A stretch of DNA of 64,000 nt, taken from contig NZ_SBIT01000006.1 of assembly GCF_004765785.1 (NCBI RefSeq), positions 62,001-126,000 of the forward strand, in the 5' to 3' direction. The position numbers and the translations under genes were made by a program. This DNA is from Halorussus ruber (GTDB taxonomy: Archaea > Halobacteriota > Halobacteria > Halobacteriales > Haladaptataceae). Under the pieces are notes generated by a model, which made no database searches, was not told where the DNA came from, and was given only the letters and a program-made list of their open reading frames with translations. Each line of letters opens with the position of its first letter. Positions within the stretch are counted from its first letter, which is position 1. Shown piece by piece: positions 1 through 64,000 of this stretch.

Positions 1-1417
1 CCGCGAACTCGAAGACCGAGACGGTGCCGCCAGCGGCCGCGGGACCGCCTGCGACGAGGCCCCACAGCGGGAGCGACTGGACGAATCCGGCGAGCGCCTC
101 GGGGAAGAGGAACCAGAGGGTGCCCCAAATCAGAGCGTTCGTGATGACCGCCGGGACGAAGTACGCCGAGATGCGGTCGGCGACCTGCTGAATCTCGGGC
201 TGGCGGCTCTGGGCCTCCTTGACCAACTGGACGATTTGCTGGAGCGCAGTCTCCGCGCCGACCTTGGTGGCCTCGACGCGGAGGACGCCGTTCTCGTTGA
301 CGGTCGCGCCGACGACCTCGTCGCCGGGCGACTTCTCGACGGGGACCGACTCGCCGGTCACCATCGACTCGTCCACGGCGCTCTCGCCCTCTCGGACGAC
401 GCCGTCGGTCGGAATCTTCTCGCCGGGCCGGACCACCATCAGGTCGCCGACTTCAACGTCCTCGACGGGGATTTCCTCCTCGTCTCCGTCGCGGACGACC
501 GTCGCGGTGTCGGCCTCCATTTCGAGGAGTTTCCGGAGCGCGTCGCTCGCTTGGCCCTTCGAGCGGGCTTCGAGGTAGTTGCCGAGCGTGATGAACACAA
601 GGATGAGCGCCGCGGTGTCGAAGTAGAGACTCCCGGTGAACCCGAGCAGGACCGCCACGCTGTAGATGTAGGCGGTCGAGGAGCCGAGCGCAATCAGCAC
701 GTCCATGTTCGCGGTCCGGTTCTTGACGACCGCCTTGTATGAGTTCTCGTAGAACTCCTTGCCGAGGAAGTACTGAACCGGAGTCGCCAGCCCGAACATG
801 ACCCACCCGAGCGGGACGCCCAGCAAGGCCTCGCCGAGCAGGCCGTCGAACAGGTAGTGTTCGAGCATGAAGAAGATGAGCGGCGTGGACAGGACCGCGC
901 CGAAGATGGTCAGATTTCGCTGGTGGCGAATCTCCTCCTGTCTGGCGGCGTCCCGGCGGTCGGCGCTGGACTGCTTGCCGTCTTCGCCCTCGCCGCCCTC
1001 CTCGCGGACCGGCGAGTAGCCAGCGCCCTCGATGGCCTCGTAGAGGGAGTCGCGGTCCACGTCGTTGGGGTTGTAGCGCACGACGCCCTCGTCGGTGGCG
1101 TAGTTGACCTCCGCGGAGACGACCCCCGGCAGGGCTTCGAGGGCGTCCTCGTTGGTCTCCGCGCAGTTCGAGCAGGTCATGTCCGCGATGCCGATAGAGA
1201 CCTCCTCGGAGACGGGTTCGTAGCCCGACTCCTCGATGGCCTCGTAAATCTCGGCCAGCGTGACCTCGCCCGAGTCGTACTCGACGGTGCCCTCGTCGGT
1301 GGCGAAGTTGACGTTCACCTCCTCTATTCCGTCCAACTCGCTCAGGGCGTCTTCGACCGTCCCCGAGCAGTTGGCGCAACTCATGCCTCGTACGTCGAGG
1401 TGTGCGGTTCGCGCCAT
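1..1417 (-). CDS. copA: Copper-translocating P1B-type ATPase CopA, N-terminal two thirds (cut by window edge)
   Basis: The gene starts at 1417 on the minus strand and runs off the left edge. About 472 residues are visible. Two heavy-metal-associated domains open the protein, each with a CxxC metal site: CANC at residues 14-17 and CSNC at 82-85. Hydrophobic membrane segments follow, then the actuator-domain TGES motif near residue 354. This is the layout of a CopA-type Cu(+) exporter of the cytoplasmic membrane. The membrane metal-binding CPx motif, the phosphorylated DKTG and the nucleotide domain would lie outside the window, so the metal is inferred from the two HMA domains. An AAGGAG ribosome-binding site (complement of 1424-1429) sits 6 bases before the ATG and supports this start. 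Confidence 0.93.
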
Positions 1418-1663
1418 CGTTTGCTCCTTGATAGAAGGTACGGGACCCACGTTAAAGCGAGTTGTCCCTTACGAATACGGCGTAAATCCCGCCGATAGCT
1501 TTCTAGACTGTATCGAACGGGGTCACCATTTTTGTTTCCAAAGTAGGTGCGGGAGCGAAAATCGAGAGGGACTGGCACGAGGGACAGCTATAGATACTTG
1601 AAGAAAACATCTAGTCGTGTTTTGAAAAGATGCGTATGTCTCAGAAGCAGGAACAGACAGTCC

Positions 1664-2476
1664 TCACTCCGCCGCGTCGATGACCTCGTAGCCGACGTTC
1701 TGCTCGCGGAGCGCGTCGGTATGGGCGGTGAGTTCCGAGGAGACGGCCAGCAGAAGCACGTCGAGGCCCTTCGCGGCGGCCTCGCGGACCGCATCGACCG
1801 TCCCGAAGCGAATATCCGGGTCGAGTCCGGCGTCCCGCGCCGCGGCGAGGGCCTCGGTCCCGGCGACTGCCAGCAGGTCGTGAGAAGCGGCGCGGTCGGC
1901 GATTTCGGCCGATTCGACTGCCCTGCTCCCACCATCGCGGACCGGTGGAATCGAGACCACGGTCACGGCCCCTAAATCGTAGTCGAGGACGCCCGCGAAG
2001 TCGGTGACGCCCGCGTCGGCCCCCGCCGGGGCGTCCGTAACCGCAACTGCGGTTGTACTTCCGGACCGGCCGGGAGTCGCGCGGAGCGTTCCGTCCCGCA
2101 TCGAGAGCGACACGGCGTCGCCCTCCGACACGTCGGCGGTGGCGATTGCGGTCTCGACCTCGACCTCGCCGATGACGTCGGTCGAGACGTGTTCGACGTA
2201 GGCGCGGAGTTCGTCGGTCCGGCCCATCAGCCAATCGACGCCCTCCTTGGTGACCTCGTACCGACCTCTGCCGTGTTTCGTGACGTACCCTTGGTCTACG
2301 AGGTCCTTGAGGTAGTCGCTGACCGCTTGGGACGTGACGCCGATGGCGTCGGCGATTTCGCGCTGACTGACCGCGGGTTGGCGCTCGGCTATCTCGGCCA
2401 GAATCTGGTACCGCGTCGCGTGTCGCTTGCTCCGAAGCACGTTCGCCCCGTCGTCGCCGTCCGGTCGCTCCGACAT
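1664..2476 (-). CDS. Winged-helix transcriptional regulator, divergent from cbiT
   Basis: A 270-residue cytoplasmic protein. Residues about 15-75 form a winged helix-turn-helix, with the recognition region reading as QREIADAIGVTSQAVSDYLK, followed by a wing (YVTKHGRGRYEVTKEG). The remaining ~190 residues look like an alpha/beta ligand or signal domain: they contain repeated small-residue strands and end in a Rossmann-like stretch around LLAVAGTEALAAARDAG. The gene is transcribed away from the cobalamin operon start at 2626, with 149 bases between the two starts, so it is a reasonable candidate regulator of that operon. This role is inferred only from position. A motif at 2500-2521, just upstream of this start, recurs before cobA. 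Confidence 0.85.
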   Translation of the reverse strand: MSERPDGDDGANVLRSKRHATRYQILAEIAERQPAVSQREIADAIGVTSQAVSDYLKDLVDQGYVTKHGRGRYEVTKEGVDWLMGRTDELRAYVEHVSTDVIGEVEVETAIATADVSEGDAVSLSMRDGTLRATPGRSGSTTAVAVTDAPAGADAGVTDFAGVLDYDLGAVTVVSIPPVRDGGSRAVESAEIADRAASHDLLAVAGTEALAAARDAGLDPDIRFGTVDAVREAAAKGLDVLLLAVSSELTAHTDALREQNVGYEVIDAAE

Positions 2477-2499
2477 GCCCGGCGGTTCGGCACCCTACT

Positions 2500-2521
2500 G
2501 CAAGTATTTTTGCGTTACTCC
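2500..2521 (-). promoter_or_regulatory. Promoter-proximal motif shared with the cobA promoter
   Basis: Read on the plus strand this site matches the pattern GCAARTAYTTTTGMGTTACT followed by YC. It is identical at 18 of 22 positions to 22630-22651, which lies directly upstream of cobA. Both genes are on the minus strand. Here the A/T-rich core lies about 25-35 bases before the ATG at 2476, where a TATA-like element would sit for a leaderless transcript. The site may therefore be a promoter, an operator, or both. Confidence 0.45.
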
Positions 2522-2625
2522 CGGTGCAGTTTCGCTCTCGGGCCTCGGAGCCCTCGTTATTGAAATACTACTTGCTCTAATACAACCATAATTGTTTTAT
2601 TCGTCGCCCGAAGTTGTATCCAGTG

Positions 2626-3234
2626 ATGGCGAGGATAGCGCTTCCGAAGGACGCGAAGGCTGGCCCGACCAAATCGGAGGTCAGGGCGGTCCTGCTGGGC
2701 AAACTCGACCTGCGCGAGGACGACCACTTCGTAGAGGTCGGTTCCTGCACGGGTGCCGTCACTATCGAGGCGGCGCGCCGAGCCGGCCGGGTCACTGCCC
2801 TCGAACGAAAGGCGGACCGACTCGAAACCACCCGCGAGAACCTCTCGGCGAACGGTATCGAGGCGGGCGAGAACGATACTGTGACGCTACGCGAGGCCGA
2901 GGCACCCGAGGGCCTTCCCGACGACGCCGACGCCCTCTTTCTGGGCGGCAGTCGGAACTTCGAGGCGGTCCTCGACCACGCGGTCGAGACCGGCGTCGAG
3001 ACGGTCGTGATGAACGTCTCGCGCCTCGAAGTCGCCGGGCGAGCGGTCGAGGCCTTCCGCGACCGGGACCTCCTCTCGGAGGTGGTTCAGGTCCAAGTCA
3101 GCCACGGCTACGAGTTGGTCGGCGCGACCAGTTTCGACTCCCAGAACCCGGTCTACACGGTGGTCGGCGGAGCGGAGGCCGAAGAAAGCGAGTCCGAGAC
3201 CGAACCGGCGGACGCCGAGGAGGGCGCGCCATGA
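2626..3234 (+). CDS. cbiT: Cobalt-precorrin-6B (C15) methyltransferase/decarboxylase CbiT
   Basis: A 202-residue class I SAM-dependent methyltransferase. It shows the SAM-binding glycine region FVEVGSCTGAVTIEAAR near residues 34-50 and the acidic ALERKADRLE strand that follows. CbiT methylates C15 and removes the acetate carboxyl at C12 in the cobalt-early cobalamin pathway. The protein stands alone: the CbiE half that is fused to it in CobL-type proteins is a separate gene at 19664. The ATG at 2626 is preferred over a TTG four codons upstream because the family normally starts close to the first strand. The stop overlaps the cbiL start as ATGA, so translation is probably coupled. This is the first gene of the long plus-strand operon. 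Confidence 0.93.
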   Translation: MARIALPKDAKAGPTKSEVRAVLLGKLDLREDDHFVEVGSCTGAVTIEAARRAGRVTALERKADRLETTRENLSANGIEAGENDTVTLREAEAPEGLPDDADALFLGGSRNFEAVLDHAVETGVETVVMNVSRLEVAGRAVEAFRDRDLLSEVVQVQVSHGYELVGATSFDSQNPVYTVVGGAEAEESESETEPADAEEGAP

Positions 3235-3941
3235 CCCTCTACGGCGTCGGCCTCGGTCCCGGTGACGCCGACCTCGTGACGGTTCGTGGCAAGCGCGTCC
3301 TCGATTCCGCCGACGTGGTGTACTCGCCCGGCCGCCTCTCGCGGTCGGTGGCGACCGAGTACGTCCTCGAGTCCAAAATCGGCGACCTCGACTTCCCGAT
3401 GACCCGCGACCCCGACGAACTCCGGAGCGCGTGGAAAGACGCCGCGGCCGAAATCGCTCCGCGGGCCGCGGACGGGGACGCTGCCTTCGTCACGCTCGGC
3501 GACCCCAACGTCTATTCTACCTTCGGCCACCTCCGGCGAACGATGGACGCCTTCCACCCCGAAGTAGACCTCGAAATCGTGCCCGGCGTGAGCGCGGTGA
3601 CCGCGTTCGCCACCGCGCTGGGCGTCGAAATCGACGCCGGGGCGGGCCTCGCGCTGAAGGAGGCCTCCCGAGGTCGGTCCCCGACCGGGCCGGACCGGAT
3701 GGTCCTGTTCAAAGTCACCGACGCGCCCGCGACCCACGAGGGCCTCGCGGAAGCGGGCTACGACGTGACCTACGGTCGCCGCCTCTACATGGAGCAGGGC
3801 GAGACGATTGTCACCAGCGACCCAGAAGAAATCGCCGAACGCGACTACTACACTCTCGCCTACGCCGAGAAGCGCGGCATCGAGAAGGACCGCGCGACCG
3901 CCGAGTTCGATAGGACAGCGGAAACGGAGGGGTCGGCGTGA
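3231..3941 (+). CDS. cbiL: Cobalt-factor II C20-methyltransferase CbiL
   Basis: A 236-residue tetrapyrrole methyltransferase of the CbiL/CobI family, which adds the C20 methyl group to cobalt-factor II. The N-terminus carries the family's GVGLGPGDADLVT loop at residues 5-17. The middle has LGDPNVYSTFGHL and the VPGVSAVTAFA segment, which together form the SAM and substrate clefts. The length is typical for the family. It overlaps cbiT by 4 bases at the start and cbiF by 4 bases at the end (GTGA), consistent with one polycistronic message. Confidence 0.95.
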   Translation: MTLYGVGLGPGDADLVTVRGKRVLDSADVVYSPGRLSRSVATEYVLESKIGDLDFPMTRDPDELRSAWKDAAAEIAPRAADGDAAFVTLGDPNVYSTFGHLRRTMDAFHPEVDLEIVPGVSAVTAFATALGVEIDAGAGLALKEASRGRSPTGPDRMVLFKVTDAPATHEGLAEAGYDVTYGRRLYMEQGETIVTSDPEEIAERDYYTLAYAEKRGIEKDRATAEFDRTAETEGSA

Positions 3942-4840
3942 CGAACGGCGGCCACGGGTCCCGAGACGCCATGGAGGCCCCCCAAGACGCAATCGACGCC
4001 CAGAGTGACGCCCGCCAGCGGGACCGCGACCGGCGGGTCTACGAACACACCGCTGGCGACGTGCAGGAGGGCGTTCCCTTCATCGGAGCGGGACCGGGCG
4101 ACCCCGGCCTGCTGACTGTGACCGGCAAGCAACTCGTGGAGGACGCCGACCTCGTGGTCCACGCCGGGTCGCTGGTCAACAGCGAACTCCTCGAAGCGTA
4201 CTGCGACGACGCCGAACTGGTCAACTCGGTCGGCAAGGACCTCGAAGAACTCGTTCCCCTGATGCGGGACGCCTACGAGGAGGGCCGGAGCGTGGTCCGC
4301 CTCCACAGCGGCGACCCCGCGGTCTACGGCGCGGCGCTCGAACAGATGGACGCCTTGGAACACGAGGACGTGCCGACCTACCTCGTGCCGGGCGTGACCT
4401 CGGCGTTCGCCGCGAGCGCGACCCTTCGGACCCAACTCACGCTCAACGAGACCGCCAACCACGTCGCGTTCACCCGGCCGCAGGGCAAGACGTTGGACCC
4501 CGAGGACGACCACATCGGCGAGTTCGTGGGGATGGGCGACGTGACGACCTGCATCTACCTCGGCACCCACGCGGTCGGCGAGACGATGGACCGCCTGCTG
4601 GACGAGGGCCACGACCCCGACACCCCGGTCGCGGTGGTCTACCACGCCTCGTGGCCCGACGAGGAGGTCATCGAGGGCACCATCGAGACCATCGGCGAGA
4701 AGGTCGAGGCGGCCGGGTATCGGGCCTCCGCGATGGTCGTCGTCGGCGAGGCCACCACCGGGTCGGGTTACGAGCGGTCGTATCTGTACGGCGACTGGGC
4801 GAACGGCTCCGAGACAGAAGAGGGGTGTTCGGATGACTGA
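3938..4840 (+). CDS. cbiF: Cobalt-precorrin-4 C11-methyltransferase CbiF
   Basis: A 300-residue tetrapyrrole methyltransferase with the CbiF/CobM signature VPFIGAGPGDPGLLTVTG near residues 46-63, the LHSGDPAVYGA loop and VPGVTSAFAASATL. It methylates C11 of cobalt-precorrin-4. The first ~45 residues are a polar acidic extension that bacterial CbiF proteins usually lack. The GTG start is supported by the GTGA overlap with cbiL. Downstream, the operon is interrupted by a 121-bp structured repeat (4872-4992) before cbiG. An ATG at 4833 overlaps this gene's stop but opens only a short frame through that repeat. Confidence 0.95.
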   Translation: MTNGGHGSRDAMEAPQDAIDAQSDARQRDRDRRVYEHTAGDVQEGVPFIGAGPGDPGLLTVTGKQLVEDADLVVHAGSLVNSELLEAYCDDAELVNSVGKDLEELVPLMRDAYEEGRSVVRLHSGDPAVYGAALEQMDALEHEDVPTYLVPGVTSAFAASATLRTQLTLNETANHVAFTRPQGKTLDPEDDHIGEFVGMGDVTTCIYLGTHAVGETMDRLLDEGHDPDTPVAVVYHASWPDEEVIEGTIETIGEKVEAAGYRASAMVVVGEATTGSGYERSYLYGDWANGSETEEGCSDD

Positions 4841-4871
4841 GACTGTCCGCCGAAGCGGGCGGGAAGACCTC

Positions 4872-4992
4872 GAAAGCCCCCGCCCGGTCGCGGTCGCTGG
4901 CCGACATATCTGCGCCTTCCCGCACCACGCGGCGCAGATAGGGGTCGGCCAGACGACCACGGTAAACGCGACCGGGCGGCCCCTTTCAGTCC
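4872..4992 (+). repeat. Dispersed structured repeat, copy A (inside the cobalamin operon)
   Basis: One of four copies in the window of a ~120-130 bp element that begins GAAAGCCC and ends CCTTTCAGTCC. Three nested helices can be drawn. The outer one pairs CCCGGTCGCG with CGCGACCGGG. The middle one pairs CTGGCCGAC with GTCGGCCAG. The inner one pairs ATCTGCGCC with GGCGCAGAT. The other copies are at 11827-11955 (minus), 39849-39970 and 56842-56967. This copy lies between cbiF and cbiG on the transcribed strand, so it should be part of the operon mRNA. Confidence 0.85.
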
Positions 4993-5080
4993 ACCCAGAC
5001 AGTCGAACGTTCAGTCGAGCGCGTTCTCGATGGATGGACTCGCCGAGCGAAACCGAGTTGCAGTCGAAGATACTCGAACC

Positions 5081-6052
5081 ATGAGTACGGACAACAACGA
5101 TTCCAGTAGTAGCTGTAAAACACCCGATTCCGACGGCGAAGTAGCCGAGGAGATAGCCGTCGTCGCCTTCGAGCGCAAGATGGACACCGCCGAGGAGATA
5201 GTCGAGGGAATCGGCGACCGGTACGAGACCGTCGACGTGCTGGAGTACCACGGCGACGTGTTCGAGGAGTACTGGGGCGAGTACGACTGCTTCGTCGGCC
5301 TGATGGCCAGCGGTATCGCCATGCGAAAGACCGCCCACCTCCTCGACGACAAGTGGGACGACCCCGCCATCTGCGTCGTGGACGAGGAACTGACGTGGGC
5401 CATCCCCATCACGGGCGGCCACCACGGCGCGAATCAGGTCGCCGACGACTTGGCCTCGATGGGCGCTGTCCCGGCGATGACCACCGCCTCGGAGGCCGCC
5501 GACAAGCAGGGCGTCGAGAAGCAGGCCAAGGCCCTCGACGCCCACGTCGTCAACGGCGACTCGACGGTCGCCACCAACCTCGCGGTGCTGGACGACGAAC
5601 TCGGCCCCGTAGAGCGCCTCGACGGTCCGAAGGCGGTCCTCGTCGGCGACGACGTGACGGTCCTCAAGCGCAACAAAGACGACGGAGAGGGCGTCGTCCT
5701 CGGGACCGGAAGCGTCTCCGGCGCGACGAGCGAGCAGTTCCTCGCGGCGTGGAAGCGCGCCCTCGAATCGACCGACTACGACCTCGACGACGTGGAGTTC
5801 GTCGCCACCGCGACCCGGAAGGAGGACGAGGAGGGACTCCTCGCCGCGGCCGACGAGTTAGACCTCGGCGTGGTCGCCTTCGAGAAAGAAACCCTCGAAG
5901 ACTTCGAGGGACCCACCCCGTCGAAGTCCAAGGAACTCATCGGTTGGCCCGGCATCGCCGAGGCCTCGGCCATCGCCGGAGGGCGAAACCACGACCTCGT
6001 TGCCGAAAAAACGCGGTACGACGACGCCGTGACCGTGGCGGTGGGGCGATAG
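5081..6052 (+). CDS. cbiG: Cobalt-precorrin-5A hydrolase CbiG
   Basis: A 323-residue protein of the CbiG family, which opens the delta-lactone of cobalt-precorrin-5A and releases acetaldehyde. The N-terminal half has the family's VGLMASGIAMRKTAHLL region and the glycine-rich ITGGHHGANQVADDLA motif. The C-terminal half carries VVLGTGSVSGATSEQFL and the final GWPGIAEASAIAGG segment. The ATG at 5081 is preferred. An in-frame ATG at 5030 would add 17 residues that resemble nothing in the family. This is the only cob gene of the first operon without an overlap to its predecessor, because a structured repeat occupies the gap. Confidence 0.92.
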   Translation: MSTDNNDSSSSCKTPDSDGEVAEEIAVVAFERKMDTAEEIVEGIGDRYETVDVLEYHGDVFEEYWGEYDCFVGLMASGIAMRKTAHLLDDKWDDPAICVVDEELTWAIPITGGHHGANQVADDLASMGAVPAMTTASEAADKQGVEKQAKALDAHVVNGDSTVATNLAVLDDELGPVERLDGPKAVLVGDDVTVLKRNKDDGEGVVLGTGSVSGATSEQFLAAWKRALESTDYDLDDVEFVATATRKEDEEGLLAAADELDLGVVAFEKETLEDFEGPTPSKSKELIGWPGIAEASAIAGGRNHDLVAEKTRYDDAVTVAVGR

Positions 6053-6053
6053 C

Positions 6054-6908
6054 ATGAGTGAAGAAGTGGGCACCCTCTACGTCGTCGGCATCGGCCCCGG
6101 CCTGCCCCACGCGATGACCCAAGAGGCCAAAGACGTGATTCGGACCGCCGACTGCGTCATCGCCTCGAACCTCTATCAGGAGTTCCTGCGGAAGGACGGC
6201 ACCCTCCCGCCGGAGTCCGAGACCGAGCAGGCAGCGGACGACGCCGCAATCGCCACCCGACACGACGGGACCGAGCAGGAGGTCGTTCGCTCCTCGATGG
6301 GTCGGCAGGTCGAACTCGCCCGCGAGGCGTTCGAGCGGGTCCGCGATGGCGAGGACGTGGCCCACGTCTCCGGCGGCGACCCGAACGTCTACGGCAAGTC
6401 GGACCTCGTGTTCACGATGGCCGAGGAGGAAGACGCGACCGACGTGCCCATCGAAATCGTGCCGGGCGTCACCGCGGCGCTCGGCGGCGCGGCCAACCTC
6501 GGCGCGCCCCTCAGCAACGACTTCTGCACGATTTCGCTCTCGGACAAGTGGCGGGGCTGGGACGAAATCGAGGAGAAACTGAGAGCCGCCGCAATCAGCG
6601 GGTTCGTCGTGGTCCTCTACAACTGCTGGCGCGACTACGAGCGAGCCATCGAGGTCCTCCGCGAGGAGCGAGCAGACCACGTGCCGGTCGGCATCTTCAA
6701 CGACGCTGGCCGGGCCGAGGCGGGCCGGAACCTCGAAGACGAGACCCACACCATCACGACGCTCGGCGAGGCCACCGACCACGACGAGAAGGTCGGCGGG
6801 ATGGGGACCTCCCTCCTCGTCGGCAACCACGAGACGAAGGTGTGGCGCAACGACGACCGAGAGTACCTCGTCACTCCTCGCGGCGGGCGTGACGTAGACG
6901 ATTTCTGA
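6054..6908 (+). CDS. cbiH1: CbiH-type (precorrin-3B C17) methyltransferase, first paralogue
   Basis: A 284-residue tetrapyrrole methyltransferase with VVGIGPGLPHAMTQEAKD near residues 9-26, SGGDPNVYGKSDLV and VPGVTAALGGAANLGAPL, and a long C-terminal part (VVVLYNCWRDYERAIEVL) typical of CbiH/CobJ. That family methylates C17 and contracts the ring. A second, more canonical CbiH follows 7 bases downstream. This copy is the more divergent of the pair: TADCVIASNLYQEFL replaces the usual GYxTYV region. It may have taken another methylation step, for example the C1 step normally done by CbiD, which is not seen here. That is inference only. Confidence 0.88.
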   Translation: MSEEVGTLYVVGIGPGLPHAMTQEAKDVIRTADCVIASNLYQEFLRKDGTLPPESETEQAADDAAIATRHDGTEQEVVRSSMGRQVELAREAFERVRDGEDVAHVSGGDPNVYGKSDLVFTMAEEEDATDVPIEIVPGVTAALGGAANLGAPLSNDFCTISLSDKWRGWDEIEEKLRAAAISGFVVVLYNCWRDYERAIEVLREERADHVPVGIFNDAGRAEAGRNLEDETHTITTLGEATDHDEKVGGMGTSLLVGNHETKVWRNDDREYLVTPRGGRDVDDF

Positions 6909-6915
6909 ATCAATC

Positions 6916-7911
6916 ATGAGCACCGACGACACCGAACCGAGTGAATCGAAGTGCGGCGCATCGAGCAGTACGGACACAGAGGCGAGTGAATCGAGCGGGT
7001 CGAAGTGCGGCGCGACGAAAACCGAGACCGCCGAGTCGAAGTGCGGCGGGTCGAGTTCGACCGACGACAGCACGTCGAAATGCGGCGGTTCGAGCGACGA
7101 GGAGGAAGTCGGTTCGACAGTCGAGGACTTCGACGCCGACCCCGGCAGACTCGTGGCGGTCGGTCTCGGACCGGGCGAACCCGAGGGGATGACCAGTCGG
7201 GCGAAGACCGCCCTCGCAGCGGTCGAACACATCGTGGGCTACACGACCTACGTCGAACTCCTGCCCGACGACATCACCGAGAGCGCCGAGGACATCTACT
7301 CGACGCCGATGTGCGGCGAGGTCTCACGGACAGAGGAGGCCATCGACCGGGCGCTTTCGGGCAACGACGTGGCCATCATCGGGAGCGGCGACCCGAACGT
7401 CTACGCGCTGGCCGGTCTCGCGCTGGAGATTCTCGAATCCAAGGGCGGGACGGCCTCGATGGTCGATTTCGAGGTCGTTCCCGGCGTCCCGGCGGCCCAG
7501 TCCTGCGCGGCCAGAGTCGGCGCGCCCCTCGTGAACGACACCGTGAGCATCAGCCTCTCGGACCACCTCACCGACATGCCGACCATCGAGTCGCGGCTTC
7601 ACGCCACCGCCAAGGAGGGGTTCACCATCGCCATCTACAACCCGTGGAGTCGCAAGCGCCGGGAGAACTTCGAGAAGTGCTGTGAGATTCTGCTGGAACA
7701 CCGAGACGAGGACACCCCGGTCGGCGTGGTCCACGCCGCGGGACGCGACGACGAGGAGGTCGAGATAGTGACGCTCGGCGACCTCCCGGACCTCGGCGAG
7801 ACCGACCTGATAGACATGACGACCACGCTCCTCGTGGGCAACGACGAGACCTACGTCTGGGACGACCGGATGGTCACCCCGCGGGGCTACGAGACGAAGT
7901 ACGACTACTGA
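6916..7911 (+). CDS. cbiH2: CbiH-type C17-methyltransferase, second paralogue, with SKCG-repeat N-terminal tail
   Basis: A 331-residue protein. From about residue 78 it is a canonical CbiH: VAVGLGPGEPEGMTSRAK, GYTTYVELL, IGSGDPNVYALAGLALEI and VPGVPAAQSCAARVGAPL. It is expected to catalyse C17 methylation and ring contraction. The first ~77 residues are a disordered Ser/Thr/Glu-rich tail holding four copies of SKCG followed by A or G, which place cysteines at 13, 31, 43 and 56. Such a tail is not part of the bacterial family. Regularly spaced cysteines suggest metal or cluster handling, or attachment to a partner. The gene is 4 bases upstream of a ferredoxin gene. Confidence 0.92.
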   Translation: MSTDDTEPSESKCGASSSTDTEASESSGSKCGATKTETAESKCGGSSSTDDSTSKCGGSSDEEEVGSTVEDFDADPGRLVAVGLGPGEPEGMTSRAKTALAAVEHIVGYTTYVELLPDDITESAEDIYSTPMCGEVSRTEEAIDRALSGNDVAIIGSGDPNVYALAGLALEILESKGGTASMVDFEVVPGVPAAQSCAARVGAPLVNDTVSISLSDHLTDMPTIESRLHATAKEGFTIAIYNPWSRKRRENFEKCCEILLEHRDEDTPVGVVHAAGRDDEEVEIVTLGDLPDLGETDLIDMTTTLLVGNDETYVWDDRMVTPRGYETKYDY

Positions 7912-7914
7912 GAG

Positions 7915-8157
7915 ATGTACCGAGTAGCTATCGACACCGACGCCTGCGACGGCATCTTCGCCTGCCTGACACGAGACGGCCGATTCGCGGAGGCCGAGGA
8001 CGGCCTCGCAACTATCGAAGCGGACGCGGGGAACGTCCGGCGCGAGGAGGGACGAGTCGTCGCGGAGTTCGACGACGACCGGCGGGCAGACGCCGAACAA
8101 GCCGCCGCTGCCTGCCCGCCGAACGCAATCAGCGTGGAGGAGGTAAGCGATGAGTGA
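7915..8157 (+). CDS. Small [3Fe-4S]-type ferredoxin in the cobalamin operon
   Basis: An 80-residue acidic protein with three cysteines: a C-x5-C pair at 11 and 17 and a Cys-Pro at 67. This is the pattern of single-cluster [3Fe-4S] ferredoxins, which lack the second cysteine of the usual C-x2-C-x2-C group. It is embedded in the operon, 3 bases after cbiH2, and overlaps the next gene by 8 bases. It probably supplies electrons to a step of corrin-ring synthesis, such as a ring reduction in place of the missing CbiJ or a factor III/precorrin-3 reduction. The exact partner cannot be read from the sequence. Confidence 0.8.
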   Translation: MYRVAIDTDACDGIFACLTRDGRFAEAEDGLATIEADAGNVRREEGRVVAEFDDDRRADAEQAAAACPPNAISVEEVSDE

Positions 8158-8836
8158 CGCCGCAGTCGGCGAGAGCGCGCCCGACGACATGCTGGCGGGC
8201 CACCCCGAACTGGCCTACTTCTGGGGCCGGGTCGCGGGCGACGGCGACGTGACTCGGGACGGGATTCGAGTCGTCACGGGCGACGAAACCGCCGCCGAGC
8301 GATTAGCCGCGATTGCGGGGGCCGAGCAGGTCGAGCATCGAATCGCCGAACGAGAGTACGGCCACGACACCGCCATCACCCGGACAGAAGACGAGTACAC
8401 CGTGCAGGTCATCGGTTCGACGCTGGCCGAGCGAGCGAGTGCCGCGCTCGGTCTGCCCATCGAGGACCAACCCGGCGGCTACCGGTTCGACGCCTTCGCC
8501 GACCACGACCGCCAACTGATTCGGGGCCTCCTCGAAGGCTGTGGCACCATCTGCTTCAAGAGTTCGACCGGGGCGGTCGGCATCTCGTTCGCCCACGCGG
8601 ACCGGACCCTCGTGGAGACGATTCGGGGTCTCGTAGAGAAGGCCGAGGTCGAGGCACCGACAGGCGAGGTCGCAGAAGCGTCCTCGGGCCGGTGCTGGTT
8701 CGGCGTCGAGGACGACGCCGCGGGCCGGTTCGGCGAGTGGCTGTATCGGGACACCGACGAGTCGGGGCTGTTCGCGCCGAATCGGCGGCGGAAGCTCCGG
8801 CGGAGTCTGAAGCAGGCGGGACAGACGGATGAGTAG
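8150..8836 (+). CDS. LAGLIDADG-like protein of unknown function in the cobalamin operon
   Basis: A 228-residue acidic protein. Two segments resemble the paired LAGLIDADG helices of homing endonucleases: AYFWGRVAGDGDVT at residues 22-35 and LIRGLLEGCGTICF at 123-136. The first keeps the catalytic-position Asp (D31). In the second the equivalent position is Cys131, so a two-site nuclease would be impaired. No intein or intron is visible at the site, and the gene is locked into the operon by overlaps at both ends (8 bases with the ferredoxin and 8 bases with cbiX). I infer a domesticated fold, with a role in DNA binding, regulation or corrin synthesis. The function is unknown. Confidence 0.7.
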   Translation: MSDAAVGESAPDDMLAGHPELAYFWGRVAGDGDVTRDGIRVVTGDETAAERLAAIAGAEQVEHRIAEREYGHDTAITRTEDEYTVQVIGSTLAERASAALGLPIEDQPGGYRFDAFADHDRQLIRGLLEGCGTICFKSSTGAVGISFAHADRTLVETIRGLVEKAEVEAPTGEVAEASSGRCWFGVEDDAAGRFGEWLYRDTDESGLFAPNRRRKLRRSLKQAGQTDE

Positions 8837-10052
8837 AACCGCCGACCCCGCGACCGGATTCGAGGACGAGGCCGTCCTGCTGGTCGGTCACGGCTCCCGG
8901 CGCGAGAAGTCGAACGAGCAGGTCCGGGAGCTGGCGGCCGCGCTGGAGGAGCGAGTCGGCGTGCCGGTGGACGCCGGGTTCCTCGAACTCGCCGAACCGT
9001 CGATACCCGACGCGATAGACGCGCTCGCGCCGTCGGTCGAGCAGATTTCGGTCGTCCAGTTGTCGCTGTTCGCCGCGAGCCACGTCAAGAACGACGTGCC
9101 GCTGGCGGTGAACCGGGCGCGGCGCGACCACTCCGAAGTCGAGTTCAGCGTCGGGTCCCACCTCGGGGTCCACCCGGCGATTATCGACCTGCTGGACGAC
9201 CGGGCCGCCGCGGTGGAGGCGGAACTCGGTGTGGACCGCGCCGAGGACGACGTGGCAGTCGCGCTCTGCGCTCGGGGGTCGAGCGACCCCGACGCCAACG
9301 CCGACGTTCACAAACTGGCCCGCTTGCTCTACGAGGGCCGGGAGTTCTCGTCGGTCGAAGCGACCTTCGTCGGCGTCACGGAACCGACGCTCGACGACAC
9401 GCTCCACGGAATCGCCAAACAGCGGCCCGACGCCGTGGTCGCCTTGCCGTACATGCTCGGCGACGGGGTGTTGACCCGGCGGGTCCGCGACCGGACCGCC
9501 GAGTTCGCCGACGAGTACCCCTACGTCGACGGGGCGGCGGGCGACCCGCTCGGAACCGATTCGCGCCTGCTCGACGTGCTGGCCGACCGGTGGCAGGAGG
9601 CCCGGACCGGCAGCGTCGAGATGTCCTGCGACACCTGCAAGTACAAGGTCGAACTCGACGGCTACGAGGAGGACCAAGGGGGCGCTCGGGCGATGCTCCG
9701 GGCGCTGACCCATCAGGAGGCCCACGCCGACCGGGAGGACGTGGACGACGACCCCCACGTCCACGACGCGCCGGAGAAACACGTCGCGGTCTGCACCAAC
9801 CAGACCTGCGCCGCCGAGGGGTCCGCGGCCGTGCTGGAGCGCCTCCGCCAGGAGGTCCGGGACTCCGACGAGGCCGACGCCCGAATCACTCGCTCGTCGT
9901 GCCTCGGGCGCTGTGGCGACGGCCCGATGGTCGCCGTCTACCCCGACGGCGTCTGGTACGGCGGCGTCGGCGACGACGACGCCGAGCGAATCGTCTCGTC
10001 CCACCTCGACAGGGACCGCATCGTGAGCGACATCGTAGACCAAACACTCTGA
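8829..10052 (+). CDS. cbiX: Sirohydrochlorin cobaltochelatase CbiX fused to a [2Fe-2S] ferredoxin domain
   Basis: A 407-residue protein with two CbiX-like halves (about 13-125 and 140-255) and a C-terminal thioredoxin-fold [2Fe-2S] domain (about 315-400). The first half keeps both metal-binding histidines, in GHGS (H21) and ASHVKND (H85). The second half has lost them (ARGS and LGDG). A CDTC pair at 267-270 and a His-rich linker (295-318) follow. The ferredoxin domain has C322, C327, C358 and C362. The enzyme inserts Co(2+) into sirohydrochlorin at the start of the cobalt-early route, and the cluster may couple this to redox state. It overlaps the preceding gene by 8 bases. Confidence 0.92.
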   Translation: MSRTADPATGFEDEAVLLVGHGSRREKSNEQVRELAAALEERVGVPVDAGFLELAEPSIPDAIDALAPSVEQISVVQLSLFAASHVKNDVPLAVNRARRDHSEVEFSVGSHLGVHPAIIDLLDDRAAAVEAELGVDRAEDDVAVALCARGSSDPDANADVHKLARLLYEGREFSSVEATFVGVTEPTLDDTLHGIAKQRPDAVVALPYMLGDGVLTRRVRDRTAEFADEYPYVDGAAGDPLGTDSRLLDVLADRWQEARTGSVEMSCDTCKYKVELDGYEEDQGGARAMLRALTHQEAHADREDVDDDPHVHDAPEKHVAVCTNQTCAAEGSAAVLERLRQEVRDSDEADARITRSSCLGRCGDGPMVAVYPDGVWYGGVGDDDAERIVSSHLDRDRIVSDIVDQTL

Positions 10053-10063
10053 AATTCGAAACC

Positions 10064-10438
10064 ATGAGCTGTTACGAAATCGAAGCACTGCGACTCGGAC
10101 TGATGAACGTACTGGGAACCGAAGACGACGCGGCGCGACGGCACGCCGAGAAGGAGTTGGAGGGCCACCTCGACGGCCCGGTCGGCGCGCTGGCCGAGGC
10201 CGAGACCCTCTCGGAAATCGAGCGCCACCTCGACGCCGCGCTGGTGGACTTGGAGGAGGAAATCGCTCGGACCGACGACGACGCGCCCGAGTACGACTAC
10301 CTCCGGGGTCGCCTCGTCGCGGTCCGGGACGCCGAGCGGGCGGTCCAGCGAGTGACCGCGCAGGGCGAGAGCGTCTTGGGGGATCTGAGCGAGGCCCACG
10401 ACGTGCTCCACGAGGCGTTCCCGGTCGAGGACGAATGA
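10064..10438 (+). CDS. DUF3209-like small helical protein
   Basis: A 124-residue, highly acidic, almost entirely helical protein beginning MSCYEIEALRLGLMNVLG. It resembles the archaeal DUF3209 family, which I know from haloarchaeal cobalamin loci. The recognition is by eye and not certain. It lies 11 bases after cbiX and overlaps the next gene by 4 bases (ATGA). An ATG at 10064 after a short untranslated gap is the natural start. The upstream frame only runs through the cbiX coding region in another phase. Function is unknown. The conserved position next to the cobaltochelatase suggests an accessory role in cobalt insertion or handling. Confidence 0.75.
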   Translation: MSCYEIEALRLGLMNVLGTEDDAARRHAEKELEGHLDGPVGALAEAETLSEIERHLDAALVDLEEEIARTDDDAPEYDYLRGRLVAVRDAERAVQRVTAQGESVLGDLSEAHDVLHEAFPVEDE

Positions 10439-11697
10439 GTCTCGAAGGAAGCGTCTCGGTCCAGCTCGGCGACTGCTCGCCGCGGGGCAGTCGCCAGCAG
10501 TGGCGACGGTCGAGCGTGACCGCGCTCGGCGGCGGCGAGGCCGAGGCGGAGACGGCCGATTTCGCGGTCGGCACCGCCGACGGAACGGTCCTCGCGCTGG
10601 ATTCCGACGGGACCGAACGATGGCGAACGCCGGGCGAGGAGATGGCGGTCGCGCTCGCCGAAGACGATACCTCGCTCGCGGTCGGTACGCGGGGCGACCG
10701 CGGCCGGGTCCGACTGCTCGATTCGTCGGGTGACGAGCGGTGGGCCTACGACACCGCCAGCGACCTCGGCGGTCCCGCGAAGGACACCCTGTTCTGGTAC
10801 CCCTTCGTGGTCGATGCCCTCGCGGGCGAGGACCGCATCTACGCCGCGGCAAGGCGGTACGAGCGCGACAGCGACCGACCCGACGGCGACCAGCGAGTCT
10901 GGCGGAGCGCGGTGTACGCCTTCGACCCGGACGGTGAGGTCCGCTGGCGGTACGAGACCGACGCCTCACCCATCGCGCTCTCTCTCGAAGATGGTCGTCT
11001 CGCGGTCGCCTACAACCGATGCGGCGGCGACCACGACCGCGGACTGGTGGTGCTGGACGCCGAGTCCGGTACCCCGGTCGCGGACTGGGACCCCGGCACG
11101 GCGGGCGAGCGCCGGGTCGGCGACGTGTCGCTGGCGGGCGGCGACCTCGCGGCGGCGAGTCACGGCGACTACCGGGGGTATCTGCTCGGCGAGGTCGATG
11201 CCGACGGCGGCGCGGAGCGGTGGGCGACCGACCTCGGCGTCGAGCGCGCCGTCGGCGACGAGACGCTGTACGCCTACCCGAACCACGTCCTCCTCGCGGG
11301 CGACGCCGCGGTGTTCGTGACCGGCAACACCTTCCCCGAGGAGGGCCGCGAGGCCGAGGGTCGCCACCCGAACGAGCACACCATCGCGGCGTTCTCGCGG
11401 GAGGAGGGCGAGCGTCTGTGGTCGGCCTCGGTCGGCGGGTTCGCTTGCGAGGTTGTCTCCTCGGGCGAGCGCATCGCGGTCCCCTGCGCTCAGCACTTCC
11501 GGGACCGGGACGCGGAAGCGCACGGTTTGCGGGTGTTCGACGCTCGGGAAGGGTTGGTTCGGGAGATTGGGGCCGAGGGGGTTGTCTCCTCGGCGGCGCT
11601 GTCGGATGGCCGGGTGGCGTTCGTGGAGGAACCGGTGGAGTACCACGACGAGGGCGAAGTTCGGGGGGAGTATCGGGTTCGCGTGGAGCAGATTTGA
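10435..11697 (+). CDS. PQQ-like beta-propeller repeat protein at the end of the first cobalamin operon
   Basis: A 420-residue protein built of repeated ~45-residue blades with the motif (T/D)GTxxALDxDGxxRW. Examples begin near residues 45, 90, 155 and 245. This is the fold of PQQ-like or BamB-like propellers. There is no signal peptide or membrane anchor, so it should be cytoplasmic, which is unusual for such propellers. The start overlaps the DUF3209-like gene by 4 bases, tying it to the operon. It is the last gene before a convergent gap. No catalytic residues can be pointed out. It could be a scaffold for the corrin enzymes, but that is a guess. Confidence 0.8.
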   Translation: MSLEGSVSVQLGDCSPRGSRQQWRRSSVTALGGGEAEAETADFAVGTADGTVLALDSDGTERWRTPGEEMAVALAEDDTSLAVGTRGDRGRVRLLDSSGDERWAYDTASDLGGPAKDTLFWYPFVVDALAGEDRIYAAARRYERDSDRPDGDQRVWRSAVYAFDPDGEVRWRYETDASPIALSLEDGRLAVAYNRCGGDHDRGLVVLDAESGTPVADWDPGTAGERRVGDVSLAGGDLAAASHGDYRGYLLGEVDADGGAERWATDLGVERAVGDETLYAYPNHVLLAGDAAVFVTGNTFPEEGREAEGRHPNEHTIAAFSREEGERLWSASVGGFACEVVSSGERIAVPCAQHFRDRDAEAHGLRVFDAREGLVREIGAEGVVSSAALSDGRVAFVEEPVEYHDEGEVRGEYRVRVEQI

Positions 11698-11826
11698 GGT
11701 GTCAGCAGGAAGGTTTCGGTTTTTCAGTCGCTCGAAACGTATCGAAGCACGTAGTCGTCATTGCTCAAGTCGTCATTGCTCAAACCGCCAAGGATGCGCT
11801 CGGTGGAGCAAGTGTGGTTCCTTGGT

Positions 11827-11955
11827 GGACTGAAAGGGCGAGTGCGGTTCGCGTTCATTTCAGTCGTCTCAGCGGGCCACTATTCGAGGGGCGAGCGAAG
11901 CGAGGCCCGAGAATATCCCGCTGAGCGACCGCGAACCGCGCGAGGGCTTTCGAGG
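11827..11955 (-). repeat. Dispersed structured repeat, copy D (minus orientation)
   Basis: On the minus strand this copy begins CCTCGAAAGCCC and ends CCCTTTCAGTCC. The outer helix pairs GCGGTTCGCG with CGCGAACCGC, the middle helix CTCAGCGGG with CCCGCTGAG, and the inner helix ATTCTCGGGC with a GC-rich partner ending CGAAT. It shares its outer stem with copy C (56842-56967), whereas copies A and B share a different, equally paired stem. It lies in the convergent gap between the propeller gene and the Ni/Co permease gene. Confidence 0.85.
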
Positions 11956-12217
11956 CCTTCGCGCTGTCGCTACGACTCATCGGAACAGTACCGATTTTCC
12001 AACGCCGAATCTTTCGGCCAATCCACAACCCCGAACGTGCCCACACAGAATTACCCGCGAGGAGTCGGCGACCATCGCGTCAGGACCGGTGGGAGCGTGA
12101 GGACTGCGGCGCAAACGTCAACTGTCTCTCGCAGTTCCGCAAAAACGAATGTAACTAACTCCTATCACTCAAAGGAATTCAAAATATTTCTAAAACAAAT
12201 GATTACAATTCCCTAAA
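11956..12217. other. Non-coding convergent gap, right of repeat copy D
   Basis: No credible gene is seen between the repeat and the end of the Ni/Co permease gene at 12218. GC content falls markedly towards 12150-12215, with runs such as AAAATATTTCTAAAACAAAT. This fits the 3' end of convergent transcription units. No clear hairpin terminator was found. Confidence 0.5.
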
Positions 12218-12940
12218 CTACACCCCGACGACCATCGAGGCCGCGAACCAGACCACCACGACCGAGGCCCCGATTTCGAAGGCGGCGTAGGCGCGGGTGC
12301 CCCGGCCGCGGGCGAACGTCACCAGCGACCCGACGCCGCCGCCGACCGCGGCGAGCGTCACCGTGAGCGCGGCGGTGTAGGCCGCGACGGCACCGACCGC
12401 GCCCTCCGCACCGGCGGTCGGGACCACCGCCGAGACGAACGCGAGCATGCTCACCGGCGGCGAGGCCGCGAACAGCGACCCGACGACGCCCGTCCGGAGG
12501 TAGTCGGCGCGGGTCTCGTGGGGATGGGTGTGGAGGTAGCTTTGGGCCGTGGCCAGCAGCCGACCGCCCAAGCCAGCGTCCGCGCCGCGCGTCGCGTCCT
12601 CGGTGCCGACCGGCAGACCGCGGAGTCGCCGGACGCCGGTCGTCCCGAGGAGGACCGCGACGACGCCGAGGACCAGTCCGGCGAGCGTCGAACCGGCCTC
12701 GCCGATGACCTCCGGCGCGGCGCTGGCGCTGGCCCCGAGCGCGGAGAGGACCGCGACCCACGCCACGACGACCAGCGCGTGGCCGACGGCGAAACTCGCG
12801 CCGACGAAGGCGGCGTGCGCTCTGCTGTCGGTCTCGCCGGTGAGCGCCGAGATGCCCGCGGCGTGGTCCGGTTCGAAGCCGTGGGTCACGCCGAGGACGA
12901 GCGCCGCGCCGAGGACGCCGAGGTCCGCCAGCGGAATCAT
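12218..12940 (-). CDS. NicO/RcnA-like nickel-cobalt membrane transporter
   Basis: A 240-residue membrane protein with about six hydrophobic segments. The first segment carries GVTHGFEPDHAAGISALTGE, which matches the HxxxxDH metal-binding signature of the NiCoT/NicO permease families. A histidine-rich loop (YLHTHPHETR) lies in the middle. It most likely moves cobalt, given that its start overlaps the end of the chelatase gene by 4 bases and that cobN lies just beyond. Direction (uptake or efflux) cannot be decided from sequence. Uptake would make sense for supplying the cobaltochelatases. Confidence 0.82.
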   Translation of the reverse strand: MIPLADLGVLGAALVLGVTHGFEPDHAAGISALTGETDSRAHAAFVGASFAVGHALVVVAWVAVLSALGASASAAPEVIGEAGSTLAGLVLGVVAVLLGTTGVRRLRGLPVGTEDATRGADAGLGGRLLATAQSYLHTHPHETRADYLRTGVVGSLFAASPPVSMLAFVSAVVPTAGAEGAVGAVAAYTAALTVTLAAVGGGVGSLVTFARGRGTRAYAAFEIGASVVVVWFAASMVVGV

Positions 12941-15030
12941 CGCGCGTCACCTCCGGCGGTTGAGGCCGCATCCGAACGAACGTCCGTCCCCGCTCGCTCG
13001 ATTGCTCCGGCGACTCGCTCGGCCGACAGCGACGAGAGGGGAACGCGCTCGCCGTCGGTCTCGTCGGCCACGAGGTCCGCGAGACCCGCCGAATCGCCGT
13101 CTCCGGCGTCCACGACCACGACGTGGGAACCCCGCTCGGCGAGGCCGCGGGCCGCCCGGCGTGTCTCCTCGGTCGGACTGCCATCGGCGACGTTGGCCCG
13201 CCCGTCGGTGACGACCACGACGACGCTGGCGTCCGGGTCAGCGCGCGCTATCACCTCGCCAGCGGTCCGGAGACCGGCGGGCAGGGGCGTCCGGTCGCCG
13301 ACCGGCAGGTCCTTGAGGTGGCGGGCCGCGAGGTCGGTGCTGTCGGTCGGCGGGAGCAGGACCTCGGCGTCCTCGCCAGCGAACGCGACGAACGCCACTT
13401 CGTCGCGGCGCTCGTAGGCGTCCCGCAACAGTTCCAGCACGACGCCCTTGGCGGTCCGCATCGCCGAGCGCATCGAGACGCTGGCGTCCACCGCGAACAC
13501 GACCAGCGACGACTGCTCGCGCTCTCGGACCGCGGTCCGGAGGTCCCGCTCGGCCACCGCGTCCGCGCCGCGACTCGCCGCCGCTCGGACCGACGCCGCG
13601 GCGTCCACGGACTCCCCCGACTCCGTTCGCTCGGTCCGGACGCGAGCGCCGCGGCCCGACGGACTGGGGGTCGCCGCGGCCCGGGTCCCGTCCGCCGCGC
13701 CGGAAGCTACCCCTGACGAGTCACCGTCGGCCTCGACGCCCTCGATTTCGTGGCGCTCGGCCTCGCCGACGCCGGGCCGAGACTGGCCGGGAACCAGCGG
13801 CGCGGCGGACTCGGCATCGTCTGATTCAGGGTCGTCCGATTTCCCGGACTCTCCCGTACCCGATTCGGATTCCGCGGACGACTGACCCCCGGAGCGACCG
13901 CCTCGCGCGGGGTCGTCGTCCGGAGCGGGAGAATCGTCGTCCGAACCGCGGGACTCACCCTCGGGTTCGCCCTCCGCCGAATCGTCGGCGTCTCCGTCAG
14001 ATTCGTCGGAGTCACCGTCGAAGTGGTCGTCCAGCACCTCGTCGGGGTCGGGTGCGTCATCGAAGGGGCGACTCTTGAGGCGGTGGGGAAGCGCGAGTTC
14101 GGCGGCCTCTCGAACGTCGGACTCGATTACCTTTCCCCGGCCGTCGAGCGCCGCGAAAGTCCGGCCAGCGCGGGCGACGGCGATGTCGGCGCGGTGGCCC
14201 TCGACGCCCGCGTCCCGGCAGAGTTCCGCGATGCTCTCCTTGAACTCGTCGGGGAGGGTCACGTCGCCGAGGCCCTCGCGGGCACCCACTATTCGGTCCC
14301 GGACCGCCGCAGTCTCGTCGGCGAACTCCTCTCGGAGGTCCGCGCCGTCTTCGAGCGCCCGGTCGAGGACCGTCACGCGGTCCTCGATTTCCTCGCACCC
14401 GGTGACGCTGGCTTGGAGGGCGAACCGGTCCCGGAGTTGGGGCCGGAGGTCGCCCTCCTCGGGGTTCATCGTCCCGACGAGGGTGAACTCGGCGGGGTGG
14501 GAGACGCTCACGCCGTCGCGCTCGACCCGGTTGACGCCGCTGGCGGCCGCGTCGAGGAGCACGTCCACGAGGTGGTCGTCGAGCAGGTTCGCCTCGTCTA
14601 CGTAGAGGATACCCCGGTTGGCGCGGGCCAACAGGCCGGGGTCGAACTCGGCGTCGCCGTCGAGCGCCCCCTCGACAGAGAGCGTGCCGACCACTCGCTC
14701 GCGGGTCGCCCCGAGGGGGAGCGTGACGAGCGGGACCGGCCGAGTCTCGACCGGCGGGTCGGTTCGCGTCCGGCACTCCTCGCACTGCGATTCGGAGTCG
14801 CCCGGCGGACAGCCGAAGGGACAGTCCGCGACCGCTCGCTGGTCGGGCAGGAGGTCGGCCAGCGCCCGGACCGCACTCGATTTGGCGGTCCCCTTCTCGC
14901 CCCGGACCAGCAGGCCGTCGAGACCGTCGTTCGCGGCGACCGCCAGCAACGCCCGTTTCAGGCGCTCCTGCCCGACGACCGCCGGGAAGGGGACGGTCGA
15001 AGCTTTTTTAGAGCCACGTAGTTCAACCAT
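12937..15030 (-). CDS. ChlI-ChlD (BchI-BchD) fusion, AAA+/VWA partner of CobN
   Basis: A 697-residue two-domain chelatase motor. The N-terminal AAA+ domain has Walker A GEKGTAKSSA near residues 44-53, Walker B ILYVDEANLL and the sensor region TLVGTMNPEEG. A long acidic Ser/Asp/Glu-rich linker follows (about 330-460). The C-terminal von Willebrand A domain has the MIDAS signature DASVSM. It combines the two small subunits (CobS/CobT-like or ChlI/ChlD) that hydrolyse ATP to drive metal insertion by the large CobN subunit, which is transcribed divergently from 15065. Start: the ATG at 15030 (MVELRG) is preferred over an upstream frame start at 15060. A CxxC cluster (CPFGCPPG and CEEC) lies near residues 70-87. 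Confidence 0.9.
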   Translation of the reverse strand: MVELRGSKKASTVPFPAVVGQERLKRALLAVAANDGLDGLLVRGEKGTAKSSAVRALADLLPDQRAVADCPFGCPPGDSESQCEECRTRTDPPVETRPVPLVTLPLGATRERVVGTLSVEGALDGDAEFDPGLLARANRGILYVDEANLLDDHLVDVLLDAAASGVNRVERDGVSVSHPAEFTLVGTMNPEEGDLRPQLRDRFALQASVTGCEEIEDRVTVLDRALEDGADLREEFADETAAVRDRIVGAREGLGDVTLPDEFKESIAELCRDAGVEGHRADIAVARAGRTFAALDGRGKVIESDVREAAELALPHRLKSRPFDDAPDPDEVLDDHFDGDSDESDGDADDSAEGEPEGESRGSDDDSPAPDDDPARGGRSGGQSSAESESGTGESGKSDDPESDDAESAAPLVPGQSRPGVGEAERHEIEGVEADGDSSGVASGAADGTRAAATPSPSGRGARVRTERTESGESVDAAASVRAAASRGADAVAERDLRTAVREREQSSLVVFAVDASVSMRSAMRTAKGVVLELLRDAYERRDEVAFVAFAGEDAEVLLPPTDSTDLAARHLKDLPVGDRTPLPAGLRTAGEVIARADPDASVVVVVTDGRANVADGSPTEETRRAARGLAERGSHVVVVDAGDGDSAGLADLVADETDGERVPLSSLSAERVAGAIERAGTDVRSDAASTAGGDAR

Positions 15031-15032
15031 AC

Positions 15033-15046
15033 TTGTACTACTACAA
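15033..15046. promoter_or_regulatory. Palindromic element between the chelatase genes, shared with the cobA upstream region
   Basis: The site TTGTACTACTACAA has 5-base inverted arms (TTGTA and TACAA) around CTAC. Its first ten bases occur identically at 22660-22669 in the cobA-cbiA gap. It lies in the 34-base gap between the divergent chlI-chlD fusion and cobN, where a regulator could control both. A GGAGG ribosome-binding site for cobN follows at 15048-15052. Confidence 0.4.
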
Positions 15047-15064
15047 TGGAGGTTTAACAACGTT

Positions 15065-18000
15065 ATGCCAACGATTGCACTCTACACCGCGACCGAGAAC
15101 GAGTTGGGCGGCATACAGCGGGCCGCCGAGAGGTTGGACAGCATCGACCTCGTCGTCCGGTCGGAGAGCGACTTGGACGACGGGACCGACGTGGACGACT
15201 TCGTGGACGAAATCGAGGAGACCGACGCGACTGCGGCGGTCTTCTGGCTTCACGGTGCGGAGGACAGCATGCCGGGCTACGACCACGCCGTCTCCCGACT
15301 CCGGGAGGCGGGCGTCCCTCTCGTCGTCAAATCGACCGGTGACGCTTTCGCCTTCGAGGACACCAGCGTCGCCGACGCCGACCGGGACCGAGCCTACGAG
15401 TATCTGGAGAAGGGCGGCGCGGTCAACGTCGCCAACCTCTGTCGGCTCCTCGCCGACGAGTACGCCAGCAGTCGGGAAGCAGACGAGGCGACCGATTTCG
15501 ACCCCGAGGCCCCAGTAACCCTGCCCACGGAAGGCGTCTATCACCCCGACTACCCCGGTGCGGAGTACGCCGACCTCCGAGAAGAAGTGGACGACGAGAA
15601 GCCGACCATCGGCGTTTGGTTCTACGAGTCACACTGGACCCACGAGAACACTCGGTACGTGGACGCCATCGTTCGAGAAATCGAGTCCGAGGAGGCGAAC
15701 GCCCTCCCCGTCTTCTGCAATCCGGCGACCGACTCGGACGAACGGGAGGACGCCGAGTGGGTCGTTGACGAGTGGTTCACAGACGAGAAAGACGAGCCAA
15801 TCGTCGATGCCGTCCTCTCGTCGTTCATGTTCTCGCTGTCGATGGACGAGCGCGGCCGGAGCGCCAGCGACGAGGGCCAAGGGGCCGAAGAAGTCTTCCT
15901 CGACAGACTCGGCGTACCGGTCATCCAGACCGTCACTACGATGCGCTCGCGCTCTCGCTACGCCGACAGCGACACCGGCGTCATGGGCTTCGAACTCGCG
16001 CTGTCGGTCGCTCTGCCGGAGTTCGACGGCAACGTCATCACCCACCCGATTTCGGGCAAGGAGCGCACCGACGACGAGGCCGGAATCGGGAGCGCGCCGA
16101 AACAGCACTTCCCCATCGAGGACCGGGTGAGCCACGCCGTCAGTCTCGCGGTCAACTGGGCCGAACTCCGCTACACGCCGAACGACGAGAAGCAGATTGC
16201 GGTGGTCCTCCACAACTACCCGCCGAGCGACGACGGAATCGGCACCGCGTTCGGCCTCGACAGCCCCGAGAGTACGGTCAACCTGCTGGACGAACTCGGC
16301 AAGCGGGGTTACGATTTGGGCGGAAAGACGCCGGAGAGCGGGCAGGCCCTCGTGGAGAAGTTGACCGCGCAACTCACGCTGGACGACCGGTGGGTCGCGC
16401 CGGACGACGTTCGGGACCTGAGCGTTGACGTGGTGGAATCCGACCGATACCGCGACTGGTTCGGCGAGAAGGACGACCGATTCCGCGAGAACGTGGTCGA
16501 GGAGTGGGGCGACCCGCCGGAGCGACCCTTCGCCATCCCCGGCGTCGAGTTCGGCAACGTGTTGGTGACGGTTCAGCCACCCCGCGGATTCGGGATGGAC
16601 CCCTCGAAAGTCTATCACGACTCGGACCTCCAACCGCCCCACGACTACGTGGCGTTCTACTCGTGGCTCCGCCGGGAGTTCGCTGCCGACGCGGTGGTCC
16701 ATCTGGGCACCCACGGCAGCCTGGAGTGGTTGCCGGGCAAGACGGTCGGCCTGGACGGCGAGAGCGCGCCCGACCAGTTAATCGAGGACATCCCGAACGT
16801 CTACCCCTACATCGTGAACAATCCGGGCGAGGGAACGCAGGCCAAGCGCCGGTCCTACGCCGCCATCGTGGACTACCTCACGCCGGTCATGTCCAACGCG
16901 GGCACCTACGACGAAATCGGCGAGTTGGAGGAGCTGGCCCGGCAGTACCGCGAGGCCGGGATGGAGGACGCCCGGGCCGACGACGGCGAGAAGCTGGCCG
17001 ACGAGATTCGCTCTCTCGTAGACGAATTGGACCTCGCAGTCGAGTTGGGAATCGAAGGCGAAATAGACGAGAAGGCAGACGTGAGGGGACCGGAGGAGGC
17101 CGGAACCACCCTCGCCGAGGGCGAGGTCTCGGGCGATTCGGTGGCAATCGACGAACTGGTCGAACGAGTCCACGAGTACGTCACCGACGTGAAGACGACC
17201 CAGATTCGGTTGGGTCTGCACACGATGGGCGAACCGCCGGAAGGCGACCGACTCACCGAGTATTTGGTCGCGCTCACTCGCCTCGAAAATCCGGGCGTGC
17301 CGAGCCTCCGGGAGAGCGTGGCGGGCGTGCTGGGCGTCGATTACGAGGCGATGTTGAACTCCCCGGGCGAGTACGACGAGGACCTCGGGATGACATACGC
17401 CGAGGCCGCAGACGAGGTCTACGACCAGAGCCTCGAACTGGTCGCCCATCTCGCGGAGAACGACTTCGACGCCGAGGAGATTAACTGGAACCTCCTCGTC
17501 GTGGACATCGACCTCCTCGGCGACGGCCGGGCCGAGAGCGGGGCGCACGACGATTTGCGCGAGGTGCTTCGGTTCGTCTGCGAGGAGGCCGCGCCCCGAG
17601 TCGAGGGTGCCGAGGACGAGATTCCCCGGACTGCTGAAGCCCTTTCCGGCGAGTACGTCCCGCCGGGCGGGAGCGGTGCGCCGACACGCGGCGGGGTGGA
17701 CCTGCTTCCGACCGGGCGGAACTTCTACACCCTCGACCCCCGGAAGGTGCCCGCCAAGTCGGCGTGGCGCGTGGGGCGGGAGGTCGCGGACGGCGTGGCG
17801 GAACGCCACCGAGACGAGGAGGGCGAGTATCCCGAGGAAATCGGCGTCGTGGCGTGGGGGACGCCGACGGTCCGGACCCGCGGCGAGACCATCGCGCAGG
17901 TGCTGGCTCTGATGGGCGTCGAACCCGAGTGGACCGACGCCGGGCGGATAGACGACGTGAACCCGATTCCGCTGGACGAACTGGGTCGGCCGCGAATCGA

Positions 18001-18949
18001 CGTGACGACCCGCGTCTCCGGACTCTTCCGCGACGCCTTCCCGCAGGCCGCCGGGGTCGTCCACGACGCGGTGGACGCCGTGGTCGAGTTGGACGAACCC
18101 CACGAGATGAACTACGTCAAGAAGCACGTCGAGGAGGACGCTGCGGAGTTGGAAGCCGAAGGGGCGGAGAACCCCGAGAAGACGGCCAAGCACCGCGTTT
18201 TCACTACCCGGCCCGGCGGCTACGGCGCGGGGACGAACAAGACTGTGGACGAGGGCAACTGGGACGACAGGGCCGACCTCGCGGCGGTCTACAAGCAGTG
18301 GGGCGGCTACGCGCTGGGTTCGAGAGGCGAGGTCTCGGACGCTCACGACGCCTTCGAGCGCCGACTGGGCAACGTCGAGGCCACCGTGAAAATCGAGGAC
18401 ACGTCCGAGCAGGACGAGTTCGACTCCTCGGACTGGTACGCCTTCCACGGCGGGTTCATCACGGCAGTCGCAGAGACTGCGGGCGAGGAGCCAGCGTCCT
18501 ACGTCGGCGACTCCAGCGACCCCGACGACGTGGACGTGTACACCAACGAGGAGAAGGTTCGGAAGGCGATGCGCGCCAGAGTCCTCAACCCCGAGTGGCT
18601 CGACAGCATGGAGGACCACGGCTACAAGGGCGCTGGCGACCTCTCGACCACGGTGGACGTGGCGCTCGGGTGGGACGCGACCACCGGCGTCGTGAGCGAC
18701 GCGCTCTGGGCGGACGTGGCCGAGAAGTACGCCTTCGACGACGAGAGGCAGGCGTGGCTCCGAGACGTGAACCCGTGGGCGCTCGACAGCATCACCGACA
18801 CCCTGCTCGAAGCCATCGACCGGGACCTCTGGGACGCCGACGACGAGACCGAGGACCGGCTCAGGGACCTCAATCTCGACGTCGAGGGCGACTTGGAGGA
18901 GCGCGCCAGCGAGGCGGTCCCCGCGGAGGTGACGGGCGATGACGACTGA
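15065..18949 (+). CDS. cobN: Cobaltochelatase large subunit CobN
   Basis: A 1294-residue protein of the CobN/BchH family, close to the usual ~1250 residues. It contains LHGAEDSMPGYDHAVSRLRE near the N-terminus, the HLGTHGSLEWLPGKTVGLD block about residue 550 and GGYGAGTNKTVDEGNWDD about residue 1050, all hallmark regions of the porphyrin/corrin chelatase large subunit. Together with an AAA+/VWA motor it inserts Co(2+) into hydrogenobyrinate a,c-diamide in the aerobic pathway. Here it coexists with CbiX, which inserts cobalt early. The ATG at 15065 follows GGAGG at 15048-15052. Its stop overlaps cbiC by 11 bases. Confidence 0.96.
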   Translation: MPTIALYTATENELGGIQRAAERLDSIDLVVRSESDLDDGTDVDDFVDEIEETDATAAVFWLHGAEDSMPGYDHAVSRLREAGVPLVVKSTGDAFAFEDTSVADADRDRAYEYLEKGGAVNVANLCRLLADEYASSREADEATDFDPEAPVTLPTEGVYHPDYPGAEYADLREEVDDEKPTIGVWFYESHWTHENTRYVDAIVREIESEEANALPVFCNPATDSDEREDAEWVVDEWFTDEKDEPIVDAVLSSFMFSLSMDERGRSASDEGQGAEEVFLDRLGVPVIQTVTTMRSRSRYADSDTGVMGFELALSVALPEFDGNVITHPISGKERTDDEAGIGSAPKQHFPIEDRVSHAVSLAVNWAELRYTPNDEKQIAVVLHNYPPSDDGIGTAFGLDSPESTVNLLDELGKRGYDLGGKTPESGQALVEKLTAQLTLDDRWVAPDDVRDLSVDVVESDRYRDWFGEKDDRFRENVVEEWGDPPERPFAIPGVEFGNVLVTVQPPRGFGMDPSKVYHDSDLQPPHDYVAFYSWLRREFAADAVVHLGTHGSLEWLPGKTVGLDGESAPDQLIEDIPNVYPYIVNNPGEGTQAKRRSYAAIVDYLTPVMSNAGTYDEIGELEELARQYREAGMEDARADDGEKLADEIRSLVDELDLAVELGIEGEIDEKADVRGPEEAGTTLAEGEVSGDSVAIDELVERVHEYVTDVKTTQIRLGLHTMGEPPEGDRLTEYLVALTRLENPGVPSLRESVAGVLGVDYEAMLNSPGEYDEDLGMTYAEAADEVYDQSLELVAHLAENDFDAEEINWNLLVVDIDLLGDGRAESGAHDDLREVLRFVCEEAAPRVEGAEDEIPRTAEALSGEYVPPGGSGAPTRGGVDLLPTGRNFYTLDPRKVPAKSAWRVGREVADGVAERHRDEEGEYPEEIGVVAWGTPTVRTRGETIAQVLALMGVEPEWTDAGRIDDVNPIPLDELGRPRIDVTTRVSGLFRDAFPQAAGVVHDAVDAVVELDEPHEMNYVKKHVEEDAAELEAEGAENPEKTAKHRVFTTRPGGYGAGTNKTVDEGNWDDRADLAAVYKQWGGYALGSRGEVSDAHDAFERRLGNVEATVKIEDTSEQDEFDSSDWYAFHGGFITAVAETAGEEPASYVGDSSDPDDVDVYTNEEKVRKAMRARVLNPEWLDSMEDHGYKGAGDLSTTVDVALGWDATTGVVSDALWADVAEKYAFDDERQAWLRDVNPWALDSITDTLLEAIDRDLWDADDETEDRLRDLNLDVEGDLEERASEAVPAEVTGDDD

Positions 18950-19667
18950 GGGGAGCGAGACCGACGAAGCGGAGGATTTCGAGGAGTACGCCGACCTCGG
19001 TGCGACCACCTCGAACGCGATGGAAATCGCCGAGACGAGCATGGACCGGGTGCGCGAGTTGGTGCCGGACGAGACGCTGGCCGACCGCCTGCGCCAGAAG
19101 TCGGTCCACGCGACCGGCGACCCCGAGTTCCAGCACCTGATGCGGTTCACCGGCGAATCGGACGGCGAGGCCCTCGACGAGAGCGAACCCGTCAGGGCCG
19201 GGGCGCGGGCGGTCCTCGGCCGGAAGCCAATCGTGACCGACATCACGATGGTCAAGGAGGGAATCACCGGCCGAGGCCACGACTCCGAGGTCCGGAAGGC
19301 CATCGGCAACGGCGCGGAGTTGGCGGCCGAGACCGGGATGACCCGGACCGCCGCATCGGTCCTCGAACTCGACAAGCGAGGCGTCTACGACGGCGCGATA
19401 GCGGTCGTGGGCAACGCGCCGACCGCGGCGCTGGCGCTGGCCGACTGCATCGAGGACGGCACCCGGCCCGCGGTCGTCGTCGCCACCCCGGTCGGGTTCG
19501 TGAGGGCCGCCGAGAGTCGCCAGCGACTGCGAGAGGTCGCAGAAGTCCACGGCGTGCCGGTCGTGACCAACGTCGGTCGGCGCGGCGGAAGCGGCCTCGC
19601 GGCCGGACTGACGAACGAGTTGATTCACGTCGCCAGCGACGTGCGTGACGGTGAGGTAGAGCTGTGA
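18939..19667 (+). CDS. cbiC: Cobalt-precorrin-8 methylmutase CbiC
   Basis: A 242-residue CbiC/CobH protein, which moves the C11 methyl group to C12 to give cobyrinate. The signature VHATGDPEFQHLMRF lies near residues 55-69 and includes the family's catalytic histidine position. PIVTDITMVKEGI, AVVGNAPTAALAL and PVGFVRAAESRQRL follow in the expected order. The first ~25 residues are an acidic extension. The start lies inside the last codons of cobN (11-base overlap) and the end overlaps cbiE by 4 bases, so the three genes are a tight operon. Confidence 0.95.
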   Translation: MTTEGSETDEAEDFEEYADLGATTSNAMEIAETSMDRVRELVPDETLADRLRQKSVHATGDPEFQHLMRFTGESDGEALDESEPVRAGARAVLGRKPIVTDITMVKEGITGRGHDSEVRKAIGNGAELAAETGMTRTAASVLELDKRGVYDGAIAVVGNAPTAALALADCIEDGTRPAVVVATPVGFVRAAESRQRLREVAEVHGVPVVTNVGRRGGSGLAAGLTNELIHVASDVRDGEVEL

Positions 19668-20425
19668 CCGACGACTACGACCTCGACGCGGGACCCGACC
19701 CGGCGGACTTCGCGGCGGCAGAGCCCGAGTCCGAAATCGCCGAGGAGGACCCGGTCCACGCGGTCGGCATCGGCCCCGGAAACCTCGACTACCTGACGCC
19801 CCGCGGCGAGCGAGCGATTCGGGAGGCCGACGTGGTGGTCGGCTTCGAGACGGTCGCGGAGTTCGTCGCCGACCGAACCGACGCCGACCTGCTGACCTGC
19901 GGCTATGCGGACGAGGCCGAGGCGCTGGCGGAGTTCGGCGAGCGCGTCGCGTCGGGCGAGTCCGGGACCGCGGTGCTGATGGGCGACCCGAACCACTCCG
20001 GCTACCAGTTCGTCGGCAAGGTCGAGCAGGCTACAGAACGCCCAGTTCGGGTGATTCCGGGCATCTCGTCGCTCCAGGTGGCCGCCGGTAGGGCGCGGAC
20101 GCCGATGGAGGACTCGGCGTTCGTGACCCTCCACAAGAGCGGTGACCTCGCGCCGGACCTCGACCGCCTCCGGGACGCAGTCGGCGACCGACACCTGCTG
20201 GTCCTGCCCCGGCCCTACGACTCGATGCCAGGCGACGTTGCCGCGGAACTCCTCGACGCCGGGGCCGACCCGTCGCTGACGGCGCTGGTGTGCGAGCGCC
20301 TGACCCACGACGACGAGGAGATAACTCGGACGACGCTCGGCGAGTTAGCGGAGCGTGCAGGCGGGACCGCACCGGAGGACACGCCGTTCTCGGACCTCTC
20401 GGTGCTGGTCGTGCGGGCGGAGTGA
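19664..20425 (+). CDS. cbiE: Cobalt-precorrin-7 C5-methyltransferase CbiE
   Basis: A 253-residue tetrapyrrole methyltransferase with VHAVGIGPGNLDYLTPRG near residues 31-48, VLMGDPNHSGYQFVG and RVIPGISSLQVAAGRA. It matches CbiE, which methylates C5 (with C15 methylated by CbiT). The NHSGYQ loop is characteristic of CbiE rather than the other paralogues. The GTG start overlaps the cbiC stop (GTGA). An acidic ~30-residue leader precedes the fold. The gene ends the cobN operon, and a T-run follows at 20443. Confidence 0.93.
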   Translation: MTDDYDLDAGPDPADFAAAEPESEIAEEDPVHAVGIGPGNLDYLTPRGERAIREADVVVGFETVAEFVADRTDADLLTCGYADEAEALAEFGERVASGESGTAVLMGDPNHSGYQFVGKVEQATERPVRVIPGISSLQVAAGRARTPMEDSAFVTLHKSGDLAPDLDRLRDAVGDRHLLVLPRPYDSMPGDVAAELLDAGADPSLTALVCERLTHDDEEITRTTLGELAERAGGTAPEDTPFSDLSVLVVRAE

Positions 20426-20442
20426 GAGCGTCCGTTTGCTCG

Positions 20443-20448
20443 TTTTTT
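20443..20448 (+). terminator. T-run terminator after cbiE
   Basis: Six consecutive T residues lie 18 bases after the cbiE stop, preceded by a T-rich stretch (CGTTTGCTCG). Oligo-T tracts without a strong hairpin are the usual archaeal termination signal. The next gene is on the opposite strand, so a stop is expected here. Confidence 0.55.
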
Positions 20449-20555
20449 GCCCCGCGAAATAATTCTCGACAATCCCGAAAGACAGGGATAGTGGGTTAAA
20501 GGAAACACATGTATTTCTCGAAGCGTCGGAGGAGCGGCGTTCGGCGTCCGAAGAA

Positions 20556-21335
20556 TCAGAGCGCGCCGCGGCCGTCGGTCGCCACCGGACGCCGGGCCTG
20601 CGCGAGCGAGGCCGCAAAGGAGACGGTGGCGTCCTCGACGGCGAGGACGCGCTGTTTCTCGACCTCGGCGCGGATGGCGCGGGTAATTCGGGGATGGGCA
20701 CCCAGCGGGTCGGCGTACTCGATACCGCCGCGGTCGAGTTCGAGTTTCGCCGGAATCCGGTCGTCGGTGGCCTCGGTCCGGTAGGCGAACAGCGGGACGG
20801 CGACCGCCCGGTCGTTCGAGACGTTGTAACGGGCGCACTCGACGGCGGGGTTCTGGACGAGGTAACTGGTGACGACCTCGCCGTAGTCGGTCTGGTCGCG
20901 GATGCGGGCGGCGTGATATTCGGCAGTCTGGCGCTGGTAGGGGAGCGAACTACTCCCGAAGGCGACGAGGACGACGGTGGTCGCCGACGAGGCCGGGACG
21001 CGGGCGGTCGCTCGCTCGACTAGCACCCCGGTCGCGGCCGAACTCCGGCCGACGGGTTCACAGTAGCGCACGTCGCCCGAGACGAACGAGAGCGCGGCGG
21101 GCACGTCGTCTGTGGTCTCGTGGGTGTGGGCCGCCCGCATCGGAACCACGTAGGTGGCGTCCGCCGAAACCGACTCGAAGGTCTCGCGCAGGTCCGCGAC
21201 GGGGTCCGCCCCGTAGAAGGCGGTGCGGACCGATTCGGCGACGCCTCGGTCTCGGAGGCGGTTGGCGTGCGTTCGGAGAACGTCGCGTGCGTCCGGGGTG
21301 TCCGTGCCGACGAGTACGAGTGCTTCCTCTGTCAT
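20556..21335 (-). CDS. CbiX/SirB-like protein with degenerate metal site
   Basis: A 259-residue protein with two chelatase-like halves. The first retains a His-rich segment aligned with the second CbiX metal ligand (PMRAAHTHETTDDVP, about residues 66-80). The usual GHGS of the first strand is replaced by GTDTPD. In the second half the corresponding strand reads VLVAFGSSSLPYQRQ, with Phe where His is expected. It lies downstream of cobA on the same strand, so it might be a siroheme ferrochelatase, a cobalt carrier, or a non-catalytic relative. It is clearly different from the full-length cbiX at 8829. Confidence 0.75.
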   Translation of the reverse strand: MTEEALVLVGTDTPDARDVLRTHANRLRDRGVAESVRTAFYGADPVADLRETFESVSADATYVVPMRAAHTHETTDDVPAALSFVSGDVRYCEPVGRSSAATGVLVERATARVPASSATTVVLVAFGSSSLPYQRQTAEYHAARIRDQTDYGEVVTSYLVQNPAVECARYNVSNDRAVAVPLFAYRTEATDDRIPAKLELDRGGIEYADPLGAHPRITRAIRAEVEKQRVLAVEDATVSFAASLAQARRPVATDGRGAL

Positions 21336-21355
21336 TGGTTGACCTCGCGCCGCCC

Positions 21356-21393
21356 AATCAAGTTGAGTTTAATTACTCCAATTGGGCTTGATT
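21356..21393. promoter_or_regulatory. Inverted repeat in the promoter of the CbiX-like gene
   Basis: AATCAAG at 21356-21362 is repeated in inverted form as CTTGATT at 21387-21393, enclosing a TTTAATTACTCC stretch and a CCAATTGG palindrome. The TTACTCC portion is also found in the motif at 2500-2521. The site lies 21-58 bases before the ATG at 21335, a suitable place for a TATA box and operator. Confidence 0.4.
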
Positions 21394-21479
21394 CTACCAA
21401 GAAGGGAGTCCCCCAAATATGTTTTGGCAACGGGTCGGGGCGGTCGCGGAAGCGTCGCTCCGCAGAAACGCCTCTCCGC

Positions 21480-21535
21480 AAAAAACGTCGCTCCGCGTGA
21501 ATTCGCCGCGCACAGAACTGCGCGCGGCGAACTAC
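21480..21535 (-). terminator. Hairpin plus T-run after cobA
   Basis: On the minus strand, just after the cobA stop, the arms TTCGCCGCGC (21503-21512) and GCGCGGCGAA (21523-21532) form a 10-bp perfect stem with a 10-base loop. A run of seven T residues follows (complement of 21480-21486). This should end cobA transcription before the CbiX-like gene, which has its own promoter-like region. Confidence 0.6.
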
Positions 21536-21548
21536 CGACGCCGGTAGG

Positions 21549-22622
21549 TCACCTGTCCAGCCACTCGCTCGTCTCGCTCCGGACGCCCACCACGTCGCCG
21601 ACGACCGTGACCGCGGGCGGTTCGATACCGGCCTCTTCCTTCGCGTCCTCGATGGTGGCCAGCGTGGCCGAGACCGTCCGCTCGTCGCCCCACGTCGCCT
21701 TCTGGACCATCGCAACCGGGGTCTCGGCCGGGACGCCGTGTTCCCGGAGCGCGGCGACGTTGTTCGAGAGCCGTCGGACGCCCATCAGGACGACGAGGGT
21801 CCCGCCGCTGACCACGGTGTCGGCCAGCGCGTCCCAGTCGAGCGCGCTCTCGTCTTTGTCGGGAGTCTCGTGACCCGTGATGACGGTGACGCTCGACGCG
21901 CAGTCGCGGTGGGTCAGCGGGATGCCCGCGACTCCCGGCGCGGCGACGGCGCTGGAGACGCCCGGGACGACTTCGAAGGGCACGTCGGCGTCGGCGAGAT
22001 ACTGGGCCTCCTCGCCGCCCCTGCCGAAGACGTGCGGGTCGCCGCCCTTGAGGCGGACGACCGCCTCGCCGTCGCGCGAGCGGTCCACCAGCATGTCGTT
22101 GATTTCGCTCTGGGAGGTCCGGTCCGGCGGGCGCTTGCCGACGTCCACGACCTCGACCGGTTCGGGGAGTTGGTCGAGTACGTCGTCGCCCACCAGCGAA
22201 TCGTGGAGGACCGCGTCGGCTGATTCGAGGAGGCCCCACGCTCGGCGGGTGAGCAGGCCGGGGTCGCCGGGACCGGACCCGACGAGGTACACTTTGCCGC
22301 CCGAAATCGACGCGCTCGCCGACGCGGAATCCGCGGACGAACCCGCGGATGCCCGGTCGGTCGATGCGTCCGCACTACCGGCCCCGGTGCCGTCTGTCCC
22401 GTCCGCGAGGTCGGTGGTCGTGCAGTCGCCGACGGAGCCAACGCGCGAGGCCGACCCGGCGCGGTCGGTCGCTCCTGCCCGGTCCGCCTGCGCGGCCGCG
22501 TCGGCGGCGGGCGACTCGAACCCGGCGCTCGACCGGACGGCGTCCGGACCGAGCGACGAACGGTCGGCGCGTCGCTCCTCGTCGGCGTCCGCTTCGTAGC
22601 GGTCCCCGCTGTCTTCGTTCAT
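21549..22622 (-). CDS. cobA: Uroporphyrinogen-III C-methyltransferase CobA (SUMT)
   Basis: A 357-residue protein. From about residue 109 it is a typical SUMT: KVYLVGSGPGDPGLLTRRA, DAVLHDSLV, the KGGDPHVFGRGGEEAQYL loop, VPGVSSAVAAPGVAGIPLTH and GTLVVLMGVRRLSNNV. It makes precorrin-2 by methylating uroporphyrinogen III at C2 and C7, feeding cobalamin and siroheme. The first ~108 residues are a low-complexity acidic Ala/Ser/Asp tail that the family normally lacks. No good internal start was found, so either the tail is real or a weak start is used. The ATG at 22622 is directly preceded by AGGTG. Confidence 0.92.
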   Translation of the reverse strand: MNEDSGDRYEADADEERRADRSSLGPDAVRSSAGFESPAADAAAQADRAGATDRAGSASRVGSVGDCTTTDLADGTDGTGAGSADASTDRASAGSSADSASASASISGGKVYLVGSGPGDPGLLTRRAWGLLESADAVLHDSLVGDDVLDQLPEPVEVVDVGKRPPDRTSQSEINDMLVDRSRDGEAVVRLKGGDPHVFGRGGEEAQYLADADVPFEVVPGVSSAVAAPGVAGIPLTHRDCASSVTVITGHETPDKDESALDWDALADTVVSGGTLVVLMGVRRLSNNVAALREHGVPAETPVAMVQKATWGDERTVSATLATIEDAKEEAGIEPPAVTVVGDVVGVRSETSEWLDR

Positions 22623-22629
22623 CACCTAT

Positions 22630-22651
22630 GCAAATACTTTTGAGTTACTTC
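22630..22651 (-). promoter_or_regulatory. cobA upstream motif shared with the regulator promoter
   Basis: This site is identical at 18 of 22 positions to 2500-2521 (pattern GCAARTAYTTTTGMGTTACT, then YC). It begins only 7 bases upstream of the cobA ATG. That is too close for a TATA box serving that start, so an operator role, or use of a later start, is worth considering. Confidence 0.4.
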
Positions 22652-22659
22652 AATCTTGT

Positions 22660-22680
22660 TTGTACTACTGCGGTTGTACT
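22660..22680. promoter_or_regulatory. Imperfect palindrome in the cobA-cbiA intergenic region
   Basis: The site reads TTGTACTACT, then GCGGTTGTACT. It has the symmetric form GTACnAC, four bases, GTnGTAC. The left ten bases recur at 15033-15042 before cobN. The GGTTGTA part recurs in inverted orientation at 2581-2587 before cbiT, and CGGTTGT recurs at 22868-22874 before cbiA. It lies between divergent cobalamin genes. Confidence 0.4.
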
Positions 22681-22939
22681 GGTGGCCGGTAGCGACCGCG
22701 GACGGATTCGAACCGTCACGGAGGAGCGGCGGTGGCCAGCGCAGCACCGGAACGGAAAAACGAAATCTCGCCTTTCGACATTATTTATTACGTTCCTAGA
22801 ATTTCTATAGTTATCTGTACTCCCGGACCGCCGACCGGGACAGCCCAAACCACAGCTAATTAAACTACGGTTGTTATAACTACGAGACGATGGTACTTCG
22901 GCGAGGAGACAGCGACGAGCGGCGTCGGGAGGCCCGACC
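22681..22939. other. Divergent promoter region of cobA and cbiA
   Basis: This is a partly AT-rich gap between cobA (-) and cbiA (+). Near its right end, 22864-22883 contains ACTACGGTTG then TTATAACTAC, with the 8-base palindrome GTTATAAC extended to GTnGTTATAACnAC. From 22890 an ATG opens a 17-codon frame that ends in TGA at 22941-22943 and overlaps the cbiA GTG as GTGA. No other gene is supported here. Confidence 0.5.
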
Positions 22940-24280
22940 GTGAAGGGATTCGTCCTCGGCGGGACGAGTTCGGGCGTCGGCAAGACCGTCGCGGCGCTCG
23001 CGGTGATTCGGGCGTTGAAGGACGACGGGCGCGCGGTCCAACCCGCGAAGGCAGGCCCCGACTTCATCGACCCGAGCCACCACGAGCAGGTCGCCGGACG
23101 CCCGTCCCGGACGCTGGACTGCTGGCTTGAGGGCCGCGAGGGCCTCCGGCGCAACTACTACCGCGGCGAGGGCGACGTCTGCGTGGTCGAGGGCGTGATG
23201 GGCCTCTACGACGGCGACGGGTCCAGCACCGCGATGGTCGCGGAGGCGCTCGACCTGCCGGTGGTCCTCGTGGCCGACGCCAGCGCCGGGATGGAGAGCG
23301 TGGCCGCCACCGCGCTCGGCTTCCGGGAGTACGCCGAGCGAGCGGACCGGGACGTGGACGTTGCGGGCGTCCTCGTCCAGCGCGCTCACGGCGGCCGCCA
23401 CGCCGAGGGCATCCGCGAGGCCCTGCCCGACGAGTTGACCTGCTTCGGGCGAATCGGGCCAAACCCCGACCTCGAAATTCCGGACCGCCACCTCGGACTG
23501 GAGCTGGGCGACGAGCGCCCGCTGAGCGACGAGGCGCTCGACGCCGCCGCCGAGAACGTCCGGACCGACCGACTGCTGGCGGCGGCGCGGGAGCCGCCTC
23601 GACCCGCCGAGGACGCCCGACCGAACCGGACCTGCACGACGAACTCGGCCGCGACCGGCAAGCGAATCGCGGTCGCTCGGGACTCCGCCTTCCGGTTCTG
23701 TTACCCCGCGACGATGGAACGACTTCGGGCGCGGGCCGAGGTGACGACCTTCTCGCCGGTCGCTGGCGACGACCCGCCCGACTGCGACGGGGTGTACCTC
23801 CCCGGCGGCTACCCCGAACTCCACGCCGACCGCCTCGCGGAGAGTCCGGCGCTGGAGACGCTCGCCGACCGCGCCAGCGAGGGACTGCCGGTTTTGGGCG
23901 AGTGCGGCGGCCTGATGGCGCTCTGCGAGTCGCTGACCACGGCTGAAAGTGAAGCGAACGAGACCCGCGAGACCTACGAGATGGCGGGCGTCCTCCCCGC
24001 CGACGTGGAGATGTGCGACCGGTATCAGGCCCTCGACCACGTGGAACTGACCGCCCGCGACGGGACGCTGACGGCGAGCGCGGGCGACTCGCTCCGGGGC
24101 CACGAGTTCCACTACTCCAGCGCCGACACCGCGGCGGACGCCCGGTTCGCCTTCGACGTGGAACGGGGCGACGGCATCGACGGCGAGCGAGACGGCCTGA
24201 CCGAGTACCGGACGCTGGGCACCTACTGCCACGTCCACCCCGAGAGCGGCGCGTTCGACGCCTTCGTGGAGAACATCTGA
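22940..24280 (+). CDS. cbiA: Cobyrinate a,c-diamide synthase CbiA
   Basis: A 446-residue glutamine- and ATP-dependent amidotransferase. The N-terminal dethiobiotin-synthetase-like domain starts with the P-loop GGTSSGVGKTVAALAVIRAL (residues 7-26), then KAGPDFIDPSHH and VEGVMGLYDG. The C-terminal glutaminase domain has GVYLPGGYPELHADRLAES and the nucleophile region LGECGGLMAL. It amidates the a and c carboxylates of cobyrinate. The GTG at 22940 is the only start in front of the P-loop. It overlaps the stop of a 17-codon upstream frame by 4 bases. This gene leads the cbiA-cobO-cbiP operon. Confidence 0.95.
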   Translation: MKGFVLGGTSSGVGKTVAALAVIRALKDDGRAVQPAKAGPDFIDPSHHEQVAGRPSRTLDCWLEGREGLRRNYYRGEGDVCVVEGVMGLYDGDGSSTAMVAEALDLPVVLVADASAGMESVAATALGFREYAERADRDVDVAGVLVQRAHGGRHAEGIREALPDELTCFGRIGPNPDLEIPDRHLGLELGDERPLSDEALDAAAENVRTDRLLAAAREPPRPAEDARPNRTCTTNSAATGKRIAVARDSAFRFCYPATMERLRARAEVTTFSPVAGDDPPDCDGVYLPGGYPELHADRLAESPALETLADRASEGLPVLGECGGLMALCESLTTAESEANETRETYEMAGVLPADVEMCDRYQALDHVELTARDGTLTASAGDSLRGHEFHYSSADTAADARFAFDVERGDGIDGERDGLTEYRTLGTYCHVHPESGAFDAFVENI

Positions 24281-24282
24281 CC

Positions 24283-24969
24283 ATGACGGACGAGCAATCC
24301 GAGACCGAGAGCGAGCGAGCATCGACCGACGAGACGAGCAGGCCAGTCGCAACCGGGGCCATCGACCCCTCGGTCCCCGACGAGTTCGGTCTGGTCCAAC
24401 TCTGGTGGGGCGACGGCAAGGGCAAGACCACCGCGGCGATGGGCATGGGATTCCGTGCCGCGGGCCACGGCTACCGGGTCCACATGGTCCAGTTCATGAA
24501 GGGCGGCGCGGGGAGCGTCGAGGACGTTCGCGGCGAGTACGAGGCCATCGAGCAGGTCTCGGGGTTCACCTACGAGAACACCGGCCACTACGGGTGGCAC
24601 GGCTTCCTCGACGGGTCGGACGACGACGAACACGCCGCGCAGGCCGAGGGTGGTTTCGCGCGCGCAAAAGACATAATTAAAGCCTCCAAAGGCGACGCCG
24701 AACCGATCCCCCTCGACGCGGACCCCGAGGAGGGCGTCCACGTGCTGATTCTGGACGAGATTCTGTACGCCGCGAACCGGGGCCTCCTCGACCCCGAGGA
24801 GGTGGTGGGACTGGTCGAATCGAAACCCGACGACCTCGAACTGGTCCTGACCGGCGGCCACGACCGACCGGACTACGCCTGCGAGGTCGCCGACCTCGTG
24901 ACCCACGTCGAGAAGGAGGCCCACCCCATCGAGTCGGGCCACTCGGCGCGGAAGGGCACCGAGTACTGA
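24283..24969 (+). CDS. cobO: Corrinoid adenosyltransferase CobO
   Basis: A 228-residue P-loop protein of the CobA/CobO/BtuR family (ATP:cob(I)alamin adenosyltransferase). It has [20 protein letters not shown] near residues 40-59, VQFMKGG, the Walker [17 protein letters not shown] and the terminal [10 protein letters not shown]. It transfers the adenosyl group to cob(I)yrinate a,c-diamide. An acidic ~35-residue leader precedes the fold. The start lies 2 bases after cbiA and the stop 1 base before cbiP. The name cobO is used to avoid confusion with the methyltransferase cobA at 21549. Confidence 0.95.
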
Positions 24970-24970
24970 G

Positions 24971-26569
24971 GTGAGAGACGTGACCCGAACCCTGCTGGTC
25001 GCTGGCACCGCCAGCCACGTCGGCAAGAGTACGGTCGCGGCGGGCCTCTGCCGGGCGCTCGCCGACGCCGGGATTTCGGTCGCCCCCTTCAAGGCCCAGA
25101 ACATGAGCAACAACGCCCGAGTCGCGCTCTCGCCGGACGAGGACGCAAGCGGCGAATCCGGGGAGACGGAAGCCGACTGGGGCGAAATCGGCGTCTCCCA
25201 GTACGTCCAGGCCCGCGCCGCCCGAGTCACCCCGACGACCGACGCGAACCCGGTCCTGCTCAAGCCCCGCGGCGACGGCGAGAGCCAGCTCGTCGTGCAG
25301 GGCGAGGCGGTCGGCCACTTCGCGGCCGGGTCCTACTACGACGACCACTGGGAGACGGCCAGAGACGCGGCCGAGGAGTCCCACGACCGACTCGCCGCCG
25401 ACCACGATGTCGTCGTCGCCGAGGGCGCAGGGTCCATCGCCGAAATCAACCTCCGCGACCGGGACTTGGCGAACGTCCAGACGGCCCGGTTCGCGGACGC
25501 CGAGGTGGTCGTCGTCGCCGACATCGAGCGCGGCGGCGCGTTCGCCAGCCTCTACGGCACCCTCGAACTGATGCCCGACGACGTGCGAGCGCAGGTCGTC
25601 GGCGCGGTAATCACGAAGTTCCGCGGCGACCGGTCTATCCTCGCCCCCGGAATCGCGGAGTTCGAGGAGCGAACCGGCGTACCGATTCTGGGCGTCCTGC
25701 CCTACGACGACCCCGGTCTGCCCGAGGAGGACAGCGTTTCGCTCCCCGCGCGGGGCGAGCGAGCGGTACGGGGCGAGGACGACGGCGCGCCCGAGAAGCA
25801 GACGGTCACGGTCGCGGTGCCCCGGTTCCCGCGGGCCTCGAACGTGACCGACCTCGAACCGCTGGCCCGGGAACCCGGCGTTCGGGTGGCCTACGTCCCG
25901 CTCGATTCCGACCTCCGAGGCCCGGACTCGGTGGACGCCGACGCGGCGGTCCTGCCGGGAACGAAAAACACCGTGGACGACCTGCTGGCGCTCCGCGAGG
26001 CCGGTTTCGGCGAGGCGCTCGCCGACTTCGACGGGCCGGTGGTCGGCCTCTGCGGGGGCTACCAGATGCTCGGCGAGCGCATCACGAACGCCAGCGTCGA
26101 GGGGACCGGCGAGCGCGAGGAGGTCGCGGGATTCGGCCTCCTCCCGGTCGAGACCCACTTTTCGGCGGACAAGCGCGTCGAACGGGTCTCGCGGTCGGTC
26201 GATGGCGTCGGGCCGATAGCGGGTGCGGCGGGGACCGCCTCGGGGTACGAGATTCACATGGGTCGGTCGGCAGTAACGGAGACGGCGGAGATGGCGGAGA
26301 CGGCGGAGACTGAAGCGACGGGTGGAGCGGTCGCCCGACCCCTCGGCCCGGAGAGCGCCGCGACCGGCGACGTGCTTGGGACCTACCTCCACGGCCTGTT
26401 CGAGAACGAGAACGTCCGGGAAGCCTTCGTCGCTCGGGTCTTCGAGTCGGCGGGGAAGGACCGGCCCGAGCGAGACGGAGCGGACCGAAGCGAATCGCCC
26501 TACGACGCCGCGGCCGAGTTGGTCCGCGAACACGTGGACGTGGCGGCGCTCGGGTTGCCCGCCGAGTAG
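24971..26569 (+). CDS. cbiP: Cobyric acid synthase CbiP (CobQ)
   Basis: A 532-residue glutamine-dependent amidotransferase that amidates carboxylates b, d, e and g of adenosylcobyrinate diamide. The N-terminal domain carries [20 protein letters not shown] (residues 10-29), [19 protein letters not shown] and [14 protein letters not shown]. The glutaminase domain has [13 protein letters not shown] and the nucleophile motif [13 protein letters not shown] short low-complexity stretch of Thr-Ala-Glu repeats (about residues 435-450) interrupts the C-terminal domain and looks like local codon duplication. The GTG start follows the cobO stop by one base. It ends the cobalamin cluster. Confidence 0.95.
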
Positions 26570-26755
26570 CCGGGATAACTATATATTTCTTTAGAGTGAC
26601 TTCGTGTTTCTTTCGGAATTATAGAGGATTCTTTCGGGAACAGCGCCAATCGAGAGAGTCGCACGCCCGATACCGACGCCCCCGTCAGACGACTCGGCCG
26701 TCGGCGACGGGTCCGGGCCACCCCACTTACGGTCCGCAACCGCGATACCTTCCAC

Positions 26756-26926
26756 GTGAGCAAGCAGATAGAGATCGTCAACTCGGGAAGCCAGCAACAG
26801 GCCAAGAGTTCGGCCAACAACCGCATCGAGGAGTTCGAGGCCGACGGCTACGACCTCGCGGACCAAGAGATAGCGCTCGGAAACAACGGGGTGACGATAC
26901 TCCTCGTCTTCGCGTCCGACGAGTAG
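26756..26926 (+). CDS. 56-residue protein of unknown function
   Basis: A short GTG-initiated frame encodes MSKQIEIVNSGSQQ followed by a helical, acidic segment (NNRIEEFEADGYDLADQEIA) and a hydrophobic end (GVTILLVFASDE). Codon use is strongly G/C at third positions, and the alternation of polar and hydrophobic residues looks like a folded mini-domain (helix, then strand). It lies between cbiP and the Rieske gene on the plus strand, with 186 bases of AT-richer DNA upstream that could hold its promoter. I do not recognise the family. Confidence 0.65.
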   Translation: MSKQIEIVNSGSQQQAKSSANNRIEEFEADGYDLADQEIALGNNGVTILLVFASDE

Positions 26927-26957
26927 GGCCGCGAACGTCGAACGCTCCGCGTCGGGG

Positions 26958-28741
26958 TCAGTCGGCCTCGTGGACCTTCTCGCCGCGATGAAGCCTATCG
27001 GCAATCGTGAACGTCTGCTCGGCCGAGCGCCGGGTCGGGACGTGAGCCGAGACGTACCTCGCGGTGGCAATCATGTGGGTCCGAGCGCGCTCGGAATCTC
27101 CCGTCAGGTCGAACTGCTCGAAGGCGGCCTCGACGTTCTGGAGCGTGTGGAAGTCGGCGTCCTCGCGCAGGAGACCCTCGCCGAGGACCTGCTTCAATTC
27201 GGCCGGGTCGCCCCCGTCGCGGAGATACGCCGCGACCAGCTCCCCGGCGCGGTCCACTTCGCCCTCCTCGTCGAAGACTCCCAGTAGCTCCTCGCGGAGG
27301 TCCTCGGGGGCCTCGACCTCGGTCCCGTCGGGAATCGGGGTCGGAGGAGTGTTGAGGAACCGGTCGAGGTAGACGCTCATCGCGCCAGCGAACGCCCCGC
27401 GGTAGCCCGCCATCGAGGAGGTCCGCAGGGCCGCCTTGTGGACCGCGTTGGCGTAGCTGTAGGTGTGATGGACCGTGTCCCAGTCGTTGAACTCGTTGGA
27501 GGTGCCGAACCGGGCGACCCGGCGGCCCGCGGCCTGCGCGACCTCGCCCGCCAGTTCTGCGGGGGTCGCACCGTTCTCGACCGCGGCCTTCATCGCGGTG
27601 ACGATTTCCTCCGGGTCGTCGGACAGGAGCGTGTCGGTGAATCCGTCGGGGCCGTCCCACTCCGAATCTGCGCCTTCCGCCGCGAGGTCGGGGAGTTCGT
27701 CGTAGGCGTCGAAGGTGAGGTCCGCGATGTCGACTGGCTGACGCCACGAGGACTGCTCCTCGGAGCGTGAGGCCTCGGTGAGTCGGGGAATCACGCTCGG
27801 CAGAATCTCGTCGGCGCGGTCCCACCCGACGCGGTCAAGCGCCTCGCAGGCCTTGTTGATGAAGTCGAAGGTGTGGCCCGAGGCCATGTAGAGGTGGTCG
27901 GTCGCGGCCAGATAGAGGATGTCGGCGACCTCCTCTGGGTCGAGCGTGGCGATGGCGGTCCGGAGGCACCGCTCCGCGCCGTCCCGGTCGCGGACCTCGA
28001 TGGTCTCGCGGAACCACGATTCGAGGCGGTCCCGCGAGAGGTCTCTGGCCGAAAACGACGGTTGGTCGAACTTCGGCGGTTCGCCCTGCGAGTCCTCGGC
28101 CACGCGGTAGAGGCCGGTGTAGAGCGCGCGCCGCCGGTCCTCGGGCCGGAGTTCGTCGTGCAGGTTCGCCATCGCCGAGAGGATGGTCAGCCCCGAACTC
28201 CACCCGTCGTCGCGGTACCGCGCGCCGAACCTGAGGCCGGTTTCGAGAGGGTCGGTGTACTCGACACCCTCGTCGTCCAGTCCGATGACCGACTTGGCGA
28301 GGACGAGGCGCAGGCTCTCCTCCAGTCCGGTCTGAAGCCGGTTCGACCAGTGTTCGACCGGCGGGAGGTCGGGGTCGGGATGGGGATCGACGTAGACCTC
28401 GCCGTCGCGCTCCTCGACCGGGAAGCTCTGGACGTCGTCGGCCCACGGGTCGAAGGTGTCGCCGCAGGAGAGTTCGAATCGCGCGTGGTGCCAGTAGCAG
28501 GTCAGGATGCCGTCGTCCACGGTCCCGTCGGCCAGCGGAAGCCCATGTGCGGGCACCGATTATCGACCGCCTGAAACTCGCCTTCGTGGTGGAACAGCGC
28601 GATTGTTCGGCCGTCGGCCCGCGCCACGATTCGGCCCTCCTCGCGGAGTTCGTCGGCGTCCGCGACGCGGACGAACGCCGAATCGTCGGATTCCGGACTC
28701 TCGACTGTCGAGTCGCCGGATGCTGATTCGTCGGTTGCCAT
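26958..28741 (-). pseudogene. Rieske [2Fe-2S] domain protein, frameshifted in the Rieske domain
   Basis: The start at 28741 encodes an acidic leader, then LFHHEGEFQAVDNRCPHMGF, the first Rieske Cys-x-His. The frame is then lost. The continuation PLADGTVDDGILTCYWHHAR, with the second Cys-x2-His, is in the neighbouring frame and runs on for ~500 residues to 26958. One missing base near 28536-28540 explains the break: GGCTTCCGCTGG is seen where GGCTTCCCGCTGG would restore frame. The C-terminal part is an unrecognised, mostly helical domain containing HTFDFINKACEAL and SNEFNDWDTVHHTYSYANAV. Either this is a genuine inactivating frameshift or a base was lost in sequencing. Intact, it would be a ~594-residue oxidoreductase-like protein. 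Confidence 0.75.
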
Positions 28742-28807
28742 GGGAAGAGGTATGCCAGCATCCCTCAAAACGGTTCGCTGAAGCCGATTTTTGTACCTAT
28801 TCTCACA

Positions 28808-30049
28808 CTACTCGGCGCGCTCGTCGTGAAGGTGACACGCCGCCGGGTGGCCCGACTCGGTCTCCCGAAGTTCGGGCGAATCGCGCTCGCACACCGTCTC
28901 GAACTCCCGACCGAGGAGGTCCCGCGCCGACTCGCTATCGCCCGACGCCAGCGAGTCGAGCGCCTCCGAGAGGACCGCCTCGGCCCCTTCATCCCCGAGT
29001 TCGTCCGGAATCCCGAATCGGTCTCGAATCCCGCCGGCCCGGACCTCGCCGTCCACCAGTTCTCCCTCGAAATCGCCGTCCTCGCTGTCTCCGAGTGCGA
29101 CCCGGAGGTCCATCACGGCCCGCCAGTTCGCTTGGTCGAAGTCGTAGCCCTCGGGTTGGATAATCTCGGGGCACCGAGTGTGGAACCGACACCCGGAAGG
29201 CGGGTCCGAGGGCGAGGGCACGTCGCCCGAGAGGCGGGCCTCGCTGGCGCGCTGGCTGGGGTCTGGCGCGGGGACCGACGAGACCAGCGCCCGAGTGTAG
29301 GGGTGCTGGGGGTCGGCCAGTACCTCCTCGGTCGGCCCGGTCTCGACGATTTCGCCGAGGTACATCACCGCCACGCGGTCGCAGATTTCCCGCACGACGC
29401 TCATGTCGTGGCTGATGAGCAAAATCCCGAGGTCGAACTCGCGCTGGAGGTCGTCCAGCAGCGAGAGAATCCCGGCCTGCACCGACACGTCGAGCGCCGA
29501 GACGGGTTCGTCGGCGACCAGCAGGTCCGGATTCAAAACCAACGCCCGCGCGAGGGCCGCCCGCTGTTTCTGCCCGCCGGAGAACTGGTGAGGGTAGCGC
29601 TCGGCGTCTTCCGCCGACAGGCCCACCCGTTCCAGCAGGTCCGCGACGATTTCGCGCCGACGCGCTCGGTCGTCCAGACCGTGAATCGAGAGGGGTTCGG
29701 CGACCGACTCGCCGATGGTCATCCGCGGGTCGAAACTCGACGTGGGGTCCTGAAACACCATGCCGACGCGCCTGCGGAACTCCCGGCGGTCGACCGAGTC
29801 GCGCCGGTCCGCTGCCACGCCGTCGAACGAGACCCGGCCCGCGGTCGGCTCCTCGAGGCCCATCAGGGTCGTGGCGACCGTGGACTTGCCGCATCCCGAC
29901 TCGCCGACGAGGCCGACGGTCTCGCCGCGCTCGACCTCGAAGCTCACGCCGTCTACCGCCCGGACGCGGCCGACTTCTTTGCGAAGCGGCCCCTCGGTGA
30001 TGGGGTAGTGCTTCTTCAGGTCGCGGACCGAGAGGAGCGAGTCAGTCAT
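28808..30049 (-). CDS. dppF: Peptide/nickel-type ABC transporter ATPase, DppF-like
   Basis: A 413-residue ATPase with Walker [15 protein letters not shown] near residues 46-59, Q-loop [15 protein letters not shown], signature [15 protein letters not shown], Walker [13 protein letters not shown] and switch ISHDMSV. The oligopeptide-specific extension follows: [12 protein letters not shown] and the CRFHTRCP region, where these ATPases carry a 4-Cys cluster. It extends ~110 residues beyond the usual DppF end with an acidic tail ending in CHLHDERAE. The [16 protein letters not shown] start at 30049 overlaps dppD by 8 bases. It energises uptake together with dppD and the two permeases. Confidence 0.92.
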
Positions 30050-31136
30050 CGTCTCCCTCCTTCGGGACCCGGGCGGTCTCCGGCGTCGTCGGGCGCTCGG
30101 CGTCGAGTTCCGCGGGGTTTCGGTCCGGGCCGTAGAAGACGCAGGAGACGCGGTGGTCGCTTTCCCCTTGGGAGTCCGCGTCGTACAGGTCGGGTTGCTC
30201 GCCCTCGCCGCACTCGGGGACCGCGGCCGAGCATCGCGGGTGGAATCGACAGCCTCCGGGCGGGTCCGCCGGGTCGATGGGGTCGCCCGGAATCGGGTCG
30301 AGTGCGGACCCCCAACCGGGCAGACACCGGAAGAGGGCGCGAGTGTAGGGGTGGCTCGGCGAGTCGAAAATTTGCGAGACGCCACCGCGCTCCATCACTT
30401 TCCCGGCGTACATCACGACGATTCTGTCGGCGACCTGCGCGGCGACCCCGAGGTCGTGGGTGACGAACAGGACGCCCACGTCGCGGTCGTCCTGCAGTTC
30501 GCCCAAGAGGTCGAGAATCTGGGCCTGAATCGTCACGTCGAGCGCGGTGGTGGGTTCGTCGGCCACGAGGAGGTCCGGGTCGCCAGCCAGCGCCAGCGCG
30601 ATGACGACGCGCTGTTTCTGGCCGCCGGAGAACTCGTGAGGGTAGTCGTCGTACCGGGTCGCAGCCTCCGGAATGCCGACTTGGTCGAGCAGGTCGATGG
30701 CGACTTCGCGGGGCGAGTCCGGCGACTCTCCGGAGTCGCCGGACTCGCCAGAATCGCCGGATTCGCCGAGGTCGTCGCGGTTGCGCTCGACGGCCTCGCG
30801 GAGTTGCTCGCCGACCGAGTAGACCGGGTCGAGCGCGCCCTGCGGGTTCTGGAAGACGTGGGCGATTTCGGCCCCGCGGACCTCGCGGAGTTGCGCCTCC
30901 GAGAGGCCCAGCAGGTTCCGGCCGCCGAACCGGATTTCGCCGTCGAGGTCGGCCGAGACGAGTCGGGTCAGCGCCTCGCAGGTGACGGTCTTACCGGACC
31001 CGGACTCGCCGACCAGACAGACCGTCTCGCCGCGCTCGACGTCGAAGCTCACGCCGTCTACCGCCCAGATGTCGCCGCCGGTCTCGCCGTCGAATCGCGC
31101 GCGGAAGTTCCGGACCGAGAGGAGCGAGTCGGTCAT
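30042..31136 (-). CDS. dppD: Peptide/nickel-type ABC transporter ATPase, DppD-like
   Basis: A 364-residue ATPase whose first residues (MTDSLLSVR) are identical to those of dppF. Walker A is GESGSGKTVTCEAL, Q-loop VFQNPQGALDPVYSV, signature [15 protein letters not shown] and Walker B LLVADEPTTALD. The C-terminal GCRFHPRCSAAVPEC region carries the dipeptide-transporter cysteine cluster. A local tandem expansion (GESGDSGESGDSGESPDS, about residues 122-139) sits between the Q-loop and the signature. It has expanded in whole codons and is probably a surface loop. It overlaps its neighbours by 4 and 8 bases. Confidence 0.92.
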   Translation of the reverse strand: MTDSLLSVRNFRARFDGETGGDIWAVDGVSFDVERGETVCLVGESGSGKTVTCEALTRLVSADLDGEIRFGGRNLLGLSEAQLREVRGAEIAHVFQNPQGALDPVYSVGEQLREAVERNRDDLGESGDSGESGDSGESPDSPREVAIDLLDQVGIPEAATRYDDYPHEFSGGQKQRVVIALALAGDPDLLVADEPTTALDVTIQAQILDLLGELQDDRDVGVLFVTHDLGVAAQVADRIVVMYAGKVMERGGVSQIFDSPSHPYTRALFRCLPGWGSALDPIPGDPIDPADPPGGCRFHPRCSAAVPECGEGEQPDLYDADSQGESDHRVSCVFYGPDRNPAELDAERPTTPETARVPKEGDDD

Positions 31137-32368
31137 CGGTCTCCTCCGTCGGTCTTCCCACTCGTCTTGCCGTCGGTTCTGGGGTCCAGCACGTCCCGAA
31201 GCGCGTCGCCGAGGAGGTTGAGCGAGACCACGGTCGCCACGAGGAACCCGACCGGGGCGGCCACCGACCACCAGACAAGCGTCGGGAAGTTCTTGTCGTG
31301 GATGTTGGTCTCGATGAGGTAGCCCCACGACTGACCCTGCATCGGGCCGAGGCCGAGGTACGAGAGGGTGGTCTCGATGATCAGCAGCATCGGAATCTGG
31401 AGCGTGATTGCGGTGACCACCGCGTTGGCGACGTTGGGCATCAGGTGTCTCCGCACGACCGCGAGGCGACTGCCCCCGGCGGCTTGGGCGGCCTTGACGT
31501 AGCCCGCCTCGCGCTTCTTGAGCGCCTCGGACCGGACGAGTCGGGCGACGCCGCCCCAGTTCAGCAGGCCGAAGACGACGACCATCAGCAGGAGGCTCCC
31601 GCCGTAGAGGAACTGCGCGACGAGGTAGACGAAAAAGGCCGGGATGACCTGCTGGAGGTCCACGTAGCGCATCAGCAGCGAATCGACGCGCCCGCCGAAC
31701 TGGGCCGCGACGGTGCCGACGACGGTGGCGACGGGGACCAGAATCATGCCGGAGACGAACGCGAGTTTCAGCTCGATTCGGGCACCCTGCGCGACGAACG
31801 CCAGCACGTCCTCGCCGGTGTTGGTCGTGCCGAGGGGGTGGAGGACGGTCCCCCAGCACTTGCCGTCCGAGACCGGGCCGCTACAGACCGTCGCGGCGTG
31901 TTCCGAGACGCCGAAGCCGACCGGCGGCTGGTAGATGGGGATGCCGTACCGGCCCTCCGACGCGCCCATCCCCATCGGCGCTGTCTCGGGGTCGCCCAGA
32001 ATGACGGGACCGACGAGCGCGAACAGCGCGAAGAAGACCAACCAGCCGAGACTGGCGACCGCGAGTTTGTCTCGGCGCAACTGTCGCCAGTAGCGCCGCG
32101 TCAACTGGCGGTTCTGCGCCAGCGGCGCGACCACGTAACAGGCGAACGCCGCCACGCCGACCAGCGAGAGCCAGTCGAGCGCGGTCGGCGACCACCCGGC
32201 CGCGAGCGGGCCGTCGGCCAGCAGGTAGTCGTAGCCGAACGCGACCGTCAGCAGTCCGACAGCGGTGAGGAACGCGAGCGAGCGACCCGTCGGAAGGTGG
32301 TTCGGGTCGTCCACCGCCGACCAATCGACCGTCTCGAAGGTGGCCCGGTCGCCCGAATCCGTCGCCAT
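31133..32368 (-). CDS. dppC: Peptide/nickel-type ABC transporter permease, DppC-like
   Basis: A 411-residue inner-membrane permease. Two N-terminal helices precede the DppC core. The core has the long external loop after the first helix (PLGTTNTGEDVLAFVAQGAR), the LKLAFVSGMILVPVATVVGT helix and the EAA loop REAGYVKAAQAAGGS, with LMPNVANAVVTAITLQIP after it. The extra N-terminal helices (residues ~30-75) are seen in haloarchaeal forms. It heads the minus-strand dppC-D-F run. Its partner permease dppB is read in the opposite direction 600 bases away. Confidence 0.9.
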   Translation of the reverse strand: MATDSGDRATFETVDWSAVDDPNHLPTGRSLAFLTAVGLLTVAFGYDYLLADGPLAAGWSPTALDWLSLVGVAAFACYVVAPLAQNRQLTRRYWRQLRRDKLAVASLGWLVFFALFALVGPVILGDPETAPMGMGASEGRYGIPIYQPPVGFGVSEHAATVCSGPVSDGKCWGTVLHPLGTTNTGEDVLAFVAQGARIELKLAFVSGMILVPVATVVGTVAAQFGGRVDSLLMRYVDLQQVIPAFFVYLVAQFLYGGSLLLMVVVFGLLNWGGVARLVRSEALKKREAGYVKAAQAAGGSRLAVVRRHLMPNVANAVVTAITLQIPMLLIIETTLSYLGLGPMQGQSWGYLIETNIHDKNFPTLVWWSVAAPVGFLVATVVSLNLLGDALRDVLDPRTDGKTSGKTDGGDR

Positions 32369-32578
32369 GGGCTACCACCCACTCCGGGGTCCGCGGGACC
32401 GATTCGCTCGTGTTGACATTTGAATTGGGAAGTCATAGCAAGATTACTAAAGCGTTTGGATTAGCGGCTGTGTGAGGTGGTTTGGAGCTAGTCCGGAAGG
32501 TACTCGGTTGAAGCTACTCAGATGTTCTTGGATTCTCGGCATCAAGAGAATAGTGCAGTTACGTCGAGACGTTTCGAC

Positions 32579-32710
32579 CTACTCGTTCGTGCCGTCACTT
32601 TCGTCGTCGGCCTTCCCTACAGTTGGGCGAATGTCGGGGCCGTTTACGACAGTTTGCCCCTCTAACACCAGTTCGTCCCCCTCGTCTTCCTTCTCGTCGC
32701 CGCCCGTCAT
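32579..32710 (-). CDS. 43-residue acidic protein of unknown function
   Basis: The frame starts at an ATG at 32710 (MTGGDEKEDEGDELVLEG) and ends at 32579. About 40% of residues are Asp or Glu. Third codon positions are mostly G or C, although the surrounding intergenic DNA is AT-rich, which supports a real gene. Upstream on the minus strand lie CTTTTATCTAATAG and TTTATATAGG, which could act as TATA elements about 25-45 bases before the start. No family is recognised. It shares the dppC-dppB gap. Confidence 0.5.
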   Translation of the reverse strand: MTGGDEKEDEGDELVLEGQTVVNGPDIRPTVGKADDESDGTNE

Positions 32711-32967
32711 TCAGTTGGATATATGGACAACTATTAGATAAAAGTCCTATATAAACACAAAATCTATTTTGTCGAATAGCGCGATTGAGTATAAGCAATA
32801 AAAATAATTCTTCAGAGGATGTATATACACATAAAGACAATATTTTAATTTCTTAATCAGATAGCCATCGTAAGACGAGCACCGACACCTCACCCCCCGA
32901 AATCCCCTACTGCTCGTATCAGGAAGACAAACTTTATCAATCCGGTGTGTGATTCACAGCCAAACCC
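32711..32967. other. AT-rich pocket between the small gene and dppB
   Basis: This is a conspicuously AT-rich stretch (especially 32715-32870) in otherwise GC-rich DNA. It must contain the promoters of the 43-residue gene (-) and dppB (+). No gene or repeat with a convincing boundary was found. Confidence 0.5.
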
Positions 32968-33951
32968 GTGAACGACACTCGTTGGTTCCTCCTCAAGCGA
33001 ATCGCGTGGACGGCGTTCGCCGCCTACCTCCTGCTGTCGGGCGCGTTCTTCGTCTTCGCGTACACGCCGGACCCGAACAAGACGCTCGTCGCGTTCGCCG
33101 CCGCGAATCCCGACGACCCGGAGAACATGTCACAGGACTCCGCGCGGGCCGTCGCGGCCTACGAGGAGGCCCGAAACTACGACGAACCGGTCCTCGACCG
33201 ATACGTCAGGTGGATGGTCGGCTACGCGACGTTCGACTGGGGAATCTCGCGGACCACCGGCCAACCCGTGACGGAGGCGCTGGCCGAGCGCATCCCGGTG
33301 ACGCTTGCGTATCTCGTGCCCGCAATCGTCCTCTCGACCCTGTTGGGCGTCGGCGCGGGACTGGCGTCGGCGATGAAACCGCAGGGCGTCGTGGACCGCG
33401 TGAGCGCGGCGTTCAGCTACGTCGGCCTCGGCGTGCCGGGGTTCCTCCTCGGAGAACTGCTCCTCGTCGCGGCCATCTTCCACTTCTCGTGGTACGAGGC
33501 CTACTACAATCCCAAGTTCGGCCTCTGGAGCGTCGAGAACCTCGCGTCGCTGGCGCTCCCGTCGTTCGTGGTCGCGCTCAACCTGTTGGCGGCCCAAGCC
33601 CGCTACGCCCGCGCCGAGTCCCGCGAGTACCTCCCCGCCGAGTTCGTCAAGACCCTCCGGGCCAGCGGTGCCGACGCCCGGACCATCGGTCGCCACGTCC
33701 TGCGGAACGCCGCGCTCCCGCTGCTGACCGTCTTCTTCGCCGAGCTGCTGACCGTCCTCTTCCTGACGGTCTACGTCATCGAAGTCGTGTTCGAGATTCC
33801 GGGCGTCGGCCAGTTGGCCTATCAGGCCATCGAACAGCGCGACATCGGGACGATTCTGGCGACGACGCTCCTCCCGGCGTTCGTCGCGCTGCTGGGGAAT
33901 CTCTTGCAGGACTTCGCGTACACCGTGCTGGACCCGAGAGTCGGCGACTGA
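32968..33951 (+). CDS. dppB: Peptide/nickel-type ABC transporter permease, DppB-like
   Basis: A 327-residue permease with the DppB arrangement: one N-terminal helix, an external domain (about residues 35-105), then five helices. The EAA-type loop is YLPAEFVKTLRASGADARTIG. The C-terminal segment VVFEIPGVGQLAYQAIEQRD is highly typical of DppB. It starts with GTG at 32968. Its partners dppC, dppD and dppF are on the other strand beyond a 600-base gap. No substrate-binding protein gene is visible in the window, so the substrate cannot be assigned. Confidence 0.9.
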   Translation: MNDTRWFLLKRIAWTAFAAYLLLSGAFFVFAYTPDPNKTLVAFAAANPDDPENMSQDSARAVAAYEEARNYDEPVLDRYVRWMVGYATFDWGISRTTGQPVTEALAERIPVTLAYLVPAIVLSTLLGVGAGLASAMKPQGVVDRVSAAFSYVGLGVPGFLLGELLLVAAIFHFSWYEAYYNPKFGLWSVENLASLALPSFVVALNLLAAQARYARAESREYLPAEFVKTLRASGADARTIGRHVLRNAALPLLTVFFAELLTVLFLTVYVIEVVFEIPGVGQLAYQAIEQRDIGTILATTLLPAFVALLGNLLQDFAYTVLDPRVGD

Positions 33952-33970
33952 GAGGAGAGTTCGACGGATT

Positions 33971-34561
33971 TCAGGCCGCTTCCTTCAGTTCCTCGTACTG
34001 CTCTTCGAAGCGCGACTGGCAGGACGAACAGCAGAACTGGTAGAGTTCGCCGTCGATGCGGAGCGACTCGCCCTCGCTGGTGACGGAGTTGCCGCACTCG
34101 TCGCACTCCAGCGCGAACTCGACGCCGCGGGGTTCGGGGTGCCACGCCGAGTCTTCGAGGAGTTTCACGTCGTACTCGCGGACCGCGTCGGTGTCGAGGG
34201 CGTCCGCCAGCAGGGGTTCGACCGCGCCGTCGCTGAGGCGGGCGTGGAAGATGACGTGGCCGTCGGCGGTGACGAAGACGTGTTCGACGCCCTCGATCCC
34301 CTCGACGCCGCTCCGGACCTCCGAGAGTCGGCCGGGGTCGACGTGGAGGTCCACGAGGACCGCGACGCCCTCCGAGAGGAGCGACCGGTCCAAGTCCACG
34401 GTGAATCGGCGGACGACGCCGAGTTCCTTCAGGCGGTCGATGCGGTCGGAAACCGTCGGCGGCGAGAGGTCCACCGCGTCGGCGATTTCGTTGTACGGTC
34501 GGCGGGCGTCCGCCACGAGCAGTTGAAGGATTTCCAGGTCAGTTTCGTCGAGTTCTCGCAT
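33971..34561 (-). CDS. Lrp/AsnC-family regulator with C-terminal TRASH metal-binding domain
   Basis: A 196-residue protein. Residues 1-60 form the AsnC-type helix-turn-helix (LDETDLEILQLL, then EIADAVDLSPPTVSDRIDRL). The middle is an Lrp ligand-type beta-alpha domain (AVLVDLHVDPGRLSEVRSGV). The end is a TRASH domain with CDECG and FCCSSCQSRFEEQYEEL cysteines. Such Lrp-TRASH proteins are known copper-responsive regulators of CopA in Halobacterium. This is the likely role here too, although the visible copA lies 32 kb away. ATG 34561 is chosen over a TTG two codons upstream. Confidence 0.88.
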   Translation of the reverse strand: MRELDETDLEILQLLVADARRPYNEIADAVDLSPPTVSDRIDRLKELGVVRRFTVDLDRSLLSEGVAVLVDLHVDPGRLSEVRSGVEGIEGVEHVFVTADGHVIFHARLSDGAVEPLLADALDTDAVREYDVKLLEDSAWHPEPRGVEFALECDECGNSVTSEGESLRIDGELYQFCCSSCQSRFEEQYEELKEAA

Positions 34562-34668
34562 TATCAAAGGGATTGACCCTCCGTGATAGAAACACTTTTC
34601 GTCATATCGCGGAAAATCGTGGGAAACCGAAACATGCTTCAGAAAGGAGGGAATTCCGCGAGAACCGG

Positions 34669-35724
34669 TCAGTCGGCGGTGACGGCCTCGCGGTCGTCGC
34701 GCTCCTCGCGGGCCTGCTCGATTCGGTCCCGTACGTTCACGGTTTGGCCGGTTTCGGCCGCCTCGTAGGCCGATTCGGTCAGCGCCGTCACTCGGAGGCC
34801 GAACGACCCCGGCACCGAGGGGTCGGTGCCCTCGCGGACCGCCCGCACGAAGTCCGAGAGTTTGCGCCGAGTGAGCGTCGTGAAGTCGCGGTCCCCCGCC
34901 ACTTCGCCCTCGTAGGTCGCGCCGCCCTCGAAGACGGTGAGTCGGCCGTCCTCGTACCTGACGTGGCCCTCGGTGCCCCAGAGGACCATCCCCTCGTCGG
35001 GTTCGCCGTTAGTGCCGTCGCCGACCACGCCGACGCTGGCGGTGACAGACGAGTCCGATTGCGGGCGGTCGAGAGCGAGCGCGAGCGCCGAGTTCACGTC
35101 AACGTCCTCTCCTCGGTCGTCGGTGATGGCCGCGACCGAGCGCGGTTCGGCGTCGAGCGTCCAGAGCAGGGCGTCGAGCAGGTGGCTTCCCGAGTCGTAG
35201 AGTTGGCCGCCGCCCGAGAGGTCCGGGTCGGTCCGCCAGCCGCCGCGCTGGATTTCGATCCAGTCCTGTCCGAGGTAGGCGTTGGCGGCGTGGACCTCGC
35301 CGATTCGGCCCGACGAGACGACGCGCTTGAGTTCCCGAAAGAGGGGGTCGAAGTGTCGCTGGTAGCCGACTTGGAGGACCCGCCCTCGTTCTTCGGCCGC
35401 GGCCACGAGGTCCACGGCGTTGTCGATGCCGGTCACCATCGGCTTTTCGAGGAACACGTCCGCGCCCTCCTCGAAGCAGTCCATCGCCTGCTCGTGGTGG
35501 AGGGTGTGGGGCGTGACGATGTTGACCAAATCGAGGTCGTGTTCGGCCAGCATCTCGACGTGGCTCTCGTAGGTCGGCGCGTCGTAGGTGTCCGTGAAGC
35601 CCTCTCGTGCGCCTTCCGACACGTCCGCTCCCGCGACGACTTCCACGTCGTCCATCTCGTCGTAGATGCCGAGTTCGATGCTCCCGAGACCACCGAGTCC
35701 GATGGCCCCCAGTCGAAGTTCCAT
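34669..35724 (-). CDS. Gfo/Idh/MocA-family NAD(P)-dependent oxidoreductase
   Basis: A 351-residue protein. The N-terminal Rossmann fold shows GAIGLGGLGSIELGIYDEM with the AGAD strand-end motif. The family's EKP motif is present (VFLEKPMVTGIDNAVDL), followed by QVGYQRHFDPLFRELK and the catalytic-region SHLLDALLW. These enzymes oxidise or reduce sugars, inositols and related compounds. The substrate is not clear. ATG 35724 places the Rossmann motif at residue 6. Glycosyltransferase genes follow on the other side, so a role in sugar modification is possible. Confidence 0.88.
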   Translation of the reverse strand: MELRLGAIGLGGLGSIELGIYDEMDDVEVVAGADVSEGAREGFTDTYDAPTYESHVEMLAEHDLDLVNIVTPHTLHHEQAMDCFEEGADVFLEKPMVTGIDNAVDLVAAAEERGRVLQVGYQRHFDPLFRELKRVVSSGRIGEVHAANAYLGQDWIEIQRGGWRTDPDLSGGGQLYDSGSHLLDALLWTLDAEPRSVAAITDDRGEDVDVNSALALALDRPQSDSSVTASVGVVGDGTNGEPDEGMVLWGTEGHVRYEDGRLTVFEGGATYEGEVAGDRDFTTLTRRKLSDFVRAVREGTDPSVPGSFGLRVTALTESAYEAAETGQTVNVRDRIEQAREERDDREAVTAD

Positions 35725-35951
35725 ACCCTCGGCGGGGTAGTTCTTCAATGTAAATCTTCCGATTGAAGTTTAAATGGGGGCTTAGCGGGGTTCCGCTATC
35801 AACCACAACAGTCATGCCAAGCCGAATCGCGTCACTTCCGGACAATACGTTTTCGGCCTTACAGTCGCTCGTACCCGGCCAATGACCTGTTTCTGTTCGC
35901 CCAGAATACCTAACTTTGGCCGGAACCTCCTCTTAACAGGAGACCGATACG

Positions 35952-37169
35952 ATGGGGGAAATTGCCGTTATTCATATGGATTTGATGTCCAAAGGGGGTG
36001 GCGAAGCGGTAGCGATGAACGTGTTGGAGGCCCTGCAATCGGACCACGACGTGACGGTGCTGACCCTGACGAACCCCGACCTCGACGAACTCAACGAGTA
36101 TTTCGATACCAGCGTCGATACCGAGGCCCTGACGGTCGAACAGGCGGGGTATCTCGCCCCGTGGATGAACGAGCAGTTCGGTCTCAAATACTACGTCCTC
36201 CAGAACGCGCTGCTGGGACGCTACGCCCGGCGGCAGAGCGACGAGTTCGACTTGCTGGTCAGTACCATCAACGAGTTAGGCCTCGAATCCGACTCGGTCC
36301 AGTACATCCACTTCCCGTTCGACTGGACCGTGAGTTGCGACGAGCGGGAACACATCTTCCACCCGACCGTCGAGGAGGACTCGCTCTACGAGCGACTGGC
36401 GACCCGAGTGGCGGGCGTCGAGCGCGAGGACATCCGGCACAACGCCCTGCTGGCCAACTCCGCGTGGACCGCCGACGTGGTCGAAGACGCCTACGGGACT
36501 CGCCCCGAGGTCCTCCACCCGCCGATAGACACCCGCGAGTTCGAGGATCTATCGTGGGACGAGCGCGAGGAGGGAATCGTCACGGTCGGGCGAATCGAGC
36601 GAAGCAAGCGAATCAAGGAGCTGATTCGCATCACGGAGGGCGTCCGCGAGCGAGGTCACGACACCCACCTCCACGTCATCGGGCCGACCGTGGACGACGA
36701 GTACCGCGAGGAGGTCCAAGCCCTCGCCGAAGGCCGAGAGTACGTCGAACTGGAGGGCGAGATTCCCCGCGACGAGTTGGTCGAGCGCATCTGTACCCAC
36801 CGGTACGGCATCCACGGCAAGGAGTACGAACACTTCGGGATGGCGGTCGCCGAACTCGCCGCGGGCGGCGCGATTCCCTTCGTGCCGGACAACGGCGGCC
36901 AGCACGCCATCGTCAACGACCGCGAGGAGTTGCTCTACGAGAGCGTCGAGGACGCCGAGGAGAAGATTTCGTCGGTGATGGCCGACCCGGACCTCCAGCG
37001 AAAGTTGCGCGAGCCGATGGGACCGGAGCCGATTCGGCGACGCTTCGGCCGCCAGCGGTTCCAGCGCGAGATTCGCCAAATCGTCGCCGAGGCCCTGAAT
37101 CGGCCGAGCGCCGGGGTTTCTGAGGCCGCGGCGGACGCGCCCGCCGAGCAACCCGCGAGTGGCGATTAG
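35952..37169 (+). CDS. Glycosyltransferase, GT4-like
   Basis: A 405-residue GT-B fold enzyme. The N-terminal half starts GEIAVIHMDLMSKGGGEAVA, with a Gly-rich loop as in ALG11-type and other GT4 enzymes. The C-terminal half has VTVGRIERSKRIKELIRIT, HVIGPTVDDEYREEV and the E-x7-E region YEHFGMAVAELAAGG, which binds the nucleotide sugar. It likely adds a sugar to a glycolipid or N-glycan precursor. A GGAG ribosome-binding site lies 9 bases before the ATG. Its stop overlaps the stop of the convergent glycosyltransferase gene by 3 bases. Confidence 0.88.
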   Translation: MGEIAVIHMDLMSKGGGEAVAMNVLEALQSDHDVTVLTLTNPDLDELNEYFDTSVDTEALTVEQAGYLAPWMNEQFGLKYYVLQNALLGRYARRQSDEFDLLVSTINELGLESDSVQYIHFPFDWTVSCDEREHIFHPTVEEDSLYERLATRVAGVEREDIRHNALLANSAWTADVVEDAYGTRPEVLHPPIDTREFEDLSWDEREEGIVTVGRIERSKRIKELIRITEGVRERGHDTHLHVIGPTVDDEYREEVQALAEGREYVELEGEIPRDELVERICTHRYGIHGKEYEHFGMAVAELAAGGAIPFVPDNGGQHAIVNDREELLYESVEDAEEKISSVMADPDLQRKLREPMGPEPIRRRFGRQRFQREIRQIVAEALNRPSAGVSEAAADAPAEQPASGD

Positions 37170-38428
37170 GTCAGTTTTTTATACTGCTCCTCCAGCGCGT
37201 CGGCGGTCTGGTCCCACGTGTAGTTCTCGGTGGCGTGATTTCGGCAGGCCCGGCCCGCCGCGGCGCGCTCGTCGGGACCGAGGGCGGCCCAGTCGCGCAT
37301 TCGCTCGGCGAGCGCCGAGGCATCGACCGACTCGACCACCATCTCGGTCGGCACGCGAGCGTCGCTTTCGAGGCCTGCCAGAATCTCGGTGGTTCCCCCG
37401 ACCGGGGTGGCGACGACCGGGGTGGCCGACGAGAGGGCTTCGAGCGTGGCGAGGCCGAACCCCTCCAGTTTCCGGGTCGGCAGGACGAAGCAGTCGGCGG
37501 TGGCGTAAGCGCGGGGCAGGTCCTCGTCGGGGACGTAGCCGAGGAAAGTCACGCGGTCGGCGATACCGAGATTCTGGGCCTCGCGCGCCAACTCCTCGCG
37601 GAGCGGGCCGTCGCCCGCGACGTAGAGGTTCGATTCGGGGCGATTTCGGACGACTTCGGCGAACGCCCGCAGAAGCATCCCGTGGCCCATCCGGGGCGAG
37701 AGGCGGCGAACCGTCAGGAAGTCGGTTCCGGGACTGTCGTCGTCGGTGTCATCGTCGTCAGCGGCGTCACCGTCGGTCATCGGCGCGTAGGTCCCGGCGT
37801 CGGGTCGGTAGCGCTCGGCGTCCACGCCGCCGGGGACGATTTCGGGGGCCGGAATCTCGGCGTCGGCGACCGGGCCGTGGACCTCGCGGAGCTTGTCGGC
37901 CATGAACTCGCTCAGGGCGAGGACCCGCTCGCAGTCGGCGAGGGTGGCCCGCTCGACTCGTTCGCGGAGCGCGGCGTTGAGTCGGCGGCGCGGTGCCGAG
38001 AGGCGGTCGTCGTCGGTCTCGTGCCCGGCCCGGATGCGGTACTCGGTCGGCCACGGACTGTGGAAGGTGGCGGTTCTGGGAATCTCGTCGGCGACGAGCA
38101 CGTCCAGCAGGGGGTCGGTGACGGTGCCCTGAAAGCTCACGAGGTCGGGGTCGGGCAGGGCGTCGAGGTGGCCCCGGAGCGTCCGGAGCGCGTCGGGAAG
38201 CTGGAGCGCGATTTCGGGTGCCGAGCGCTCGGCGACGTCGAGGTCGTAGCGCGCGACCCGAACCCCCGCGACGGTTTCTCGGGTCGATACGTCTCCTCGC
38301 CTGCGAGTCAGCACCGACACGCCGTGACCTCGGTCGGCGAGTCGGCGGGCGGTCTCGTAGACGTACCGACCGGTGCCGCCGGAACCGGGGTCGGGGTAGA
38401 AGTCGTGGGCGGCGACGAGGAGATGCAC
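37166..38428 (-). CDS. Glycosyltransferase, GT4-like
   Basis: A 420-residue GT-B enzyme beginning HLLVAAHDFYPDPGSGGTGR, the acceptor-side glycine loop. The donor-binding half has LTVRRLSPRMGHGMLLRAFA, LYVAGDGPLREELAREA, RVTFLGYVPDEDLPRAYATA and KLEGFGLATLEALSSATPVV, the E-x7-E motif. An acidic insertion of Asp residues (about 222-240) is inserted before the donor domain. The GTG at 38428 is chosen because the fold begins there. An ATG far upstream would add ~48 unrelated residues. It is convergent with the previous glycosyltransferase gene. Confidence 0.9.
   Translation of the reverse strand: MHLLVAAHDFYPDPGSGGTGRYVYETARRLADRGHGVSVLTRRRGDVSTRETVAGVRVARYDLDVAERSAPEIALQLPDALRTLRGHLDALPDPDLVSFQGTVTDPLLDVLVADEIPRTATFHSPWPTEYRIRAGHETDDDRLSAPRRRLNAALRERVERATLADCERVLALSEFMADKLREVHGPVADAEIPAPEIVPGGVDAERYRPDAGTYAPMTDGDAADDDDTDDDSPGTDFLTVRRLSPRMGHGMLLRAFAEVVRNRPESNLYVAGDGPLREELAREAQNLGIADRVTFLGYVPDEDLPRAYATADCFVLPTRKLEGFGLATLEALSSATPVVATPVGGTTEILAGLESDARVPTEMVVESVDASALAERMRDWAALGPDERAAAGRACRNHATENYTWDQTADALEEQYKKLT
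37175..37180 (+). terminator. T-run after the plus-strand glycosyltransferase
   Basis: Six T residues begin 6 bases after the TAG of the 35952 gene. They also encode the Lys-Lys codons at the end of the convergent gene. This is a plausible oligo-T terminator for the plus strand. Confidence 0.4.
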
Positions 38429-38557
38429 GCCGGAACCACGCCGGAGACGGACTAATGCCTCTCGGCCGAACGGGGCGTGACCGGGAGTCGAACGCGGGCC
38501 GACCGTGGCGGCGTTTCGTGACGACGTTTTAAGAGGATCGGGCGAGACGACTCGGGC

Positions 38558-39064
38558 ATGGTAGCCCTCCAACCGCGGCGATTGATTCGAGAGAGCGCGC
38601 CGGTAGCCGCGATTCTTTCGTTCTGGAACCTACTGGCGGTCGTCACCCAGCAACAGCACGTCGGCGAGTCGGTCGGGAGCGCGGGCGTCGTGATGGCCGC
38701 GCTCTACGTCGTCGTCCGGGGCGTCTCGCTCTCCTCGGAGGCCCTCCCGCCCGTGACCGGTGACGTGCGGGCCGTCGTCTACGAGAACGCCCAACTTGCG
38801 ATTCCGGCCGGAGCGTGGTTCCTCGGGGCGATGGTGACGAACGCGCTCGGCGAACTGCTGTTCGCGTACGGCCCGCCGTCGTTCGTCTCCGCGCTCGCAA
38901 GTTCGCTCGCTGGCGCTGGCCTCGGCGTCGTGGCCCTCTACGCCGTCGCGGCGGGGTATCGGACGCTCGACGGCGGACGAGCGGCGGGCGGCCGACCGCC
39001 CACGGACCGGGAGAGCGGATCCGACGAGGAGTCCGAACCCGACGGTGCGTCCGCCGACGACTGA
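38558..39064 (+). CDS. Four-helix membrane protein of unknown function
   Basis: A 168-residue protein with about four membrane segments (near residues 15-32, 42-58, 80-100 and 110-132). A short acidic cytoplasmic tail is rich in Asp, Glu and Ser (ESGSDEESEPDGASADD). No catalytic or transport motif is seen. It is divergent from the 37166-38428 glycosyltransferase gene with a 129-base gap. I do not recognise the family. Confidence 0.75.
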   Translation: MVALQPRRLIRESAPVAAILSFWNLLAVVTQQQHVGESVGSAGVVMAALYVVVRGVSLSSEALPPVTGDVRAVVYENAQLAIPAGAWFLGAMVTNALGELLFAYGPPSFVSALASSLAGAGLGVVALYAVAAGYRTLDGGRAAGGRPPTDRESGSDEESEPDGASADD

Positions 39065-39202
39065 CCCGCCGAATCGGGTTCGCGCATTTTCTCGGACCAC
39101 GGGAGCCGGCAGTAGTTCGGTTCGGCAATTAAAACAATTCTTTTAGACCTCTATACATATCCTAGAAAAATATTCTGTTGTCTCTTCGCGGTAGGTAACC
39201 GT

Positions 39203-39727
39203 CTACGTCGAGTCCCGTCGGTACTCGTCGAGCCACGGCGGGGGCGACCGGTCTCTGGCCCACTCGAACAGGTCGCGCTTCTCGTTGGCGTAGTAGAGCC
39301 GATACGCCTCGACGTAGTCGTCGGCCCGCCACTCGCCGGTCACCTGCGGCGGGTCGCTCGGTTCGCCCGGCCAGTCGAGGTCCGCGAGCGCGTCCCCGTC
39401 CAGCGACTCGACGGTGGCCCAGCTCCCGTGGGTCTTCTCCGGCGGGTGGTCCCACCGGTATCGCCACTCGTCGTGGGCCTCCTCGGTGTAGGCCCGGAGG
39501 TACTCCCAGTTGTCGCGGTGCGCGGCGGCCCACCGCGTCAGCGGGTGGTCCGCGTGGGAGTAGTAGAGGTCCTCGCGGACTTCGGGGTCGTCCGCGGCGT
39601 ACCCGGCGAGTTGGACCGCCGTAGTCAGGACCATCGCGTTCTCGAAGACCGACGAGAGGACGTGTTTGTCCACCAGCCACCGCGCCGTCTGGTCGAGGTC
39701 GCGGTCCAACCAGAAGGCGTTGACCAT
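39203..39727 (-). CDS. Conserved protein resembling a phage-associated family of unknown function
   Basis: A 174-residue soluble protein starting MVNAFWLDRDLDQTARWLVD, then KHVLSSVFENAMVLTTAVQL. The arrangement 'short strand, D-x-D, helix, DKHV, E, helix' is known to me from small proteins of phages and environmental bacteria with no assigned function. A Trp-rich middle (HPLTRWAAAHRDNWEYLRAY) and a C-terminal YYANEKRDLFEWARDRSPPP follow. It stands alone. Repeat copy B and an SDR gene follow on the other side of its promoter. Confidence 0.7.
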   Translation of the reverse strand: MVNAFWLDRDLDQTARWLVDKHVLSSVFENAMVLTTAVQLAGYAADDPEVREDLYYSHADHPLTRWAAAHRDNWEYLRAYTEEAHDEWRYRWDHPPEKTHGSWATVESLDGDALADLDWPGEPSDPPQVTGEWRADDYVEAYRLYYANEKRDLFEWARDRSPPPWLDEYRRDST

Positions 39728-39848
39728 GCGAGGAGTAGGAGTTTGCCCGGTTTAGGGTCGTTGGCGACTAGGGGTGCGATTTTGGACCGTAATTCTGCTC
39801 GGGGTATCCGCAACCGCGAGCCGCAGGGGAGCCGTGATTTCGTCTTCT

Positions 39849-39970
39849 GAAGCCCCCGCCCGGTCGCGGTCGCTGAGTGGGATATTCGGGGCCTCTCCGC
39901 ACCGCCCGGCCCCGAATCGTCGCCCACTCAGACGACTGAACTACACGCGACCGGGCGGCCCCTTCATCCC
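39849..39970 (+). repeat. Dispersed structured repeat, copy B
   Basis: This copy runs from GAAGCCCCCGCCC to GGCCCCTTCATCC, with the outer helix CCCGGTCGCG/CGCGACCGGG identical to copy A. The middle helix CTGAGTGGG/CCCACTCAG and the inner helix ATTCGGGGCC/GGCCCCGAAT differ from copy A in sequence but are fully paired. Both ends are slightly worn: one A is missing in the GAAAG arm, and its partner has changed to match. It sits in the divergent gap before the SDR gene. Confidence 0.83.
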
Positions 39971-40100
39971 ACCCCGTCGGTTGATTCGCCGAGCGTTCGC
40001 TGGTGGACTGTTGAGCCGAGCGTTCTCACGTGGTCTGTCCCCTCGGTCGAAATCGGCGAACAGCGTTTTACCCGTCGCTCCCGTGCATTCTTCGGAGACC

Positions 40101-40913
40101 ATGGCGGAGTACGACTTCGACGGACGGGTAGCGTTCGTCACGGGAGCGGCGCGAGGCCAAGGACGCTCGCACGCCGTGAAGTACGCCGAGAGCGGCGCGG
40201 ACGTGGTCTGCGCCGACATCTGCGAGACGACAGACGAATCGACCTACGAGTTGGGCGACGAGACCGAACTGGACGAAACCGTTCGGAAAGTCGAGGAGCG
40301 CGGCCAGAGCGCGCTCGGCGTCCAGATGGACGTCTCCGACGAGGCCGAGGTACAGGCGGGCGTCGAACACGCCGTCTCGGAGTTCGGGCGCATCGACATC
40401 CTCGCCAACAACGCGGGAGTCGCGCCCGTCTCGGGCTTGATGGAGTTGGACGAGGAGACGTGGGACCACGCCCTCGACGTGAACCTCAAGGGGATGTGGC
40501 TCTGCGCGAAGCACGTCGGCCAGCACATGATAGACCGCGGCGAGGGCGGGCGAATCGTCAACACCTCCTCGACCGCCGGGATGGTCGCCTCGCCGGGGCT
40601 GGGTCACTACACCGCCGCGAAGCACGGGGTGCTGGGGCTGACGAAGACGCTGGCGATGGAGTTGGCCCAGCACGACATCACCGTCAACGCGGTCTGTCCG
40701 ACCGCCGTGGACACCGCGATGACGGGCGGCATCGTCGAGTCCATCGACGAGGAGATGGCCGAGGTCGCAGAGCAGTCCGGCCCGGACAACGTGCTGGGCG
40801 AAATCGTCCAACCGGAGGACGTGAGCGCGGCGTTCATGTGGCTGTCGAGCGACGACGCCCGGTTCGTGACCGGCATCGCACTCCCGGTGGCGGCGGGAGC
40901 GACCGCGATTTAG
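40101..40913 (+). CDS. Short-chain dehydrogenase/reductase (SDR)
   Basis: A 270-residue classical SDR. The nucleotide-binding motif is TGAARGQG (residues 15-22), the NNAG motif is present, and the catalytic Tyr-x3-Lys occurs as YTAAKHG, with the upstream serine in NTSSTAG. The N-terminal GRVAFVTGAARGQGRSHAVK closely resembles the mycofactocin-coupled SDR subfamily. No mycofactocin genes are visible here, so NAD(P) use as an ordinary alcohol dehydrogenase is equally possible. The ATG at 40101 matches the usual start. The substrate is unknown. Confidence 0.9.
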   Translation: MAEYDFDGRVAFVTGAARGQGRSHAVKYAESGADVVCADICETTDESTYELGDETELDETVRKVEERGQSALGVQMDVSDEAEVQAGVEHAVSEFGRIDILANNAGVAPVSGLMELDEETWDHALDVNLKGMWLCAKHVGQHMIDRGEGGRIVNTSSTAGMVASPGLGHYTAAKHGVLGLTKTLAMELAQHDITVNAVCPTAVDTAMTGGIVESIDEEMAEVAEQSGPDNVLGEIVQPEDVSAAFMWLSSDDARFVTGIALPVAAGATAI

Positions 40914-40932
40914 TTAGCAACTGACGATACCC

Positions 40933-42123
40933 GTGAACTGGAACGAATTCATCGACTACGACCGAAATCGCGTCGCGTGGTGGCTCTACCTGCTGTCATT
41001 AGCCGTCGGCGTGGTCTACGTCGGCTACTCCTTCGTGGGGATGTTCGTGCTGGGCGTGTTCCTCTACTACGCCGCGCGGCCCATCTGCGACCGCCTCGGC
41101 GCGCACATCGACCGCGACGGCTGGACCGCGGGACTGACGCTGGTGGGCATCGTCGTGCCGATACTGGCCATCGTCGCGTACGTCCTCGTGGCCGGACTCC
41201 GAGACGCCGCCTCGCTCTCGGGCATGCCGGGAAGTAGCCTCGTCGCGCCGCTTTTGAACGTCGATAACCTGACGACGGGTCAACAGAGCCTCGTCCAGAC
41301 CCTCATCGAGAACCCCTCGGAAGTGGGGTCGCTGAGTTCGGACCGGATTCAGCAGGTCGGGAGGGCCGCGCTGTCGGCGCTCGGCGCGCTGGTGGGCACC
41401 GTGGTCCTGCTGTCGCTGTCGTTCGGTCTGGCCTTCTTCCTGCTCCGGGACGACGACCGCATCGCGGCGTGGTTCCGCAACGAAATCGCCGAACCGGGGA
41501 CGACCGGGTACGCCTACGCCTACGCCGTGGACGACGAACTGGAGACGGTGTTCTTCGGTAACATGCTGTTCGTCGCCGTGATGGCCGTCCTCGCGGCAGT
41601 CGTCTACTACGGGTTCAACTTCCTCGCGCCGCCCGCGCTGACGATTCCGTTCGCCATCCTGCTGGCCCTCCTGACGGGGGTCGCCAGCCTCGTCCCGCTG
41701 GTGGTCGGGAAGGTCGTCTACGTGCCGGTCGTGGCGTACCTCGCGTGGGTCGCGGCCGGTCAGGGCGGTGCAGGGATGATTTACCCTATCGGTCTGCTGG
41801 TGGTGTCGTTCCTCGTCCTCGACATCCTGCCACAGACCTTCCTCCAACCGTACATCTCGGGCAACGAGATTCACATGGGCATCATGATGTTCGCGTACCT
41901 GCTCGGCCCGATGCTGTTCGGGTGGTACGGGTTCTTCCTGCTCCCGCTGTTTTTCGTGCTGGTGATTCAGGCGGTCCGCATCGTCGTGACCAACCTGATT
42001 CACGGCGCGGAACTCACGCCGGACGTGGACGCCGCGCCCTCGCTGGGCGAGCGCGACTTGGGCGAGTTGGGTGACGAGGAGGCGGGCGATTCGGATTCCG
42101 ATTCAGCGTCCGCGTCGTCCTGA
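40933..42123 (+). CDS. AI-2E family (PerM/YdiK-like) membrane transporter
   Basis: A 396-residue protein with about eight membrane helices in the AI-2E exporter arrangement: two pairs, a soluble loop (about 105-150), then four closely spaced helices containing LTGVASLVPLVVGKVVYVPV. The helix-breaking GNEIHMGIMMFAYLLGPMLFG segment is typical of the family. The C-terminal tail is acidic with Ser-Asp repeats. It begins with GTG, 19 bases after the SDR stop, and may be co-transcribed with it. The family name comes from autoinducer-2 export in some bacteria. The substrate here is unknown. Confidence 0.88.
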   Translation: MNWNEFIDYDRNRVAWWLYLLSLAVGVVYVGYSFVGMFVLGVFLYYAARPICDRLGAHIDRDGWTAGLTLVGIVVPILAIVAYVLVAGLRDAASLSGMPGSSLVAPLLNVDNLTTGQQSLVQTLIENPSEVGSLSSDRIQQVGRAALSALGALVGTVVLLSLSFGLAFFLLRDDDRIAAWFRNEIAEPGTTGYAYAYAVDDELETVFFGNMLFVAVMAVLAAVVYYGFNFLAPPALTIPFAILLALLTGVASLVPLVVGKVVYVPVVAYLAWVAAGQGGAGMIYPIGLLVVSFLVLDILPQTFLQPYISGNEIHMGIMMFAYLLGPMLFGWYGFFLLPLFFVLVIQAVRIVVTNLIHGAELTPDVDAAPSLGERDLGELGDEEAGDSDSDSASASS

Positions 42124-42128
42124 GGCGA

Positions 42129-43631
42129 TTACTCTCGGACGAAGGTCGGCGTCCCCGGATTCCCGGCGTCTCGGTAGCCCAGCGACCGGAGCGCGGAGAC
42201 CAAATCCGCCAGCGCGTACTCCTCGCGGTCGGTCGCCGGAATCCCGTCGTCGGTGTGGTCGGCAGTCGCCTCTCGGAGTGTATTAAAATTGATTGCGCGC
42301 GTAAGAGAGTCGGACCGAGAAGCGTCAGTACTTGACCGGGCTTCCGCCCGAGAGCGCGTGGCCTCCCTCACCCCGTCTGCGAACCCGCCGCGCTCGGCTT
42401 CGAGCGCGGCGCGGACCGGTTCGTCGGCGGGACCGAGTTCGTATCGCTCGCGCTTCTCGTCGACGCGCTCGCGGAGGTCCCGATGGGTCCGGCGGGCCGA
42501 GGCCTCCGGGTCGCGGACCTCCTCGACGCGGGCGACGAGTTCGCGGTTCGCTTCGACCGCCTCGGTCCAGTTTGCGACCGCTTCGGCGGCGAGGTCCCCG
42601 AGCGCGTCGAGATTCCCGACGAATCGGTAGTCGTCGGGCACGCAGTCGTAAATCCACGGTTCGTCTCGAACCACCAGCACCTGCCCGCTGGCGGCCTGCT
42701 CGAAGGGCGTCCGGGCCATGGTCTCGTACTCGCTGGCGCAGACCGCGAGGTCCCCGCGGGCCAGCGCGGCCTCGTAGGTCTCTCGGTCGGCCTCGGGGAC
42801 GGCCCGGACCCACGGGAGGTCGGCGTACTCGTCGGGGACGGGTTCCACGCTCGTGAGGAGGGTCTCGACGCCGAACTCGTCGTGGAGGCGCTTTCCGACC
42901 GCGAGGAGTCGGTCGGCGTTCTTCTTGTCCCAGAGCGACCCCGCGAGGTGGAGAAATCGGGGTTCGTCGGCGTAGGATTCGGTGAACTCGGAGAAGTCGA
43001 TGGGGCTTCCGGTCTCGACTGCGGCGTCGAGCGCGTCTTCCACAACCTCGGGTTGGAGGAAGTCGCTCGCGGCCTCTCGCAGGCGCTCGGCGTCGATGCC
43101 CGCCTTGAACCAGATGCCGTCCGCGAAGACGGCCGCGGCAATCTCCATCTTGCTCTGGAAGGCGTTGCGGTGGTCGCAGTAGCGGTACTTGAAGGGGACT
43201 TGTAGGTCGTGGACGTTGGCGACGACCTCGAAGGGAGCGACGTCGGCGGCCCACTGGTCGGTCTGGGCGCAGAGCCACTTCTGGAGGTCGAAGCGTCCCG
43301 TCCGGCGCTGGTCGATTACGGCGTCGAGGTAGGCTCCTCGGTCGTAGATTTCGCGCTTCAGCGCGGCGAGTTCGGCCCAACTGTACCCGCCCTCGGTGAA
43401 GAGGTGGGCGTGGTCCGTATTACTCGCACGCGGCTCGGCCCGAATCGCGGTGACGCGCTCGCGGTCGGCCAGAATCTCCTCGTCGGGGACGTTCGGCGGC
43501 ACGAGCCAGTAGACGTGGACCGAGGAGTCCCGTTCGAGCCAGCCCCGGACCCACGTCACGGCGTCGGCGAGCGTGCCGTTGGCCGAGGGCTCCTCGGGTC
43601 GGTAGAGTTCCGGAACGACGAGGACGCGCAT
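42129..43631 (-). CDS. Glycosyltransferase-like protein with long C-terminal extension
   Basis: A 500-residue protein beginning MRVLVVPELYRPEEPSANGT. Two Rossmann-like halves can be followed: PFEVVANVHDLQVPFKYRYC in the first, and FLHLAGSLWDKKNADRLLAV with EYETMARTPFEQAASGQVLV in the second. The latter resembles the GT4 donor-site E-x7-E region, here FEQAASGQVLV. About 90 residues past the fold are charged and coiled-coil-like and end in GYRDAGNPGTPTFVRE. The end lies 5 bases from the convergent AI-2E gene. Glycosyltransferase function is inferred, and the acceptor is unknown. Confidence 0.65.
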   Translation of the reverse strand: MRVLVVPELYRPEEPSANGTLADAVTWVRGWLERDSSVHVYWLVPPNVPDEEILADRERVTAIRAEPRASNTDHAHLFTEGGYSWAELAALKREIYDRGAYLDAVIDQRRTGRFDLQKWLCAQTDQWAADVAPFEVVANVHDLQVPFKYRYCDHRNAFQSKMEIAAAVFADGIWFKAGIDAERLREAASDFLQPEVVEDALDAAVETGSPIDFSEFTESYADEPRFLHLAGSLWDKKNADRLLAVGKRLHDEFGVETLLTSVEPVPDEYADLPWVRAVPEADRETYEAALARGDLAVCASEYETMARTPFEQAASGQVLVVRDEPWIYDCVPDDYRFVGNLDALGDLAAEAVANWTEAVEANRELVARVEEVRDPEASARRTHRDLRERVDEKRERYELGPADEPVRAALEAERGGFADGVREATRSRAEARSSTDASRSDSLTRAINFNTLREATADHTDDGIPATDREEYALADLVSALRSLGYRDAGNPGTPTFVRE

Positions 43632-44114
43632 GGTGAATCAGCCGTGTTGGTCTCTGTGAGTGTCGGAGACGGGAGCGAACGCCTTGAAAACCCCGGCCAC
43701 TCGTGACTCGGGGTGAATCTCGACTGGGGGGGCAACTACGGAACTCTCGACTGGGGGAGGCAACTACGGAACTCTCGACTAGGGGAAGGAGCAGGAAGCT
43801 AGCTATTGCCGAAGCCGAGGAGTCACCGCACCGCAACCGCAGGCCTCACACCTCCCCAGCCTCCTCGCTCACTTCGTTCGCTCGTCCCTCGCACGCCGAT
43901 GACGCGCCACAAGGTCGCGTCAGCGCGCGCCAAAGAAATAATAATTCCTCAGTAAATACTCTTCTTTGTTTAAGCATCCTGTATTTGTCCGGGTCAGCGT
44001 TTCCGTTGCGTCGGGACAAGACGACCGGACTGGACGAGCAGAACAGTCGAGCGAACGCCGCGCCCAAAAAAAGAATGGATGACAGTTCGGTCGGCGACTA
44101 TCCAGTCGATCCAG
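43632..44114. other. Long non-coding gap with tandem repeat and palindromic patch
   Basis: No gene is supported in these 483 bases. A tandem repeat lies at 43718-43786. The stretch 43848-43925 contains a hairpin-like GAGCGAACGAAG/TGAGCGAGG arrangement on the minus strand of a kind I know from haloarchaeal intergenic DNA. The part 43935-43985 is AT-rich. The promoter of the 42129-43631 gene must lie near 43632. Confidence 0.5.
43718..43786. repeat. Tandem repeat, unit about 28 bp
   Basis: Two full units and one partial unit of TCTCGACTGGGGG then GGCAACTACGGAAC occur at 43718-43744 (27 bases), 43745-43772 (28 bases) and 43773-43786 (partial). The units differ only in the length of the G-run and one A. 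This is a simple tandem duplication in intergenic DNA and does not have the form of a CRISPR array. Confidence 0.85.
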
Positions 44115-44783
44115 TCAGTACTGCGAACTCTGGAACGGCTGGCTCTGTGTCTGGGGCGACTGACCCTGCATCGAGGACTGGCCCTGCGTTCCCATGCTCT
44201 GGCCCTGCATCGGCGACTGTCCCTGTATCGAGGATTGGCCCTGCATCCCCATCTGGCCCTGCTGGGGAATCTGGGACTGCTGGCTCTGCATACCCTGACT
44301 CGTCTGCGAGCCGCCCTGCTGGGTCGGGCCGCCCGTCGCGGCGAGCAACTCCTCGATGGAGTGGACCGCTCGCGTGAGGTCCGTGATGACGGCCCCCACG
44401 AACTGCTCCTGCTGGAACTGCTGGAGTTCCTGAATCGCGTCGGAGGCCACCTGCCGGAAGGTGTCGGCGTAGTACGGGACGAATTTGGAGTTGCCGAGGA
44501 TAAGCTCCTCGTTGAGTTCCGCGATTTCGCTTATCGCCTCCAGCGTGGTCTCGATGCCGGTCCCCTGAAGCTCGACGTGGGCCTGCTGTGCGGCCCACTT
44601 GGTCTGCTTGCGGAGCCAGCTCAGGTCCTCGAGCGCGGCCCGATACTCGCTCCTGAGGGCCTCGTCGAAGTGAGCGGGTTGGAACTGCTGGCCCGACTGG
44701 CCCTGCGAGAGTCCTTGCTGTGACGTGCCGACCGATTGGGATTGCGAGACGCCGCGGCCTTGCGGTTGGTACTGTTGTGTCAT
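44115..44783 (-). CDS. Glutamine-rich low-complexity protein with helical core
   Basis: A 222-residue protein. Residues ~1-38 are Gln/Ser/Gly-rich. Residues ~39-145 form a helical core (SEYRAALEDLSWLRKQTKWA, then HVELQGTGIETTLEAISEIA). The last ~70 residues repeat QGQS and MQGQS units (SSIQGQSPMQGQSMGTQGQS). A GGAGG site 8 bases upstream selects the ATG at 44783 over a GTG five codons earlier. Low Asp/Glu content in the tails is unusual for a haloarchaeal protein. It could be a self-associating or surface-coating protein. No family is assigned with confidence. Confidence 0.72.
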   Translation of the reverse strand: MTQQYQPQGRGVSQSQSVGTSQQGLSQGQSGQQFQPAHFDEALRSEYRAALEDLSWLRKQTKWAAQQAHVELQGTGIETTLEAISEIAELNEELILGNSKFVPYYADTFRQVASDAIQELQQFQQEQFVGAVITDLTRAVHSIEELLAATGGPTQQGGSQTSQGMQSQQSQIPQQGQMGMQGQSSIQGQSPMQGQSMGTQGQSSMQGQSPQTQSQPFQSSQY

Positions 44784-45101
44784 CTGATTTCCCTCCACTT
44801 GCCGGACGCAACGCGGCTATTGATAGGTGTAGCGGCCACCTGACGCAATCCCGAACGGTATCTAATTTTACGTATCTAGACTGGAAAATCGCCGACGGCG
44901 AGAACCCTTCCCCAGAGAGCGCCAGCGACTTACTTCGCGCGTCGAACCGGACTAATTGTTGGGCGTCGAACAGCCGGACCGGTTCGACGGGAAACACGTC
45001 ACGAGCGTCGGGGAACGACGGACGCCGACGACGGACATCGAGGTCCCGAGTGCGGACGCGATTCCGAAACCATTAGCCCCCGCCACGCCAACGCCGAGAC
45101 A
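44784..45101. other. Divergent promoter region between the Gln-rich gene and hemE
   Basis: These 318 bases separate two divergent genes. GC content dips around 44855-44885 (TCTAATTTTACGTATCTAG), the most promoter-like patch. No open frame with haloarchaeal codon bias and a plausible start was found. Confidence 0.45.
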
Positions 45102-46112
45102 ATGAGCGACTTGCTGGTCCGCGCGGCGAGAGGAGAGCGCACGGAGCGACCACCAGTCTGGCTGATGCGGCAGGCCGGGCGGTACATCCCCGAGTACCGC
45201 GACATCCGCGAGGACTACACCTTCAAGGAGGCCATCTCGACGCCCGAGGTGGCAGAGCGCATCACCCTCCTGCCGTGGGAGATTTTCGAACCCGACGGCC
45301 TCGTGATGTTCTCGGACATCCTGACCGTGCTGGAACCGCTGGGTCTGGACTACCACATCGAGAGCGGGACCGGTCCCGTCATCGAGAACCCCGTGACCCG
45401 ACCCTCCGAGGTCCCCGGGAGCCACACCGACGTGCGCGAGGAGTTGGACTACGTCGGCGCGCTCCTCGAACGTCTCCAAGACAGCGTCGGCGACAAGACC
45501 AGCATCATCGGCTTCGCTGGCGGCCCGTTCACCCTCGCAGCCTACGCCGTCGCGGGCCAACCCGCGGGCAAGAAGCAGAAGCCAATTCGACGCTTCCGCG
45601 TCGAGTACCCCGAGGCCTTCCGGACCCTGCTCGAACGCTTCGCCGACGTAGTAGTCGAGTACGTCGAGTATCAGGTCGAGGCGGGCGCGGACCTGATTCA
45701 GCTGTTCGACACCTACGCCGGACTCCTCACGCCCGACGACTACCGGGAGTTCGTCCAACCGCTCCACCAGCGCATCTTCGACGCGGTGGACGTTCCGACG
45801 GTCGTCTTCGCCCGGAACCCCGGCGGCAAGTTGGACCTGCTGGCCGAGTCGGGCGCTGACGTGGTGAGCCTCGACTGGACCGTGGACATGGCCGAGGCCC
45901 GCGACCACTTGGGCGACACCCCGGTACAGGGCAACTTGGACCCGAGCTATCTGCTGGGCGACGAACAGTTCGTCCGCGAGCAGACCGAATCGGTCATCGA
46001 GAAGGCCGGACCCGAGGGTCACATCCTGAATCTGGGCCACGGCATCGACCGGGAGACGCCAGTCGAGAACGCGAAGGCGTTCGTCGAGACCGCGAAACGG
46101 TGGGAGTGGTAA
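45102..46112 (+). CDS. hemE: Uroporphyrinogen decarboxylase HemE
   Basis: A 336-residue protein with the HemE signature near the N-terminus (PPVWLMRQAGRYIPEYRDIR, residues 17-36). Also present are FSDILTVLEPLGLDY with the catalytic Asp, GFAGGPFTLAAYAV, the IQLFDTYAGLL segment and HILNLGHGIDRETPVENAKA. It decarboxylates the four acetate side chains of uroporphyrinogen III to give coproporphyrinogen III, at the branch point away from the CobA-dependent corrin and siroheme route. The hemG and hemH genes for later steps lie 1.4 kb downstream on the other strand. Confidence 0.96.
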   Translation: MSDLLVRAARGERTERPPVWLMRQAGRYIPEYRDIREDYTFKEAISTPEVAERITLLPWEIFEPDGLVMFSDILTVLEPLGLDYHIESGTGPVIENPVTRPSEVPGSHTDVREELDYVGALLERLQDSVGDKTSIIGFAGGPFTLAAYAVAGQPAGKKQKPIRRFRVEYPEAFRTLLERFADVVVEYVEYQVEAGADLIQLFDTYAGLLTPDDYREFVQPLHQRIFDAVDVPTVVFARNPGGKLDLLAESGADVVSLDWTVDMAEARDHLGDTPVQGNLDPSYLLGDEQFVREQTESVIEKAGPEGHILNLGHGIDRETPVENAKAFVETAKRWEW

Positions 46113-46145
46113 GTTCTTGTCCACCGAGCGGGTAGTTTCGGCGGG

Positions 46146-46466
46146 ATGAGCGACGACGAGCATCAGAGAGTGAACGAGGCGGAAAACGCGAACGAGACGG
46201 AGAGGGTGGGAAACGACGAAGAGAACGAGACGGTAAAAAACGGAGCAGAGAGCGAGACGGTCGGAGGGGTTCGGGAGAGCGTGCTGTTCCGGAGCATGGC
46301 CGCGTGGGTCGAACTGACCATCGTGGGCGGTGCTGGCGCGATAGCTGGGTCGTTTCTCTCCGGGCCGGTCCAGTTCGTCGTCTTCCTCGCAACGACGCTC
46401 GTCAGCGTGGTCGTTCTCTTCCACAACGTGGACAAACTCGTGAGCGACCGAATCGAGCGTGAGTGA
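46146..46466 (+). CDS. Small two-helix membrane protein of unknown function
   Basis: A 106-residue protein: ~50 residues of charged Asn/Glu-rich leader, then two hydrophobic helices (VELTIVGGAGAIAGSFLSG and VQFVVFLATTLVSVVVLFHN) and a short charged end. It follows hemE by 33 bases on the same strand and may be co-transcribed. No family is recognised. Confidence 0.7.
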   Translation: MSDDEHQRVNEAENANETERVGNDEENETVKNGAESETVGGVRESVLFRSMAAWVELTIVGGAGAIAGSFLSGPVQFVVFLATTLVSVVVLFHNVDKLVSDRIERE

Positions 46467-46567
46467 GAGAAAGAGCGTTTCCGAGGAGACGAAGCCGACG
46501 CGGCAGTTCCAAGGTCGCGGGAAGCGGCGAAACGCATTAATAATTAACAGACTGTAGTTAATAATGA

Positions 46568-47449
46568 GTGAACGTGTCCGAAGCATCCCCCCGAACGTCG
46601 GCAGAGAGTAAGCTCAGTTCGGCTATCGGGCGCGAGCAGTTGGTCGGAGTCGGCGGGACCCTCCTCCTACTCGCGCTCTCGATAGTCGCGCTCGTATCAA
46701 ACGTCAACTGGAAGCTGGTGGCGATATCGTGGACTGCGTTCGGAGCGATGGCGCTCGGCGCGCCCCTCGGGGCGCGGGCGGTCGCAAGCGACCACCCGCT
46801 CGAACCGGTCTGGGGATACGGACTCGCAAGCGGGGCGATGGTGACCAGCACGGCGCTGTTCCTCGTCCCGCAGGCGCTGAGCCAGAACGGCCGGTTCGGG
46901 AGCCTCGGCATCGCGGCCGGGTTCCTGCTGGGCTACGTCGGCCACACGCTGGGCCACCGCTTCACGCACCTCGACGTGCCGATAGACCACACCGCGGCGG
47001 AACTCACGATTCACGCCCTCTCGGCGGGCGCGATTATCGGCGCTATCTACACCGCAATGCCGTCGCTCACGTCGGTTCTTGGAGTCGCGCTCGTCGCGCA
47101 CAAAGCGCCGGCGGGCTACGCGGCCGCCAGACGACTGGCGAGCAAGGGACGGTCAGTGACCGCACTCCTGCTTCCGGCCGCGGCGGTGGGACTGGTCGCG
47201 CTCCCTGTCGGTATCATCGGGGTCGCCCCGTCGAGTGGCCTGCGAGGGCTACTGTTCGGCGTCGCCGCCGGGGTGTTCCTCCACGTCGCGGTCGACCTCC
47301 TGCCGGAGTGTACGACCGGGAGCGAGACCTGCCCGGCGGACTTCGAGGGAGACGCCCACCAACTGCAGGACCGCCTCCGAACGCACGCCGCACTCAGCTC
47401 CGTCGTCGGTGGCGTCGTCGTCGTCCTGATGTGGCTGTTGGTCGGCTGA
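46568..47449 (+). CDS. ZIP-like divalent metal transporter
   Basis: A 293-residue membrane protein with about eight helices. Histidines line the expected ZIP metal path: a GHTLGHRFTHLD segment, THALSAG-like TIHALSAGAIIGAIYT in the fourth helix, and VAHKAPAGYAAA in the fifth, where the ZIP consensus has HNxPEG. A loop CTTGSETCPADF carries two cysteines. It probably moves Zn(2+), Fe(2+) or a similar ion. It starts with GTG at 46568. The setting among heme genes would suit iron, but this is inference. Confidence 0.72.
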   Translation: MNVSEASPRTSAESKLSSAIGREQLVGVGGTLLLLALSIVALVSNVNWKLVAISWTAFGAMALGAPLGARAVASDHPLEPVWGYGLASGAMVTSTALFLVPQALSQNGRFGSLGIAAGFLLGYVGHTLGHRFTHLDVPIDHTAAELTIHALSAGAIIGAIYTAMPSLTSVLGVALVAHKAPAGYAAARRLASKGRSVTALLLPAAAVGLVALPVGIIGVAPSSGLRGLLFGVAAGVFLHVAVDLLPECTTGSETCPADFEGDAHQLQDRLRTHAALSSVVGGVVVVLMWLLVG

Positions 47450-47459
47450 CGCGCCGCTC

Positions 47460-47465
47460 TTTTTT
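47460..47465 (+). terminator. T-run between convergent ZIP-like and hemG genes
   Basis: Six T residues begin 11 bases after the stop of the ZIP-like gene and 17 bases before the end of hemG, a suitable oligo-T terminator for the plus strand. Confidence 0.5.
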
Positions 47466-47481
47466 ACTTCGAGACCCGCGG

Positions 47482-48831
47482 TCAGGCCGACACCAACGCC
47501 TCGGCCAGTTCGTCGGCCACGCTCTCGGCCTCCCGAATCCGGCTCGGGATGCCCATCCGGGCGGTGTAGTTGGTCGCCAGTCGGACGCCCTCGGGGAGGG
47601 CCACCCTCTCAATCGCTTCCCACGAAGTGTCGTAGGCCGGGAAACCGCGCCGGAGGAGGTTGACGGCCACGACTTCGGCGGGTGCGCCCGTGACCTGCTC
47701 GAACTCCGAGGCGGCGATGTCGCCCATCGTCTCCTCGCTCTCGTCCAAGACCTCGGGGTCGTGCATCCCGCCGAGGAAGGCGGTGTAGATTCCCCGGTCG
47801 AACATGCTGTCGTTCCACGAGACGCCGAGGGTCCGGAGGTCGGCGTCGAAGCCGACCTGATAGCCGAGCGCGTCGGGATTCACGTCGCCCTCGCCCGCCA
47901 AATCGGCCCGGAGGTAGACCATGGCGAGGGGATTGTAGTTCAGTTCGCGGAGCGCGTCCGCCGAGTCCGGCGCGAGGTCCGCGACGAGGTCGGCGGTCAG
48001 GTCCGCGGGCGTGGTCAGGACGACGCGGTCGAACTCCTCGGTCCTGTCGAGGGTTTCGAGTTCGTAGGTCGGGCCGTCCTCGCCCGCTCCGGCGGAGTCA
48101 CCCGCTCCGGCGGAGTCGCCCTCTCGAACCGCGGTCACGGGCGTCTCGAAGCGAATCGACTCGCGGTGGGCCTCGGCGAGGACCTCGGGGAGGCGCTGGA
48201 GGCCGTCGTCGAACGAGATGGCGGGCGGGGTGTCGCGGTCCTCGGCGCGCTTGATTGCGGCCTTCAGGAGGCTCCCGTCGCGCTGTTCGAGTTTGAGGAG
48301 ACCCGAGAGCGCGTGGCCGACCGGCATCTCGGCGGGGTCGGAGCCGTAGATACCGCCGAAGAGGGGGCCGAGCAGGTTTCGGTAGGTCTCCTCGCCGAAC
48401 TTGCGAGTGAACATCTCCGCGGCGGTCTCGTCGGGACTCGCGGGGTCGGTGTAGGGTTCCGCGAGGACGGTGCGCTTGGCCTCGGCCGAGAGGAGGTCGG
48501 TCTCGCCGAACTCCTCGACCGAGAAGGGCGCGGGTCGAATCGCCCCGTCGGCGTAGACGCAGATTGGCAGGTCCGGGTCGGCGGTCCGGACCTCGCTTTC
48601 GAGGCCGAGGTCCGAAATCAGGCCGTCGATGCGGTCGGTGCGCCGGGCGCGCTGGGGGCCTTGCTCCAGCAGGTAGCCATCGACGCGCTCGCTCCGGATG
48701 ACGCCGCCGGGTTCGGACGCGGCCTCGAACAGGGTGAAATCCACGTCGCGGTCGGCGAGGTAGTGGGCCAGCGTCAGGCCGGTGAGACCGCCGCCGACGA
48801 TGCCGACGCGAGGGGTCTCGGAGCCTGTCAT
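47482..48831 (-). CDS. hemG: Protoporphyrinogen/coproporphyrinogen III oxidase HemG (HemY/CgoX type)
   Basis: A 449-residue FAD-dependent oxidase. The FAD motif VGIVGGGLTGLTLAHYLADR starts at residue 8, followed by FEAASEPGGVIRSERVDGYL. The C-terminal substrate/FAD end is GVRLATNYTARMGIPSRIRE. It belongs to the HemY family, which oxidises proto- or coproporphyrinogen. Which one cannot be told here. A perfect 18-bp duplication (48083-48117) gives GDSAGAGDSAGAGE in a surface loop. Its start overlaps the hemH stop by 4 bases, so the two are co-translated. Confidence 0.9.
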   Translation of the reverse strand: MTGSETPRVGIVGGGLTGLTLAHYLADRDVDFTLFEAASEPGGVIRSERVDGYLLEQGPQRARRTDRIDGLISDLGLESEVRTADPDLPICVYADGAIRPAPFSVEEFGETDLLSAEAKRTVLAEPYTDPASPDETAAEMFTRKFGEETYRNLLGPLFGGIYGSDPAEMPVGHALSGLLKLEQRDGSLLKAAIKRAEDRDTPPAISFDDGLQRLPEVLAEAHRESIRFETPVTAVREGDSAGAGDSAGAGEDGPTYELETLDRTEEFDRVVLTTPADLTADLVADLAPDSADALRELNYNPLAMVYLRADLAGEGDVNPDALGYQVGFDADLRTLGVSWNDSMFDRGIYTAFLGGMHDPEVLDESEETMGDIAASEFEQVTGAPAEVVAVNLLRRGFPAYDTSWEAIERVALPEGVRLATNYTARMGIPSRIREAESVADELAEALVSA

Positions 48832-49883
48832 CGTGGTGCGTTCAGGCACATCGCGCCGGGCGAGTCCGAACACTGGCACTCGCGGAACTGGTAGTAGCCG
48901 GGGTCGAAGTCGCCGACGAAGGGTTCGGCGAGGTCGCCCAGCACCGACTTGAACCGGTCGTCGTCGTGGGGAACGGGGACGCGGTAGAAGTCGAGTCCGA
49001 CCTCCTCGGCCTCCTCGCGGAGTTCGTCGTCCAGTTCCGAGAGGGTCTCGCTCTGCTCGTGCATGAAGCTGATGGGTTCGACCACGACGCGCTCGACGCC
49101 GTCTTCGTCGCCGAGGTCCTCGATTACGTCTTCGACCTCGGGTTCGGTCCACGGGATGTCGCGGTTCTCGTGGTTCTGGTAGCCCAGCGAGTAGGACTCG
49201 ACGCCGAGCTTTCGGCCGATTACCTCGCAGAACTCCTCGACGTAGCGGTCGTAGCGACTGCCCTCGTCGAGGTAGTGGCGGGGCGTGCCGTGGGCCGAAT
49301 AGACCAGTTCGGTCGCCTCGTCGCGCAGGTCGAGGTCGTGGGCGTCGGCGAAGCGCCGGACGTTGTCGGCCCGAAGCTCGTTGTAGAGGGGATGGCGGTG
49401 CCAGCCCGTGATTTCGGCGACCGGCACGTCCCAGTCGCGGGACTCGACGGCCTCGCGGAGGTCCTCGTTGGCCGCGATGGTCGTGGAGGCCCCGCAGAGG
49501 GGGTAGACCGGCAGGCCGACGAGTTGGTCCACGTCGTCCTCGCGGGCAGCCTCGACGGCGTCGGAGACGAACGGTTCGGTGAACTGCATCCCGAGATAGG
49601 TCTCGACGTCGTAGCCCCGCGAGCCGAGTTCCTCGGCCAGCGCGTCAGCTTGGGCCTCGGCTTGGGGGTTGAGCGGCGAGCCGCCGATTTCCTCGTACTC
49701 CTCGATGAGGCCGGGCGCGCGGCGCTCGGCGAGTTGGCGGGCGCGCTCTCGCTTCTCCTCTTGGGTGTCGGCCTCCTCGAGCGAGGCGTTGTTGAGGAAG
49801 ATGCGTTCGAGGTAGGCGACGACGTTCTCCCGGGTCGGTTCCGACGGCTCTCCGAAGTTCAGCAACACGATTCCCGTGGTCAT
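48828..49883 (-). CDS. hemH: Ferrochelatase HemH (CpfC type possible)
   Basis: A 351-residue ferrochelatase. It starts TTGIVLLNFGEPSEPTRENV and contains VYSAHGTPRHYLDEGSRY, with the metal-binding His, and PISFMHEQSETLSELDDELR, with the catalytic Glu. Three cysteines at 336, 338 and 346 near the C-terminus (CQCSDSPGAMC) may help hold a [2Fe-2S] cluster, as in several ferrochelatases. It inserts Fe(2+) into protoporphyrin IX or, in the coproporphyrin-dependent route, coproporphyrin III. It is the first gene of the hemH-hemG pair. Confidence 0.94.
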   Translation of the reverse strand: MTTGIVLLNFGEPSEPTRENVVAYLERIFLNNASLEEADTQEEKRERARQLAERRAPGLIEEYEEIGGSPLNPQAEAQADALAEELGSRGYDVETYLGMQFTEPFVSDAVEAAREDDVDQLVGLPVYPLCGASTTIAANEDLREAVESRDWDVPVAEITGWHRHPLYNELRADNVRRFADAHDLDLRDEATELVYSAHGTPRHYLDEGSRYDRYVEEFCEVIGRKLGVESYSLGYQNHENRDIPWTEPEVEDVIEDLGDEDGVERVVVEPISFMHEQSETLSELDDELREEAEEVGLDFYRVPVPHDDDRFKSVLGDLAEPFVGDFDPGYYQFRECQCSDSPGAMCLNAPR

Positions 49884-50126
49884 GTTCGGGCCTTAGGACA
49901 GTACGATGTAATAGCTGTCGCTTGGGGAACTTCCGCGCAGAGGTGTTCGTATTACTTTCGATACACCCCTTCGAATGAACAAGTATAGCCATCACAGGAT
50001 ACTTTCGTCCATCATCGAAGACGTATTCGTAGGTCTCAATGGCGCTCGATAGTGGTCAGAAGCGGTCGAGAGCGGTCCGAAACGGTTGGAATCGGGTTTC
50101 AAGGCGATGGCGGCCCAGAAGCCGAT

Positions 50127-50381
50127 ATGGCCACCCGCAATCCCGCCGAGTCCGCGAGCGAGGACGTTGCCGAGAGCGAGGAGGTCGCGGAAAGCGACTC
50201 CTCCAGCGAAAATACGGACACCGAAACCCCCACTGAAAATACGAACACCGAAAGCCGAGTCGAGGCCGCGCGCTCGCGCCGCGAGCGCGGGGCGGACGAC
50301 ATCGAACGACTCTTCGGGTCGATTCCCCACGTCCGCGTCTCGCGGTTGTCGAACGGCGAGGTGCGCGGTGGAAAGCGGTAG
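50127..50381 (+). CDS. Small Ser/Thr/Glu-rich protein of unknown function
   Basis: An 84-residue frame beginning MATRNPAESASEDVAESEEV. It has a disordered acidic half containing NTDTETPTENTNTES and a basic half (RSRRERGADDIERLFGSIPH, ending RGGKR). The upstream ATG at 50052 would add 25 residues that look non-coding. Codon bias is acceptable but composition is simple, so this may or may not be a real gene. No family is recognised. Confidence 0.45.
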   Translation: MATRNPAESASEDVAESEEVAESDSSSENTDTETPTENTNTESRVEAARSRRERGADDIERLFGSIPHVRVSRLSNGEVRGGKR

Positions 50382-50705
50382 GCCGGAAGGCGCGGAACAG
50401 AAACCGACGTGTAGCGTTCGGTTGCGGGAACACGGACACAACTAATTCTTTACTTTGGGAATAGAGACAGTTGCGAAAGAATAAGAGAACTATCTTATCG
50501 CAAACAGTAGACGACGCGGTGGAAACGGCGGGCGTCGGAGGTACGGACGCTGTCAATCTACGTAGACGACCGCGGCTGAACGTCCGTTAAACCGGCCGCA
50601 GGCCTCTTTTTGCTGGCTCTCATACTTCTCAGCGGCAGAAATGACAAAGTATTTTAGTTAGATTGCTCAGAGCTAGAATAATTTCGGAGATATTATCGAG
50701 AAACT
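50382..50705. other. Upstream region of the type IIG gene
   Basis: These 324 bases contain AT-rich patches at 50440-50510 and 50640-50700. GAATAATT at about 50675-50682 lies 24-31 bases before the ATG at 50706 and is the best TATA candidate. A T-run (CTCTTTTTGC) at about 50606-50610 could end transcription from the left. No gene is supported. Confidence 0.45.
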
Positions 50706-53700
50706 ATGAACACGACGCTGGATTATCGGACAAACCGGGACCTCTTTTCGAATTATTATCTCGACGAGCATCTGCCGGAGACCGAAGACTGGCAGACGGT
50801 CGGCGAGGCGGAGGTCCGCGACGCTTACGAGGAGATTCGGGACTGCTATCGCCGGGAGGCCGACCGCGCGCCGGGGTACAACGAGCGACAGTTACGTGAG
50901 AACCTGCTGAATCCCGTCTTCGAGACGCTCGGCCTGACCACTGCGGTCGAGGAGCCGATTCGGGGCGAGCGCCTGCGACCCGACTACACCCTGTTCGGGA
51001 GCGAGCGCGCCAGAGAATCGGCCTTCGAGCGCCGCGAGGAGGGCCGGGACTTCCACGCCGACGCGCTCGGGGTCGCCGACGCCAAGCGGTGGGACCGGTC
51101 GCTCGACGCCGGGAGCAAGCGCGATTTCACCAACCCGAGCTATCAGGTCCACGTCTACCTCGACGCCACGGGCCTCGAACGGGGTATTCTCACCAACGGT
51201 CGGAAGTGGCGGCTCTACTACGGCCCGACGAGCCACCGGCTCGACTCCTACTACGAAATCGACCTGCCAGCCCTGCTGGAGACCGGCGACCCCGAGGAGT
51301 TCAAGTACTTCTACCTGTTCTTCCGGCGCGAGGCCTTCCTCGGCCGGGACGGCGGCGCGAGCGAGGTCCCCGCCCACGTCGGGACCGACCGCCCGTTCGT
51401 CGAGCGCGTCCACCGCGAGAGCAACGTCTTCGCCGAGGAGTTGAGCGAGGACCTGCGCGAGAACGTCTACGAGGCCCTCTCGGTGCTGGCGCAGGGATTC
51501 GTGGACAGCGCGGGGTACCGCGGAAAAGATAGCTCCGAGTACGCCGACCGCGAGACCATCGACGACGAGGACCTCGAAACGGTGTACGAGGCGTCGCTGA
51601 CCTACCTCTATCGCCTCATCTTCGTCCTCTACGCCGAGAGCGACGGCCGAGACCTGCTGGACACCGACAACGAGATTTACCGACGCCAGTACAGCCTCAA
51701 CGCGCTCAAGCGCCGGGTCGCCGACGAACTCGACAGGCCGAATCCCATCTACCAGTCGTGGCAGACGACCCTCTGGGACCGCCTCGAAGAACTGTTCGCG
51801 CTCATCGACCGCGGGAGCGAGTCGCAGGGCATCCCGACCGACGACCTCTACGTCCCGGCGTACAACGGTGGCCTCTTTAAGACAGGCGAGGCGCGGAGCG
51901 CCTCGGAAAAGCGAGTAGCGAGGGACGAAGGTCCCTCGGACCATGCGAGCGGCCAAGGCCGCGAGCAGACGGCGAAGCCGCGAGATGCGGACCCAGACGC
52001 GGGCGAAATAGAGGCCTTCCTCGCCTCCCACGCGGTCGGCGACACCTACCTCGCCGAGGTCATCGAACTCCTCACCCGGCGCGAGAGCGAACGCGGCGAG
52101 GGCCGAGCGTTCGTGGACTACTCCTCGCTCGACGTGCGCCACCTCGGGAGCATCTACGAGGGCCTGCTGGAATACGAGTTAGAGATGGCCGACGAGCCAC
52201 TCCTCGCGGTCCGCGACGGCGGCGAGCAGGAGTGGGTGCCCGCCGAGGAGGTCGAAACTGCCGGGAAGGACGCCGACCCGGTCGAGCGCGCCGAACCCGG
52301 CGAGGTCTACCTGACGACCGAGACGGGCAAGCGAAAGACCACGGGGTCGTACTACACCCCCGAGTTCGTGGTCGAGTACGTCGTCGAGCAGACGCTCGAA
52401 CCCCTGCTGGACGAGATTCGGGCCGACTTGGACCCACAGAGCCCGGACTACGCCGACGAGTTCGCCGAGCGCGTCTTCGACCTCTCGGTGCTGGACCCCG
52501 CGATGGGGAGCGGTCACTTCCTCGTCAAGACCGTCGAGTACCTCGCCCGAGCAGTCGTGGAGGCCTACCAGAAGCAAGTCGGGAAGGTCGGGGGCGACGA
52601 GACGGCCTCCGAGACCCACGGAATCGACACCCCCGAGGCCCACGGAATCGACACCCCCGACATCCACTGGGCGCGCAGGCAGGTCGCCCAGCAGTGCATC
52701 TACGGCGTGGACGACAACGGCATGGCGGTCGAGCTCGCCAAGGTGTCGCTGTGGCTCCGGACCCTCGCCGCGGACCAACCGCTGGCCTTCCTCGACCACC
52801 ACCTCAAGCGCGGGGACTCGCTGGCCGGGACCGACGTGGCCGAAGTCGAGGAGTTAGCCCGCGACACCGGACCGAACGCCAGCCTCGCGGACTTCGGCGC
52901 GACCCGGGCCGACGCCATCGGCGACCTGATGGACGCCTACCGGGAGTTCGCCGCGCTGGAGAACGAGACGCTGGCCGACGTGAAGGAGATGGAGCGCACG
53001 TACGGCGAAATCAAGCGCGACGACCTCCGACAGCGTCTGACGGGGATGGCGAACGTCCACGCCGCCGAGCGGTTCGGCCTCGACGCGCCCTCCGGAGCCT
53101 ACGAGCGGATGGGCCGGGCCTTGGACGACGAGGCAGAGTGGCGCGAAGTCGCCGAGAAGTCGTGGTTCCGGAAAGCTCAGCAGATGGCCGACGAGCGCGA
53201 CTTCCTCCACTGGAAACTCGCCTTCCCCGAGGTGTTCTACGAGGGCGACGGGTCGGCGAAAGAGGAGAGCGAGGCCGGATTCGACGCCGTGGTCGGCAAC
53301 CCGCCCTACGTCAGGAGTCGCAATCTCCCCGACGACCTCAAGGAGTACTACCGGCGGGAGTTCGGGACCGCCTCGGGAGCCTACGACCTCTACGTCCCCT
53401 TCGCGGAACTGGCCGCGGACCTCGGCAAGCGCGTCTCGCTGGTCGTGCCGAACAAGTGGACGACGACCGACTACGGCCGTGACCTCCGCGAGCGCCTGCT
53501 GGACGACTGGGGGCTGAGAGAGGTGCTGGACGCCTCGAACCTCGACGTGTTCCCCGACGCCGACATCTACCCCGTGGTCGTGACCTACGGAGAATCGCCA
53601 CGAGACGAGCCAGCGGGCGACGAGACCGACGAAATTCGGGTCCGGCACCCCGAACCCGACCAGCGCGGCGGCGAGCGAGAACTCGCCGCCGCGCCAGCGA

Positions 53701-55079
53701 CCAGCGTCGGCAAGTCGCTCGTGGACGACCTCGGCGGGCACGTCCTCCCGCTGGACTTGGACGGCGAGTTCGCCGAGACCGCGTCGGAGGTGCTGGAAGA
53801 GTGCGACCGACTCGGCGACCACGTGACCCTGACCGAGGGCGTCCACACCGGGAACGTCCGCGAGAAACTGCTGACCGACGAGCGCGGGGCAGGCGACGAC
53901 GAGGGGGACGGGGAGCGAGACGGGACGCTCCGAGAGGTCGTAGACGGCAAATCTATCGACCGCTACCGCCTCGACTGGGACGGGACGTGGCTCAGGTACG
54001 ACGAGTCGCTGGTCGAGCGCGACGACGGCGAGTACGCCGACCTGCGGGACGCCGACTGCTTCGAGGAGCCGAAACTGCTGGTCCGGGACATCAGCGACCG
54101 GCCGGTCGCGGTCTACGACGACGAGGAGTACTTCGCGCTCAACACCCTCTACAGCGTCCGGTCGCGCGACGAGTCGGACCTCTCGCTGCGGTACCTGCTC
54201 GGGGTGTTCAACTCCGAGTTTGCGACGACCTACTTCCGGCAGGTCTACGGCGGCACGCACGTCAGCGGCGACTACCTCCGGTTCAAGCCGATGTTCGCCC
54301 GCCAGATTCCGGTTCCGGACCCCGAGGACGCCGAGGTGGACGCCAGCGAAGTCGCCGAGCGAGCAGGAGTCGAGGAATCGGTTCCGCACGACCCCGAGGC
54401 CGCGGTCGCCGCCCTGACCGAGCGACTCCGAGCGGCGAGAGACGAGCGCGAGAGCCTGAATCTGGACGTGCTGGACTACCTCGGCAAGGGTGACGGCAGG
54501 GGCAGCGGCCACGGCGAAACCAAACGCGGCGAGCGTCGGTCCGGACCGACGCTCGCCGCGACCGGCGTGCCCGCGGCGGGCGTCGGCGACTCGGTTCTGG
54601 CCGAGACCGCGGCCGACCGCGACGGACTCCGAATCGGCGAGGTCCGGATGCGGAACGCGGACGGCGAACTCGTCTTGGAAGTCACCGCGCGGTACAAGCC
54701 CGAAACCGGCGAGCGAGACGACCGCGAGACCGACCGCTGGGGCTACGCCGAGACCGACCCGGTGCCAGCGATGCGATTCCGAGACCTCGGGGAGACCGAG
54801 CGCGCGCTGGTCGAGGCGTTCGTCCCGGCGGCCGCCGAGCGCGGCGACGGCTTCGCCGACTTCCGCGAGAACGCGACCAAGACCAACTCGCTTCTGGACC
54901 GCCTGCGAGCGATTCGCCTGCCGGACGCGGAGGAAGTACGCGAGGAGGTGGCGCGATACCGCGAGGTCCGAGAGCGCGCCGCCGAGTTGGACGAGCGAAT
55001 CGCGGCGCTGGAGGACGCTATCGACGACATCGTCTATCGGCTCTACGGAATTGACGACGAGGAGGTTCGGACCGAGTAG
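50706..55079 (+). CDS. Type IIG restriction-modification enzyme (nuclease-methyltransferase fusion)
   Basis: A 1457-residue single-chain enzyme. The N-terminal nuclease domain shows a PD-(D/E)xK site: P92-D93 (LRPDYTLFG) and D125-x-K127 (VADAKRWD). A helical connector follows. The N6-adenine methyltransferase domain has TTGSYYTPEFVVEYVVEQTL, motif I DPAMGSGHFLV (about 597-607) and catalytic motif IV NPPYV (about 865). The C-terminal part (VRSRDESDLSLRYLLGVFNS, KPMFARQIPVPDP, helical end) matches Eco57I/TaqI-like target recognition. It should methylate and cut DNA on its own. No partner gene is present. Residues ~394-427 are encoded by a hairpin-rich insertion. A 24-bp duplication gives HGIDTPEAHGIDTP near 640. 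Confidence 0.9.
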   Translation: MNTTLDYRTNRDLFSNYYLDEHLPETEDWQTVGEAEVRDAYEEIRDCYRREADRAPGYNERQLRENLLNPVFETLGLTTAVEEPIRGERLRPDYTLFGSERARESAFERREEGRDFHADALGVADAKRWDRSLDAGSKRDFTNPSYQVHVYLDATGLERGILTNGRKWRLYYGPTSHRLDSYYEIDLPALLETGDPEEFKYFYLFFRREAFLGRDGGASEVPAHVGTDRPFVERVHRESNVFAEELSEDLRENVYEALSVLAQGFVDSAGYRGKDSSEYADRETIDDEDLETVYEASLTYLYRLIFVLYAESDGRDLLDTDNEIYRRQYSLNALKRRVADELDRPNPIYQSWQTTLWDRLEELFALIDRGSESQGIPTDDLYVPAYNGGLFKTGEARSASEKRVARDEGPSDHASGQGREQTAKPRDADPDAGEIEAFLASHAVGDTYLAEVIELLTRRESERGEGRAFVDYSSLDVRHLGSIYEGLLEYELEMADEPLLAVRDGGEQEWVPAEEVETAGKDADPVERAEPGEVYLTTETGKRKTTGSYYTPEFVVEYVVEQTLEPLLDEIRADLDPQSPDYADEFAERVFDLSVLDPAMGSGHFLVKTVEYLARAVVEAYQKQVGKVGGDETASETHGIDTPEAHGIDTPDIHWARRQVAQQCIYGVDDNGMAVELAKVSLWLRTLAADQPLAFLDHHLKRGDSLAGTDVAEVEELARDTGPNASLADFGATRADAIGDLMDAYREFAALENETLADVKEMERTYGEIKRDDLRQRLTGMANVHAAERFGLDAPSGAYERMGRALDDEAEWREVAEKSWFRKAQQMADERDFLHWKLAFPEVFYEGDGSAKEESEAGFDAVVGNPPYVRSRNLPDDLKEYYRREFGTASGAYDLYVPFAELAADLGKRVSLVVPNKWTTTDYGRDLRERLLDDWGLREVLDASNLDVFPDADIYPVVVTYGESPRDEPAGDETDEIRVRHPEPDQRGGERELAAAPATSVGKSLVDDLGGHVLPLDLDGEFAETASEVLEECDRLGDHVTLTEGVHTGNVREKLLTDERGAGDDEGDGERDGTLREVVDGKSIDRYRLDWDGTWLRYDESLVERDDGEYADLRDADCFEEPKLLVRDISDRPVAVYDDEEYFALNTLYSVRSRDESDLSLRYLLGVFNSEFATTYFRQVYGGTHVSGDYLRFKPMFARQIPVPDPEDAEVDASEVAERAGVEESVPHDPEAAVAALTERLRAARDERESLNLDVLDYLGKGDGRGSGHGETKRGERRSGPTLAATGVPAAGVGDSVLAETAADRDGLRIGEVRMRNADGELVLEVTARYKPETGERDDRETDRWGYAETDPVPAMRFRDLGETERALVEAFVPAAAERGDGFADFRENATKTNSLLDRLRAIRLPDAEEVREEVARYREVRERAAELDERIAALEDAIDDIVYRLYGIDDEEVRTE
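51886..51985. repeat. Four consecutive mini-hairpins carried in frame inside the type IIG gene
   Basis: Within ~100 bases lie four short palindromes with tiny purine loops: GAGGCGC-GGA-GCGCCTC, GAGGGAC-GAAG-GTCCCTC, GCGGCC-AA-GGCCGC and CGGC-GAA-GCCG. They are separated by GCGAG-like spacers. The translated stretch (SASEKRVARDEGPSDHASGQ) is unlike the rest of the protein. It falls between the nuclease and methyltransferase domains and keeps the reading frame. It looks like an inserted or expanded palindromic element. Confidence 0.75.
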
Positions 55080-55203
55080 TCAGGCAGAGAGAAATATATA
55101 CGCATATTAAAGAAATAGTATTATGTTCTAAACACATATATACGTTGTTAATCCCCGAAAACCGGCGTGTTTCAGAAACCGGCGAGCGAACGGAAAAGAC
55201 GAC

Positions 55204-55437
55204 GTGACGACTCTGGCGACGGCCGGTGTGAACCGACGAACACCCAACCGAGACGTCGAGATTTTCGGCGTCCGCCTCGACCTCGAACTCCTCGGCATCC
55301 ACCTCGTCGTGACCTGTCTGGCGGTCTACGCCGCGGCGGACCTCGGCGTCAGCGCGTGGCGCGGCGTCGTGGCCGGACTGGTCGCGTATCTGGTCACGCT
55401 CCTGCGCCATCCCGGCGATAGGTCCGCAGCGCAGTGA
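55204..55437 (+). CDS. Small membrane protein of unknown function
   Basis: A 77-residue protein starting with GTG. A polar leader (VNRRTPNRDVEIFGVRLDLE) is followed by two hydrophobic segments (LLGIHLVVTCLAVYAAADLG and WRGVVAGLVAYLVTLL) and a charged end. It follows the type IIG gene by 124 bases, with AT-rich promoter-like DNA between them. The family is not recognised. Confidence 0.6.
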   Translation: MTTLATAGVNRRTPNRDVEIFGVRLDLELLGIHLVVTCLAVYAAADLGVSAWRGVVAGLVAYLVTLLRHPGDRSAAQ

Positions 55438-55518
55438 ATTCAGGGACCGCCTGACGGACCGCGTAGGAGGCGCGTAACAACGTGTCCGCATCTCGACACC
55501 CTGGGTAGGTGAACTATC

Positions 55519-55959
55519 GTGAGCGAGGAACCACTCTCGACCCGGCGCGCGCTCCTCGGAGCGGTCGGCGGCGCGCTCGCGGCGACCGCAGGGTGCGTCG
55601 GAACGGGGTCGGGGCCGGAACCGACCGGCCGGGAGATAACCGTCGAGTGGGAACTCGACCCCGAAAGCACGGGCGAGTACGAACACCTCCGGACGCTCCG
55701 CGACGAGGAGCGCGGGTGGACGTGGTTCGAGGGCCGATTCGTCGCCACGGAGTCTGGCGTGGCCGGATTCGAACACGAACACCGGTTCTTCCTCGACGGC
55801 GAGGAAATCGGCAGATGGCGCTCGGACTTCGAACCGGGCGAGTACAGTTCGCTGTTCGTCATGGACGAAGGCGAGGGGACGACCTACGACTACGCGCTCC
55901 GGACGGACCCCGTTCCCACGTCGTTCGAGGTGTACGTGAAGCAGATAGAAGAGAAGTGA
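55519..55959 (+). CDS. Tat-exported lipoprotein of unknown function
   Basis: A 146-residue protein with a twin-arginine signal and lipobox: STRRALLGAVGGALAATAGC, with the lipidated Cys at residue 26. The mature part is small and beta-rich (ITVEWELDPESTGEYEHLRT, then FLDGEEIGRW). It is predicted to be anchored outside the cytoplasmic membrane. It starts with GTG. No ligand or enzymatic motif is seen. Confidence 0.8.
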   Translation: MSEEPLSTRRALLGAVGGALAATAGCVGTGSGPEPTGREITVEWELDPESTGEYEHLRTLRDEERGWTWFEGRFVATESGVAGFEHEHRFFLDGEEIGRWRSDFEPGEYSSLFVMDEGEGTTYDYALRTDPVPTSFEVYVKQIEEK

Positions 55960-55996
55960 GCGGCAGGGGCAGGAAAAACGGGAGGAGACCCGAACC

Positions 55997-56746
55997 TCAG
56001 GGAAGGTGCGGTTCGAACACGTCTGCGCGCAGGCTCTCGTGGACGTGTTCCAGCAGCGTCCGCAGGTTCTCGGTGTCCTCGCGGTTGTACTTCACCAACC
56101 TGTCGAGCGCGGCGTCGTCCTCGTTGCGGTCGTAGCGGTGCCAGAGCCGGACCGCCTCGCGGCCGTCCACGTCGTCGTCGGCGCGGTCGATGCCGATTTC
56201 GCGCTCGATGGTTTTCAGCCCGCCCGAGAGGCCGATTTGCTTGCAGGTGTACATCAAATCGAGGTGGGGCGTCGTCACGTCGAGGCCGAAGCTGTCCTCC
56301 AAGAAGGGCTGGTCGAATCGCTTGCCGTTGAACGACACCAGCATGCTCGACTCGGCGAACTCCTCGCGGAGCGCCGACGCCGAGAGGTCTTCGCCCTGCA
56401 CGTAGGTCCGGGTGTCGCCCCCGCGGTGGAGGCTGACCGTGGTCACGTCGTGGCGCGTGCTGTCGAGGCCGGTGGTCTCGATGTCGAAGAAGCAGACGCT
56501 GTCGGCGAAGTTGTCGTAGGCCCGCCAGAGGCTCCCGCTCGGCAGGTTCTGGCCGAAGAAGTCGGCGTCTCCGGCGTCGAGCCGGTCGCGCGCGGCGTCG
56601 ATGAACTCGCGGACGTTCCGGCCCGTTTTGGGGCCCAGCAAGTCCTCCTCGAAGTCGTCCCAGTGGGTGACGCCCTGTTTCCAGAGCTTCTGTTCGGTCT
56701 TCTCGCCCACCCCGCTGGCCGCGATGAACGAGTTCTGGAGTTGCAT
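55997..56746 (-). CDS. Ribonuclease H-like DEDD exonuclease domain protein (YprB-like)
   Basis: A 249-residue protein. Residues ~1-30 resemble a helix-hairpin-helix (FIAASGVGEKTEQKLWKQGV). The exonuclease fold follows, with metal ligands in FFDIETTGLD (D88, E90), SFNGKRFDQPFL (D145), HLDLMYTCKQIGLSGGLKTI and KYNREDTENL (Y220-x3-D224), the DEDDy pattern. This matches the haloarchaeal and YprB-type ribonuclease-H-like family acting on DNA or RNA. ATG 56746 places the HhH at the start. The longer upstream frame crosses repeat copy C and is not credible. Confidence 0.85.
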   Translation of the reverse strand: MQLQNSFIAASGVGEKTEQKLWKQGVTHWDDFEEDLLGPKTGRNVREFIDAARDRLDAGDADFFGQNLPSGSLWRAYDNFADSVCFFDIETTGLDSTRHDVTTVSLHRGGDTRTYVQGEDLSASALREEFAESSMLVSFNGKRFDQPFLEDSFGLDVTTPHLDLMYTCKQIGLSGGLKTIEREIGIDRADDDVDGREAVRLWHRYDRNEDDAALDRLVKYNREDTENLRTLLEHVHESLRADVFEPHLP

Positions 56747-56841
56747 TGGGAGGCGGATTAGCGGGAAGGCTCTTAGTCGTGGGTGGTTTGGAGTGGGACG
56801 AGAGAATTCAGAGAAGTAACGAGGAGCGCGACGATGGTCTC

Positions 56842-56967
56842 GAAAGCCCTCACGCGGTTCGCGGTCGCTCAGCGACATATCCGGGCGCGCAGTTCTGCGC
56901 GCCCGGATAAGGGTCGGCTGAGGCGACCACGGCCTCCAGCCGCGAACCGCGTTCGCCCTTTCAGTCC
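56842..56967 (+). repeat. Dispersed structured repeat, copy C
   Basis: This copy runs from GAAAGCCCTCACGCG to CCCTTTCAGTCC. The outer helix GCGGTTCGCGG/CCGCGAACCGC is shared with copy D. The middle helix is CTCAGC-GAC with GTC-GGCTGAG, and the inner helix ATCCGGGCGCGC/GCGCGCCCGGAT is the longest of the four copies. It is in the divergent gap between the DEDD nuclease gene (-) and the cupin gene (+). Confidence 0.85.
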
Positions 56968-57064
56968 GCCGAGGGCGGTGAGTGTTCCACCGAGTGAAGT
57001 ACGTAGATAGTGGCGCGTCTCCGAGTTCCCCAACCACTTAGTTTCAGAGTCCCAAACCGAGGCC

Positions 57065-57541
57065 ATGGAGAAAGTCGCAATCGACGCGGTGGACAACGAG
57101 CGGAACCCGATGAAAGTCCACAGCGTCCGGAAGCCGGTCTCTCGCGCGCTCGGAACGGACCACTTCGCCATGAACTACTTCGAGTTAGAGGCAGGCGAGT
57201 CGTTCTCGGGCGGTCTCCACCGGCACAACGACCAAGAGGAGGTCTTCTACGTCGAGTCTGGCACCGCCACCTTCGAGGTCGGCCTCGACCGCGAGGAGGT
57301 CGCGGTCGAAGCGGGCGAACTCGTCCGGTTCCCGCCCGGCGAGTTCCAGAAGGGGTACAACGACGACGAGGAGACCGTCGAGGGGTGGGCGCTCGGTGCG
57401 CCCGGCGCGACCCACGACTGGGACGAACTCCAGTCGCGGGCCTACTGCCCCGAGTGCGAGGACGAAGCCACCCACGACGTGGGACTCGCGGAGGGGAACT
57501 TCGAGTTGACCTGCACCGAGTGCGGGACGACGCAGGGATAA
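57065..57541 (+). CDS. Cupin protein with C-terminal zinc ribbon
   Basis: A 158-residue protein. The cupin barrel carries the metal motif GGLHRHNDQEEVFYVESGTA (H52, H54, E59) and a second strand motif FPPGEFQKGYN. After a short linker a zinc ribbon is formed by CPEC (128-131) and CTEC (150-153). Single-domain cupins of this type bind a metal and a small ligand. The ribbon suggests contact with nucleic acid or a partner protein. The function is unknown. Confidence 0.82.
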   Translation: MEKVAIDAVDNERNPMKVHSVRKPVSRALGTDHFAMNYFELEAGESFSGGLHRHNDQEEVFYVESGTATFEVGLDREEVAVEAGELVRFPPGEFQKGYNDDEETVEGWALGAPGATHDWDELQSRAYCPECEDEATHDVGLAEGNFELTCTECGTTQG

Positions 57542-57643
57542 CGCGACGCGGGACGGCAGGGCGCACGGGGCGAGCGCCAGCGGCGGCCTCGGCAGTAGCT
57601 ATTTCTTCGGCGTCGGCGTAGCCTGCCGGACGAGGGACGGGGA

Positions 57644-58591
57644 ATGAGGGACAAACGACGCCGAGACGAGAGCGACCGGAGAACCGAGGAGAACGAGGAC
57701 ACCAACACGAACTGGCGGCGCCGAGTAACCCGCCGAACCGCGCTCGCGTCGGTCGGAAGCGGACTCCTCGGGATGGGCTTGGGCACCGCCGGGGCCGCCG
57801 AGACAGTCGAGGCCGCGGCCCAAGAGGGCGACCAGTTTCCGCCGCGCGAGCGCACCTTCTGGGGAGCGCCCCAGCGACTGGGCGAGGGGAGCGCCGCGGT
57901 GTTCCTGACGAGGGGGCGGTCGGGAGCGCCGCGCTATCTGGGCGTCTGGTTCACGGCGAGCGCGCTCGACGGGTTGCCCACGACCGAGGAGCGACGAGCG
58001 AACGCGACGGACCTTCCGCTCCCGCGAGCGACGGCGGACCTGACGAACGTCCGGTGGGTCACGGTCGATTGGAACCCCGAGGGACGCCCGGTAGCGGAGT
58101 TCGACGCGCCGAACTTCGGCTTCCGGTTCTCCCTGCTGTCCCGACGGGAGTCCTTGCGAGAAATCCGACCGGGGGAGTGCGACCGGGACGGTGACGGGAC
58201 GCCGGACACCGAGGTCCCGTGCGAAGTCTTCGAGCGCGGGACGGTCTCACTCTCCCCGCGGCGACGACCGCCGGGGTACGTCCCGACCGACGAGGTTCTG
58301 CCGCTCGTCGGGAATCGCTGGATACAGCGAGACACACCTGAGTTCGACGGCGAATCTCGCACCCACACGTTGCTGTACGGCGCGTTCGACGGGGCAATCA
58401 CCGCAATCGAACCAGTAGTCGCGCTCGACCACCTCGAAACGCTCCGCGGACGCGAAATCGCCGACGTCGCCGCGCCCGAGGCCTACGACCAGTACGGCTT
58501 CTACCCGACCCAGTACGTCGTTCGATTCCTCCCCGAGCAGGACGCCTACGTGGTGTTTCTCCGCCGATACCAGATATTCGAGGGGAGTTAG
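57644..58591 (+). CDS. Tat-exported protein of unknown function
   Basis: A 315-residue protein with a long charged N-terminus and a twin-arginine signal (RRRVTRRTALASVGSGLLGM) cleaved probably near residue 48. The mature domain is beta-rich: PRYLGVWFTASALDGLPTTE, a Ca-binding-like DRDGDGTPDTE loop (about 183-193), and YGFYPTQYVVRFLPEQDAYV near the end. It should be secreted. It overlaps the convergent methyltransferase gene by 4 bases. No enzymatic motif is recognised. Confidence 0.8.
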   Translation: MRDKRRRDESDRRTEENEDTNTNWRRRVTRRTALASVGSGLLGMGLGTAGAAETVEAAAQEGDQFPPRERTFWGAPQRLGEGSAAVFLTRGRSGAPRYLGVWFTASALDGLPTTEERRANATDLPLPRATADLTNVRWVTVDWNPEGRPVAEFDAPNFGFRFSLLSRRESLREIRPGECDRDGDGTPDTEVPCEVFERGTVSLSPRRRPPGYVPTDEVLPLVGNRWIQRDTPEFDGESRTHTLLYGAFDGAITAIEPVVALDHLETLRGREIADVAAPEAYDQYGFYPTQYVVRFLPEQDAYVVFLRRYQIFEGS

Positions 58592-59325
58592 CTCGCCACG
58601 AAGACGGCGTGGTCGCTCTCGTCCGGGTCGGCCGACTCGTCGTACCAACCGTAGCGTTCGACAGACAGGCCCAGCACGCCGCAGACTCCGTCGAGGTATT
58701 CGGGGTCGTGGTCGTAGAGTCGGTGGGTGTCCACGAAGAACTCCCCGTCGGGCGTGAAGACTACCGAGTCCCAGCGATACGACGAGTCGCCCGCCTCGTG
58801 AACGTCGGTGAGGCGCGCGTGGGTCCCCTCCTCGGACGAATGGGTCACGAGTCGGGGGTCGGTGCCCTCGTCGGCGAGTGCGAACTGGTCGAAGACCAGC
58901 AGGCCGCCCTCTGCGAGGTGGTCGGCCGCCGCGCGGAGACTTTCGGCGGCGGCGTCGGGGCCGAGGTGCTGGACGACCGTGAAGGGGAACCACACGAGGT
59001 CGAAGGCTCCTTCGACTGGCAGGTCCGGCAGTTCGCCGACGCGGAACTCGGCGTCGGACTTGGTCCGGGCGCGTTCGACCATCGCGGGGTACTTGTCCAC
59101 GCCGACGACATCGAAGCCCTCCTCGCGGAGTCGCTTGCTGTGTTCGCCGGTGCCGCATCCGACGACGAGCGCGCGCTTCCGGCGGGAGTCAGGCTCGGTC
59201 TCGGTGTCGAGTTCGGCATCTTCCTCGAACCGAGACAGCACGAACTCGACCTCGGCGTCGTAGTCTTTCCGGGCGTAGAGCGCGTCGTAGGCCTCGGGGT
59301 ACTCGGAGTAGAGATTCTCGCTCAT
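58588..59325 (-). CDS. SAM-dependent methyltransferase
   Basis: A 245-residue class I methyltransferase. It starts ENLYSEYPEAYDALYARKDY, then motif I RALVVGCGTGEHSKRL (about residues 50-65), motif II VVGVDKYPAMVERAR and motif III-IV FDLVWFPFTVVQHLGPDAA. Similar proteins methylate small molecules. The target is unknown. ATG 59325 is preferred over an ATG nine codons upstream because the family starts near YSEYP. Confidence 0.88.
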   Translation of the reverse strand: MSENLYSEYPEAYDALYARKDYDAEVEFVLSRFEEDAELDTETEPDSRRKRALVVGCGTGEHSKRLREEGFDVVGVDKYPAMVERARTKSDAEFRVGELPDLPVEGAFDLVWFPFTVVQHLGPDAAAESLRAAADHLAEGGLLVFDQFALADEGTDPRLVTHSSEEGTHARLTDVHEAGDSSYRWDSVVFTPDGEFFVDTHRLYDHDPEYLDGVCGVLGLSVERYGWYDESADPDESDHAVFVAS

Positions 59326-59408
59326 GCACGGCACCACGCAAAGAACCCTCATAAAACCATCAATCAGGCAGACCGACGTGCCGGACCGCCCAAAAAGAAC
59401 AGGCGTGC

Positions 59409-59747
59409 TTACGGTCGGAGGTACGCCCAGCCGTCGTCCTGCAGTCGAGTCAGTTCGCTCGCGCCAGACGAGACCGTCTCGACGCCGTCCACGAGGTCGG
59501 CGTCTTCGAGGTCCATCAGGTCGAGGGTGTTGCTACAGGCGCGGAAGTCGATGCCCGCGTCGAGGAGTCCCTCGACGGTGTCGCTGTGGGTGCCGTCCTT
59601 CCTGAGCGGGTCGATGCCCTCGGCCTGCGCGACGACTGCGATGTCGTCCATCTCGACGGTCTCGTCGTTCGAGAGGTTCTCCGCGATGGTCAGGACCGTC
59701 TTCTGGTGGTCCTCGTCGCCGCTGGTGAGGTGGAATGCGGTGCGCAT
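59409..59747 (-). CDS. DsrE/DsrF-like protein, cytoplasmic
   Basis: A 112-residue protein of the DsrE fold. It starts RTAFHLTSGDEDHQKTVLTI and has the conserved cysteine 71 in DFRACSNTLDLMDLEDADLV. These proteins take part in sulfur relay or bind small thiols. A homologue with a Tat signal is transcribed divergently from 59912, sharing the motif FRAC followed by a DLVDGVE segment. ATG 59747 is chosen over an upstream start that would add 26 unrelated residues. Confidence 0.85.
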   Translation of the reverse strand: MRTAFHLTSGDEDHQKTVLTIAENLSNDETVEMDDIAVVAQAEGIDPLRKDGTHSDTVEGLLDAGIDFRACSNTLDLMDLEDADLVDGVETVSSGASELTRLQDDGWAYLRP

Positions 59748-59911
59748 GCAATCGTAGGACGGCGCTGGCGAGCAAGTGGCTGTTGGCCGGGCGATATATT
59801 TTCGGGGCGACGTGACCGTAGACAAGGTAATTCGGAAATCGAGACTGTTCCCGGCGCTTAACGTTTCGAATCCTCGGAAATGGATTTTATTGGGCTACAC
59901 GTGCAAGTCCG

Positions 59912-60394
59912 ATGGACATGAACCGACGAAGATTCGTTTCGGCCGCAGGGACGCTCGGTGCCCTCCTCTTCGGGAGCGAAACAGTCGGCGCGGCGCGCGA
60001 CCGACGCGGAGCGAGGAGCCAAGACGGTCGGCCGACCCCGCCAGCCAAGACGGTCGTCCACCTGTCGAGCGGCGAGCAGACGGCCCAGCGCCACGCGCTC
60101 CTCAACGCGCAGAACCTGCTGGAGGACGACTCGGTGACGGTGAAGAACGTCGTCTTCGTCGCCAACGGCAAGGGCGTGAAAGTCTACACCCCGCCGAGCG
60201 AGGAGAACGAGTTCCGCGAGACGATTACCTCGCTTCAGGACCGCGGCGTCGAGTTCCGAGCCTGCGGGAACGCGATGGACGCGCTCGACCTCACGAAAGC
60301 CGACCTCGTGGACGGGGTCGAACCCGTCCCGTCCGCCGTGGGCGAACTCGCGCGCCTGCAAGAACTGGGCTACGGCTACATCAAGGCCCCGTAG
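59912..60394 (+). CDS. DsrE/DsrF-like protein with Tat signal, exported
   Basis: A 160-residue protein. Residues 1-28 are a twin-arginine signal (MNRRRFVSAAGTLGALLFGS). The mature part has the DsrE fold: TVVHLSSGEQTAQRHALLNA, VVFVANGKGVKVYTPPS and the cysteine 118 in EFRACGNAMDALDLTKADLV. It would act outside the membrane, unlike its divergent paralogue at 59409-59747. An exported DsrE domain may bind sulfur species at the cell surface. That is inference. Confidence 0.85.
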   Translation: MDMNRRRFVSAAGTLGALLFGSETVGAARDRRGARSQDGRPTPPAKTVVHLSSGEQTAQRHALLNAQNLLEDDSVTVKNVVFVANGKGVKVYTPPSEENEFRETITSLQDRGVEFRACGNAMDALDLTKADLVDGVEPVPSAVGELARLQELGYGYIKAP

Positions 60395-60527
60395 CGGGAC
60401 CGGGACTCGGTTCCGGAACCAGAAGACTCGGTTCCGAAGTCGGGACTCGGGTGGAATCGAGGTTTCGCTTCGATTCGCTTCTCTCGGTCACGAACCATTT
60501 ACGTGCCAGCGCACCAATCGAACGGGC

Positions 60528-61127
60528 ATGTCAGACCGACCCGACTACGAGGAGCAGGTGCGCGAGGCCTTCCCCGAGATTCAGGACGTCGAGGACGAGC
60601 AGTTGCGAGAGCAGGTAATCGAGGCGTGGACGCTCGGCCTCGACCGCGGCGGGTGGAAGGACATCTACGACATTCCCTACGCGTGGAACATCCACGAGGT
60701 CACGAACGTCGAACACGTCCGCGGCGTGACTCGCATCGCGGTCAAGTCCGCCGAGGAGCAGCGCGACTTCCACGGCGCAGACCCGGACCTCGACGTGATT
60801 CGGGCCGCGTGCCTCCTGCACGACGTGGGCAAGTGCTACGAGTACGTCGACCACGTCGAGGACGAGAAACTGCTGGACCCCGACCCGAGATACGCCACCG
60901 AGGAGGTCCCCCACTCCATCTCGGGGTACGCGCTGGCCCACGAGGTCGGCTGTCCGCTGGCGGTCCAGCGCGCGATTCCGCACTTCTTGGGCGAGGTTCC
61001 GAAGCGGACCTTGGAGGCGGAACTGGTCAAGAGCGCGAACTCGGCGAGTTCGAACGCCATCACCCAGTCGGCGATGGGCATCACCCTGCAGGAGTGGGTG
61101 GACAAGTACAGTCAGACGAGCGACTGA
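60528..61127 (+). CDS. HD-domain protein
   Basis: A 199-residue protein with the metal-binding HD pair in CLLHDVGKCYEY (H98, D99) and upstream histidine in VEHVRGVTRIAV (H63). HEVGCPLAVQRAIPHFL supplies later histidines. This is the pattern of HD phosphohydrolases acting on nucleotides or similar phosphoesters. It is monocistronic. The substrate cannot be inferred. Confidence 0.85.
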   Translation: MSDRPDYEEQVREAFPEIQDVEDEQLREQVIEAWTLGLDRGGWKDIYDIPYAWNIHEVTNVEHVRGVTRIAVKSAEEQRDFHGADPDLDVIRAACLLHDVGKCYEYVDHVEDEKLLDPDPRYATEEVPHSISGYALAHEVGCPLAVQRAIPHFLGEVPKRTLEAELVKSANSASSNAITQSAMGITLQEWVDKYSQTSD

Positions 61128-61283
61128 AGAAAATAAATACAAACTCTTCGGAAATATAGACATTTCTTTTAGCCGTGTAAAATTGGCCCGGGTGGCGGAT
61201 TTGTCAGGGGTCGAAGAGCGGTCGAACCGAGACAAGAACCGAGGGCGGCCACCACGGTCGGATAATCGCGGAGGAGTCAGGTA

Positions 61284-61303
61284 CCCACGACTGCAGTCGT
61301 GGG
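61284..61303. mobile_element. Solitary IS200/IS605-like end hairpin (remnant or mini-element)
   Basis: The perfect 20-bp palindrome CCCACGACTGCAGTCGTGGG is followed by CTTCCGCCTCGGTTCGC. Hairpins of this form (CCCACGACT, loop, AGTCGTGGG, then CTTCC) are familiar to me from ends of IS200/IS605-type and TnpB-carrying elements in haloarchaea. No tnpA or tnpB is present on either side, so this may be a solo end or a decayed copy. It lies between the HD gene and the dCTP deaminase-like gene. Confidence 0.4.
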
Positions 61304-61390
61304 CTTCCGCCTCGGTTCGCTGTGAGTCTCGGCCGAGGAGAACGGGAAGTAGCGAGGACGCTTTTCAGGCTGGCGGTCGTCACCCGAACC

Positions 61391-61828
61391 ATGCGACCCA
61401 GCGAACTCACCACGCTCGTCTCCGGCCTCCTCCACGAGGAGACCCAAGTGACCGACCGCGGCCTCGATTTGACCGTCACCGAAGTGCTGACCGTCGAGAC
61501 CCCCGGCAGGGTGGACTTCGGCGGCGACGAACTCACTCACGCCAACTGCTCGGCCCACGAGAAGGTCTGGCGGAACGACGAGGACGACTACCAGTGGTGG
61601 CACTTGGACGGCGGTCAGTATCTCGTGGAGTACAACGAGACGCTGTCCGCCGACCGCCCGCTGACGGTCCAGACCCGCGACGAGGTGCGCAAACGCGGGG
61701 CCTTTCACCCGACGCTCGAACTGACCGACCTCGGTCGGATTCCCTTCTCGGTCGCACCCGCCGGGATTCGACTGAAAGAGAACGCCCGGATTTCGACCGT
61801 GTTGCCGCCCGAGGAGGGGTCGGAATAA
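61391..61828 (+). CDS. dCTP deaminase/dUTPase-like protein
   Basis: A 145-residue protein starting MRPSELTTLVSGLLHEETQV, with TPGRVDFGGDEL, YQWWHLDGGQYLVEYNETLS and GIRLKENARISTVLPP. The order of beta-strands and the GGQYLVEYNE core resemble the Dcd/dUTPase superfamily as found in haloarchaea. The canonical catalytic Glu of dCTP deaminase is not obvious, so activity is uncertain. ATG 61391 is preferred over an ATG 23 codons upstream that reads through the transposon-like hairpin region. Confidence 0.65.
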   Translation: MRPSELTTLVSGLLHEETQVTDRGLDLTVTEVLTVETPGRVDFGGDELTHANCSAHEKVWRNDEDDYQWWHLDGGQYLVEYNETLSADRPLTVQTRDEVRKRGAFHPTLELTDLGRIPFSVAPAGIRLKENARISTVLPPEEGSE

Positions 61829-61879
61829 GTCTCGCTCGTCGCCTCCACGCTTTTCCTGCTCCGCATCGAACTCCCCACG

Positions 61880-62293
61880 ATGTACGAAAAAACCAGCCTC
61901 GCGGCCCTCGAAACCCGCGACGTGGAGGACATCGAACCCGACCTGAAGGCCGTCGGCTACCAGTTACGACCCCAAAAGATGCGCCCGAGCGTCTGGGAGT
62001 TCGAGGCGGGCGAGACGAACAACTGGCACCGCCAAGGCGAACAGGAGGAACTCTACTACGTCCTCTCCGGGGAGTTCCTCGTGACGGTCGAGAGCAGGGG
62101 CGAAAGTGAGGGCGAGGGAGAGCGCGAGGAGAACGACGAGCGCGAGACCTTCGAACTCGGAAGCGACGAGGTGGTCGTCGTCCCGCCCGAGACGTGGCGG
62201 CAGTTCGAGGCGCTGGAAGACGGTCGGATGCTGGTCGTCGGCGCGCCGAGCGTGAAAGACGACGGAATCACCGAGGACGAAGCCTCGGAGTGA
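61880..62293 (+). CDS. Cupin-domain protein
   Basis: A 137-residue cupin. Motif 1 is NNWHRQGEQEELYYVLSGEF (residues 47-66) with one histidine and the glutamate. Motif 2 is VVVPPETWRQFEAL, where the usual His is Trp. A run of Glu/Gly/Arg (about 75-90) expands a loop. The reduced set of metal ligands suggests a binding rather than a catalytic role. The gene follows the dCTP deaminase-like gene by 51 bases. Confidence 0.8.
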   Translation: MYEKTSLAALETRDVEDIEPDLKAVGYQLRPQKMRPSVWEFEAGETNNWHRQGEQEELYYVLSGEFLVTVESRGESEGEGEREENDERETFELGSDEVVVVPPETWRQFEALEDGRMLVVGAPSVKDDGITEDEASE

Positions 62294-62359
62294 GTCGTCT
62301 CGCTCTGCGCGAGGGTTTATGAACGAAAGCGAGCAGAACTGTTCTCGGAACGATACGAG

Positions 62360-62935
62360 ATGGACGAGCAAACCGAGCAATCGTCGTCTTCCTTCGACCG
62401 CAAATCCCCGCTGGAGGAGTCGAGCGATACGCATCCCTCGCGGCAAACCCTTCTGGAGGAGTCTCGAACGACGGCTGACCGACAGTTGGCACAGATTACG
62501 AAATTAGACGACGCGGCAGTCCGCACCGTGCGGATAGCGTTCGTCCTACTCGGTGTCGTCGCTGGAAGCGCTCGACTGCCACCGTTTCAGAATCTCGGGA
62601 TTCTCGGAGCAGTCGGAACGTGGGCGCTCGTCGGAACACTCGTCGCTGGCCTGTTCGTCTACGGAACCTCACGACTCTTTCTCGGTTCCGCGCCCGACGA
62701 ACTGACTGTCGATTACAGCGACAACCCGACCGTCAAACAGACGCACGTCGAACTTATCGGTAGATACGAATCAGGAATACAGTTCAACCGGAGTATTCTT
62801 CACGCGAATGGCTTTACACTCCTCGTAGCCCGATTGCTCCTCGCGCTCGCAGTCGTATTCCTCGTTGTCGGCGTTTTCCGCTACGTCGTTCTCTCCGAAG
62901 AAGCACTCACGCTGACACGAACATTTATTAGCTAA
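62360..62935 (+). CDS. Membrane protein of unknown function, lower-GC gene
   Basis: A 191-residue protein. A polar ~55-residue leader is followed by helices near 60-75 (IAFVLLGVVAGSARLPPF), 83-105 (LGAVGTWALVGTLVAGLFVY) and 155-178 (FTLLVARLLLALAVVFLVVG). Third positions include more A and T (CTA, GTA, GGA, ACA) than in neighbours, hinting at later acquisition or low expression. No family is recognised. Confidence 0.72.
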   Translation: MDEQTEQSSSSFDRKSPLEESSDTHPSRQTLLEESRTTADRQLAQITKLDDAAVRTVRIAFVLLGVVAGSARLPPFQNLGILGAVGTWALVGTLVAGLFVYGTSRLFLGSAPDELTVDYSDNPTVKQTHVELIGRYESGIQFNRSILHANGFTLLVARLLLALAVVFLVVGVFRYVVLSEEALTLTRTFIS

Positions 62936-62953
62936 ATAGTCGAAGTAGACTAT

Positions 62954-63082
62954 ATGCGAGAAAACGAAGACGAGGAAGACGGATCGAACATAGTGAAAGG
63001 AGTGTACGTAGACATCGGTCCCACTCCGCTGGTGGAGTTGAAAGTGAGGTTCGCCGACTGGCTCGACCGCCGGGGATGGTAG
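62954..63082 (+). CDS. 42-residue protein of unknown function
   Basis: A short frame encodes MRENEDEEDGSNIVKGVYVD followed by IGPTPLVELKVRFADWLDRR and a Gly-Trp end. The acidic start, a predicted beta-strand and an amphipathic helix look like a genuine mini-protein. It follows the 62360 membrane protein by 18 bases and may be co-transcribed with it. It is too short for standard gene finders. No family is recognised. Confidence 0.55.
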   Translation: MRENEDEEDGSNIVKGVYVDIGPTPLVELKVRFADWLDRRGW

Positions 63083-63109
63083 ACCGACCGAAACGCCGAC
63101 TCGGTCCGG

Positions 63110-64000
63110 TCAGTGTTCGATAGTCGTGATCTCCTCGACGGGCCACTGGCTCAGAATCTCGACGCCGTTCTCGCGGACGACCACCATCTCCTCGACGCGG
63201 ACGCCCTGATTATCGGCGGGTTGCATCGTCTCGACGGCCATCGTCATGCCCTCCTCGATTTCGATGGGGTGGTCGGGCGAGAGGCCGCGCCAGATGAGCG
63301 GGACCTCGTAGAGTTGGAGGCCCAGACCGTGTGCCCAGTGGTTGGTGGTCATCTCCCAGTAGTCCTCCGCGCCGTACCAGTCCATGTGTTCGCCCTCCTT
63401 GTCGGGGAAGCCCTTGCAGATTTCATCCGTGGTCGCGCCGGGTTCGATGCGTTCGAGCACGTCGTAGAGGTCGTCGCGGGCCTTCTCGTAGGCCTCCTTC
63501 TGGGCGTCGGTGGGTTCGCCCATGCTGAAGGTGCGGTAGTAGCAGGAGCGATAGCCCATGAAGCCGATGTTGTAGAAGTCGGCGTAGACCAGGTCGCCGG
63601 GCCGAATCACGCGGTCGGTCGTATTGGCCTGATGCTTGGGCCACGTATTCGGGCCGGAGGTGCAGTAGCCGCCCTGCACCATCGCGCCGAGTCGCCAGAG
63701 TTCCTTGGTGGCCTCGCCCCAGACCTCGGACTCGCGCATGCCGGGCTTTGCGGTCTCCTTGATGCGCTGGAATCCGGCCTCGCAGATGGCCGCGACCTGT
63801 CGCAGGCACTCGATTTCGTCGCGGGTCTTGACCTTCCGGGCGTCCTCCATGGCTTGAGCGCACTCGCCGGTTCGGACGTCCACGCCGCGCTCCTCGAACT
63901 TCTGGATGAGGGCCTGGTTGCCCACGTCGATGCCCATCGGTTCGTTCTTCACGCCGTACTCGTCCATCGCCTCCACGACGAGGTCGGCCATCTTGCCCTT
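63110..64000 (-). CDS. M24-family metallopeptidase (Xaa-Pro aminopeptidase type), C-terminal part
   Basis: The gene enters from the right edge. About 297 C-terminal residues are visible. The pita-bread fold is recognised from ECLRQVAAICEAGFQRIKET, SGPNTWPKHQANTTDRVIRP, GDLVYADFYNIGFMGYRSCY with the first metal Asp, TTNHWAHGLGLQLYEVPLIW with the metal His, and GMTMAVETMQPADNQGVRVE with metal Glu residues. Members cleave N-terminal residues before proline or act on creatine-like substrates. The start lies outside the window. It is convergent with the small gene at 62954. Confidence 0.9.
   Translation of the reverse strand, partial: KGKMADLVVEAMDEYGVKNEPMGIDVGNQALIQKFEERGVDVRTGECAQAMEDARKVKTRDEIECLRQVAAICEAGFQRIKETAKPGMRESEVWGEATKELWRLGAMVQGGYCTSGPNTWPKHQANTTDRVIRPGDLVYADFYNIGFMGYRSCYYRTFSMGEPTDAQKEAYEKARDDLYDVLERIEPGATTDEICKGFPDKEGEHMDWYGAEDYWEMTTNHWAHGLGLQLYEVPLIWRGLSPDHPIEIEEGMTMAVETMQPADNQGVRVEEMVVVRENGVEILSQWPVEEITTIEH

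Follow-up and report, generated by a model that had tools for sequence, protein, structure and literature searches.

A dispersed family of nested palindromic repeats in Halobacteriales, conserved in pairing and candidate for a mobile element

In integron attC sites it is the folded shape of a single strand, with its unpaired spacers and variable terminal hairpin, that is recognised. The bacterial REPs, 20-40 bp palindromes with a GTAG or CGTC tag, and the BIMEs are extragenic, reach high copy number and keep their pairing while their sequence varies (PMC2817692, PMC3733652). The PATEs of Haloquadratum walsbyi are dispersed, non-coding elements carrying two near-terminal palindromes that resemble those of IS605 elements; they lack target duplications, occur also in short forms with deleted cores and are hit by small mobile repeats, among them SMR-A, of about 110 bp with inverted ends, which lies inside the palindromes of another element (PMC3119063).

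Here we describe a family of ~125-base non-coding elements, named E1, which includes four copies in a 64-kb window (the whole stretch of DNA analysed). Its copy numbers run from dozens into the hundreds in the host Halorussus genome and in many related salt-loving archaea. Like the PATEs, E1 is dispersed and palindromic, has core-deleted short forms, shows no clear target duplication and receives insertions of other small repeats, but it consists of one nested palindrome with conserved internal loops. With the REPs and BIMEs it shares high copy number, extragenic location and pairing kept under sequence change, as 95 copies were found with a covariance model in 1.24 Mb read whole and 88 of them (~93%) overlap no gene called by a simple codon-based caller; from the REPs it is set apart by its length of about 110-140 bp, its three nested helices and its GAAAG/CTTTC ends. 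It recalls attC in its unpaired spacers, its variable terminal hairpin and a putative recognition by folded-strand shape, although its copies are dispersed rather than arrayed as cassettes. In its habits E1 resembles a mobile palindromic repeat; on the features tested it is counted with neither the PATEs nor the REPs, because six Halorussus genomes rich in E1 (G041, G058, G097, G114, G130 and G156) gave no match to PF01797, the Y1 family behind those systems (the IS200 transposase of PATE-bearing genomes and the RAYT, or TnpA-REP, of REPs).

Window copies, anatomy and spread of E1

The preliminary description of this DNA had reported a four-copy dispersed element, and all four copies were recovered at near-identical positions. 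Copy A (4870..4992, + strand; 111.5 bits) sits in the gap between genes at 3938-4840 (+) and 5030-6052 (+), and has ends of the first type around an outer helix of the second, CCGCCCGGTCGCG/CGCGACCGGGCGG. Copy B (11827..11953, - strand; 125.6 bits), with outer helix GCGGTTCGC, belongs to the first subfamily and is surrounded by a convergent gene pair, while the second-subfamily copy C (39846..39970, + strand; 87.0 bits) and the first-subfamily copy D (56840..56967, + strand; 121.4 bits) are each flanked by divergent genes as called by the simple codon-based caller; copy D has a hairpin, GGCCTCCAGCC, in its 3' spacer and a perfect inner hairpin. The window holds 4 matches to the core string GGTCGCT-N-ATAT, where 0.05 would be expected, and all four copies fold better than their dinucleotide shuffles (z -3.1 to -8.6). 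Some details of the earlier account need correction: its pairing of A with B and C with D by outer helix is wrong, CCCGGTCGCG being common to A and C and GCGGTTCGCG to B and D; the ends it regarded as fixed are different in C, which has TCTGAAGCCC...CCTTCATCCC; and the extra unpaired base of the middle helix, which it had assigned to C, is in D (GTCGGCTGAG). Its caution that the element gives rise to spurious reading frames was justified.

On the first-read strand, the GAAAG end pairs with CTTTC. Next come an internal loop, where CCC stands on either side, and the outer helix. Inside this lie GGTCG/CGACC, a 3' spacer of ~8-17 nt that often forms its own hairpin, a middle helix that carries a bulged base, and an asymmetric loop in which ATAT stands opposite ATAG and 1-4 further bases. 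The inner hairpin ends in one of about six recurrent tips. Some 36-50 nt of flank on each side are conserved in part. Two subfamilies are distinguished by TCGAAAGCCCTCGC...GCTCGCCCTTTCAGTCC and TTGAAGCCCCCG...CGGCCCCTTCATCCC, and copies of the second often have left-arm half units upstream and 26-28 nt tandem repeats downstream. The left outer arm is repeated ~65 nt upstream at L298, L308, L309, L318 and L283, each time as the helix variant of its own E1 copy, and the tandem repeats (GGCGGTTGGTCNGCCGAGCGTTTGCCGG) follow many second-subfamily copies, for instance from L109:4944 on. At L147:1420-1539 the ends are intact, but a long hairpin (CGTCTCGGG...CCCGAGACG) takes the place of the whole usual interior, which suggests that the E1 frame could hold other palindromes. 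A further hairpin-forming insert, GTGGTTCGAGCGC...GCGCTCGT..CTCGAAAATCTTCGATTTTCGG, occupies the GGTCG part of the element at L112:5544-5720, L118:2470-2644 and L129:10835-11069.

A covariance model and a search of haloarchaeal genomes and Rfam had been proposed in the preliminary description. The model, built from 33 copies, found at least 146 matches in the host genome (4.32 Mb in 31 contigs) among 150 candidates scored and, under strict filters, hit 98 of the 293 genomes and 37 of the 87 genera of the order Halobacteriales; a core-pattern search placed E1 in Halorussus, Halosimplex, Haloarcula, Halomicroarcula, Haloparvum and uncultured Halobacteriales. Rfam gave no match over the window, with chance-level matches only around copy A, and phage records held no match to E1. 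The literature on haloarchaeal REPs, PATEs, SMRs and structured repeats, searched with few subscription papers covered, yielded the Haloquadratum paper as the only close precedent and no description of E1 or of a known family to which it belongs; the preliminary description had likewise named no described function. E1 is thus a real, widespread family for which no description was found in the literature searched. The types of gene gap around its copies follow the background, with no preferred gene context, and a role as terminator or promoter was rejected on this ground.

Paired change and probable exchange of hairpin modules

The three nested helices with paired change that had been noted in four copies were confirmed, and the covariation extends far beyond these. 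Among 33 copies from the host genome, 12 of the 30 pairs have changed in both partners; 98.2% of cells pair, as against 93.8% in shuffles. Among 106 distinct copies from other genomes, aligned by fitting to the E1 model, double changes are seen in 25 of the 30 pairs and in 246 cells, compared with 8.9 and 68 in shuffles; when the partner is slid along this alignment, pairing falls to 32-44%. The paired change exceeds every shuffle and slide control, in line with the original statement that chance hardly explains it. Comparison of orthologous copies gives the same picture: at C1:139666, three species carry E1 in the same gap and orientation, paired throughout, with outer, middle and inner helices that all differ, and in two more orthologous comparisons the pairing is kept while the helices are different.

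Many base pairs differ together in such comparisons, and the recurrent inner tips occur on both outer-helix families, so that exchange of whole hairpin modules between copies probably contributes to the paired change, perhaps together with single-step compensation. Selection on E1 structure, as the preliminary description argued, is likely; the part of the paired change that looks like module exchange is, however, not to be read simply as base-by-base compensation. The family also carries a more general warning: covariation seen among repeats does not, taken alone, point to a functional RNA.

Presence, absence, decay and nested elements

We then compared orthologous gaps with and without E1, in a sample of sites several of which were judged from raw flanks. 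In one species, G136, there is a single E1 copy in 1.2 Mb, and of ~27 orthologous gaps without a copy two hold E1 remnants, implying that some absences are losses. Single copies are also absent from orthologous gaps in G181, MAG SW_6_65_15 and H. amylolyticus. The cleanest empty site, at L030, implies an insert of ~215 bp. No target-site duplication was evident at the presence/absence sites, where the flanks are too diverged for exact placement of the ends, and none of the genome pairs compared is close enough to prove a recent insertion.

E1 also occurs in collapsed forms of 40 nt (L116:12519-12558, L096:5859-5898, L118:2370-2409, L152:2861-2900 and L140:6697-6736) and 34 nt (L113:5866-5899, L145:10668-10701 and L150:15261-15294), which are near-identical across the eight loci. 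For one 34-nt form of the host genome the orthologue in H. caseinilyticus is a full copy, and a deletion between GCGA repeats accounts for the short form; the collapsed forms would reflect either recurring deletions between TCGC repeats or a small form spreading by itself.

A second element of ~55 bp, E2, consists of two hairpins, GGNNGAC-AAACCGC-GTCNNCC and a second one, with paired variation in both stems. It lies within the loops, spacers and flanks of E1 at L146:7969-8156, L108:8690-8873, L137:9541-9777 and L114:8787-8960, and at about 40 further places in 1.24 Mb, often adjoining ACC. In residing inside another element's palindromes it is comparable in habit to SMR-A, but it differs from the ~110-bp SMR-A with its inverted ends in its size and its two hairpins (PMC3119063). 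G136 is poor in E2 too, with counts of 48 v 4 for the E2 motif and 65 v 0 for the E1 core motif.

Mobile repeat, structured RNA or passive palindrome

A mobile palindromic element accounts for the wider data better than a dedicated RNA gene would, based on orthologous gain and loss, the existence of E1-poor species (the Halorussus genomes G136 and G017), the lack of a preferred gene context, the collapsed forms and the nested insertions. By a small margin we think it more likely than not that E1 forms the core of a mobile, non-autonomous palindromic repeat in Halobacteriales, recognised by its folded shape. Judged by the cleanest empty site, the mobile unit would measure ~215 bp with its flanks; additional flank units would make it longer. 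One strand, probably the complement of that read here, would in its single-stranded state fold into a long rod whose nested helices are set with conserved asymmetric loops. A trans-acting factor may recognise this shape, along with the fixed unpaired bases and the ends, and not the letters of the helices. The helices would then be free to change as long as pairing holds, and whole inner hairpins could be swapped between copies, perhaps by gene conversion.

One candidate for such a factor is the Y1 transposase, and a PATE or REP moved by it would account for several habits of the element, since palindromic structure, lack of target duplications, core deletions and small-repeat insertions are all known from the PATEs (PMC3119063). 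The host genome encodes six intact Y1 transposases, and a short resemblance to E1, GAAAGCCC, at one IS605 end (L033) was an early lead. Nevertheless, Y1 transposases do not track E1, the six E1-rich Halorussus genomes without PF01797 being incompatible with an IS200/IS605 transposase as a required mover, and no full E1 copy stands at an IS605 end in the transposase loci read; dependence on IS200/IS605 is accordingly very improbable. A weak 55-nt similarity near the L034 transposase was examined and dropped. Among other features expected of transposons, inverted ends are weak: some first-subfamily copies have GTGTTCAGATA at about -36 and its complement at about +50 (13 of 66 v 6 of 341 in the background), and no transposon partner sharing these ends was found. 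Neither did 1.24 Mb and 72 named loci contain a cargo-carrying form, with half elements around a gene. It is improbable, too, that E1 is a passive palindrome whose arms correct each other by template switching or intra-palindrome conversion, with no need for selection on shape. The length of the palindromes would suit such a process, as would the deletions between short direct repeats (GCGA/TCGC), which are expected from replication slippage over hairpins; however, correction between arms would erase the A opposite GGG, the bulged A and the CCC/CCC loop, all of which are kept across copies and genera, and it does not predict the asymmetry of mismatches between the strands.

That asymmetry bears also on the main rival, a structured RNA that would work within transcripts with the complement as the sense strand, such as an attenuator or a stabiliser of 3'-UTRs, roles in which some REPs act. 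In the helices of 193 distinct copies the read strand has 49 A.C and 13 G.T mismatches, and 63 C.C against 4 G.G; counted by distinct neighbour context, A.C stands at 32 v 9 for G.T (p=4e-4) and C.C at 18 v 4 for G.G. On the complement A.C and C.C become G.T and G.G, which are better tolerated. In model-fitted alignments, which favour G.T, the asymmetry is weaker, 47 v 34 with the omission of one helix-end pair that alone contributes 46 G.T. The RNA free energy is lower for the complement in 185 of the 193 copies, and among the 73 co-directional gaps those with the complement as sense strand number 49 v 24 (p=0.005), a bias that could also mean an RNA function and so counts against the mobile-repeat reading. 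These sequence patterns suggest, rather than prove, that the complement is the folding strand, and if only one strand is functional it is probably this one. The asymmetry is suggestive of a folded single strand and does not tell RNA from DNA, given that single-stranded DNA is also expected to tolerate G.T. Against a structured RNA stand the 44 copies in divergent gaps, as in the background, conserved flanks without an AT-rich, promoter-like stretch, the near-absence of E1 from G136 and the lack of an Rfam match; overall we consider it rather unlikely.

Returning to the mobile repeat, we can tentatively extend it to a possible new archaeal class comprising E1 and E2, in which a non-Y1 factor would bind one folded strand regardless of helix sequence, modules would swap between copies, and loss of the factor might lead to joint loss of both elements, as in G136. 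That both elements are scarce in the same species brings the factor responsible within reach of a search. At ~77 copies per Mb and roughly 220 bp each, E1 would account for something like 1-2% of certain haloarchaeal genomes, a share at odds with its absence from the RNA family library and from the literature searched. With its paralogues and orthologues in the hundreds, the family offers a natural experiment in sequence change that keeps structure.
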